This document shows positions 1 through 40,118 of a stretch of 40,118 bases of DNA, piece by piece; positions within the stretch are counted from its first letter, which is position 1, and every line of letters begins with the position of its first letter. A program made the translations under genes and the position numbers. Under the pieces are notes generated by a model. That model made no database searches, had not been told where the DNA came from, and saw only the letters and a list, made by a program, of their open reading frames with translations. Where the stretch lies: assembly GCA_004297655.1 (NCBI GenBank), contig SCUN01000192.1, forward strand, positions 1 through 40,118, written 5' to 3'. The DNA is from Acidobacteriota bacterium. Lineage in GTDB: Bacteria; Acidobacteriota; Vicinamibacteria; Vicinamibacterales; SCN-69-37.

Positions 1-462
1 TCGATCCAGGAGCGGTACGCGAAGTACAAGGTCACCGATCCCGAGCGCCAGAAGATGAACCAGGAAATGATGGCGCTCTACAAGGAAAACGGCGTGAACC
101 CGGCCAGCGGCTGTGTGCCGATGCTGCTGACGCTGCCGATCCTGTTCGCGTTCTACTCGCTGCTCGCGATGTCGATCGAGCTCCGCCATGCCCCGTTCGT
201 GGGGTACATCGCGGACCTGTCGCGCCCGGACGTCTACTACGTCACGCCGATCCTGATGGGCTTGTCGATGTTCTGGCAGCAGAAGATGATGCCGACGACG
301 GCCGATCCGCTGCAGCAGAAGATGTTCCTGTTTATGCCGCTGATCTTCACGTTCAGCTTCCTCTGGGCGCCGAGCGGGCTTGTGTTGTATTGGCTTTCAA
401 GTAACCTGCTCGCCATCGGCCAGCAGTATGTGACCAACCGTCTTACCGGAGATGCTCGATGA
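1..462 (+). CDS. yidC: YidC/Oxa1 membrane protein insertase, C-terminal part (5' end outside window)
   Basis: This is the last 153 codons of the Sec-associated inner-membrane insertase, which helps membrane proteins (including ATP synthase F0 subunits) enter the bilayer. The reading frame is open from base 1, so the N-terminal periplasmic domain and first membrane segments lie outside. Visible are the cytoplasmic stretch ending in [16 protein letters not shown], the conserved [19 protein letters not shown] membrane segment, a periplasmic loop, a [20 protein letters not shown] segment and a final hydrophobic hairpin before a short tail. The stop codon overlaps the jag start in an ATGA arrangement (459-462), so the two are probably translationally coupled. 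The neighbours jag, mnmE, mnmG and rsmG are the usual origin-proximal set. The identification is secure; only the missing start is uncertain. Confidence 0.97.
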
Positions 463-914
463 GCGAATTCGACGATCGTGTCATTAACTTTCTTCAGGAC
501 GTGACGGGCGCCATGGGCCTGACCCTGGACGTCGCGACCGAAGAGACGCCGGATCATGTTCGGCTCAATCTCACCGGCGAAGGCGCCGATGTGTTTCTCC
601 GCCGCAAGGGCGAGCCGCTCGATGCGCTCCAAGTCATCGTGAACACGGCGTTTCGCCGCGAAGACCGCGGGGAGCGCCACTACGTCGTCGACGTGCAGGG
701 CTTCCGCAAGGAGCAGGACGAGGAGCTTCGCACGAAGGCCCGCGAACTCGCCGCCAAGGTTCAGGCCTCAGGGGAAGAGGAAGAACTGGGCCCGCTCAAT
801 CCGTACGCGCGCCGCATCGTCCACCTCGCCGTGGCCGAGAATCCGGCCGTCACGACCGAGAGCTTCGGCGAAGACCTGCTGAAGACAATTGTCATCTCGC
901 TAAAACGGGCCTAG
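459..914 (+). CDS. jag: Jag/KhpB RNA-binding protein (KH and R3H domains)
   Basis: A 151-residue single-strand nucleic acid-binding protein. The central KH-like region contains [21 protein letters not shown] (around residues 47-67), and the C-terminal R3H domain contains [15 protein letters not shown], with the RxxxH spacing, at about residues 114-128. The N-terminal Jag_N extension of Firmicutes homologues is absent, so this is the short form. In Firmicutes the family (KhpB/EloR) binds RNA and influences cell elongation and division; that role is not proven here. The ATG start overlaps the yidC stop by ATGA, supporting co-translation, and yidC-jag is a very widely conserved pair. A REPIN-like inverted repeat lies directly after the stop. 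Confidence 0.93.
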
Positions 915-924
915 AGACTTCCGA

Positions 925-979
925 GCCGGAGCCAAGCTCCGGCCTACTTCGGATGTAGGCCGGGACTTCGGTCCCGGCC
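925..979. repeat. REPIN-like pair of GTAG-tagged REP palindromes
   Basis: Two hairpins lie in inverted orientation between jag and mnmE. The first has arms GCCGGAGC (925-932) and GCTCCGGC (936-943) followed by CTAC (944-947), i.e. GTAG on the minus strand. The second starts with GTAG (955-958) and has 9-bp arms GGCCGGGAC (958-966) and GTCCCGGCC (971-979) around TTCG. A GTAG-type tetranucleotide next to a palindrome is the hallmark of REP elements mobilised by RAYT (TnpA-REP) proteins, and two in inverted orientation form a REPIN. The second palindrome closely matches one inside dsbD (36009-36032). It fills most of the 76-bp gap before mnmE. Confidence 0.75.
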
Positions 980-990
980 GAAAGCATCCG

Positions 991-2364
991 ATGTTTGCCA
1001 CCGACGACACGATCGTTGCGATTGCCACCCCGCCCGGCCGCGGCGGATTGGGCGTCGTGCGCGTGTCCGGGCCCCGCGCCCTTGAAATCGCCCAGTCGCT
1101 GATCTCTCGCCAGGCGCCGCTCGAGCCCCGCGTCGCGACCCACACCTACATTCGAGAAAAAACGACATCGGGTGTCGTTTTTTTGGAAACTCCGGTTGAC
1201 GAGGTGGTGGCGACGTATTTCGCCAACCCCCACTCCTACACGGGGGAAGACGTCATCGAGATCAGCGGGCATGGCAGCCCCGTTCTGCTCGAGCGCATCG
1301 TCCAACTCGCCCTCGCGGCCGGCGCGCGATTGGCGGAACCCGGCGAATTTACGCTCCGGGCGTATTTGAACGGCCGAATGGACCTGGTCCAGGCGGAGGC
1401 CGTCGCCGACCTGATCGACGCGGTCACGCCGCAACAGGCGCGCGCCGCGATGGATCAGCTCGACGGGACGGTGACCGGCGCGATCAAAAAGATCGACGCC
1501 GCGCTCTTCAGCCTGATCGCCCGCTGCGAAGCGTCGCTGGATTTCCCCGACGAGGGATTTCATTTCATTCAGCAAGCCGAAGTGCGATCCACGCTGTCGT
1601 CAATTGCCGACGACCTGCGCGCGCTCATTGCGACGGCGTCGCGCGGGCGATTGCTCCGCGAAGGCAGAACGGTCGTCATCGTAGGCCGGCCAAATACCGG
1701 AAAGTCGAGCCTGTTCAATGCGCTGCTCGGCAGAAACCGCGCGATCGTGACGCCGATTCCCGGGACCACGCGCGACGTGCTGTCGGAGCAAATCGACGTA
1801 CTCGGCGTGCCGGTCACGTTGATCGACACCGCGGGCCTTCGCGAAAGCCACGATCCAATCGAACGGGAAGGTGTGGCACGGGCCGGCGAAGCGCGGGCCG
1901 CCGCAGCGATGACCCTGCTCGTTCTTGATGGATCGAGCGAACTCACTGCCGACGACGACTTCCTTCTCAATGAGCCAACAAAGGGGCGCCGCGTGATCGC
2001 GATCAGCAAAGCCGATCTCCCGCCCGGCATGGTCCCCCAGTTCGTCGCTCCAGAGGGCATCACCGTCTCGGCGACGACGGGGTTTGGATTGGACGAACTT
2101 CGTGAAGCGATTGTCCGGGAGGTCTCGAGTCAGGACGACCGGCGCGACACCCCGATGCTGACCAATATTCGCCACATCGCATTGGCGCAGTCGGCGCTCG
2201 ACGCGGCGGCGCGCGCGCTCGCGGCGCTCGATCGCGGCGCCACCGAAGAACTGCTGCTCGTCGACCTGCACGATGCCCGTCATTCCCTCGAGGACATCAC
2301 GGGAACACGGACGATCGATGACGTGCTGTTGCACATCTTCACGAGGTTCTGCGTCGGGAAATGA
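991..2364 (+). CDS. mnmE: tRNA uridine-5-carboxymethylaminomethyl modification GTPase MnmE
   Basis: This GTPase works with MnmG to put the carboxymethylaminomethyl group on U34 of certain tRNAs. The 457-residue protein has the N-terminal tetrahydrofolate-binding domain (TDDTIVAIATPPGRGGLGVVRVSG, SYTGEDVIEISGHG), a helical domain, and an inserted G domain with P-loop GRPNTGKSS (about 232-240), PGTTRD, DTAG and SKAD motifs. It ends in the catalytic C-terminal FCVGK. ATG 991 gives the canonical N-terminus; no good Shine-Dalgarno is visible because a REPIN sits just upstream. The stop overlaps the mnmG start (ATGA). Compared from memory with E. coli MnmE, there are roughly 7-9 extra residues near 56-64, exactly where a perfect hairpin repeat (1157-1183) is translated. 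Confidence 0.97.
   Translation: MFATDDTIVAIATPPGRGGLGVVRVSGPRALEIAQSLISRQAPLEPRVATHTYIREKTTSGVVFLETPVDEVVATYFANPHSYTGEDVIEISGHGSPVLLERIVQLALAAGARLAEPGEFTLRAYLNGRMDLVQAEAVADLIDAVTPQQARAAMDQLDGTVTGAIKKIDAALFSLIARCEASLDFPDEGFHFIQQAEVRSTLSSIADDLRALIATASRGRLLREGRTVVIVGRPNTGKSSLFNALLGRNRAIVTPIPGTTRDVLSEQIDVLGVPVTLIDTAGLRESHDPIEREGVARAGEARAAAAMTLLVLDGSSELTADDDFLLNEPTKGRRVIAISKADLPPGMVPQFVAPEGITVSATTGFGLDELREAIVREVSSQDDRRDTPMLTNIRHIALAQSALDAAARALAALDRGATEELLLVDLHDARHSLEDITGTRTIDDVLLHIFTRFCVGK
1157..1183. repeat. Terminator-like perfect hairpin read through inside mnmE
   Basis: The 11-bp arms AAAAAACGACA (1157-1167) and TGTCGTTTTTT (1173-1183) flank the loop TCGGG. A-tract, stem and U-tract give the look of a bidirectional intrinsic terminator, but the whole element lies in mnmE and is translated as EKTTSGVVFL. 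It probably represents a short mobile palindrome tolerated in a surface loop; that origin is inference. Confidence 0.7.
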
Positions 2365-4202
2365 GCGCGACTGATTTCGACGTCGTCGTGATCGGCGCCG
2401 GCCACGCAGGATGCGAGGCCGCCTGGGCGGCCGCGCGTATGGGCGCGCGGGTCGGGTTGTGCACGCTGTCGCCGGAGACGGTGGCGTTGATGCCATGCAA
2501 CCCGGCGATCGGCGGCACCGCAAAGGGCCATCTTGTTCGGGAGATTGATGCCCTCGGCGGGCTGATGGGCCTGGCGATTGACGCGACCGGCATTCAATTC
2601 AAATTGCTCAATCGCAGCCGCGGGCCCGCGGTGTGGTCGCCGCGCGCGCAGGCCGACAAGCGGCGATACGGCTCGTGGGTGCGCGACGCGCTCTGCGCGC
2701 AACCCAACATCACGTGGCTCTTTCGGCGCGCCGGCGCGGTGTTGATGTCGGGCGGCACGGTCACAGGCCTTGCGTTTGAGGAAGGCGATCGGGTCAGCTG
2801 TCGTTCGCTTGTGGTGACCACCGGTACGTTTCTGAACGGCCTGGTGCACATTGGCGACGAACAACATCCGGCCGGTCGCGCCGGCGAGCCGCCAACGCGA
2901 GCGCTCGCGGATTCGTTGCATGCACTCGGTCTCGCGATGGGCCGGCTCAAGACCGGAACGCCGCCTCGACTGTCTCGCGCGACGATTGATTTCTCGAAGT
3001 TCCCCGAGGAACTGGGCGACGTTCCGATTGTGCCGTTCTCGTTCACAACGCCGCGTGACGTTCTCGACGGCCGCGACCAGATTGCGTGCCATCTGCTCCA
3101 CACGACCGAGGCGACGCATGAGCTGGTACGTCAGTCCATCGATCGATCGCCGCTCTACAACGGCCAGATTCAGGGGATTGGGCCGCGCTATTGCCCGTCA
3201 TTCGAAGACAAGGTGATGCGCTTTCCCGATAAGTCGCGTCACCAGATCTTCCTCGAACCGGAGGGCCTCGACGTCGACGAGATCTACGTCAACGGGATGT
3301 CCATGTGTCTGCCGCGCGCGATCCAGGAGTCGATCGTTCGTGCGCTGCCTGGCCTCGAAACGGCGCGCGTGTTGAGGCACGCGTATGCCGTTGAGTACGA
3401 CTTCGTCCAGCCGACGTCGCTGCTGTCGTCGCTGGCCGCAAAGGACTATCCCGGGCTGTATTTCGCAGGGCAGATCAACGGCACCTCAGGGTACGAAGAA
3501 GCCGCGGCTCAGGGCTTGATGGCCGGCATCAACGCCGCGCGCTCGGCGCGGGATCTTCCCGCGGTGTCGATTCGGCGCGATCAGGGGTACATCGGCATTC
3601 TCATCGACGACCTGATCACACAGGGCTGTCTCGAGCCTTACCGGATGTTCACGTCGCGCGCCGAGCATCGGCTTGTGTTGCGCATCGACAACGCTGATCT
3701 TCGATTGACGCCGCTCGGCCGCGAGATCGGACTCGTCGATGACGAGCGTTGGCGCGTCTTCGAATCGCGCGAGAAACGTCTCGAGCGAAATCGGGCGCAC
3801 GCCGCCGGCACGCGCGTGAAGGTGCGCGGCGCCACGACCACTGTGGCGCAGGCGATCGCGCGACCGGATGTACCGATGGCCGAGATCGTCGAGGCTGGCG
3901 CGTCTTTCGAAACAGACGCGCAATTCGCGTCATTCGATCTGGCGACAGTCGAAGCCGAATTTCGCTACGCGGGCTATCTCAAACGCCACGATGCAGAGCT
4001 GGCACGCGTGCGCTCGCAGTCCGACCGCGCAATTCCGCCGGCGTTTTCGTACGAGGGTGTGCCGGGGCTTTCACGCGAGGTCGTCGAGCGGCTCGAGCAA
4101 GTGCGACCCACGACGATCGGCCAGGCCGGTCGCGTTCCGGGAGTTACTCCTGCTGCCCTGGCTATCGTAGCTCTACGGGTTGCCAGACCGTCAAAATATT
4201 GA
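2361..4202 (+). CDS. mnmG: tRNA uridine-5-carboxymethylaminomethyl modification enzyme MnmG (GidA)
   Basis: The FAD-dependent partner of MnmE in wobble-uridine modification. The 613-residue protein has the N-terminal dinucleotide fold VVIGAGHAGCEAAWAAARMG (from about residue 9), the family signature PCNPAIGGTAKGHL, a GTFLNG segment, the MGRLKTGTPPRL signature, a second NAD-binding region, FAGQINGTSGYEEAAAQG near the FAD site, and a C-terminal helical domain needed for MnmE interaction. Its start overlaps the mnmE stop by ATGA, so both halves of the enzyme should be made together. The length matches the family. The stop (4200-4202) is embedded in a TTGACA hexamer (4199-4204) that could be part of an rsmG promoter. 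Confidence 0.97.
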   Translation: MSATDFDVVVIGAGHAGCEAAWAAARMGARVGLCTLSPETVALMPCNPAIGGTAKGHLVREIDALGGLMGLAIDATGIQFKLLNRSRGPAVWSPRAQADKRRYGSWVRDALCAQPNITWLFRRAGAVLMSGGTVTGLAFEEGDRVSCRSLVVTTGTFLNGLVHIGDEQHPAGRAGEPPTRALADSLHALGLAMGRLKTGTPPRLSRATIDFSKFPEELGDVPIVPFSFTTPRDVLDGRDQIACHLLHTTEATHELVRQSIDRSPLYNGQIQGIGPRYCPSFEDKVMRFPDKSRHQIFLEPEGLDVDEIYVNGMSMCLPRAIQESIVRALPGLETARVLRHAYAVEYDFVQPTSLLSSLAAKDYPGLYFAGQINGTSGYEEAAAQGLMAGINAARSARDLPAVSIRRDQGYIGILIDDLITQGCLEPYRMFTSRAEHRLVLRIDNADLRLTPLGREIGLVDDERWRVFESREKRLERNRAHAAGTRVKVRGATTTVAQAIARPDVPMAEIVEAGASFETDAQFASFDLATVEAEFRYAGYLKRHDAELARVRSQSDRAIPPAFSYEGVPGLSREVVERLEQVRPTTIGQAGRVPGVTPAALAIVALRVARPSKY

Positions 4203-4224
4203 CACTACCAGAAGGCCTTAGAAT
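4199..4224 (+). promoter_or_regulatory. Possible promoter for rsmG
   Basis: A perfect TTGACA (4199-4204) is followed 14 bases later by TAGAAT (4219-4224), which ends 6 nt before the GTG start of rsmG. The spacer is short for a sigma-70 promoter, so the TTGACA may be coincidental. The TAGAAT at this distance fits a leaderless-transcript -10 box, as seen at other genes in the window. Confidence 0.35.
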
Positions 4225-4230
4225 CAGCTC

Positions 4231-4806
4231 GTGAGGATCGCTGAGAGGCTGGTTCAACGGCTCGCGGCCGCCGGCATGTCAGCGCCCGATCCTCAAGCGA
4301 TCGGCCTTCACGAGCGGTACTTGTCGCTCCTTGCAAAGTGGAACCGTACGATCAACCTCACATCCCTGCCGCTCGATCCGCCGAGCGACGAGGCCATCGA
4401 TCGGCTGCTGGTGGAGCCCATCCTTGCGAGCCAGTTTGCCGACGCGCCTAGGACGATCATCGACATTGGCAGCGGCGGAGGGTCGCCGGCGATCCCCTTC
4501 TGGATCCAGTGCCCTGGCGCCTCCCTGACCATGGTTGAATCCCGCTCCAGGAAGTGCGCTTTCCTGGCGGAGGCGGTTCGACAGATCAAAGCAGGCAAGG
4601 GCCAGGCTCTGCCGGTTCGCTTCGAGCAACTGCTAGAGAAGCACCCGGACTTGGCGGGCTCCGCAGATATCGTGACGCTGAGAGCCGTTCGCCTGGATCA
4701 CCAGGTTCACAGGCTCGTCGGAGCCCTACTGAAGCCGACAGGGCGGGTCTATCATTTCGCCGACGCCCTGAAGATTGTCGATTGTTCCACGTGGAACAAG
4801 GGGTGA
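4231..4806 (+). CDS. rsmG: 16S rRNA (guanine-527-N7)-methyltransferase RsmG (GidB)
   Basis: An AdoMet-dependent methyltransferase of 191 residues acting on G527 of 16S rRNA. The N-terminal WNRTINLTS motif (about 37-45) and the AdoMet-binding motif I DIGSGGGSPAIP (78-89) are clear, followed by a SRSRKCAFLAEAVRQ helix and a VTLRAV segment. In the family motif I is usually DVGSGAGFPG, so this version is slightly diverged. A GTG start is chosen because it gives the expected N-terminal length; it lies 28 bp after mnmG. The last codons (CSTWN, 185-189) double as a perfect parS site for the ParB encoded downstream. The protein is somewhat short, and its very C-terminus may be constrained by that DNA site. 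Confidence 0.93.
   Translation: MRIAERLVQRLAAAGMSAPDPQAIGLHERYLSLLAKWNRTINLTSLPLDPPSDEAIDRLLVEPILASQFADAPRTIIDIGSGGGSPAIPFWIQCPGASLTMVESRSRKCAFLAEAVRQIKAGKGQALPVRFEQLLEKHPDLAGSADIVTLRAVRLDHQVHRLVGALLKPTGRVYHFADALKIVDCSTWNKG
4783..4798. promoter_or_regulatory. parS centromere-like site
   Basis: The perfect 16-bp palindrome TGTTCCACGTGGAACA matches the widely conserved ParB-binding parS consensus (TGTTNCACGTGNAACA). It lies in the last codons of rsmG, about 80 bp upstream of parA, the classical origin-proximal location. ParB loading here would organise the chromosome origin for segregation by ParA. Confidence 0.93.
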
Positions 4807-4819
4807 GAAAAGCGCGGTT

Positions 4820-4851
4820 CAAGTTAGAATTCACAGGTCACAAGTCACAGG
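4820..4851. repeat. TCACAAG-type short tandem repeat, copy 1
   Basis: A 32-base unit starting CAAGTTAGA and followed by degenerate TCACAAG-like heptamers lies between rsmG and parA. The element at 10582-10613 has the same length and about 26 of 32 identical bases. It is non-coding and looks like a dispersed intergenic repeat. No clear Shine-Dalgarno for parA is seen after it. Confidence 0.55.
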
Positions 4852-4878
4852 AAGTTTGTGATTTGGTCATAAAACCTA

Positions 4879-5658
4879 ATGTCTAAAGTCATCAGCATCG
4901 CGAATCAGAAGGGCGGCGTCGCCAAGACGACCACCGCGATCAACCTCGCGGCATCGCTGGCGCTCGCCGAACAGCGCGTGCTGCTGGTCGACATGGATCC
5001 GCAGGCGAATCTCACGAGCGGCGTCGGTCTGAAGGGGCAGTCGGCGCCCGGCGGCACGATCTACGACGCGTTGACCGGCAACGGCACCAACGCCGAGTCG
5101 TTCGTGCTGCCCACCGGCATCGATCATCTGTCGATCATTCCCGCCGACCGGCAGCTCACCGGCGCGGAAATCGAACTCGTCAATCTCCCGGATCGCGAAT
5201 ATCGTCTGCGCGGCGTGCTGAATTTCCTGCGCGGGCGCTATGACTTCGTGTTCATCGACACGCCGCCGTCGCTAGGCCTTCTGACGCTCAATGCGCTCGT
5301 CGCCGCGGACCAGGTGCTCGTGCCGCTCAACTGCGAGTACTTCGCGCTCGAAGGCATCGCTGAGCTGATGGCGACGCTCGAACGCGTTCGCGCGTCGCTC
5401 AATCCGGATCTCTCTCTCGAGGGCGTGTTGCTCACGATGTATGACGAGCGGACGAATCTGGGCCAGCAGGTCAGCGCGAACATCCGTGAATTCTTCGGGG
5501 AGAAAGTCTTCTCCACGGTCATCCCGCGCAATATTCGTCTCGGCGAAGCGCCGAGTCATGGCGTGCCGGTGATCCTGTACGACGCGCGCTCGCGCGGCGC
5601 GGAAGCGTACATCGCCCTGGCGAAAGAATTTCTCGCGCGCGAGCATGGGAGTCATTAG
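4879..5658 (+). CDS. parA: Chromosome-partitioning ATPase ParA (Soj)
   Basis: A 259-residue deviant-Walker ATPase that binds the nucleoid and moves ParB-parS complexes. The N-terminus carries the deviant Walker A KGGVAKTT (11-18) with both signature lysines. Walker A' is LLVDMDPQANLTSG, and Walker B is FVFIDTPPSLGLLT near residue 120. There is no N-terminal HTH, as expected for a chromosomal ParA. It starts 72 bp after rsmG and is separated from parB by only 2 bp, so the pair is one operon. A perfect parS lies just upstream. The family call is secure. Confidence 0.97.
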   Translation: MSKVISIANQKGGVAKTTTAINLAASLALAEQRVLLVDMDPQANLTSGVGLKGQSAPGGTIYDALTGNGTNAESFVLPTGIDHLSIIPADRQLTGAEIELVNLPDREYRLRGVLNFLRGRYDFVFIDTPPSLGLLTLNALVAADQVLVPLNCEYFALEGIAELMATLERVRASLNPDLSLEGVLLTMYDERTNLGQQVSANIREFFGEKVFSTVIPRNIRLGEAPSHGVPVILYDARSRGAEAYIALAKEFLAREHGSH

Positions 5659-5660
5659 CG

Positions 5661-6563
5661 ATGGCTGAAAAACGTCCAGCACTCGGCCGCGGATTGAGCG
5701 CGTTGATTCCGGACGCCGCGCCGCCCGCGCCTCGTCCGGCCGCTCCGTCGCCCGATCGGCCGACGGAACTCGACATCGATTTGCTGGTGCCGAATTCGGA
5801 GCAACCGCGCGCGGCGATCGACGATTTGAAGCTCGAAGAACTCGCGCAGTCGATTCGCGCCAACGGCGTCATTCAACCGGTCATCGTGCGAAAGGCGCAC
5901 ACGTCGATCGGCGCGGCCGGCCCAACGCGCTACGAGATCATCGCGGGTGAACGCCGGTGGCGGGCCGCCCAGCGTGCGGGTTTGCTGAAAGTGCCCGTGG
6001 TCGTCAGCGACGTGCCGGACGACAAGTTGCTCGAAGTCGCGCTGATCGAGAACATCCAGCGCGAGAACCTCAATCCGATTGAAGAAGCTCAGGCCTATCG
6101 GCGCCTCGCCGACCATCACCGGCTGTCACAGGATGAGATCGCGACGGCCGTCGGGAAGGACCGGGCGACAGTCGCTAACTATATGAGGCTATTGAAGTTA
6201 CCTGATGAGGTCCGTAACGACCTTGTCAGCGGAAGCCTCACGATGGGGCATGCCCGGGCCATCCTGGGCCTGACAAACGAGGCCGCCCAGCGGAGGGTCG
6301 CCCGGGAAACTGTTGCCAAAGGACTGTCGGTCCGCGAGACCGAGGCTATGGTTCGCAAGGAAGCCGACCCCAAACCGGCGGCCCCCGAGCCGCCGAGGGT
6401 GGACCCGAACACTCGTGCGGCAGAAGAGCAGCTTCGGCTGACGCTCGGCACCCGGGTGCGCATCGTTCGCAAGGGGAAGAGCGGGCGAATCGAGATCGAT
6501 TTCGTCAGCGAAGACGAGCTGCAGCGGCTCTATGAACAACTGACGTCGCGTGGTATAAATTAA
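5661..6563 (+). CDS. parB: Chromosome-partitioning protein ParB (Spo0J)
   Basis: A 300-residue parS-binding CTP switch protein. It begins with the typical [13 protein letters not shown] segment, used to stimulate ParA, then a Pro/Ala-rich linker. The ParB/Srx nuclease-like domain follows, with NSEQPR and the arginine-rich [12 protein letters not shown] patch (CTP binding), then [21 protein letters not shown] helix-turn-helix ([27 protein letters not shown]) reads parS, and a C-terminal dimerisation segment ends the protein. It lies 2 bp after parA. An AT-rich TATAAAT (6554-6560) overlaps the end of the gene and could belong to a promoter for the ATP synthase genes that start 31 bp on. Confidence 0.97.
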
Positions 6564-6594
6564 TGTTTCTGTAATCGCGCGGAGGCGCTTTCTT

Positions 6595-7020
6595 TTGCTG
6601 CCGGATCTCTCGGTCCTTTGGGTCGTCTTTTTCGTTCTGCTGCTGGCGCTCATTCTTGACCGTCTGTTCTTCCGGCCGTTGCTTGGCGCGATCAGGCAGC
6701 GAGAAGGAGCGGCGGCCTCAGCCAAAGCGCTCGCCGATCAGGCCGCGGCCGAAGCCCGCCGCGCCACCGAAGAATTCGACCGCCAGACGTCTGCCGCCCG
6801 CGCCGATGTCTACCGGCAGATGGACGACATGCGCCGCGCGGCCATGGAAGACCGCGCCGCGCTCGTCGATGTGGCTCGCAAGGAAGCCGACGCCGCGCTC
6901 ACGCAGGCGCGCGCGGATCTGGCCCGCGATGTCGAGACCGCCCGGGCGCGGCTGGATAAAGACGCCGAGACGCTGGCCGCCGAAGCCGCCTCGCGCATTC
7001 TTGGTCGCCGCGTCTCGTAG
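6595..7020 (+). CDS. atpF': ATP synthase F0 subunit b' (second peripheral-stalk subunit)
   Basis: A 141-residue peripheral-stalk protein: one N-terminal membrane helix (VLWVVFFVLLLALILDRLFF, about residues 6-25) followed by a long Ala/Arg/Glu-rich coiled coil to the C-terminus. A TTG start is chosen because GGAGG (6581-6585) lies 9 nt upstream. It directly precedes a second b-type gene, and two dissimilar b subunits are normal in several phyla, including cyanobacteria and Geobacter-like bacteria, where the order parA-parB-(bactofilin)-atpX-atpF is known. No bactofilin gene is present here. Which of the two is b and which b' is arbitrary from sequence alone. Confidence 0.88.
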   Translation: MLPDLSVLWVVFFVLLLALILDRLFFRPLLGAIRQREGAAASAKALADQAAAEARRATEEFDRQTSAARADVYRQMDDMRRAAMEDRAALVDVARKEADAALTQARADLARDVETARARLDKDAETLAAEAASRILGRRVS

Positions 7021-7051
7021 CGGCCGCCCCCAACACTTTGTGACCGACGCG

Positions 7052-7624
7052 ATGACCCACCGCTCCCGCCTCCGCTCCGCCCTCACGACGATGTTCGTGC
7101 TCGTCGCGTTTGCGGCGCCGCTTCTGGCGTCGGAGGACGCCGCGGCCGCCGACAGCTGGAAGCCGACGATCGCGCGCATCGTGAACTTCGCGATTCTCGC
7201 CGGCGCGATCTACTACTTCGCCGCCGGCATGGTTCGCGAGTACCTGCGCACGCGGTCCGAGACGATCCGACGGGATCTGACCGACGCGAAGAATCTGCGC
7301 GCCGCGGCGGAAGAGCAATTGGCGGCCGTCCGGTCGCGCCTGTCGCTGTTGCCGGGCGAGCTTCGCGAGATGAAGCAGCGCGGCGAGGACGAACTGGCGG
7401 CCGAGAAAGTTCGGCTGGCGGCCGCGACTGCGTCGGAGCGCACCCGCATCCAGGAACAAACCCGCCGCGAAATCGAGCTGGCGTCGCGACTCGCGCGCCG
7501 CGACCTGATGAACCACGGCGTCGAGCTCTCCATGAAGCTCGCGCGCGCGCGCATCGAGAGCAGCATCACGCCCGACGACCAGGCTCGGCTCATCGACGGC
7601 TACAAACCGGAGGTGCGGCAGTGA
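7052..7624 (+). CDS. atpF: ATP synthase F0 subunit b
   Basis: A 190-residue b-type stalk protein. It has a hydrophobic N-terminal segment (residues about 9-24) that looks like a cleavable signal, a second membrane helix (IVNFAILAGAIYYFAAGMV), and then a long charged coiled coil. Signal-like extensions on b are seen in some Acidobacteriota and Deltaproteobacteria relatives. ATG 7052 is preferred because it gives a sensible n-region; an in-frame GTG at 7040 is also possible. The open frame extends further upstream but would overlap atpF' heavily. Its stop overlaps the atpH GTG start (GTGA at 7621-7624), implying coupling. F0 subunits a and c are not in the window. Confidence 0.88.
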   Translation: MTHRSRLRSALTTMFVLVAFAAPLLASEDAAAADSWKPTIARIVNFAILAGAIYYFAAGMVREYLRTRSETIRRDLTDAKNLRAAAEEQLAAVRSRLSLLPGELREMKQRGEDELAAEKVRLAAATASERTRIQEQTRREIELASRLARRDLMNHGVELSMKLARARIESSITPDDQARLIDGYKPEVRQ

Positions 7625-8166
7625 CGCTCCAGGCGATCGCTCGCCGCTACGCGGCGGCGCTGTTCGATGTCGTGAAGAAGAACAACACCATTGACGCCGC
7701 GCAAAGCGGGCTGACCTCGGTCGCCGCGCTCGTCGCCGGGTCGCCGGAGTTGGAGTCGGTCTTCGCATCGCCCGGCGTGCCCGCGGCGAAGAAGCTCTCG
7801 GTGGCGCAGACGCTGGTCGCCCAGCTCGGCGTGCCCCAGGAAATCCAGCGCCTGATCAACGTCCTCGGCGAGCGGGATCGCCTCGGCCTCATCGGCGACG
7901 TCGCGTCGGCATTCGACGCGCGCGTGCGGCAGGAGCGCCACGTGCTCCGCGCGGACGTGACCACGGCCGTGCCGCTGTCGCCCGAGAAGAGCGCCGCGCT
8001 CGCTGCATCACTGGGCAAGGCGCTGGGCGGCACGATCACCATCGACGCGCGCGTGGATCCGTCGATCGTCGGCGGCGTGGTCGCCAAGGTTGGCAGTTGG
8101 GTGTTCGACGGCAGCGTCACGCGCCAGCTCGAACGCATGAAGACAGAGCTCATCAAGGAAAACTAG
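7621..8166 (+). CDS. atpH: ATP synthase F1 subunit delta
   Basis: The 181-residue OSCP/delta subunit that joins the peripheral stalk to the alpha3beta3 head. The N-terminal helical domain ([16 protein letters not shown]) and the C-terminal conserved region ([31 protein letters not shown], about 135-165) are typical. It uses a GTG start overlapping the atpF stop, and atpA begins 7 bp after it with an AGGA Shine-Dalgarno at the boundary. Length and position in the stalk-to-head gene order match the family. Confidence 0.95.
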
Positions 8167-8173
8167 GAAAACA

Positions 8174-9697
<1,524 letters not shown>

Positions 9698-9699
9698 CC

Positions 9700-10581
9700 A
9701 TGCCGTCACTGATTGACATGCGCCGGCGCCTCCGCGCCGTCAAATCGACGCAGCAGATCACCAAGGCGTTGAAGATGGTGGCGGCGTCGAAGCTGCGCCG
9801 CGCGCAGGAGAAAGTCGTCGCCACGCGGCCGTTCGCCATACAGGCGAAGCGCGTGCTGGCGAGCATCGCGTCGCGCGTGGACTCGGCGGCGCATCCGCTG
9901 CTCGAGCGGCGCGCCGGCGCGGCCACCGGCAACACGCTCATCATCGTCGTGGCGTCGGATCGCGGATTGTGCGGCAGCTTCAACACCAACATCGCCAAAG
10001 CCGTCGCGGGTTTCCTCCGCGAGAACAAGGGCCGGACGATGGCGCTGGGACTGGTTGGGCGAAAGAGCCGGGATCTGCTCGGCCGCCGCGGGTTCCCGGT
10101 GCGGTTCGAGTACGTGAATCTGCCGAAGGCGATCGGCGTGGCGGACGCGGAAGCGATCGTGGCGCCGGCGATCGAGGATTTTCTGGCCGGCAAGATCGAC
10201 AGCGTGCATCTCGTCTACAACGAGTTCAAGTCGGTCATCTCGCAGAAGGTCGTCATGGAGCAGCTGCTCCCGATGGCCCCAATCGAGACGCCATCGGACG
10301 CCGCGCAACCGGCGGCCGGCGAAGCGACTGAGTATTTGTACGAGCCGTCGGCGGAGCGGATCTTCGACATTCTGTTGAAGCGTCTGGTCGAGGCGCAGGT
10401 GTTGCGCGCGCTCGTCGAGTCGAACGCGGCGTTCTATGCGGCGCAGATGACGGCCATGGACGCGGCGACGCGCAACTCGGCCGAGATGCTGAGCAGCCTG
10501 ACCCTGCAGATGAACAAGATCCGCCAGGCGGCGATTACGCGGGAAATTATCGAAGTGGTTTCGGGCGCCCAGGCGCTGTAG
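9700..10581 (+). CDS. atpG: ATP synthase F1 subunit gamma
   Basis: The 293-residue central rotor shaft. The N-terminal helix (MRRLRAVKSTQQITKALKMVAASKLRRAQE), the central SDRGLCGSFNTNI motif (about 86-98) and the C-terminal helix (MNKIRQAAITREIIEVVSGAQAL) together form the coiled-coil axle typical of the family. The ATG lies 2 bp after atpA. The gap of 42 bp to atpD is occupied almost entirely by a TCACAAG-type repeat, which is unusual inside an otherwise tight operon. Confidence 0.97.
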   Translation: MPSLIDMRRRLRAVKSTQQITKALKMVAASKLRRAQEKVVATRPFAIQAKRVLASIASRVDSAAHPLLERRAGAATGNTLIIVVASDRGLCGSFNTNIAKAVAGFLRENKGRTMALGLVGRKSRDLLGRRGFPVRFEYVNLPKAIGVADAEAIVAPAIEDFLAGKIDSVHLVYNEFKSVISQKVVMEQLLPMAPIETPSDAAQPAAGEATEYLYEPSAERIFDILLKRLVEAQVLRALVESNAAFYAAQMTAMDAATRNSAEMLSSLTLQMNKIRQAAITREIIEVVSGAQAL

Positions 10582-12069
<1,488 letters not shown>

Positions 12070-12495
12070 ATGGCGATCCCGAAGAGCCTTCGGCTGGAAT
12101 TCGTCACCCCCGAGCGGGCGATCGCCCACGAGGACGTGGACGAAGTGGAACTGCCGGGCGAGCAGGGCTTCTTCGCCGTGCTGCCGGGGCACGCGCCGCT
12201 CCTGGCCGCGCTCAAGACGGGACCGATCTGGTACCGCAAGGGGAACGACAAGCACTTCGCGTTCATCTCCGGCGGATTCACCGAGGTGACCGCGGATCGC
12301 GTCAGCGTGCTGGCGCAGGTGGCCGAGCGCGCGGAAGACATCGACATCGCCCGCGCGGAAGCGTCCAAGCGGCGTGCCGAAGAACGTTTGAGTAAACCCA
12401 CACTGGCCGACTTCGATGCGGAGCGAGCCCGGATTGCGATGTTGCGCGCTTTGACCCGGTTGCAGGTCGCGCGGCATTCGCGAACGCGCGGGTGA
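12070..12495 (+). CDS. atpC: ATP synthase F1 subunit epsilon
   Basis: The 141-residue rotor subunit that can inhibit ATP hydrolysis. The N-terminal beta sandwich contains LEFVTPERAIAHEDVDEVELPGEQGFFAVLPGHAPLLAAL, the usual signature. The C-terminal two-helix region includes AEDIDIARAEASKRRAEERL. The ATG directly follows the atpD stop. A PP2C phosphatase gene begins 10 bp later, so the operon may continue beyond the ATP synthase genes. Confidence 0.95.
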   Translation: MAIPKSLRLEFVTPERAIAHEDVDEVELPGEQGFFAVLPGHAPLLAALKTGPIWYRKGNDKHFAFISGGFTEVTADRVSVLAQVAERAEDIDIARAEASKRRAEERLSKPTLADFDAERARIAMLRALTRLQVARHSRTRG

Positions 12496-12505
12496 CGCGC
12501 AGACT

Positions 12506-13279
12506 TTGATCACAATCCTGACAGCCGTTGCCACCCATCCGGGCATGCGCCGGGAGGGCAACGAGGACGCGTATTGCGTTCGCGCCGATCTCGGCTTGTA
12601 CCTCGTCGCCGACGGCATGGGCGGCCACGCCGCCGGCGAAGTGGCGTCGCGGCTGGCGACCGAGACGATCGAGGGCGTGATTCGCGACACGCGTAACGCC
12701 GACGTCAACAGCACGTGGCCGATGCCGTTCGACACATCGCTCAGCATCAACGGCAATCGCCTCAAGACGGCGTTTCACATGGCGAACCGCCGTCTCACGT
12801 CGGCCATGGAAGGCGACGAACACCTGCGGGGCATGGCGACGACGGTGGCCGCCATGCTGATTGCGGGCGCGAAGGGCACGATCGCGCACGTCGGGGACAG
12901 CCGCGTGTACCGCCTTCGCGGCGGCGAGCTGTCCGTGCTGACCGAAGATCATTCGTGGGTGAACGAACAGGTGCGCGCCGGCCGGCTGACCGACAACGAC
13001 GCCCGCCGCCACCCCTGGCGCAACGTCGTCACGCGCGCCATCACCGGCGGTGACGATCCGGCGCCTGACGTGCAGGAAGTGCAACTGGCCGCCGGCGATC
13101 GTCTGCTGATCTGTTCCGACGGGCTTTCCTCCGTTGTTTCTCCCGACGAGATCCAGCTGTTACTGGCCGACGGCGCGCCGCCCGAGGCCACGGCGGCGGC
13201 GCTCATTGACGCCGCCAACGAGGCCGGCGGACCGGATAACATCACGGTCGTGATCATCGACGTGGAGTCCGCTGCCTGA
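12506..13279 (+). CDS. PP2C-family serine/threonine protein phosphatase
   Basis: A 257-residue soluble PPM/PP2C phosphatase, a metal-dependent enzyme that reverses Ser/Thr phosphorylation by Hanks-type kinases. The ordered motifs are GMRREGNEDAY (metal Asp), LYLVADGMGGHAAGEVAS, GMATTVAAML, AHVGDSRVYRLRGGELSVLTEDHSWV, LLICSDGLS and GGPDNITVVIID, a full set, so it should be active. A TTG start is used because it gives the standard N-terminus; ATG 12545 would remove the first beta strand. Its TGA overlaps the wzm ATG by one base (TGATG), suggesting coupling with the exporter. No partner kinase is in the window. Confidence 0.93.
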   Translation: MITILTAVATHPGMRREGNEDAYCVRADLGLYLVADGMGGHAAGEVASRLATETIEGVIRDTRNADVNSTWPMPFDTSLSINGNRLKTAFHMANRRLTSAMEGDEHLRGMATTVAAMLIAGAKGTIAHVGDSRVYRLRGGELSVLTEDHSWVNEQVRAGRLTDNDARRHPWRNVVTRAITGGDDPAPDVQEVQLAAGDRLLICSDGLSSVVSPDEIQLLLADGAPPEATAAALIDAANEAGGPDNITVVIIDVESAA

Positions 13280-14073
13280 TGTGGCAGAACCTCGCTCGGC
13301 TCTTGCGGTACCGAGGGCTGATCCAGAGCCTGGTCTCGCGTGAACTGAAAGCCCGCTACCGCGGATCGGTGCTTGGGTTCTTCTGGTCGTTCGTCAACCC
13401 GCTGCTGCTCATCGGTATCTACTCGTTTGTCTTCGCGACGATCATGAAGACCGACGAAAAGGAAACGAAGCCGTTTGCCGTCTTCATGTTTTGCGGCATC
13501 CTGCCGTGGACGTGGTTCTCGGCATCGCTGCTTGAGGGCTCGGCCTCGCTGATTGCCGGGGGCAACCTCATCAAGAAGGTGTTGTTTCCCGCGGAAGTCC
13601 TCCCGATCGTGGCGGTCTTCTCGAACATGATCCATTTTCTTCTGGGCCTGCCAATCCTGGCGGGGTTCATGATCTACAACTCGCACATGCCCGTGGGCGC
13701 AAACCTCGCGTGGTTTCCGGTGATCGTGCTTGTGCAGCTCGTCTTCACGCTGGGCTGCGTGCTGGTGCTGTCGGCGCTGACGGTGCACTTTCGGGATCTC
13801 CGGGACTTGCTGGCGAATCTGTTGACGCTGTGGTTCTTCGCCACGCCCATCATCTATCCGTACTTCCGCGAGGGCGTGAAGGAGTACTCGGCGATCTTCA
13901 AGCCGAATCCGTTCTTCCATCTCGTGGTGTCCTACCAGGAGAGCCTTTTCTTTCAGGGGCCGCTGGGCCACTGGCCGTCGCTGCTGTTGCTGGGCGGCCT
14001 CTCGATTCTCTTCTTCCTCGCGGCTTACTGGCTGTTTGACCGGCTCCGCGATTCGTTCGCCGAGGTCGTGTAA
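13279..14073 (+). CDS. wzm: Polysaccharide/O-antigen ABC exporter, permease (Wzm-type)
   Basis: A 264-residue ABC-2 type membrane protein that forms the channel for moving undecaprenyl-linked polysaccharide across the inner membrane. The N-terminus LVSRELKARYRGSVLGFFWSFVNPLL is the typical amphipathic coupling region, followed by about six membrane segments, a PWTWFSASLLEGSASLIAGGNLIKKVLFPAEVLP loop, and the FATPIIYPYF motif. The next gene is the matching ATPase with a carbohydrate-binding C-domain, which points to glycan rather than drug export. It overlaps both neighbours by a single base. No glycosyltransferases are in the window. Confidence 0.93.
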   Translation: MWQNLARLLRYRGLIQSLVSRELKARYRGSVLGFFWSFVNPLLLIGIYSFVFATIMKTDEKETKPFAVFMFCGILPWTWFSASLLEGSASLIAGGNLIKKVLFPAEVLPIVAVFSNMIHFLLGLPILAGFMIYNSHMPVGANLAWFPVIVLVQLVFTLGCVLVLSALTVHFRDLRDLLANLLTLWFFATPIIYPYFREGVKEYSAIFKPNPFFHLVVSYQESLFFQGPLGHWPSLLLLGGLSILFFLAAYWLFDRLRDSFAEVV

Positions 14074-15407
14074 TGAAGACCGCGCCGGCGATCGAGCTCG
14101 TTGACGTCACCAAGATCTACCGGCGTTACGGCGGAAAACAGTACGCGACGCTGAAGAGCGCGCTCCTCCAGCGTTCCATCCTTCGGGAAATGAACCCGAA
14201 GGACACGTTCCAGGCGCTGAAGAACGTCTCGTTCAACGTGCCGGCCGGTTCAACGTTCGCGGTGGTCGGCCGAAACGGTTCCGGCAAGAGCACCGCGCTC
14301 AAGCTCGTCGCCGGCATCACGAAGCCGACGAGCGGCACCGTCAGCGTCACCGGCCGGATCTCGGCGCTGATCGAGCTCGGCGCGGGATTTCACCCGGAGA
14401 TTTCCGGCCGAGAGAATGTTTTCATCAACGGCATCATGCTCGGTCTCTCGAAGCGCGAAGTCGCGGAACGCTTCGACGAGATCGTGGAGTTCGCCGAGCT
14501 GAAGGACTTCATCGACGCGCCGGTCAAGACCTACTCGTCCGGCATGTACATGCGGTTGGGCTTTGCCGTGGCGATCCATGTCGACCCCGACGTGCTGCTG
14601 GTCGATGAAGTGCTTGCGGTTGGCGACGAGGGCTTCACGCACAAGTGCCTCGACAAGTTTTCTGAATTCAAGCGACGCGGCAAGACGATCCTGCTCGTCA
14701 CGCACTCGCTCGGTTTGGTCGAGCGGTTCTGCGACGAGGCCATCTGGCTCGATCATGGCGAGAAGCTGGCTGAGGGCGATCCCAAGCGCGTGATCGGCGC
14801 GTACCTGATGGACGTCGAGTCGGCCGAAGAGGGCTATCTCGCGCAGGAAGACGCGAAGGCCAAAGAAGAGGTCGCGGAGGATAAGGGGTCAGTCCCTGAA
14901 GTTCAGGGACAGACCCCATCCGAACCCCAGAACATGTTTCAGGCGAACGAGGGCCGCTGGGGATCCGGGGGCGTGACGATCACCGGCGTGACGCTTCGCG
15001 ACCAGACCGGCGAGGCCGGCCACGTGTTTCACAGCGGCGAGCCAATGTCGATCGAACTGGCCGTGAAGGCCGACAAGCCATGCGACGACTTTGTGTTCGG
15101 CATTGCGATGTTCAACACGGACGGCACCTGCGTGTACGGCACCAATACGGACATCGAGGGGTATGCCGCCGAGTCATTGATCAGCGAGGCGACCGTCAAT
15201 TTCGGGATTGAGGCGCTCGATTTGGTCGAAGGCACTTACAAGCTGGACGTCGCCGTGCATCGCAAGGACGGCGCGCCGTATGACTACCATCGGCTGCTTT
15301 ACACCTTCCGCGTCAAGTCGCGAACGAAGGACGCCGGCATCTACCGGCCGCGCCACCACTGGTCGTTCTCGGAGTCGGCAAGACTCAAGCGCACGACCGA
15401 GAACTAG
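14073..15407 (+). CDS. wzt: Polysaccharide/O-antigen ABC exporter, ATPase with C-terminal carbohydrate-binding domain (Wzt-type)
   Basis: A 444-residue protein. Residues about 1-245 are an ABC ATPase with Walker A GRNGSGKST (66-74), the SALIELGAGFHPEISGRENVF Q-loop region typical of glycan exporters, signature YSSGMYMRLGFAVA, Walker B LLVDEVLAVGD and an H-loop THSLG. Residues about 300-430 form a Wzt_C beta-sandwich (GVTITGVTLRDQ, FGIAMFNTDGTCVYGTNTDI) that recognises a capped glycan end. The linker contains KGSVPEVQGQTP, encoded by a 33-bp palindrome (14885-14917). It overlaps wzm by one base (TAATG). Carrying its own glycan-binding domain makes it a Wzt-like, not KpsT-like, ATPase. Confidence 0.94.
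   Translation: MKTAPAIELVDVTKIYRRYGGKQYATLKSALLQRSILREMNPKDTFQALKNVSFNVPAGSTFAVVGRNGSGKSTALKLVAGITKPTSGTVSVTGRISALIELGAGFHPEISGRENVFINGIMLGLSKREVAERFDEIVEFAELKDFIDAPVKTYSSGMYMRLGFAVAIHVDPDVLLVDEVLAVGDEGFTHKCLDKFSEFKRRGKTILLVTHSLGLVERFCDEAIWLDHGEKLAEGDPKRVIGAYLMDVESAEEGYLAQEDAKAKEEVAEDKGSVPEVQGQTPSEPQNMFQANEGRWGSGGVTITGVTLRDQTGEAGHVFHSGEPMSIELAVKADKPCDDFVFGIAMFNTDGTCVYGTNTDIEGYAAESLISEATVNFGIEALDLVEGTYKLDVAVHRKDGAPYDYHRLLYTFRVKSRTKDAGIYRPRHHWSFSESARLKRTTEN
14885..14917. repeat. 33-bp palindrome read in frame within the wzt linker
   Basis: The left arm (14885-14900, beginning GGGGTCAGTCCC) and right arm (14902-14917, ending GGGACAGACCCC) pair over 16 bp with a single mismatch around one central base. 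It encodes linker residues between the ATPase and carbohydrate-binding domains. Such a near-perfect palindrome is not needed for the protein and looks like an inserted short mobile repeat. Confidence 0.72.
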
Positions 15408-15416
15408 CGCCTATCC

Positions 15417-15878
15417 ATGACCCTCGACGCCGCCGTTCGCTATGTGAATGACATTCGCCGGCACGGCAAGATCGTCGTGTTCACGAATGGCGTGTTCGAC
15501 TTGCTGCATCCGGGACACGTGCGCTATCTCCAGGCCGCGCGCGCGCTGGGCGACGCGCTCGTCGTCGGCGTGAACTCGGACCGATCGGTGCGCGCCATCA
15601 AAGGACCGAGCCGGCCGATCACGCCCGAGGCCGAGCGCGTCGAGATTCTCTCCGCGCTCGCCTGTGTCGATGCCGCGGCGGTTTTCGATGAGGAGACGCC
15701 GGCGGACATCATCAAGGCCATTCAGCCGGACATTCTCGTGAAGGGCGCCGACTGGGCTGAGGACGCGATTGTGGGTCGAGACACCGTCGAAGCCAGGGGC
15801 GGACGCGTCGTGCGCATGCCGGTTGAAGAAGGCTGGTCGACGTCCAGCATCGTCAAGAGAATCGCCGGTCTAGAATAG
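15417..15878 (+). CDS. rfaE2: D-glycero-beta-D-manno-heptose 1-phosphate adenylyltransferase (RfaE2/HldE C-domain type)
   Basis: A 153-residue nucleotidyltransferase that makes ADP-heptose, a precursor of the LPS inner core or other heptose-containing glycans. It carries the cytidylyltransferase-fold motif [12 protein letters not shown] (HPGH at 31-34), [20 protein letters not shown], and the C-terminal [11 protein letters not shown], which corresponds to the ISTT-like motif. It is the stand-alone C-terminal half of the bifunctional E. coli HldE; the kinase domain must be elsewhere. It lies 9 bp after wzt and 4 bp before mfd, so cell-surface glycan genes and mfd share a transcription unit or at least tight packing. 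Confidence 0.92.
15871..15876 (+). promoter_or_regulatory. Possible -10 box of a leaderless mfd promoter
   Basis: TAGAAT ends 6 nt before the TTG start of mfd and no Shine-Dalgarno is present. The same hexamer at the same distance precedes rsmG. No convincing -35 hexamer is seen, so confidence is low. Confidence 0.3.
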
Positions 15879-15882
15879 AAGT

Positions 15883-18800
15883 TTGCTCCACCCGTCCGGA
15901 TCGCTCGCCTTCAGATCGCTGCTGAAATCGTCGGCGGCAGGGAGCGGTCTGTCCCGATCCGCCAATTCGATATCCGGCCTGACGCCGCCGGCCGCCGCAT
16001 ATTTCACGGCGATCGCATCGCTCGACGGGCCGGTGTTTCTGGTCGTGCCCGCCGACGTCGACGTCGAGCAGTTTGTCGCCGATACACGGTTCTTCGTCAG
16101 TGCACTTCAAGGACTCAGCGACGCGGCGGCGAGCGAGCAGGTGCGGCCGTTTCCGTCGCAGGAAGTCGATCCCTATCGCGGCCTGACGCCGCATCTCGAA
16201 GTCGCGTCGGCCCGTGCGCGCGCGCTCTTCGCGCTCGCCGCCCGAACCGCGAAGGTCGTGATCGCCTCGTCGAGGGCGCTCATCCCGACGCTCAGCGCGC
16301 CGGAACGATTTGCCTCGGCCGGCGGCTTCCTCCGGCCCGGCGATGAGATCGCGCCCGGCGATCTCGGCGGGCGACTGGCCCGCGCAGGCTTCACGCCCCA
16401 GGATCCAGTGGACGAGCACGGCGAATTCTTCGTGCGCGGCGGCGTTGTCGATATCTATCCAACGTCGGAAGCACAGCCCGTTCGGCTCGAGTTCATCGGC
16501 GACACCATCGAATCGCTTCGACGCTACGACGCGGCGACGCAACGCTCGCTCGTCTCGCTCGATCAGATTCAGATCATCCCGCAGCGCGAACTCGTCGAGG
16601 ACCCGTCGGCTCCCGACGATCCGACCCGGGCGGATCGCAGTTCGCACGTCATCGACTACGTGCGCCTCGCGGGCGCGCAAGTGCTGACGTTCGAACTCGA
16701 CGACATCGACGCGCGCGGCCGCGAGCTGGAAGAGCAGTGGCGGAAGAGCGCAGACGAAGCGATCGGACGCGGCCGCAATGCGCCTCCGCTCGAGCAATTG
16801 GCGCTTCCCTGGGCCACGATCGCTCCCTGGCTTAAGTCCGGTCGCCACATCACGCAATTGGCGCTGGACGACGCCGGCGGCGTGGCGCATGTGTCGTGTC
16901 AGCCGTCGCCCGAATTCAAGGGCCGGATTGCCGAATGGGTCGATGAGATTCGGTCCGCGCGAAGCCGCAACGAGACGGTCGTGTTCGTCGCCGCGTCCAC
17001 CGGCCGCGCCGAGCGCACCATCGAAGTCCTGGCGGACTACGAAATCCGCGCACGCGCAGTCGGGGAGTCGGACGATCTCTTCGCGACGGCCGTGCTCGTC
17101 ACGACGGGGCAGCTCTCGAAGGGGTTCAGGCTTCCGGGTTCAGGGTTCCAGATCTACAGCGAGTCCGATCTCTTCGAAGAAGATCGCCGGGTTCACGAGC
17201 GGCGCAAGTCCGCGACGAGCACCTTCCTCTCCGACTTCCGCGATCTCAAGGTCGGCGATCTGGTCGTTCACGTAGACAACGGCATCGGCCGGTTTGTCGG
17301 ATTGAAGCAGATCGGCGTCGGCGGTCCCGGCTCCGAAGCGCACGAGTTCATGGAGCTGCGCTACGCCGGCGAGGACAAGCTCTTCGTGCCCGTCGAGCGC
17401 CTCGATCTCGTGCAGAAATACACCGGCGGCTCGGCGCCGGCGCTCGACCGTCTGGGCGGCACGACCTGGGAGAAGGCAAAGACGCGCGTCAAGAAAGCGA
17501 TGCGCGACATGGCGGAGGAGCTGCTCAAGCTCTACGCCGCGCGAAAAGCCGCCGGCGGCTACGCCTTCAGCGTTGACACCCACTGGCAGCAGGAGTTCAA
17601 CGACGCGTTCGAGTACGACCTGACGCCCGACCAACAATCGGCGATCGCCGACATCACCCGGGACATGGAATCCGGCATCGCGATGGACCGGCTCCTCTGC
17701 GGCGATGTCGGCTATGGCAAGACGGAGGTGGCGATGCGCGCCGCTTTCAAAGCGGTGATGGACGGCAAGCAAGTCGCGTTTCTGGCGCCGACGACCGTCC
17801 TCGCGTTTCAGCACGAGCGCACGCTGCGAGAGCGATTCGCCGGGTTCCCGGTTCGCATCGACATGGTCAGCCGGTTCCGCTCCAAACAGGAACAAAAGGA
17901 GATCCTCGCCAAACTCGCCGCCGGCCAGCTCGATATCATCGTCGGCACCCACCGGATTCTCTCGAAGGACGTGATCTTCAAGGATCTCGGCCTGCTCGTC
18001 GTCGACGAGGAACAACGATTCGGCGTGACGCACAAGGAGCGCATCAAGCAGATGCGCAAGCGTGTCGATGTGTTGACGATGACCGCGACGCCGATTCCGA
18101 GAACGCTGAATATGTCGTTGGCCGGTATTCGCGACATGTCGGTCATCGAGACGCCGCCGCGGGATCGGCTGTCCATTCAGACGCACGTGGTTCGGTTCGA
18201 TCAGGATGTGATCCAAAAGGCCATTGGCAACGAGCTCGAGCGTGGCGGGCAGGTCTTCTTCGTTCACAACCGAGTCGAGTCGATCTTCTCGATCGCCAAT
18301 CTCATCACGCGCCTGGTGCCGAATGCCCGGGTGGTCGTGGGCCACGGACAGATGGGCGACGATGAGCTGGAACGGGTGATGGTCGATTTCGTCGCGAAGA
18401 AGTTCGACATTCTCGTGGCGACGACGATCATCGAGAACGGCCTCGATATTCCCAACGCGAACACAATCATCGTGAATCGCGCGGATCGATACGGGCTAGC
18501 GCAGCTCTACCAGCTGCGCGGACGCGTCGGCCGGGCCGATCGCCGGGCGTACGCCTACTTGCTCGTGCCGCCCGACGAGGCGCTCTCCCCGGTCGCGCGG
18601 CGCCGCCTGGCCGCGATTCGTGAGTTCAGCGATCTCGGCAGCGGGTTCCGCATTGCCGCGCTCGACCTGGAGATCCGCGGCGCCGGGAATCTCCTGGGTG
18701 GCGAGCAGAGCGGCCACATCGAAGCCGTCGGCTTCGACATGTACATGAAGCTGCTCGAAGACACGATCAAGCAGCTCAAGGGCGAAGACCTCGACGATGA

Positions 18801-19404
18801 GCGCCGCGCGACGGTGAATCTGCGGCTCGACTTCAAGATCGACGACAGCGTGATCAAGGACATGAACCAGCGGTTGTCGGTCTACCGGCGCATGGCCGCG
18901 GTCCGGTCGCTCGAGGAGCTGGATCGCCTGCTGGACGAGCTGCGCGACCGCTATGGCGCGCCATCCGAATCGATTCTGAATCTCGCCGAGTTCGCGCGCG
19001 TGCGCGTCATGGCGGACACCATCGGGCTCGAGAGCATCGAGCGCGAAGGCCAGATCGTGATGCTCAAGTTCCGGCCTGACGCCAAGCTCGATCCGGTCTG
19101 GCTGCTGAACGTCGTGAAGGCGCGCGGCGACCTGCTGCTGCTCCCGCCGGCGATCCTCAAACTCGACCTGGCCCGCCCCTCCGATCCGCCGGAGACGGCC
19201 CCCAGGGCCGTTTCGAGGTCTAAGAAGAGACCGGTGTCGACCACGACGTCCTGGTGGACCGCTCGGGCCAAGGCCGGGGAAGTAACCCCGGGCTTCAGCC
19301 GCGAGGCCATCCTGGCGCCGGGGGCCCTGGATCCACGGGCGGGAGACGGCCTTTTCGAGCGATTGGGCGACATTCTGGACGAGCTGACCCGCGGGGTCCG
19401 CTGA
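15883..19404 (+). CDS. mfd: Transcription-repair coupling factor Mfd
   Basis: A 1173-residue DNA translocase that removes stalled RNA polymerase and recruits UvrA. In order: an N-terminal UvrB-like region (PFPSQEVDPYRGLTPHLEV, about 88-107); the RNA-polymerase-interacting CarD-like domain (LKVGDLVVHVDNGIGRFVGL, from about 456); a RecG-like SF2 motor with Walker A GDVGYGKTE (607-615), DEEQ box (708-711), and TMTATPIPRTL; then QLRGRVGRADRRAYAYLL and a TRCF C-terminal domain. A TTG start gives a plausible N-terminus, 4 bp after rfaE2. The last about 70 codons are Pro/Ala/Arg-rich and diverge from the usual end; they include a CCGGGG/CCCCGG hairpin (19274-19291). Confidence 0.96.
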   Translation: MLHPSGSLAFRSLLKSSAAGSGLSRSANSISGLTPPAAAYFTAIASLDGPVFLVVPADVDVEQFVADTRFFVSALQGLSDAAASEQVRPFPSQEVDPYRGLTPHLEVASARARALFALAARTAKVVIASSRALIPTLSAPERFASAGGFLRPGDEIAPGDLGGRLARAGFTPQDPVDEHGEFFVRGGVVDIYPTSEAQPVRLEFIGDTIESLRRYDAATQRSLVSLDQIQIIPQRELVEDPSAPDDPTRADRSSHVIDYVRLAGAQVLTFELDDIDARGRELEEQWRKSADEAIGRGRNAPPLEQLALPWATIAPWLKSGRHITQLALDDAGGVAHVSCQPSPEFKGRIAEWVDEIRSARSRNETVVFVAASTGRAERTIEVLADYEIRARAVGESDDLFATAVLVTTGQLSKGFRLPGSGFQIYSESDLFEEDRRVHERRKSATSTFLSDFRDLKVGDLVVHVDNGIGRFVGLKQIGVGGPGSEAHEFMELRYAGEDKLFVPVERLDLVQKYTGGSAPALDRLGGTTWEKAKTRVKKAMRDMAEELLKLYAARKAAGGYAFSVDTHWQQEFNDAFEYDLTPDQQSAIADITRDMESGIAMDRLLCGDVGYGKTEVAMRAAFKAVMDGKQVAFLAPTTVLAFQHERTLRERFAGFPVRIDMVSRFRSKQEQKEILAKLAAGQLDIIVGTHRILSKDVIFKDLGLLVVDEEQRFGVTHKERIKQMRKRVDVLTMTATPIPRTLNMSLAGIRDMSVIETPPRDRLSIQTHVVRFDQDVIQKAIGNELERGGQVFFVHNRVESIFSIANLITRLVPNARVVVGHGQMGDDELERVMVDFVAKKFDILVATTIIENGLDIPNANTIIVNRADRYGLAQLYQLRGRVGRADRRAYAYLLVPPDEALSPVARRRLAAIREFSDLGSGFRIAALDLEIRGAGNLLGGEQSGHIEAVGFDMYMKLLEDTIKQLKGEDLDDERRATVNLRLDFKIDDSVIKDMNQRLSVYRRMAAVRSLEELDRLLDELRDRYGAPSESILNLAEFARVRVMADTIGLESIEREGQIVMLKFRPDAKLDPVWLLNVVKARGDLLLLPPAILKLDLARPSDPPETAPRAVSRSKKRPVSTTTSWWTARAKAGEVTPGFSREAILAPGALDPRAGDGLFERLGDILDELTRGVR

Positions 19405-19457
19405 GTGGCGCCGGGTCGCCTTGGCAAGCTAACATATTGACCAGTAGGAACTTACCC

Positions 19458-20558
19458 ATGAAGAGAGCCATGACATTCGCCGCGGCCGTCGCATTGGTCG
19501 CCACCGCGAAGCCCTTCGCACAGACGCAGACACCGGCGCCGGCCCAGACGACCGGCATGATCCTCGAACAGGTTCTGGTGAAGGTGAACGGCGAGATCTT
19601 CACGAAGACCGAACTCGAGTCGCGCCAAATCCAGGCGCTGCGCGAGCAGAACCGGCAGGTGAACAACCCGGCCGACCTCAGGAATGACGAGACGCTCAAG
19701 GCCGCGCTGATCGAAATCACGCCGGCCGTGCTCGTGGATGCCATCGACGAGCTGCTGATCATCCAGCGCGGACGCGAACTCGGACTCACGCCGACGCAGG
19801 CGCAGCTGACCGACGCGGCCGATCGCATCAAGAAGCAGAACAACATCACGACCGACCAGGAATTCCGGGCGGCGCTCGTGCAGTCCGGCATGACCTACGA
19901 AGAATTCGAGAAGAATCTCGAAAAGCAGTACGTCGTGGCGCGCGTGCAGCAGCAGGAAATCATGCCGCGCGTGCAGCTGACCGACGAAGAATCCAAAGAG
20001 TATTACCGCACGCACACCAAGGAATTCGAGAAGCCGGCGACGATCACGATTCGCGACATCTTCATTTCTGTGCCGACGACCACGCAGGGCGGACAACCGG
20101 TGATGAACGTGGCGGCCGACGATGAGATTGCGAAGAAGATTGCTGACGTTCGCGCGCGCGCGCTCAAGGGCGAGGACTTCGCGAAGCTGGTGGCGGAAGT
20201 CTCCGAATCGCCGTCGAAAGCCAATGGCGGGCTGATCGGGCCGATCAATGTCTCGGAGCTGGCGCCGCAAGTGCGCGAGCTCATTGACAAGCTGAAGCCG
20301 GGCGAGATGTCGGAACCGATTCGTACGCCCAACGGGTACCAGTTGATCAAGCTCGAGACGCGCCTGGACGCCGCGCCGGAGCCGTTCGAAGCGGTGCGCG
20401 ACCAGATTGCCGAGAAGGTCGGATCCACCCGCATGGAAGGCGAGCAGAAGAAGTACATTGAGAAGCTGCGCGCGCAGGCGATCATCGAATGGAAGAACGA
20501 CGAACTCAAGAAGCTGTACGAACAGAAGATGGCGGCAAAGTCGCCCGAGCTTCGGTGA
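19458..20558 (+). CDS. SurA-like periplasmic peptidyl-prolyl isomerase
   Basis: A 366-residue exported folding factor. An N-terminal signal (MKRAMTFAAAVALVATAKPFAQ) is followed by a SurA N-type helical chaperone domain (VLVKVNGEIFTKTELESRQ, residues about 37-200). A parvulin (PpiC) rotamase domain follows, with TIRDIFISV, ALKGEDFAKLVAEVSESPSKANGG and GEMSEPIRTPNGYQLIKL (about 195-320), then a C-terminal helix. ATG 19458 is chosen because AGGAA (19446-19450) precedes it and it begins the signal peptide. A Lys/Glu-rich insert and a loop (TTTQGGQPVMNVAADDE) break the rotamase domain. It probably assists outer-membrane protein biogenesis. Its stop overlaps the GTG start of the NusG paralogue. Confidence 0.88.
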   Translation: MKRAMTFAAAVALVATAKPFAQTQTPAPAQTTGMILEQVLVKVNGEIFTKTELESRQIQALREQNRQVNNPADLRNDETLKAALIEITPAVLVDAIDELLIIQRGRELGLTPTQAQLTDAADRIKKQNNITTDQEFRAALVQSGMTYEEFEKNLEKQYVVARVQQQEIMPRVQLTDEESKEYYRTHTKEFEKPATITIRDIFISVPTTTQGGQPVMNVAADDEIAKKIADVRARALKGEDFAKLVAEVSESPSKANGGLIGPINVSELAPQVRELIDKLKPGEMSEPIRTPNGYQLIKLETRLDAAPEPFEAVRDQIAEKVGSTRMEGEQKKYIEKLRAQAIIEWKNDELKKLYEQKMAAKSPELR

Positions 20559-21043
20559 ACCAGTGGTACGCCGTGTGGACCCGCTCGCGCCACGAGCAGG
20601 TCGTGCGCGAGCAACTGGAACGCAAGGGGATGGATGCGTTCCTGCCCACCGTGACACGGTGGAGCCGATGGAAGGACCGTAAGAAGCAGATCGACTGGCC
20701 GCTCTTCCCCGGCTACTGCTTCGCGAAGTTCTCGCTCGACGATCGCCTGGCGGTGCTGAAGTCGTCCGGAGTGGTCAGCATCGTGTCGTTCAACGGGGAG
20801 CTCGCGCCAATTCCCGAACGTGAGATCGACAGCATCCGCACGCTGATCGAGACGGACCTGCAGTTCGATCCCTGCCCAATGATCAAGGAGGGCATGATGG
20901 TCGAGGTCACGCACGGACCCCTGCGCGGCGTCGTCGGGCGCCTGGTTCGAAAAGGCGCGCACGCCCGGTTGGTACTGGCTGTCGAACTCATCGGGCAGGG
21001 CGTCTCGGTGGAAGTGGACGCGGCGGACGTCAAGCCATACTAG
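20555..21043 (+). CDS. NusG-paralogue transcription antiterminator (UpxY/RfaH-like)
   Basis: A 162-residue specialised NusG paralogue. The NGN domain begins WYAVWTRSRHEQVVREQLERKGMDAFLPT and contains LFPGYCFAKF (about 50-60), which contacts RNA polymerase. A KOW domain (EGMMVEVTHGPLRGVVGRLVRKG) follows at about residues 110-132. Housekeeping NusG genes sit next to secE and rplK; this one does not, and its sequence is of the UpxY/RfaH/LoaP class, which promotes read-through of long operons, often for surface polysaccharides. The GTG start overlaps the stop of the SurA-like gene (GTGA), so upstream in-frame codons are not used. Its target operon is unknown; the nearby Wzm/Wzt exporter is suggestive. 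Confidence 0.87.
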   Translation: MNQWYAVWTRSRHEQVVREQLERKGMDAFLPTVTRWSRWKDRKKQIDWPLFPGYCFAKFSLDDRLAVLKSSGVVSIVSFNGELAPIPEREIDSIRTLIETDLQFDPCPMIKEGMMVEVTHGPLRGVVGRLVRKGAHARLVLAVELIGQGVSVEVDAADVKPY

Positions 21044-21047
21044 GGTG

Positions 21048-21110
21048 CCAAGGTTCCAGAGTTCCAGAGTTCCGGAGTAAGAGTGCCGACGTTCCAGAGG
21101 GCCAGAGTGC
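21048..21110. repeat. GTTCCAGA-type imperfect tandem repeat
   Basis: The 71-bp gap between the NusG paralogue and dusB consists mostly of short imperfect repeats such as GTTCCAGA, GTTCCAGA, GTTCCGGA and a later GTTCCAGAGG. It is low-complexity and non-coding. It is a different family from the TCACAAG elements. Confidence 0.55.
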
Positions 21111-21114
21111 GGCG

Positions 21115-22197
21115 ATGAAGATCGGGAAGATCACACTTGAACATCCGGTTGCGCTCGCGCCAATGGCGGGCATGACAGACACCGCGTTTCGCCGGCTGGT
21201 GAAGCGCCGGGGCGGGTGTGGGCTGGTCGTCACCGAGATGGTGAGCTCTGAAGGACTCGTGCGCGGCATCGATCGCACGCTCGAGTACGCCGAGTACACC
21301 GAGGAAGAACGGCCCGTGTCGATTCAGATTTTCGGCGGCGATCCCATCAAGATGGCGGACGCCGCGCAGATCGTCGAAGGCATGGGCGCCGACATCGTCG
21401 ACATCAACATGGGATGCCCGGTGCCGAAGATCGCGAAACACAATGCCGGCTGCAGCCTGATGCGCGAGCCGTCGCATGCCGCTGACGTCGTTCGCGCGAT
21501 GGCGAAGGCCGTGCGGATTCCGGTGACGGTGAAGATGCGCGCCGGCTGGAACGAGCGCGAAGTCAATGCGCCGCTGCTCGCCAGGATGGTGGAGGACGCG
21601 GGCGCCGCGGCGATCGCGGTGCACGGCCGCACGGCGGCGCAGTCGTACTCGGGAGAATCGGATTGGAGCCTGATCTCGCGCGTGGCGGGCGGCGTCTCGA
21701 TTCCCGTGTTTGGCTCGGGTGACTGTGTCGAGCCGGACCAGATCGTCGACCGGCTTGGGCATCACAACGTGGGCGGCGTGCTGGTCGGGCGCGGCGCGCT
21801 CAGAAACCCGTGGATCTTCCGGCAGGCCGCGGATCTGGCGGCTGGACGAACGGCGGAAGCCGTCACGCTCGAAGAACGCGGCCGGTTCCTCCTCGACTAT
21901 CTCGACCTGCTTCTTAATGAACGCGTCAACGAGGCGGACGGCTTCAGGCACGCCGCGCCGGGATTCACAGGAAGCCAGGAGCCGGCAAAAGGCCGGGCCA
22001 AGTGGGTCATCAATAAGCTCCGGGCGCTGAACTCCTGGTACACGAAGGGCCTTGTCGGCGGCTCGCACCTGCGAGTCGCAATCAACAGTTGCGAGACGAT
22101 CGATAATCTAAGACTGACGATCACTGACTTTTTTGGCATCCAGCCAAAAACAGTCGGCGTCGACGATCATCGTCCTGTCGCAGTTCTCCCAGAATAG
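21115..22197 (+). CDS. dusB: tRNA-dihydrouridine synthase (DusB-type)
   Basis: A 360-residue FMN enzyme that reduces uridine to dihydrouridine in the tRNA D-loop. The TIM barrel has ALAPMAGMTDTAFRRL, an INMGCPVPKI motif with the catalytic Cys101, VKMRAGWNE, AVHGRTAAQSYSGESDW and the phosphate-binding VFGSGDC and GVLVGRGAL segments. The C-terminal helical tRNA-binding domain contains VINKLRALNSWYTKGLVGGSHLR. The last about 30 codons overlap, on the opposite strand, the end of the Dabb gene (22108-22197) and include a small hairpin; a conventional end would be near ITDFF. ATG 21115 lies after a repeat tract with no strong Shine-Dalgarno. Confidence 0.93.
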   Translation: MKIGKITLEHPVALAPMAGMTDTAFRRLVKRRGGCGLVVTEMVSSEGLVRGIDRTLEYAEYTEEERPVSIQIFGGDPIKMADAAQIVEGMGADIVDINMGCPVPKIAKHNAGCSLMREPSHAADVVRAMAKAVRIPVTVKMRAGWNEREVNAPLLARMVEDAGAAAIAVHGRTAAQSYSGESDWSLISRVAGGVSIPVFGSGDCVEPDQIVDRLGHHNVGGVLVGRGALRNPWIFRQAADLAAGRTAEAVTLEERGRFLLDYLDLLLNERVNEADGFRHAAPGFTGSQEPAKGRAKWVINKLRALNSWYTKGLVGGSHLRVAINSCETIDNLRLTITDFFGIQPKTVGVDDHRPVAVLPE

Positions 22198-22461
22198 CTG
22201 CCCAAGTCGCTGGTGCAGTGGGTGCTCGAGGTAGGACTTGAGCCCGCCAAGGTCGTCAAATTCAACGACACTGACGTAGGAATAGGTCTGATCACCAACC
22301 TTGGCCTCATAGCCGGCGCCGATCAGTTGCCGGCGGCCGACCATGGACCTGGCGACCGAAGGGATCTGCCTGAACGCCACTTTCATTGCATCCAGGAACG
22401 CCTCACGATCCGCGTCAGTGGTGGTCGCCTTGGGTTCGAACAAGACGACGTGCGCGATCAT
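22108..22461 (-). CDS. Dabb (stress-responsive A/B barrel) family protein
   Basis: A small 117-residue protein with a dimeric alpha-beta barrel fold. It starts IAHVVLFEPK, the typical first strand (HxVLF), and has YSYVSVVEFDDLGGLKSYLEHPLHQRL, where the second half of the motif (SYLEHPxHQ) is characteristic. Function in bacteria is usually unknown; relatives include monooxygenase-like and polyketide-cyclase-like enzymes. Its start overlaps the stop of the KPFG-repeat protein gene (ATGA), so both are probably co-translated. Its last 90 bases run antisense into dusB. Confidence 0.85.
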   Translation of the reverse strand: MIAHVVLFEPKATTTDADREAFLDAMKVAFRQIPSVARSMVGRRQLIGAGYEAKVGDQTYSYVSVVEFDDLGGLKSYLEHPLHQRLGQLFWENCDRTMIVDADCFWLDAKKVSDRQS

Positions 22462-23294
22462 TGCTTGGGACCTCGGGGACCCCGAGGCCCGCGGGGACCA
22501 CGTGGCGGACCGCCGTAGCCCTTCGGTCCGCCGAACTTCTTGGGTCCTGTGCCGAACGACTTGCCGCCGCCGAACTTCTTCGGTCCGCCAAACGACTTCC
22601 GTTCGCCAAACGGCTTTGCGGCGCCAAAGGGCTTGCGCTCACCGAACTTCTTCGGCCCGTCGAAGGGCTTCCGGGCGCCGAACGGTTTGCGATCGCCAAA
22701 CGGTTTTCGGTCGCCGAAGGGCTTGCGCTCGCCGTCGAAGGGCTTGCGCTCGCCATCAAACGGCTTTCGTGCCCCAAACGGCTTTCGCTCACCGAACGGC
22801 TTGCGGTCCCCAAAGGGTTTTCGCTCGCCGAATGATTTCCGCTCGCCGAACGGTTTGCGATCACCAAACGGCTTTCGCTCGCCAAAGGGTTTGCGCGCGC
22901 GGAAGTCGCCCTCCGGCCTCGGCGGACGCGGTGGCCTCGGGATGGCGTCCCCCGCCGGCTCGACATCGCGCGGCCGGCCGAAATTTCGCTCCTTGAACCG
23001 CGCGCGTCTTACGTCGCGCGGGATGTCGTACTTGGCGCGAGGATCCTTGTGTTCGCCGCCAGGACGCCAATCGGGCTTTCGCTCTTTGCGGAACTCTTCG
23101 CGCTTCAGGCCTTCGGCGAGGGCTTCGTCGCGCGAGTTGAAGAACTTCGCGCCGTCAAACCACTTGATCTCGGCATCCGGCTGCGTCCGCTGCAGTTGAT
23201 GCAGCGTCGTTTCCAGCATCGATCGGTCGCTCGAACGAAATGACGTCGGCACGTCGCCCGACACGATCACCCAGTATTTTCCTGCTCTCGCCAT
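22458..23294 (-). CDS. Unknown protein with about 21 KPFG-type repeats and a collagen-like GPR tail
   Basis: A 278-residue protein I do not recognise. Residues about 1-75 look folded (KYWVIVSGDVPTSFRSS, then AEIKWFDGAKFFNSRDEAL). Residues 75-130 are charged and Pro/Arg-rich. Residues about 134-262 consist of some 21 hexapeptide-like units of the form (E/D/A)RKPFG, with KSFG, KKFG and KPFD variants, and the end is GPP/GPR triplets. The repeat region is strongly basic, rich in Phe, Gly, Arg and Lys, and certainly disordered, resembling RNA-binding or condensate-forming tails. It lies 15 bp after the NtrC-type regulator and overlaps the Dabb gene, so these three form one operon. The frame is open throughout and the units are diverged at DNA level, supporting a real protein. 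Confidence 0.75.
   Translation of the reverse strand: MARAGKYWVIVSGDVPTSFRSSDRSMLETTLHQLQRTQPDAEIKWFDGAKFFNSRDEALAEGLKREEFRKERKPDWRPGGEHKDPRAKYDIPRDVRRARFKERNFGRPRDVEPAGDAIPRPPRPPRPEGDFRARKPFGERKPFGDRKPFGERKSFGERKPFGDRKPFGERKPFGARKPFDGERKPFDGERKPFGDRKPFGDRKPFGARKPFDGPKKFGERKPFGAAKPFGERKSFGGPKKFGGGKSFGTGPKKFGGPKGYGGPPRGPRGPRGPRGPKQ
22509..22895 (-). repeat. Coding tandem repeat array (about 18-bp KPFG units)
   Basis: On the minus strand about 21 units of mostly 18 bp encode RKPFGE-like hexapeptides. Some units carry an extra codon (KPFDG). The units differ at synonymous and non-synonymous positions, so the array is old rather than a fresh slippage product, but length variation between strains is likely. 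Confidence 0.85.
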
Positions 23295-23309
23295 AGTTGT
23301 CTCGTGCTT

Positions 23310-24710
23310 CTAGTGCCCGGTTCGTTCCAGGCGCTTCAATTTCTCGATCAGCGTCGTGCGTTTCAGGCCGAGGAGTTCGGCCGCCTGCCGTTTGTTGCCG
23401 TTCGTCTTCGCGAGAGCCTGCCGAATGCGCGTGTGCTCGTACCGTGAGACTTCGTCATCGAGCAGGATGCCTGAGTCCGGCAGCTCCAGGTCATCGGCCG
23501 GACGAACTGCGGTGGTCTGCCGCACATCTTCGGAGAGGTCGGACGCCTCGATCTGCGACCGGCCCGGCGACAGCGCGAAGGCGCGTTCGATGACGTTCTC
23601 GAGCTGGCGCACATTGCCCGGCCAGTCGAACGACATGAGCGCCTGCTGCGCTTCCTGCGACAGCGTCACGCGGCCCCGCGGGGGCGACGCGTCTTTCGAG
23701 AAGCGTTCGAGGAAGTGCTGCGCCAGAAGCGGCACGTCCGCGCGGCGCTCGCGCAGGGCCGGCACGTGCACAGGAATGACGTTCAACCGATAGTACAAAT
23801 CCTCGCGGAACGTCCCGGCTTCGACCATCTTCTTCAAGTCGGAATTCGTAGCCGCAATCACGCGCACGTCGACTTTCACGGTTTGCGAGTCGCCGACGCG
23901 CTCGAACTCGCGCGATTGAAGAACCCGCAAGAGCTTCGATTGCAGCGCGGGGCTCATCGTGCCCACTTCGTCCAGAAACAGCGTGCCGCGATGGGCCTGC
24001 TCGAGCCGCCCCTGACGGTTGGCGACGGCGCCAGTGAATGCGCCGCGCACGTGCCCGAAGAGCTCGGCTTCGAGCAGCGTCTCCGGGATCGCGCTGCAGT
24101 TGATCGCGACAAACCGCTGGCTGCGCCGCGGGCTCGCGTCGTGAAGTCCACGCGCGGCCAGTTCCTTGCCCGTGCCGGTCTCGCCCGTGATCAGCACAGT
24201 GCTGGAGGTCGCCGCGACCGTCTCGAGCAGTTCGAATAACCGCATCATGATCGGCGTCCGGCCGATCATGCCGTCGATGCGATATCGATCGCGCAACTGC
24301 GCGCGCAGATAGGCGTTCTCGGAACGCAAGCGTCGGCGCTCAATCGCGACGCTCAACTCGTGCCGGAGCTCCTCGAACTGGAAGGGCTTGGTGATGAACC
24401 CTTCCGCGCCGATGCGCGTGACCTCGACCGCTTCCCTCACGGTCGCGTACCCGGTGATGACGATGGCGATGATGTCGGGATAGCGGGCGAGGGCCTCATC
24501 GAGGAGCTGCCGGCCGTCGACGCCCGGCATGCGCAAGTCAGTGATGAGGACGTCGAAGGCGAATTCGGCCAGCCGCTCGAGGGCGGCTTCGCCGGTGCCG
24601 GCTTGTTCGACGCGGAAGCCCTGTTCGCCGAGTTGCTCGGCAATCGCCGAACGAAACCCCTCCTCGTCGTCAACAAGCAGCAGGTGAGTGGGGTTCTCGG
24701 CTGCCGGCAT
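23310..24710 (-). CDS. Sigma-54-dependent response regulator (NtrC family)
   Basis: A 466-residue bacterial enhancer-binding protein. It has a receiver domain (LLLVDDEEGFRSAI, phosphoacceptor Asp58 in VLITDLRMPG, and TKPF lysine). An AAA+ domain follows, with Walker A GETGTGKE (176-183), the sigma-54-contacting GAFTGA loop (223-228), and LFLDEVG. A Fis-type HTH at the C-terminus contains NGNKRQAAELLGLKRTTLIEKLKRL. All parts needed for sigma-54 activation are present. ATG 24710 is preferred; an in-frame GTG at 24734 would add 8 residues. It heads an operon with the KPFG-repeat and Dabb genes, and is divergent from the HTH/DHp pair. No dedicated full kinase is adjacent. A sigma-54-like promoter lies about 640 bp away at 25345-25360. 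Confidence 0.94.
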   Translation of the reverse strand: MPAAENPTHLLLVDDEEGFRSAIAEQLGEQGFRVEQAGTGEAALERLAEFAFDVLITDLRMPGVDGRQLLDEALARYPDIIAIVITGYATVREAVEVTRIGAEGFITKPFQFEELRHELSVAIERRRLRSENAYLRAQLRDRYRIDGMIGRTPIMMRLFELLETVAATSSTVLITGETGTGKELAARGLHDASPRRSQRFVAINCSAIPETLLEAELFGHVRGAFTGAVANRQGRLEQAHRGTLFLDEVGTMSPALQSKLLRVLQSREFERVGDSQTVKVDVRVIAATNSDLKKMVEAGTFREDLYYRLNVIPVHVPALRERRADVPLLAQHFLERFSKDASPPRGRVTLSQEAQQALMSFDWPGNVRQLENVIERAFALSPGRSQIEASDLSEDVRQTTAVRPADDLELPDSGILLDDEVSRYEHTRIRQALAKTNGNKRQAAELLGLKRTTLIEKLKRLERTGH

Positions 24711-24783
24711 TGGGCTGACGGCATTTTGACACACCGGTGCGGTCTACAGGCGGTTCCGACGCGGGCCGATAGTTTCAGCGAAT

Positions 24784-25056
24784 ATGAACCTGGTCGACCG
24801 CGAAACAGTCTCCATCCCCAGAGCCTGTGAATTGGTGAGCGTCAGCCGCCGAACCATCTACAACTGGATTTCAAGCGGGAAGGTCCAGTACGTGCGGACC
24901 GCCGGCGGGTCGGTCCGCATCTTCGCCGACACGCTGTGGCGGGATCCCGCCGCCGTTTCTCCCAAGGGAGAGGAACTTGACCGACGACCTAGCCCGGCAG
25001 TTTCACCAGCTGAACAACCAACTCGGGGTGATTCTCGCGAACGCCGAATTGCTTGA
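24784..25056 (+). CDS. Small HTH (excisionase/BldC-type) DNA-binding protein
   Basis: A 90-residue protein with a MerR/excisionase-like winged HTH at residues about 8-50: VSIPRACELVSVSRRTIYNWISSGKVQYVRTAGGSVRIF, the pattern of excisionase-family (helix_turn_helix_17) proteins, ending in the RIF wing strand. The rest is a charged, Pro-rich disordered tail. No phage genes surround it, so it is more likely a chromosomal regulator of BldC type than a phage excisionase. It is divergent from the NtrC-type gene (start-to-start gap about 73 bp), so it may control that region. Its end overlaps the small DHp gene by 80 bp in another frame. Confidence 0.8.
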   Translation: MNLVDRETVSIPRACELVSVSRRTIYNWISSGKVQYVRTAGGSVRIFADTLWRDPAAVSPKGEELDRRPSPAVSPAEQPTRGDSRERRIA

Positions 25057-25168
25057 GCAGCGGGCGACCGATCCTGCCCACAAAGCGCGTGCGGGCCAGG
25101 TCGTCGCCGGGGCGCTCGAGGCCATCACGATCGCCAAACGCATCCGACAATTGACGTCAGCTCAATGA
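24977..25168 (+). CDS. Miniature histidine-kinase DHp-like protein lacking an ATPase domain
   Basis: A 63-residue protein whose whole length resembles the dimerisation/phosphoacceptor (DHp) hairpin of histidine kinases. QFHQLNNQLGVILANAELL aligns with the H-box of kinases of the HDFNNLLTVILGNAELL type, placing the phosphoacceptor at His10. A second helix AGQVVAGALEAITIAKRIRQL follows. There is no HATPase domain and none is encoded downstream. A TTG start is chosen because GGGAGAGGA precedes it at good spacing. It starts inside the HTH gene, implying translational coupling. It could act as a phosphotransfer shuttle or a kinase/regulator modulator; this is inference. Confidence 0.68.
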   Translation: MTDDLARQFHQLNNQLGVILANAELLEQRATDPAHKARAGQVVAGALEAITIAKRIRQLTSAQ

Positions 25169-25373
25169 CGGCAGGGTGTTCGGACGTCAGTCCGTTGACG
25201 CCTTCGGCACACTTCGGCGCACCGTTGCACACGGCTGCACGGTTCCTCTCAAGTCATCTAAGTCGTTAACAGCCAGTGCTTTAGTCGTGGTTCTGCTTCC
25301 CAGGACCGGCCTCCTGTGCTTTCGCCTTGCTTTCGTTTTTCCGCTTGGCACTGGCGTTGCCATTACAGGGGGC
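25169..25373. other. 205-bp regulatory gap before the sigma factor gene
   Basis: No credible coding sequence starts here. It contains a CGGAC/GTCCG hairpin (about 25183-25196), an imperfect inverted repeat around CCGTTGCA and TGCACGG (about 25222-25242) that could be an activator site, a pyrimidine-rich stretch, and a sigma-54-like promoter at its end. An in-frame upstream extension of the sigma gene exists but has no family resemblance. Confidence 0.5.
25345..25360 (+). promoter_or_regulatory. Sigma-54-type (-24/-12) promoter of the sigma factor gene
   Basis: TTGGCAC (25345-25351) and TTGC (25357-25360) are separated so that the invariant GG (-24) and GC (-12) have exactly 10 bases between them, matching the RpoN consensus TGGCACG-N4-TTGCW except for two weak positions. 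Transcription would begin at about 25372, just before the ATG at 25374, giving an almost leaderless mRNA. A sigma-54 activator is encoded nearby. Confidence 0.6.
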
Positions 25374-26198
25374 ATGCAGACCACTCCGCTTGCCGCTGCC
25401 CAGTACGACCGCGTCGTCGCCACTCTGCCGTTTGTGGAGTCGCTGGCGCGACGGATGGCCTCGACGATGCCGCACTCGATCGACCTCGGCGATCTCGTGC
25501 AGGACGGCGTGCTCGGTCTGATCGACGCCGCGAATCGCTTCGATGAAGCGCGCGGGATCAAGTTTGAGACGTTCGCGGAGCGCCGCGTACGCGGCGCGAT
25601 GATCGACGCGCTGCGTCGCGATGCCTGGCCGCGGGGCGTGCGCCGGGTGCGTCGCGAACTCGAAGCGGCGCGCGAACAACTGCGGCGCGAACTGGGCGGC
25701 GAGCCAACGATGGCCGATCTGGCGAAGCGCGTCGGCGTCGAGGAAAGCCGGCTCGAGCGCACGATCGTGCGGATCAACACCATTGAGTCGACGTCGGCGA
25801 TGGCCAACGCCGAGACCATCGACCAGTCCACGCTGCCGGCGGTGCTCGTGCCGAGCGAGCCGCCGTCGCCGCATCAGTCCTACGTGCAGACGGAGCTTCG
25901 CGAGCGCATGCGCGCCGCCATGCGCGCGTTGCCGTCGCGCGAACGCCGCATCATCGCGATGTACTACTTCGAGGAAGCGACGATGAAGCAGATCGGCGAC
26001 GAGATCGGCGTGAACGAGTCGCGCGTCTCGCAGCTGCATGCGCGGGCGATCACCCGATTGCGGAAGGCGGTCGGCGTTGGCGCCGACGCGTTCTTCGAGC
26101 CGTCGCGGACGGCGGCGGCCTCCGCGGCCCGGAAAGACAAACCGGCGAAGTCTAGCCGACTGTCTCTCGTGCGACGCGAACGAGATCGCGCAGCCTAA
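25374..26198 (+). CDS. RNA polymerase sigma factor, FliA/WhiG type
   Basis: A 274-residue sigma-70 family factor with regions 2, 3 and 4. Region 2 contains HSIDLGDLVQDGVLGLIDAANRFDEARGIKFETFAERRVRGAMIDALR, the wording typical of FliA/WhiG/SigF factors. Region 3 contains GGEPTMADLAKRVGVEESRLE. Region 4 contains LPSRERRIIAMYYFEEATMKQIGDEIGVNESRVSQLHARAITRLRK. There is no region 1.1. The C-terminal 30 residues are basic and unconserved. ATG 25374 is preferred because it gives a normal N-terminus; GGGGG at 25368-25372 could serve as Shine-Dalgarno if transcription starts further upstream. No flagellar genes are here. Its 3' end overlaps the hybrid kinase gene by 47 bp on the other strand. Confidence 0.93.
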   Translation: MQTTPLAAAQYDRVVATLPFVESLARRMASTMPHSIDLGDLVQDGVLGLIDAANRFDEARGIKFETFAERRVRGAMIDALRRDAWPRGVRRVRRELEAAREQLRRELGGEPTMADLAKRVGVEESRLERTIVRINTIESTSAMANAETIDQSTLPAVLVPSEPPSPHQSYVQTELRERMRAAMRALPSRERRIIAMYYFEEATMKQIGDEIGVNESRVSQLHARAITRLRKAVGVGADAFFEPSRTAAASAARKDKPAKSSRLSLVRRERDRAA

Positions 26199-27693
26199 AG
26201 GGCTTCGCGAGCCAGCGGCATCCGCTCTCCTCGAGGAATCGCTCGGCTTCCGTGCCGGCGACGTCGCCGGTGACGAAGACCATTCGCTTCGACAACGCCG
26301 GCCGCGTCACCGCGAGCCGGCGATAGAGCGACGGGCCGTCGAGTTTCGGCATCTTCAAATCACAGACCACCAGGTCATAAGACTGGCGATCGATCAGCGC
26401 GAGCGCGTCTTCGCCGTTGGTCGCGCGATCGACGACAAACCCGGCGTCGCCGAGCGCATCGGCCACGGCGGTACCCAGTGCCGCCTCGTCTTCCACCACG
26501 AGCGCGCGGGTGCCTTTGGGCACTTCCGGCGCCGGCCGCGCCGGGATCGGCGCGCTCATCCGCAGACTGTTGCCGCCGACCGGCAGTTCGAGCGTGAACG
26601 CCGCGCCGCGGCCGCCGGCGCTGCCGGGAATGGACGCGACGCTCAGGGTGCCGCCGTGTTCCTGGGCGATCGCGTAGGCCACGGTCAGGCCGAGGCCGGT
26701 GCCTTTGCCGACTTCCTTCGTCGTGAAGAACGGGTCGAAGATCTTCGCCTGCACATCCGCCGGAATCCCGGGGCCATCGTCGCTCACTTCGAGCTTGACG
26801 CAGTCGTGCTCGGGCTCGTGCCACGAGCGGAGGATCAGCGTGCCTCGGCCGTGCGCGCCGATCATGGCCTGTTCGGCGTTGATGATGAGGTTGAGCAGCA
26901 CCTGTTGGATCTGATGCGGGTCCGCGAACACCTGAGGCAACCCTGACGCCAGCGCTTCGAGGATGACGACATTGGCGACGCGCTGCTCGTAGGCGCGCAG
27001 CGCGAGCGTGTCGCGGACGACGTGATTGAGGTCCACCATCGTGCGCGTGGTGTGGCGCTTGCGCGCGAACGTCTGGAGATTGCGCACGATGCGCGCGGCA
27101 CGTTCGGCCGCGTTGTGGATGGCGTCGAGGTCGCGCCGCGTGGTCTCGTCGAGCGGCTTGCCGGTCAGGCGTTCGGCGCAGGCCAGCACGGTCGCCAGCG
27201 GGTTGTTGAGTTCGTGCGCGACGCCGCTCATGGTCTGTCCCAGCGCCGCAAGTTTCTCCGCCTGCAGGAGCTGGTGGTACAGATCGCGCGCCTGGTCCTC
27301 GAGCTTCTTGCGTTCGGTGACGTCGCGCATGACGGCTTCGATGCGCAGCGTGCCGTCACGCGGCATCGTGTCGGCGCGGGCGGTGACCTCGACCCACATC
27401 GCCGAGCCGTCGGCGCGGCGGAGACGCAACAGGTAGTCCTGCGTCGAGCCGTCGCGCGCCAATTGCTGAAGGAAGGAGGCTCGCGCCTGGGTATCGACGA
27501 AGCGGGCGGGCTCGAACGGCCGCACATCGCCGGCGGGGACGTCGTCGGCCCACCCGAACATGAGGCGGAGGTGCGGATTGGCGGCGAGCGTGGCGGTGGA
27601 TTCGGCCGTTGCGCCCACGAGGCCGATGAACACGCCCTCGTGGACGGCTTGGAACAGGCGCGCGAACGCGTCGCTTGAAAGGGACGCGGGCAC
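26152..27693 (-). CDS. PAS-domain hybrid sensor histidine kinase with C-terminal receiver
   Basis: A 513-residue soluble hybrid kinase. It has an N-terminal PAS domain ([17 protein letters not shown] to [14 protein letters not shown], 10-135), a HisKA domain with phosphoacceptor His160 in [14 protein letters not shown], and a HATPase domain with N-box NLIINAEQA (268-276), [10 protein letters not shown] and [19 protein letters not shown] receiver domain ends the protein, with EDEAA and Asp445 in [13 protein letters not shown]. No membrane segments are visible, so the signal is cytoplasmic. It could phosphorylate the nearby NtrC-type regulator, directly or through another carrier, but the sequence cannot show this. 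It is convergent with the sigma factor gene and lies 7 bp downstream of the lipoprotein gene on the same strand. Confidence 0.94.
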
Positions 27694-27700
27694 GATTCTC

Positions 27701-28219
27701 CTAGTCGCCCTTACCGCGCGTTGGCGGCATCGGCGTGGGCGTGTGGCCCGGGTACGACGATGCGTATTTGGCTTCGATCAGCTTGCGGATATCGGCGGTG
27801 CTGGCGCCGGCGTTGCTCATCTGCATCGTCTCGAGCGCGACGCGGAGGCAGATCTCGCAGTTGATCCCGTGATTGTCCCAGGTGATGCCGTTCTTGCGGC
27901 TGGCGACGAAGCACGACTCGTTGCTCTTGTGGCCGCCGCGCTCGCAGCCGCAGAAGCAGGGGATGTAGCTGATGACTTCCGGGTGGCGGGCGGCGAATTC
28001 GTACGCCATCTTCACTTCGGCCAGCGACAAGGGGGCGTTGTCGGCGCCGGGCGGCAGCGGCGGGAGATCGGGCGCGATCGACAAGCGGTTCGCCGCAGGT
28101 GTGACCGCGGATGTCAGCGGCACGGGTTGTGATGAATCCGGAGGCGGCGTGGCGTTTTTGGAGCACGCGGCCCCGGAAAAAATGATGAGAAGCACGGCGA
28201 TCAGCAGTCGTGAGCGCAT
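27701..28219 (-). CDS. PCYCGC-motif lipoprotein
   Basis: A 172-residue exported protein. The signal MRSRLLIAVLLIIFSGAAC has a lipobox-like end, with Cys19 as the probable lipidated residue, followed by a Pro/Ser-rich linker. The C-terminal domain has the PCYCGC-family pattern: PEVISYIPCFCGCERGGHKSNESCFV, then INCEICLRVALETMQM, giving at least six conserved cysteines that suggest metal or haem binding. The biochemical role of this family is not established. ATG 28219 is chosen for the signal peptide; an in-frame ATG at 28234 is also possible. A TAAGAT hexamer ends 5 nt before the start. It precedes the hybrid kinase gene by 7 bp, so the two are probably co-transcribed. Confidence 0.85.
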   Translation of the reverse strand: MRSRLLIAVLLIIFSGAACSKNATPPPDSSQPVPLTSAVTPAANRLSIAPDLPPLPPGADNAPLSLAEVKMAYEFAARHPEVISYIPCFCGCERGGHKSNESCFVASRKNGITWDNHGINCEICLRVALETMQMSNAGASTADIRKLIEAKYASSYPGHTPTPMPPTRGKGD

Positions 28220-28256
28220 GCGAAATCTTAGCATCTCGCAGTACACTGACTGCTTC
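28220..28256. promoter_or_regulatory. Short divergent promoter region (lipoprotein / SDR)
   Basis: Only 37 bp separate the two divergent start codons. On the minus strand TAAGAT (28230-28225) lies 5 nt before the lipoprotein ATG. On the plus strand TACACT (28242-28247) lies 9 nt before the SDR ATG. Neither side has a Shine-Dalgarno, consistent with short or absent leaders. Confidence 0.4.
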
Positions 28257-29054
28257 ATGTTCACGGCGGACTTGCTCGCGGGGAAGACCGCGATCGTCAC
28301 CGGCGGCGGCACCGGCCTGGGCCTGGCGACGGCGCAGCGGTTTGCGTCGCTCGGCGCGAACGTGGTGCTGGCGAGCCGCAACACGGAGCATCTCGAAACC
28401 GGCGCCGCGGCGGTGCGCGCGACGGCGCCGTCTGCCGGCGTGTTGACCGTCGTGACCGACGTCCGAAAACCGGAAGACGTCGATCGAATGGTGGCCGAGA
28501 CCGTGTCGAGGTTTGGCACGGTCGACATCCTGGTCAACAACGCTGCCGGGAACTTCATCTGCAAGGCCGAGGATCTCTCGCCCAACGGCTGGAACTCGGT
28601 GATCAACATCGTGCTCAACGGCAGCTTCTATTGCTCGCGCGCGGTTGGCCGGCACATGATCGCCGCCGGGCATGGCGGCTCGATTGTGTCGATCGTCGCG
28701 ACCTACGCGTGGACGGGCAGCGCCGGCACGATTCATTCGGCGGCCGCCAAAGCCGGGGTGATGGCCATGACCCAGACGCTCGCGGTGGAGTGGGCGCGCC
28801 ACAAGATTCGCGTGAACGCCGTGGCGCCGGGTCCGATCGAATCGCCGGGCGCGGCGAAGCAGTTGTGGGCGTCGGAAGCCGATGTCGCGAAGATCACCGA
28901 GATGGTGCCCCTCAAACGGTGGGGCAAGCCTGAGGAAATCGCCGACGCGGTGACGTTTCTCGTCTCGCCGCAATCCGGGTACATCACCGGCGATGTGCTC
29001 GTGGTGGACGGCGGCAATTGGCTCGGTCGCGGACCGTTCGGGTTCATCTCATGA
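28257..29054 (+). CDS. SDR-family oxidoreductase, 2,4-dienoyl-CoA reductase-like
   Basis: A 265-residue NAD(P)-dependent short-chain dehydrogenase. It has the cofactor motif TGGGTGLG (15-22), NNAAGNF (94-100), which is characteristic of 2,4-dienoyl-CoA reductases of mitochondrial/peroxisomal type, and the C-terminal PGPIESPGA and SGYITGDVLVVDGGNWLG. The usual YxxxK Tyr is replaced: the segment reads HSAAAK, with Ser161 at the Tyr position and Lys165 retained, which also fits the dienoyl-CoA reductase group. It would reduce unsaturated acyl-CoA intermediates during beta-oxidation. The stop overlaps the YhaM-like start by ATGA, implying co-expression with that gene. Confidence 0.88.
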   Translation: MFTADLLAGKTAIVTGGGTGLGLATAQRFASLGANVVLASRNTEHLETGAAAVRATAPSAGVLTVVTDVRKPEDVDRMVAETVSRFGTVDILVNNAAGNFICKAEDLSPNGWNSVINIVLNGSFYCSRAVGRHMIAAGHGGSIVSIVATYAWTGSAGTIHSAAAKAGVMAMTQTLAVEWARHKIRVNAVAPGPIESPGAAKQLWASEADVAKITEMVPLKRWGKPEEIADAVTFLVSPQSGYITGDVLVVDGGNWLGRGPFGFIS

Positions 29055-30019
29055 TGGCGCTCTTCAAACTGCCTCGCATCGCTGAAATCGACGGCAGCAC
29101 CACGGGGTGGGGATTCTTTCTTTGCGCGCAGAAGGACCTGCGACCGACCAAAGCGGGCGGCAGCTATCTCGCCCTGGTGTTGCAGGATGTCAGCGGCGAG
29201 ATCGCCGCGAAGATCTTCGACGGCGCGGAGCAACTCGACAAACAGTTCAACAAGGGCGACTTCGTCAAGGTGTCGGGACGAGGCAACCTCTACAAGAACC
29301 AGCTCGAGCTGGTGCTCGAGAACATCCGCAAGGTGAACCCGGCGAAGGACGCCGCCGACGGTTTCCGCGAAGAGGATTGCATTCCGAGCGCGCCGCGGCC
29401 GATCGACGAGATGTGGCAGGAACTCCTCGGGCACGTCGAACGCGTGCGGCGGCCGGAACTGCGCGCGTTGCTCGACCGCATCCTCGCGAAGCACGGTCCC
29501 AAGCTGAAGATCTGGCCGGCCGCCGTGACCGTGCATCACGCCTATCGAGGCGGGCTGCTCGAGCACGTGCTGAAGATCATTCAGGTCGGCACGGCGCTGG
29601 CGGATGCCTACGAGGTGGATCGCGACCTCATCATCGCCGGCGGCATCCTCCACGACCTCGGCAAGATCGAAGAACTCACGTATGAGGGCGCCATCGGCTA
29701 TTCGGTCGAAGGCAACCTCGTCGGGCATATCGCCATCGGGCTCGGCATGCTGCAGGAAGCCGCGCGCGAAGACGCGTCGTTTCCCGATCAGCTCCGCCTC
29801 GAACTCGAGCACATCGTGCTGTCGCATCACGGTGCGCGTGACAAAGGATCGCCCGTCGTGCCGATGACATTGGAGGCCTTTGTCTTTGCGGCGACCGACG
29901 ACCTCGACGCGAAGATGTTCCAAATGAGAAAACACATCGCCGACGACTCGGGCGACGGCGCCTTCACGCAGTTCAGCAAGCGGCTCGATCGCGTGCTGTT
30001 CAAGCCGCCACAGGCCTGA
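29051..30019 (+). CDS. yhaM: YhaM-type 3'-5' exoribonuclease (OB-fold and HD domain)
   Basis: A 322-residue nuclease. The N-terminal OB-fold (GGSYLALVLQDVSGEIAAKIFDGAEQ and VKVSGRGNLYKNQLELVLENI, residues about 20-100) binds nucleic acid. The HD-phosphohydrolase domain has HHAYRGGLLEHV, ILHDLGKIEEL and the later HIVLSHHG metal-ligand motifs. Length and architecture match Bacillus YhaM, an exoribonuclease for RNA decay. ATG 29051 overlaps the SDR stop; a second ATG at 29054 is equally possible. EamA follows 7 bp later. Confidence 0.9.
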   Translation: MMALFKLPRIAEIDGSTTGWGFFLCAQKDLRPTKAGGSYLALVLQDVSGEIAAKIFDGAEQLDKQFNKGDFVKVSGRGNLYKNQLELVLENIRKVNPAKDAADGFREEDCIPSAPRPIDEMWQELLGHVERVRRPELRALLDRILAKHGPKLKIWPAAVTVHHAYRGGLLEHVLKIIQVGTALADAYEVDRDLIIAGGILHDLGKIEELTYEGAIGYSVEGNLVGHIAIGLGMLQEAAREDASFPDQLRLELEHIVLSHHGARDKGSPVVPMTLEAFVFAATDDLDAKMFQMRKHIADDSGDGAFTQFSKRLDRVLFKPPQA

Positions 30020-30026
30020 TATCGCG

Positions 30027-30935
30027 GTGACCTCGAGCCACGAAACGCGTCGGGCCTGGCTGGCCTGGTTCGCGATCTGCCTGATCTGGGGCACGACCTA
30101 TCTCGCGATCAAGATCGCGCTCGGCACCATCCCGCCGCTGCTGGTCGGCGGCCTTCGCTACATCATCGGCGGCCTCGTGATGGTGGCCGTTCTCAAACAA
30201 CAGCGCCGACGGCTGCCGCCCATTTCCGCGTGGCCGACGCAGGCCGTCATCGGCTTCACCATGCTGAGCCTGGGCAACGGCGGCGTCGTGATCGCCGAAC
30301 AGTATTTGACGAGCGGCCTGACGGCGGTGCTGGTCGGCACGAGCCCGTTCTGGATGGTCGGCATCGACGCGGCGTTCCCCGGCGGCAAGCGCCTGCGGCT
30401 GCAGCAGGTGATCGGCATGACCGTGGGCTTTCTGGGCATCGTCCTGCTCGTGTGGCCGGACCTCGAGGCGTCGAGTTTCGGCGCCGGGACGCTGATCGGC
30501 GTGGTGGCGGTGCAGATCGCCTGCATCGGGTGGTCGATTGCCTCGTCGTACAGCAAACGGCACGTGCAGTCGGCCGATGTGCTCGGCACGGCGACCCTCC
30601 AGATGATCTTCGGCGGCGTCTTCATGGCGCTCGGCGCCACGCTCCGCGGCGAATGGCCGCACCTCTCGTTCACGCTCTCGACGACCGCCGCGCTCGCGTA
30701 CCTGGCGATTCTCGGATCGGTCGTCGCGTTCGTCTCGTACTCCTACGCGCTGAAACACCTGCCGATCTCGGTGGTGTCGCTGTATACCTACGTGAATCCG
30801 GTCATCGCCGTCGCGCTCGGCGCCCTGTTGCTGCACGAGCCCTTCGGGGGGCGGCAGTTCGCGGCCGCCGGCGTCATCGCGCTCGGCATGGTGATCATTC
30901 GCAACGACAAGAAGCCCGAAGGCGAGGTGTCATGA
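30027..30935 (+). CDS. EamA/DMT-superfamily transporter
   Basis: A 302-residue inner-membrane protein with about ten predicted membrane segments and two EamA repeats: FAICLIWGTTYLAIKIAL and GGLRYIIGGLVMV in the first, and ALAYLAILGSVVAFVSYSYALKHLPISVVSLYTYVNPVIAVALGALLLHEP in the second. The latter is highly typical of RhaT/YdcZ-like DMT exporters. The substrate cannot be predicted. A GTG start is chosen because it sits 7 bp after the previous stop and gives the normal N-terminus. Its stop overlaps the start of the next small membrane protein (ATGA). Confidence 0.9.
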   Translation: MTSSHETRRAWLAWFAICLIWGTTYLAIKIALGTIPPLLVGGLRYIIGGLVMVAVLKQQRRRLPPISAWPTQAVIGFTMLSLGNGGVVIAEQYLTSGLTAVLVGTSPFWMVGIDAAFPGGKRLRLQQVIGMTVGFLGIVLLVWPDLEASSFGAGTLIGVVAVQIACIGWSIASSYSKRHVQSADVLGTATLQMIFGGVFMALGATLRGEWPHLSFTLSTTAALAYLAILGSVVAFVSYSYALKHLPISVVSLYTYVNPVIAVALGALLLHEPFGGRQFAAAGVIALGMVIIRNDKKPEGEVS

Positions 30936-31498
30936 ACGCCGCCGCCGCGCTGCTCGTGGTGAGATTCCTGGCCGGCGGCGTGACCGGTCTGACCGTTCAC
31001 GAATCCGGCCACGTGCTGACGAGCGCGATGTTCAGCGCGCATCCAGGCACGCGGCCGATCAACTACGCGGGCATCCCGTTCTTCACCGTGACGCACAACC
31101 AGGTGTCGCGAAAGAAGGAATTCGTCATCTCGTCGGCCGGGTTATGGATGCAACACGCCGGATCCGAGTGGCTGCTGACCGCGCGGCCGAACCTGCGGCA
31201 CGAGTCCGCGCCGTTTCTGAAAGGGATGTTCGTCTTCAACACCGCGACGTCCGCGGTCTACACGGCCGCGGCGCTGGGCCGGCTCGGGCCGCTCGAACGC
31301 GACACGTTGGGCATGGCCACGTCGCTCGGACGCGCCGGCTGGCGCGAGCCCGTCGTCGGCATCTTCGTGGCGGCTCCGGCCGCGCTGGATGTGTATCGGT
31401 ACTTTCGGCCCGATCAGAAGTGGGCCGCGTGGGCATCGCGCGGCACCAAGGCCGCGTTCATGGCGCTCGTGCTATTCGCTGGCCGGCCGGTCCCCTAA
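30932..31498 (+). CDS. Small membrane protein with HExxH (M50-like) motif, unknown
   Basis: A 188-residue protein I cannot assign with certainty. It starts with a hydrophobic segment leading into LTVHESGHVLTSAMF, where H23-E24-x-x-H27 sits in a membrane-helix context, as in site-2-protease-like M50 peptidases (HExGH). Later hydrophobic segments include FVFNTATSAVYTAAAL and VVGIFVAAPAALDVYRYF, where Asp in ALD could be the third metal ligand; a clear NxxPxxxxDG motif is absent. ATG 30932 overlaps the EamA stop. The gene is much shorter than typical M50 proteases. Its last 27 bp overlap the fabZ-like gene on the other strand. Confidence 0.65.
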   Translation: MNAAAALLVVRFLAGGVTGLTVHESGHVLTSAMFSAHPGTRPINYAGIPFFTVTHNQVSRKKEFVISSAGLWMQHAGSEWLLTARPNLRHESAPFLKGMFVFNTATSAVYTAAALGRLGPLERDTLGMATSLGRAGWREPVVGIFVAAPAALDVYRYFRPDQKWAAWASRGTKAAFMALVLFAGRPVP

Positions 31499-31924
31499 CG
31501 CGAACGTCATCGTCCCGTGACAGACGAGCTTGCCGTTCACGCGGGCGCGTCCGCTCAACACGCCCATGCGGCTGCGCAGGCGGCGGACGACCGCTTCAAT
31601 CACGACGACATCACCGGGGTGGACGGGCTGATGAAACCGCACGCGCTCGATGCCCGTAAAGAAGATCAGCTTCTCGAGATTCTCCGGCTTCGACAGGATC
31701 AGGATCGCGCCGACCTGCGCGACCGCTTCCGTCAGGATGGTCGGCGGCATCGACGGCTTCTCACCAGACATGCGCGAGAGATACCACTCACTGTGCGTCA
31801 CATTCTTGATACCGACGATGCGCTTGTCGGTTTCGAGTTCGGTGACGCGATCGACCAGCAGGAACGGATACCGGTGGGGCAGAATCCGTTCAATCGCCGA
31901 GTAGTCGAGCGGCAGAGTGAGCAT
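31472..31924 (-). CDS. fabZ: FabZ-like 3-hydroxyacyl-ACP dehydratase
   Basis: A 150-residue hotdog-fold protein. It has the FabZ N-terminal signature IERILPHRYPFLLVDRV with catalytic His17, and the central helix containing PPTILTEAVAQVGA with the catalytic Glu. Later strands (FTGIERVRFHQPVHPGDVVVIEA, GRARVNGKLVCHGTMTFAL) fit the family. The usual GHFPGxPxxPGV motif is altered to SRMSGEKPSMPPT, so it belongs to a diverged subgroup and may act on a special substrate. ATG 31924 has GGAG upstream on the minus strand. It is divergent from the GAF-PP2C gene by 22 bp. Confidence 0.85.
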   Translation of the reverse strand: MLTLPLDYSAIERILPHRYPFLLVDRVTELETDKRIVGIKNVTHSEWYLSRMSGEKPSMPPTILTEAVAQVGAILILSKPENLEKLIFFTGIERVRFHQPVHPGDVVVIEAVVRRLRSRMGVLSGRARVNGKLVCHGTMTFALGDRPASE

Positions 31925-31931
31925 CACTCCA

Positions 31932-31939
31932 AGTATAGT
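31932..31939. promoter_or_regulatory. Overlapping bidirectional -10 element between fabZ and the GAF-PP2C gene
   Basis: AGTATAGT reads TATAGT on the plus strand (31934-31939) and TATACT on the minus strand (31937-31932). Each hexamer ends 7 nt before the start codon of its gene. No good -35 hexamers are seen. Both mRNAs would be essentially leaderless if this is the promoter, although the fabZ side also has GGAG close to its start. Confidence 0.45.
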
Positions 31940-31946
31940 TAATGAG

Positions 31947-33680
31947 ATGAGTGAGCGGGACATTCTCCTGACGATGTTCGACTTAGGTCGTCAGGTCACG
32001 GCGGTGCTCGACATCAACGAGCTCCTCGAGAAGACCCCGGAGCTGATCCGCCGGCTCATCCCGTTTGACGCCTTCGCGGTCTACCTGTTCGACGAACGCC
32101 GCAACGATCTGTCGATCGCCTACTCGGTCGGCTACCCCGACACCGCCCGCATCCGCATCCGCCTCTCCGAGGGTATCGTCGGCCGGGTCGTCGAGTCCCA
32201 GCAGGCGCTGGTCGTCGGCGACGTGTCATCCGACCCGCACTACATCGAAGTCGTGCCGGGCATGGCGTCGACGCTCGCGGTGCCGCTGATCTACAAAAAG
32301 AAAGCCGTCGGCGCGCTCAACATCCTGAGCCGCACGCGCGATCAGTACTCGGATCAGGACGCCGCGATTCTCCGGCAGTTTGCCGCGGCGGTCGCGGTGG
32401 CCCTGGTCAATGCCCGCATGTTCGAGCGCGAGCGTGCCGACGCGGCCGCGTTCGAAATGCTCGCCGAGATCGGCAAGGAAGTCGCGGCCGTACTCGATCT
32501 CGATCAGCTGTTGTCGAACATCGCGCAACTGACGCGTCGCGTGGTCGACTACCGCACCTTCGGCATCCTGTTGTACGACGATGTGCGCCAGGAGCTCGAG
32601 ATGAAGGTCGCCGTGCAGTACGGCGAAAAGAAAGTGCTGCCGAAGGTGAAGCTCGGCGAGGGCCTGGTCGGATACGCCGCCCTGCATCGCGAAGCCGTGC
32701 TCGTGCCAGACGTCTCGAAAGACCCGCGATACATCAAGGCCGTCGAGGATGTGCGATCCGAACTCGCCGTGCCGATGCTGCTCAAAGATCGATGTATCGG
32801 CGTCTTCGACCTCGAGAGCCCGGAACTTGACGCGTTCACCAAGCGGGACGTCGAGATTCTCACGCTGCTCGCCAGCCAGGCGGCGGTGGCGATCGAGAAT
32901 GCGCGGCTGTACGAAGCCGTTTCACACTCCGAAGCGCGGATGGAAAAGGAACTGCATTTCGCCAAGCGCGTGCAGGCCGCGCTGCTGCCGCTGCAACTGC
33001 CGAAGAAGATCAAGGGCGTCGACGTTGCCGCGTCGTTCGCGTCGGCCCGGGAACTGGGCGGCGATTTCTACGATTTCATCGTGCCGGATTCCAATACGCT
33101 CATCGTCGCCCTGGGCGACGTCTCCGGCAAGGGCGTACCGGCCGCGCTCTACAGCGTATTTGCCGGCGAGTTGGTTCGCGGCCGCACGTTCCGCCGGCGT
33201 TTCATGCCGGACCAATCCACGCCGTCGCACGTGCTCGGGTCGATCAACACGATCCTGCACGAGCGCCAGCTCGAGGAGTACTACTGCACGCTCTGTTACG
33301 CCGTGTTCGACCTGAAGCGGCGAACCGTCACGCTGGCCAATTCCGGCGTGCCGTATCCCGTCCGCGCCGCCGGCGATGCGGTCGCGCAGATTGAATCACC
33401 CGGCGTGCCGCTTGGATCGTTCTATGGAACGACCTACGACGAAATCACGCTGCCGATCGGCAAGGACGACGTGTTTGTGTTTTGTTCGGACGGCGTGTCG
33501 GAAGCGATGAACTCGAAGGGCGAGGAATTCACGTCGGAGGGCGTTATCAAAGTCGTGGAGCAGTCGCGGATACTCCCCGCCCGCGAGATCGTGACGAATA
33601 TCGTCCAGGCTGTCGAAGACCACCGCGCGGGCTTTGCGCCCAACGACGACACGACGGTGGTGGCGGTGAGGATTGGCTGA
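31947..33680 (+). CDS. GAF-GAF-PP2C (SpoIIE/RsbU-type) protein phosphatase
   Basis: A 577-residue cytoplasmic signalling phosphatase. Two GAF domains come first (residues about 20-165 and 180-330; VGRVVESQQALVVGDVSSDPHYIEV and VGYAALHREAVLVPDVSKDPRYI), then a coiled coil (EARMEKELHFAKRVQAALLP). A SpoIIE-type PP2C domain follows (about 355-577) with ELGGDFYDFI, LGDVSGKGVPAALY, FCSDGVSEAMN and PNDDTTVVAVRI, a complete metal-binding set. Such proteins dephosphorylate anti-anti-sigma factors in partner-switching modules; no such partner is in the window. ATG 31947 is preferred because it gives SERDILLTMFDLG at the N-terminus and sits just after the divergent promoter. Confidence 0.93.
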   Translation: MSERDILLTMFDLGRQVTAVLDINELLEKTPELIRRLIPFDAFAVYLFDERRNDLSIAYSVGYPDTARIRIRLSEGIVGRVVESQQALVVGDVSSDPHYIEVVPGMASTLAVPLIYKKKAVGALNILSRTRDQYSDQDAAILRQFAAAVAVALVNARMFERERADAAAFEMLAEIGKEVAAVLDLDQLLSNIAQLTRRVVDYRTFGILLYDDVRQELEMKVAVQYGEKKVLPKVKLGEGLVGYAALHREAVLVPDVSKDPRYIKAVEDVRSELAVPMLLKDRCIGVFDLESPELDAFTKRDVEILTLLASQAAVAIENARLYEAVSHSEARMEKELHFAKRVQAALLPLQLPKKIKGVDVAASFASARELGGDFYDFIVPDSNTLIVALGDVSGKGVPAALYSVFAGELVRGRTFRRRFMPDQSTPSHVLGSINTILHERQLEEYYCTLCYAVFDLKRRTVTLANSGVPYPVRAAGDAVAQIESPGVPLGSFYGTTYDEITLPIGKDDVFVFCSDGVSEAMNSKGEEFTSEGVIKVVEQSRILPAREIVTNIVQAVEDHRAGFAPNDDTTVVAVRIG

Positions 33681-33714
33681 TCAAGTTTCACGTCACACGT
33701 CACAAAACTTGATC
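33679..33714 (+). terminator. Inverted repeat after the GAF-PP2C gene
   Basis: Perfect 10-bp arms GATCAAGTTT (33679-33688) and AAACTTGATC (33705-33714) flank a 16-base loop made of TCAC/CGTCACA units related to the 4820 and 10582 repeats. It starts at the stop codon. It may end transcription or protect the 3' end, but there is no U-tract, so an intrinsic terminator is not proven. Confidence 0.45.
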
Positions 33715-33878
33715 TAAATAGAACCGCCCAGCTCCCCTGGAGCGGAATGCGGCGATGCCAGCGCCTGCCTGTCGGTTGTTGACGCATCCCGATGGCCGAG
33801 CGGTTCCAAAGAGGTGTTAATCAAGACTCGTGCCGGGCGTTTTGTACGTACCGCCGGACGGTTTCTGTCGCCGGGCGG
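33715..33878. other. Non-coding stretch with potential RNA structure
   Basis: Nothing coding is seen. Complementary segments GAACCGC (33721-33727) and GCGGTTC (33800-33806), GCTCC (33731-33735) and GGAGC (33739-33743), and GATGC (33754-33758) and GCATC (33784-33788) could fold into a branched RNA of about 86 nt. A short stretch around 33793 resembles a tRNA D-arm, but no complete tRNA can be drawn. Confidence 0.35.
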
Positions 33879-35093
33879 CTACGATTGCGCGGCCGCGCGC
33901 GGCGTTTCGGAGGACGCGGACGGGGCTACGAGCGTTGATAGTTGGGCGGCGATGATCCTGGCGACGGCGAACCGGGCGTCGCCGGGCTTGGCGCCCTGTA
34001 CTTCGGCCGCCAACACGCCGACGCAGCCCGAGGCAGCGATCAGCGGCACGGCGAGGGCGCCCTGGCCGTCGACCGATCCGCGAACGACCTGGGGCTGCCG
34101 GGTGCGAAACGCGAGGGACGTGACGTTGTCGCCGTCGACCGACAACGTGCCCATTCGCTGCAGCACTCGCTCCGAGTAACCGTGGGCCATTGACGGACGG
34201 AGCGTGGTCCCGCCGTGTTCGCTGATCCAGAGGACCAGGCCTTTCGCTTCGAGGACCGCGGCCGCACGCGACATCAGCGCGGCGAGGGCGCCACCGTCCT
34301 GGACGGAGGCGAGGTCGACACAGAGATCCGCGGCGCCTGTCAGATCCGGCGTCGGCGTAAACCACGGATCGGGTGCGCTGGTGCTCACGTGCTCGGGTGC
34401 GCTGGTGCTCGGGTGCTCAGGTGCGGGGTGAGTGGGTGCGGCGTCTGGTGAATTGAGCGAGAGTCCGGCTGCTGCCGGTACGTTGTTTCGGCGAGCGGCG
34501 ACGATGAGCAACAGCAGGCCAATCACCATCACGAGCGCGTTCGTGCCGAGGCCGACCCAGCCGAGCAATGTGGCTTTCGCTTCGAACGCCGCCATTTCCG
34601 CGTCGCGCGCCGCGGCCAGTTCGGCCTTGAGTTGCTTGACCGTGTCCGCGCCTTCGATCAGAACGACATCCGCGGCGACAAGGATCTGGCCGGTGCCGAC
34701 AAGGCCGCGCGCTTTGCGGTCGTTCGCGGCGACGGCGTTCACGAGCGGCGTGGCGGCCGTGTAGTGTGCGCGCGCCTCAGCCGACGTCGTCGTCGCGTTG
34801 AGATTGGCGACCGCGCTCTCGAGCTGGACGGCCAGCGCCGTCGCCGTGTTCATCCAGGTGTTGGCGGATTCGATGTTCTGCCCGGCGGCGATGTACGCGG
34901 CTTCAGCCGCGCCAAGATCGGCGAGACCTTCTTCAGCCGACCGAAGATCGGCATTGACGCGTGCCGCGGCTGCGCGGCCGTCATGCCGGTACATGTCGAG
35001 CGCGTAGTTTCCGGCAAGACCCGCGAGCGCGATGAGGATGAAGGCGACGATCAGTCCCGTCATTCCCTGAGACGCGCGCGCCTGCTCTGACAT
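33879..35093 (-). CDS. Membrane-anchored sensor protein with periplasmic helical domain and GAF domain, no output domain
   Basis: A 404-residue protein of unknown role. The first membrane helix is residues about 11-31 (MTGLIVAFILIALAGLAGNYA). A periplasmic Ala-rich four-helix-bundle-like sensor region (35-170) comes next, then a second membrane helix (about 174-200). A low-complexity Pro/Ser/Thr linker (APEHPSTSAPEHVSTSAPD) follows, and a cytoplasmic GAF domain (about 252-390) ending in an Ala/Ser tail. This looks like the front half of a chemoreceptor or kinase, yet there is no MA, kinase, cyclase or phosphatase domain and the stop is clean. The minus-strand region below the stop continues as non-coding DNA. 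TATAGT (35108-35103) lies 9 nt before the ATG. Confidence 0.75.
   Translation of the reverse strand: MSEQARASQGMTGLIVAFILIALAGLAGNYALDMYRHDGRAAAARVNADLRSAEEGLADLGAAEAAYIAAGQNIESANTWMNTATALAVQLESAVANLNATTTSAEARAHYTAATPLVNAVAANDRKARGLVGTGQILVAADVVLIEGADTVKQLKAELAAARDAEMAAFEAKATLLGWVGLGTNALVMVIGLLLLIVAARRNNVPAAAGLSLNSPDAAPTHPAPEHPSTSAPEHVSTSAPDPWFTPTPDLTGAADLCVDLASVQDGGALAALMSRAAAVLEAKGLVLWISEHGGTTLRPSMAHGYSERVLQRMGTLSVDGDNVTSLAFRTRQPQVVRGSVDGQGALAVPLIAASGCVGVLAAEVQGAKPGDARFAVARIIAAQLSTLVAPSASSETPRAAAQS
34370..34440. repeat. GTGCTCGGGTGC-type imperfect tandem repeat encoding the linker of the GAF protein
   Basis: Plus-strand units such as GGTGCGCTGGTGCTC and GTGCTCGGGTGC are repeated about three times. 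On the coding (minus) strand they give the STSAPEH-type linker repeats. This looks like expansion of a simple repeat tolerated in a flexible segment. Confidence 0.6.
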
Positions 35094-35138
35094 TCGTCGA
35101 TAACTATAACGCAGCTTTCCGCGGGCTTGCGCCGGCGG

Positions 35139-36878
35139 CTACCGGGATTTGACGATGGCGTACGCCGGCAGACCCACGGCGTTGAAGCGCTGCATCACGG
35201 CCTTGACCTCAGGCGCGTCCAGATCTTCGGCCTGGAACTTGATCTTCACGTAATTAGCCAGCGCCGCCTTCACTTGCGGATCGGCGAGCGTGGTCTTGTC
35301 CATCGTGAGGCAGTTCTTGCACCACGTGGCCCACATGTCGATGAGGACGGGCTGGCCCGTGGCGACCGCCGTCCGGAGTCCCTCGTCCAACGTTGAGTAC
35401 CAGCCCTCTTTCAGTTTCTCGGCGGCGCTGGCCTGCACATCCGCCGTGTTGACCCAGCGGTTCGACAGGATCTCGTAGGTCAGGTAGCCGTAATACGCGG
35501 CCGTGGCGAGGATGAAAACCCCGAACGCGTACTTCACGCGATTCATCCAGGCGCCCGGCTTCGGGAGCCGCGAGAGGCCCGCGCCGGCGATCGGCCACGG
35601 TAGCGCCATCCCCAGTCCCAACACGAAGGGCAGCGCCAGCGCGATCGACGACCCCTTCGCATAGAGATCGCTCGCGAAGATCACGACCTGGATCACGACC
35701 GGCGCGACACAGGCGCCAGCGAGCAGCGCCGCAATCGCGCCCATGCCGAACGCCAGCGCGAACGATCCGCGACTCACGCCGCTGAACTGGAATCGGCTCG
35801 ACCACTTCGAGAAGTCGATCACGCCGATGTCGAACATCGCGAGACCCAGCACGACAAACAGCACGGCGATGGCGGCATTGAACCAGGGCGACGAGTTGAT
35901 CGCGCCGAACGTGCCGGCAGTGAGAATGACGATGAGCCCGATGACGCCGTAGACGAGCGCCATCGCCGCGCCGTAGGCGGAGCCCAGCAGAAAGCCGCGG
36001 CGCTTTGCGCCGGGACTGAAGTCCCGGCCTACATTCGCGCCGGCCCCGATGATTGCGAGGTTGATCGGAATCATCGGCAACACGCATGGGGTGAGGTTCA
36101 GCGCGAGGCCGCCGAGGAACACCAGCAGCAGGATCGCGATCGGGCCCTGGCCTTGAAACGGGCCCGAGGCTTTGACGCCGGCCTCCGCATCGCGGATAAA
36201 CGCGAGGAAGGTCCCAGCATTCATGTAGCCGCCGGCCACGCCTCGGGTTTCGAAGCCTTCGAGGCTGGTAAGCGGGTTCGCGGGTGAGGGGGTGAGTTGG
36301 TGATCAGGTGAGCTTGGTGCGGCGACCACGGCCTTGTCGCCGTTGCCAAACGTGATTGCCCGGAACACTTCGGCGTTCGATGCCGTTTCAACGGCGCCGA
36401 TCGGAATCGCCCATGTGACCGGCACCGTGACCGGCCGGAAACACAGGAGGTTGTTGCAGGGCTGATAGCGCAGGCGCGCGTTGAGTGTGACCGAACCGGC
36501 AGCCGATGCGCTGACATTGGCCGTGACGCCGACGATGAACTCGCGCTCGAAGACGAGCAGCATGTCGCCGGATTCGAGCTTGAAGTCCTTGGCCGGTGGG
36601 AAAACGACTTCCGACGGCGTGATCGCGGGATTCGGTTCGAATGTCAGCGACGTCGGGATGAGCGATTCGTCTTTCGGTTTGTTCGACTGCGCGTGCAGGC
36701 CTTCCGGTAGCACGACTCGAAGCGCGAGTCTGACCGTGGAGCCCGGCCGCGCCGCCGAGACCGACGACAGCGGCTCGATCGTGGCCGAGGCGGGCGATTG
36801 CGCGAAGGCCGGGACAGACAGAAGCAGCGCCGCGGCCGCGCCGAGAACGATTCGCATATGTGTGACTACGCGGCTCAT
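35139..36878 (-). CDS. dsbD: Thiol:disulfide interchange protein DsbD
   Basis: A 579-residue protein that carries electrons from cytoplasmic thioredoxin to periplasmic disulfide partners. The signal peptide is HMRIVLGAAAALLLSVPAFA. The N-terminal DsbD-alpha immunoglobulin-like domain has the Cys pair in YQPCNNLLCF. The membrane domain has about eight helices with Cys in TPCVLPMIPINLAI and GACVAPVV. The C-terminal thioredoxin-like domain has WCKNC in DMWATWCKNCLTMDKTTL. All six expected cysteines are present. ATG 36857 is an alternative start with a shorter n-region. The loop after the first membrane-domain Cys helix contains VGRDFSPGA, encoded by a REP element (36009-36032). A low-complexity linker lies at about 36270-36320. 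Confidence 0.93.
   Translation of the reverse strand: MSRVVTHMRIVLGAAAALLLSVPAFAQSPASATIEPLSSVSAARPGSTVRLALRVVLPEGLHAQSNKPKDESLIPTSLTFEPNPAITPSEVVFPPAKDFKLESGDMLLVFEREFIVGVTANVSASAAGSVTLNARLRYQPCNNLLCFRPVTVPVTWAIPIGAVETASNAEVFRAITFGNGDKAVVAAPSSPDHQLTPSPANPLTSLEGFETRGVAGGYMNAGTFLAFIRDAEAGVKASGPFQGQGPIAILLLVFLGGLALNLTPCVLPMIPINLAIIGAGANVGRDFSPGAKRRGFLLGSAYGAAMALVYGVIGLIVILTAGTFGAINSSPWFNAAIAVLFVVLGLAMFDIGVIDFSKWSSRFQFSGVSRGSFALAFGMGAIAALLAGACVAPVVIQVVIFASDLYAKGSSIALALPFVLGLGMALPWPIAGAGLSRLPKPGAWMNRVKYAFGVFILATAAYYGYLTYEILSNRWVNTADVQASAAEKLKEGWYSTLDEGLRTAVATGQPVLIDMWATWCKNCLTMDKTTLADPQVKAALANYVKIKFQAEDLDAPEVKAVMQRFNAVGLPAYAIVKSR
36009..36032 (-). repeat. REP element inserted in frame in dsbD
   Basis: On the minus strand GTAG (36032-36029) precedes the arms GCCGGGAC and GTCCCGGC with loop TTCA. 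It matches the second REP of the REPIN at 955-979 except at the loop and arm ends. It is read as VGRDFSPG in a cytoplasmic loop of the DsbD membrane domain. An intact reading frame after insertion implies selection for a length divisible by three. Confidence 0.8.
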
Positions 36879-36897
36879 GAACAGCGGGTTACTTTGC

Positions 36898-36925
36898 GGC
36901 GGCCTTCGAGATCAGGCCGCCCTAC
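36898..36925 (-). repeat. REP-like hairpin at the nuoG stop / nuoG-dsbD junction
   Basis: On the minus strand GTAG (36925-36922) is followed by arms GGCGGCCT (36921-36914) and AGGCCGCC (36905-36898) around an 8-base loop. The TAG of the tag is the nuoG stop codon. The hairpin could also stabilise or terminate the nuoG mRNA. Confidence 0.68.
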
Positions 36926-38682
36926 TTCACTTCTTTGATCGGAATCACATCCGCCCGCGGCATCGGACCGAAATCCTCGCCGAACTTGATGGGCGGCAGG
37001 TCCTGGAACATGAAGTCCCACTTCCAGCGCTCGGATGGATTCGAGGCCTGCAGCCAGCTCTTCGCCGACACCGGTCGCGAGAACGTCATCGTTGCCAGCG
37101 CCGCGTAACCGGGCGTGGACGCGAGGGCGTCGGCGATCGCCTGACGCACGGCGGCCGACGATGTGAAGGCGACGTTGCCGCCGAACACGACCGACAACTT
37201 CGCGAGGATCTGCCAGTCTTCGACCGCATCGCCCGGAGGCGTGATGGCGCGGGCGGCGCCCTGCACGTGCCCCGTCATGTTGGTGTAGGCCGCGTCCTTT
37301 TCAATGAACGCGCAGCCCGGAAGCAGAATGTCCGCGGCGGCCGAGAGCGGCGAGTGGAGCACGCCCTGCACGATCAGCGTCTGGATCTTTCCCGACTTGC
37401 GGGCGGCAATCACCCAATCGACGTCGCCGAGCGTGCCGTCCGGGCCGGGGTCGAGCACGTAGAGCAGTTTCACGAGGCCGGCATCGACCGCGCCTTTGAG
37501 CGACGACACGTTGGCCGGGCCTTCGGTCGCCGTGGTGAAGCCCAGGTCCTTCGCGCCGCGCAGGTTCGGCGCGTCCACGGCCGGAATGCGAAACTTCGTC
37601 GCCATCGGCTGCGGCTTCTCGCGATGCCGCCAGCTGAACGTCACGCCGCCGGTGTTGCCGGCAAACTGCTTGAGCACGAACAGCTCTTCGAGCGATGCAT
37701 GGCCCGACACGAGGAACTGCGCGTGCTTCGCGCCGCCCACGGCGCCGACGGCGTCATTGACCGCCACGAGCGCGTTCTCCCACGTCGTCACTTCCGCATT
37801 CATGTGCGGCTGATTCACGCGGCGGTCGCTCTCGATCCAGTGATAGTCGAAGCGGCCGATGTCGCACATCCAGTAGCTGTTGATCTCTTCGTTCAGCCGC
37901 GGCGTCGTGCGGATGAGCTGCGAGCCCTTCGCCCATTCCGGCTTCGCCTTGATCCAGGCGGTCGTGTTGCAGCCCTTCTCGCAGAGCGTGCAGATCGTGT
38001 CCACCGCCTGGGGGTTGTCCCACGGCCGCGACTTGAACCGGTAGTCGCGCGTGGTGAGCGCGCCCACCGGGCACACGTCCATCAGGTTTCCGGAGAGGAG
38101 GGAGACGACGCCTTTTTCTTCGAAGGTGGAGATTTCGCTGTGAACGCCGCGATGCGTGATGCCGATCTGCGCGTCGCCGTCCACCTCCTTCATGAACCGG
38201 ACGCACCGCGTGCAGAGAATGCAGCGGTTGCGATTGAGCATCAGCGTCGGCCCGAAGTCGATGTCGGCCTTCACGCCCTCGCCGTCGAACGTTCGCCGCT
38301 CGAATTCCATGCGGCTGCGCTCGGGGCCGTAGCTGTACGAAAAATCCTGCAACGGGCATTCGCCGCCCTTGTCGCAGACCGGGCAATCGAGCGGGTGGTT
38401 GACGAGCAGAAACTCGAACACGCTGGCCCGCGCCGCTTCGACGTCGGGCGAATTGGTCGTGACGACCATGCCTTCGCCGCACGGCGTCGAGCACGACGTC
38501 TGGAGCTTCGGCATCTTCTCGATCTTCACGATGCAGACGCGGCAAGAGCCGTCGACGCCGAGACCCGGGTGATAGCAGTAGTAAGGAACGTGGCCGCCGG
38601 ACTGAATGACTGCCTCGAGCACCGACTTGCCCTTTTCAACCGTGACGGGCTTGCCGTCAATCGTCAGCGTGACCGTTTCCAT
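36922..38682 (-). CDS. nuoG: NADH-quinone oxidoreductase subunit G (NuoG)
   Basis: A 586-residue iron-sulfur subunit of respiratory complex I. It has a [2Fe-2S] ferredoxin domain (C36, C47, C50, C64), a His-ligated [4Fe-4S] motif HPLDCPVCDKGGEC (H96, C100, C103, C109), and a further [4Fe-4S] motif C154, C157, C160 and C204 in DVCPVGAL. The N7-type motif CTLCEKGC (C231, C234, C238) has a fourth Cys273 in WMCDIGRF. A shortened molybdopterin-type domain follows, with LLPGCAFIEKDAAYTNMTG. It is shorter than E. coli NuoG. No other nuo gene adjoins: an aminopeptidase gene is 16 bp upstream and dsbD is downstream. The TAG stop is provided by a REP-like element. Confidence 0.92.
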   Translation of the reverse strand: METVTLTIDGKPVTVEKGKSVLEAVIQSGGHVPYYCYHPGLGVDGSCRVCIVKIEKMPKLQTSCSTPCGEGMVVTTNSPDVEAARASVFEFLLVNHPLDCPVCDKGGECPLQDFSYSYGPERSRMEFERRTFDGEGVKADIDFGPTLMLNRNRCILCTRCVRFMKEVDGDAQIGITHRGVHSEISTFEEKGVVSLLSGNLMDVCPVGALTTRDYRFKSRPWDNPQAVDTICTLCEKGCNTTAWIKAKPEWAKGSQLIRTTPRLNEEINSYWMCDIGRFDYHWIESDRRVNQPHMNAEVTTWENALVAVNDAVGAVGGAKHAQFLVSGHASLEELFVLKQFAGNTGGVTFSWRHREKPQPMATKFRIPAVDAPNLRGAKDLGFTTATEGPANVSSLKGAVDAGLVKLLYVLDPGPDGTLGDVDWVIAARKSGKIQTLIVQGVLHSPLSAAADILLPGCAFIEKDAAYTNMTGHVQGAARAITPPGDAVEDWQILAKLSVVFGGNVAFTSSAAVRQAIADALASTPGYAALATMTFSRPVSAKSWLQASNPSERWKWDFMFQDLPPIKFGEDFGPMPRADVIPIKEVK

Positions 38683-38698
38683 AACCCTTGAATGATAT

Positions 38699-40118
38699 CT
38701 ACAAAACCGGCTGCAGCCGAATGCCGTCCTTCCGGACGCGCCCGTGGAGCGGGATGCGCGCCTCAGTGAGGGCGCCGGTGACCTTGACCGTCACGTATTC
38801 GGTGGGCTGGTCCTCGTAGGCAATGGCAATAGTCGCGGGCACGTCGAAGATGGTCCCCGTCTGTTCGATCCGCACCTGCGCGGCCTGGCCGCCCGTCTCC
38901 ACAACGGCCGTGAGCTTCAGGACCGGCGCGCCCGAGTCGAGCACCCACCGGTCGAAGAAGCGCGTGAGCGGCACCTTCGCTTCGGCCTCGAATGCGGCCC
39001 TGAGGTCGTCGGTGCCGGCCTTCGCGTTCCGGTTCTCGCGATAAAAGCGCCGGAGCCCGGCCGCGAACGCTTCGTCACCGATGAACTGCCGCAACATGTC
39101 GAGCACGACGACCGACTTGTTGTACACGATCGCGCGGTAGTTCGTGCCGTCGCCGACGACGTGGCCGAGGCGGTAGCCGAGCGAGATCGGGCCGCTGTCG
39201 TCGAAGCGTCGCACCGACTGGCGCATGCGCTCGAGGATGCTGCGTTGGATGTTGGTGCCGCGATCCTTGGCGGCGTAGAGGTACGCGAAATACTGCGCGA
39301 GTCCCTCGCTGAGCCACTGCTCGTGATAGTTCTTGGCGCCGACCGATTGGCCCCACCACTGATGGGCGATTTCGTGCGCCATGAAGAAGTCCGGGAACTG
39401 ATCGTCGAACGCAATGGGGTCGTTGCGCCAGGTGAAGATCGACGCCGGCGTCGGCTGGTTGATCGCGGCGAAGTACGCGGGGCTGTGGCCGCCGGGCAGA
39501 TCCGATTCGAGCGCGAGCAGCGTGAAACTCGGATACGGCACGCCGCCGGCGACCGACGCGTAGAACTTCATGATCTCCGCCGCGCGCTGCGTGAGCGTTC
39601 TCGTCGCGCCCACCTGCCGCGGGTTCGCCCGCGCGTCAATCGTCAGCGTCCCGCCATCCGGCGTCGTGATGGTAGTGCGCGGCAACGGCGCCATCTTTGA
39701 CACGACGACGGACAAGTAGCGGGCGGGCACGTCGGCGAGAAATGTCGCCAGCCGGTCGGCGCCCGCCACCGATTCGCCCATGAAGGTGCCCGTCGCCACG
39801 GCCTGGTAGTCCTGCGGCACGGTGACGACGAGCCGCGCCGTGGCGTAGTCGGTCACCAGCGCCTGCGGATACCAGTACGAATTCACGCTGTAGGCGTAGT
39901 TCGGCTCCGCCTGGATGCTGTTCTCCGGCGTGTTGGTGGACGTCTGATCTCCGGCGTCCGCGCCGACCGTTGTCATTTCGCGCGACAGCGACTGCGGCGG
40001 CAATCGCCCGGAGTACGCGATCGTCAGCGTGATCACCGTCCCCGCCGGCTGCGGCTCCGGCAGGCTGATCAGCACGCTGTCCTGGCCGACGATGCGGAGC
40101 TGGAGGAGCCGGCCGAAG
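38699..40118 (-). CDS. M1-family metallo-aminopeptidase (N-terminus outside window)
   Basis: The minus-strand frame is open to the window edge, so at least 472 C-terminal codons are present and the N-terminal beta domain is cut; a GTG at 40075 is unlikely to be the true start because homologous sequence continues upstream of it (RLLQLRIVGQDSV). The zinc motif HEIAHQWWGQ (about 39349-39376) and, 18 residues on, the third ligand Glu in WLSEGLAQYFAYLY are present. LESDLPGGHSP occupies the substrate-binding GxMEN position but does not match it, so exopeptidase specificity is uncertain. Such enzymes can act on peptides or be membrane-associated; the N-terminus needed to judge export is missing. 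It is 16 bp upstream of nuoG. Confidence 0.9.
   Translation of the reverse strand, partial: FGRLLQLRIVGQDSVLISLPEPQPAGTVITLTIAYSGRLPPQSLSREMTTVGADAGDQTSTNTPENSIQAEPNYAYSVNSYWYPQALVTDYATARLVVTVPQDYQAVATGTFMGESVAGADRLATFLADVPARYLSVVVSKMAPLPRTTITTPDGGTLTIDARANPRQVGATRTLTQRAAEIMKFYASVAGGVPYPSFTLLALESDLPGGHSPAYFAAINQPTPASIFTWRNDPIAFDDQFPDFFMAHEIAHQWWGQSVGAKNYHEQWLSEGLAQYFAYLYAAKDRGTNIQRSILERMRQSVRRFDDSGPISLGYRLGHVVGDGTNYRAIVYNKSVVVLDMLRQFIGDEAFAAGLRRFYRENRNAKAGTDDLRAAFEAEAKVPLTRFFDRWVLDSGAPVLKLTAVVETGGQAAQVRIEQTGTIFDVPATIAIAYEDQPTEYVTVKVTGALTEARIPLHGRVRKDGIRLQPVL

Follow-up and report, generated by a model that had tools for sequence, protein, structure and literature searches.

The window, by which we mean the whole 40,118-nt stretch that was analyzed, comes from a MAG of 2.79 Mb in 362 contigs (82% complete; sampled G+C content, 63%) of the Vicinamibacterales (Acidobacteriota). 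A jag/khpB-type gene and mnmE lie on the same strand with a gap of 76 nt between them, and mnmE overlaps its neighbor mnmG. Most of the gap is taken up by two palindromes; the first begins 10 nt after the jag stop codon, and the second ends 12 nt before the mnmE ATG. The features referred to below are as follows.

459–914, plus strand: R3H-domain gene of the jag/khpB type (Pfam PF01424), stop codon TAG at 912–914
925–947, minus strand: REP unit 1, subfamily A, 8-bp stem, 3-nt loop, tag GTAG at 944–947 (CTAC on the plus strand), from the sequence and an unbiased hairpin scan
948–954, no strand: spacer TTCGGAT of the tail-to-tail (TT) dimer, from the sequence and the RNA fold
955–978, plus strand: REP unit 2, subfamily A, 8-bp stem, loop TTCG, tag GTAG at 955–958, from the whole-genome pattern search and the fold
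991–2364, plus strand: mnmE (Pfam MnmE_helical and TrmE_N; alignment with relatives)
1157–1183, plus strand: non-GTAG palindrome AAAAAACGACATCGGGTGTCGTTTTTT within mnmE, core AAACGACATCGGGTGTCGTTT at 1160–1180
35139–36878, minus strand: dsbD-type thiol:disulfide interchange gene (Pfam DsbD_TM, DsbD_N, and Thioredoxin_7)
36009–36032, minus strand: REP copy of subfamily A, in frame within dsbD at about residues 283–290 (NVGRDFSPGA)
36898–36925, minus strand: GTAG hairpin of subfamily C, 8-bp stem, 8-nt loop GATCTCGA

Unit 1 reads GTAG-GCCGGAGC-TTG-GCTCCGGC on the minus strand (925–947; on the plus strand, GCCGGAGC-CAA-GCTCCGGC followed by CTAC), and unit 2 reads GTAG-GCCGGGAC-TTCG-GTCCCGGC on the plus strand (955–978), where C979 could form one extra pair with the final G of the tag. 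Each unit is thus a perfect palindrome of short length that carries GTAG, unpaired, on one side, which is the form of a GTAG REP, and 925–978 is the longest entry in the window's inverted-repeat list. The two tags that the first-pass annotation described as pointing toward one another can be read directly in this sequence, but the REPIN architecture that it assigned to them does not hold. By the terms of PMC3733652, GTAG lies outside in head-to-head (HH) dimers and inside in TT dimers; the tags of units 1 and 2 face each other across 7 nt, and the pair is therefore a TT dimer. REPINs of the Pseudomonas type are likewise inverted REP pairs, but they are HH, with their tags outside, and the label was dropped for 925–978 because of this orientation.

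The RNA fold of 915–993 reached −47.8 kcal/mol, compared with −26.9 (SD, 3.3) for shuffled sequences (z = −6.4), and in this fold the spacer at 948–954 pairs with the bases immediately 5′ of the mnmE start codon. By one strict definition, the window contains three GTAG hairpins, whereas 200 random sequences from a Markov-1 model averaged 0.015. Further copies had been noted at 36009 and 36898, and both are real. The copy at 36009 belongs to subfamily A and lies inside dsbD; that at 36898 was discarded as a member of subfamily A, since its stem and loop differ and place it in subfamily C, which has about a dozen copies.

A family of GTAG hairpins in the genome

Copy numbers were obtained by pattern searches of the whole genome, and the surveys of hairpins, flanks, and ORFs covered about 0.75 to 0.95 Mb of contigs. 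The searches gave at least 160 GTAG hairpins, with two main stem subfamilies (A and B), and the tag was unbroken in nearly all of 160 dispersed copies. The first-pass annotation had left the size of the family to such a count; the copies are far from few, and their GTAG is conserved. With 3 mismatches allowed at most, a 24-nt pattern matched 33 sites and its reversed form 0. The degenerate pattern for subfamily A, GTAGGCCGGRRCTTYAGYYCCGGC, matched 66 sites, or 67 when the one-base-shorter left unit of the 925–978 pair is counted, and that for subfamily B, GTAGCCGSNGGGCTTYAGCCCNSCGG, matched 93, with zero matches for the reversed patterns of both subfamilies in the whole-genome search. Subfamily C, which has an 8-nt loop and includes the hairpin at 36898, had 12 sites at up to 2 mismatches; only these closer copies were counted because the reversed control gave 5 sites at 3 mismatches.

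In addition, a hairpin scan that assumed no particular stem was applied to the window and to 753 kb of contigs chosen in order of contig number; contigs added because they carried REPs were excluded from this enrichment test and included in the ORF survey. Next to perfect hairpins of at least 8 bp, no other 4-mer was as frequent as GTAG, which was present on 38 of 546 sides (runner-up, 14). Its frequency predicts about 1.0, and the enrichment was therefore about 38-fold (Poisson P of about 1e-45).

The subfamilies differed in the geometry of their pairs. Neighboring subfamily-A copies within 100 nt formed 13 TT, 7 HH, and 10 head-to-tail (HT) pairs, with TT gaps mostly of 6 to 14 nt, so that the TT arrangement with a gap of 7 nt at 925–978 is typical of this subfamily, whose commonest dimer is TT. 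The neighboring subfamily-B copies formed 31 HH pairs (25 with a gap of 4 nt, the modal value), 6 TT pairs, and 3 HT pairs; by pair geometry, subfamily B, not A, is the REPIN-like subfamily. Another 33 REPs were solitary, with no neighbor within 100 nt. The base 5′ of GTAG was C or T in 53 of 56 subfamily-A copies, which perhaps reflects a target or cleavage preference, and the flanks of these copies showed no other clear cleavage motif. The corresponding bases in the 925–978 pair are A and T, and its loops (TTG and TTCG) are variants; these two features suggest that the pair may be old and immobile.

RAYT genes and their flanking repeats

A profile search with PF01797 found four Y1 genes in the genome. 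One of them, on contig 235, encodes a RAYT of 155 aa and is flanked by subfamily-A REPs, four in tandem upstream and four downstream. A Y1/RAYT gene between the same palindromes, which the first-pass annotation had proposed to look for, is thus present, and the arrangement of an HUH/Y1 RAYT gene between its own REPs is that of a REPtron. The protein scores 94.2 on NF047646, the NCBIfam model of REP-associated tyrosine transposases (cutoff, 80), and matches the E. coli TnpArep structure 4er8 with an E value of 3.6e-6. It retains DHAH (the HUH motif, from residue 62), LWQ, and YILNNP (Tyr121), and was judged to be intact. No RAYT specific to subfamily B or C was found in the 82% complete MAG. 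The other RAYT-like genes, on contigs 201, 309, and 144 (L031, L032, and L033, respectively), score 51.6 to 68.5 on NF047646, below the cutoff, and each lies between inverted repeats of a separate kind that have no relation to the GTAG REPs.

The distribution of the palindromes was examined in 14 genomes of the family. In the source genome (G000), the subfamily-A pattern had 66 matches. Of two genomes from the same genus, G005 had 7 matches and G006 had 0; the 3 matches in G008 and G012 carried altered tags. Among the 14 genomes, the closest relatives of the contig 235 RAYT were those of G013 (48% identity) and G010 (47%), which belong to another genus. At these RAYT loci (L296 and L297), the flanking repeat is another GTAG palindrome, which has a 7-nt loop and whose pattern, GTAGGGCSCGCT...AGCGSGCC, had 201 copies in G013, 195 in G010, and 0 in the other 12 genomes. 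Such lineage-specific matching of RAYT and palindrome is the expectation for a REPtron. The restriction of high copy numbers to particular lineages also fits the earlier suggestion of an active or recent REP family. In a sample of the order, NF047646 matched in 94 of 149 genomes, above the cutoff in 54, and at least two GTAG hairpins with like stems were found at 8 of the 32 RAYT loci examined (best other tag, 4), the stem being specific to the locus.

Interpretation of the pair before mnmE

On the strength of the repeat family, its copy number, the conservation of the tag, the dimer geometry, the REPtron, and the lineage-wise pairing of RAYT and palindrome, we consider it very likely that 925–979 is a TT dimer of GTAG-type REPs spread by a RAYT, the likely enzyme being the 155-aa protein encoded on contig 235. 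REP palindromes would be nonautonomous elements whose single-stranded hairpins are recognized by the RAYT, an HUH/Y1 tyrosine transposase also called TnpA-REP, for which the 5′ GTAG would be the recognition and guide tag. Cleavage and rejoining by the enzyme would have dispersed the element through this Vicinamibacterales lineage, and one dimer would have ended in the short jag-mnmE gap. Binding, cleavage, and mobilization are attributed to the contig 235 RAYT by analogy with studied relatives: single-strand REP binding and cleavage are known for the E. coli, S. maltophilia, and Marinomonas enzymes, and E. coli TnpA-REP recognizes single-stranded REP hairpins, cleaves at CT 5′ or 3′ of the hairpin, and requires GTAG, probably as a guide for cleavage (PMC8266576).

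Alternatively, the palindromes could act in cis in the regulation or processing of the jag-mnmE message, be retained for this function, and resemble REPs only in form. The strong RNA fold, which ends 2 nt before the AUG, agrees with this, as does one same-genus relative whose jag-mnmE spacer looks palindromic, with another sequence. However, more than 60 sites unrelated to this one carry the same palindrome, and the spacers of relatives differ in sequence and are mostly shorter, so we regard this explanation as very improbable. A transcription terminator between jag and mnmE, to which GC-rich hairpins within an intergenic gap might point, is less probable still and was rejected: neither hairpin is followed by a T-run, and the common strand of jag, mnmE, and mnmG, the 76-nt gap, and the mnmE/mnmG overlap suggest one transcript. 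Short GC palindromes are common at 63% G+C, but the null result with reversed patterns and the enrichment of the tag refute chance palindromes, leaving them a negligible probability.

For the REP dimer, an effect on mnmE is probably small, although a hairpin in the mRNA leader may tune mnmE stability or translation, and a modest effect is possible. The pair had been thought to replace the 5′ region of mnmE, which is incorrect: MnmE starts normally, and its intact N terminus (MFATDDTI) aligns with relatives, the best named of which are from Acidobacteria/Vicinamibacterales MAGs (53 to 58% identity). The accompanying remark that no Shine-Dalgarno sequence is visible was right, but displacement of such a sequence was rejected; inspection by eye found no clear one in the jag-mnmE spacers of five relatives with a readable spacer either, and its absence is thus not caused by the REPs.

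The system resembles known ones. GTAG REP families 1 to 24 (Di Nocera et al. 2013, PMC3733652) likewise consist of palindromes of 20 to 40 bp with an unpaired 5′ GTAG and a short TY-type loop, and they also occur as singletons, HH and TT dimers, and clusters, with some copies in genes and with REP-flanked RAYTs; the comparison covers this general organization. The hosts listed for those families differ, being Proteobacteria, Cyanobacteria, Chloroflexi, and PVC. The REPtrons of E. coli, S. maltophilia, and Marinomonas (PMC8266576; PDB 4er8) similarly have an HUH/Y1 gene between its own GTAG REPs, and the S. maltophilia type of REP is a perfect palindrome, as here. The E. coli TnpA-REP of 4er8 is distant in sequence from the contig 235 RAYT. 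The acidobacterial enzymes in PMC3733652 are “TIRYTs” with unrelated terminal repeats, and the literature on Acidobacteria (PMC3733652 and PMC6006769) describes TIR-flanked or class 3 RAYT relatives. In a search whose coverage excluded most subscription journals, we found no report of GTAG REPs in Acidobacteria; the system therefore appears to be of a known type, apparently new to Acidobacteriota. Thus GTAG REPs with a RAYT are extended to this phylum, and a natural series of RAYT/REP pairs emerges in which one enzyme lineage is accompanied by a palindrome that varies by genus, each amplified in its own genome. The consequence for the mnmE site itself is probably small; the analysis also yields a catalogue of in-frame REP insertions in conserved genes.

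Palindromes inside genes

On the surveyed contigs, 26 of 56 subfamily-A copies lay inside an ORF of at least 150 codons, which is an upper bound because it was obtained without gene calling. The survey used simple ORFs and Pfam, with proteins picked from the longest ORFs. Genes for essential proteins were among those carrying copies, and in these examples the in-frame REPs lay mostly between domains, an apparent preference for linkers. At the 36009 copy, DsbD is 6 residues longer than 9 of 10 orthologues and 5 longer than the tenth; the stretch reads IIGAGANVGRDFSPGAKRRGF in the window protein and IIGAGARA-GSRRRGF or similar in most orthologues. In the LeuRS gene (L259, 719–3298 on contig 331), three tandem REPs encode residues 659 to 684 and add about 15 to 18 residues relative to eleven readable relatives. 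Both the dsbD and LeuRS insertions are missing in relatives, of which the nearest are just about 70 to 86% identical in protein. Other subfamily-A copies were located between or just past Pfam domain matches in DnaX, ClpA, SucA, an S-methyltransferase/MTHFR fusion, and an alanine-racemase-like protein, and others again lay within a domain match, e.g., in a beta-lactamase-family protein. In-frame palindromes in conserved genes are also known from Rickettsia conorii palindromic elements and the intragenic REPs of Opitutus terrae (PMC3733652); R. conorii RPE-4/6, however, has a CGTC tag and no associated transposase, in contrast to the GTAG tag and RAYT found here.

A second palindrome family, without GTAG, is represented within mnmE itself. 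The AAACGACATCGGGTGTCGTTT family has about 50 genomic sites, mostly inverted pairs about 5 or 18 nt apart, and paired copies lie on both sides of the contig 201 RAYT (L031). The mnmE copy stands alone, and the loop that contains it differs in length from one relative to another; its insertion into mnmE is therefore likely. A broader proposal would be that, in this lineage of Acidobacteriota, several RAYT-linked palindrome families insert in frame in essential proteins, mostly at interdomain linkers, and act as a standing source of linkers that is sometimes selected, beyond tolerated debris; we consider this unlikely.

Two further cases of intragenic palindromes were observed. The AAACGAC palindrome occurs at about residue 79 of two protein kinase genes (L207 on contig 63 and L199 on contig 55), within the kinase domain match. 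A Wzt-like ABC transporter gene contains an in-frame inverted repeat, GGGGTCAGTCCCTGAA / TTCAGGGACAGACCCC (14885–14917), which separates its ABC and Wzt_C domain matches; this repeat, which had 0 further copies in about 0.95 Mb of contigs, is similar to the GGGGWSAS motif that PMC3733652 gives for TIRs.
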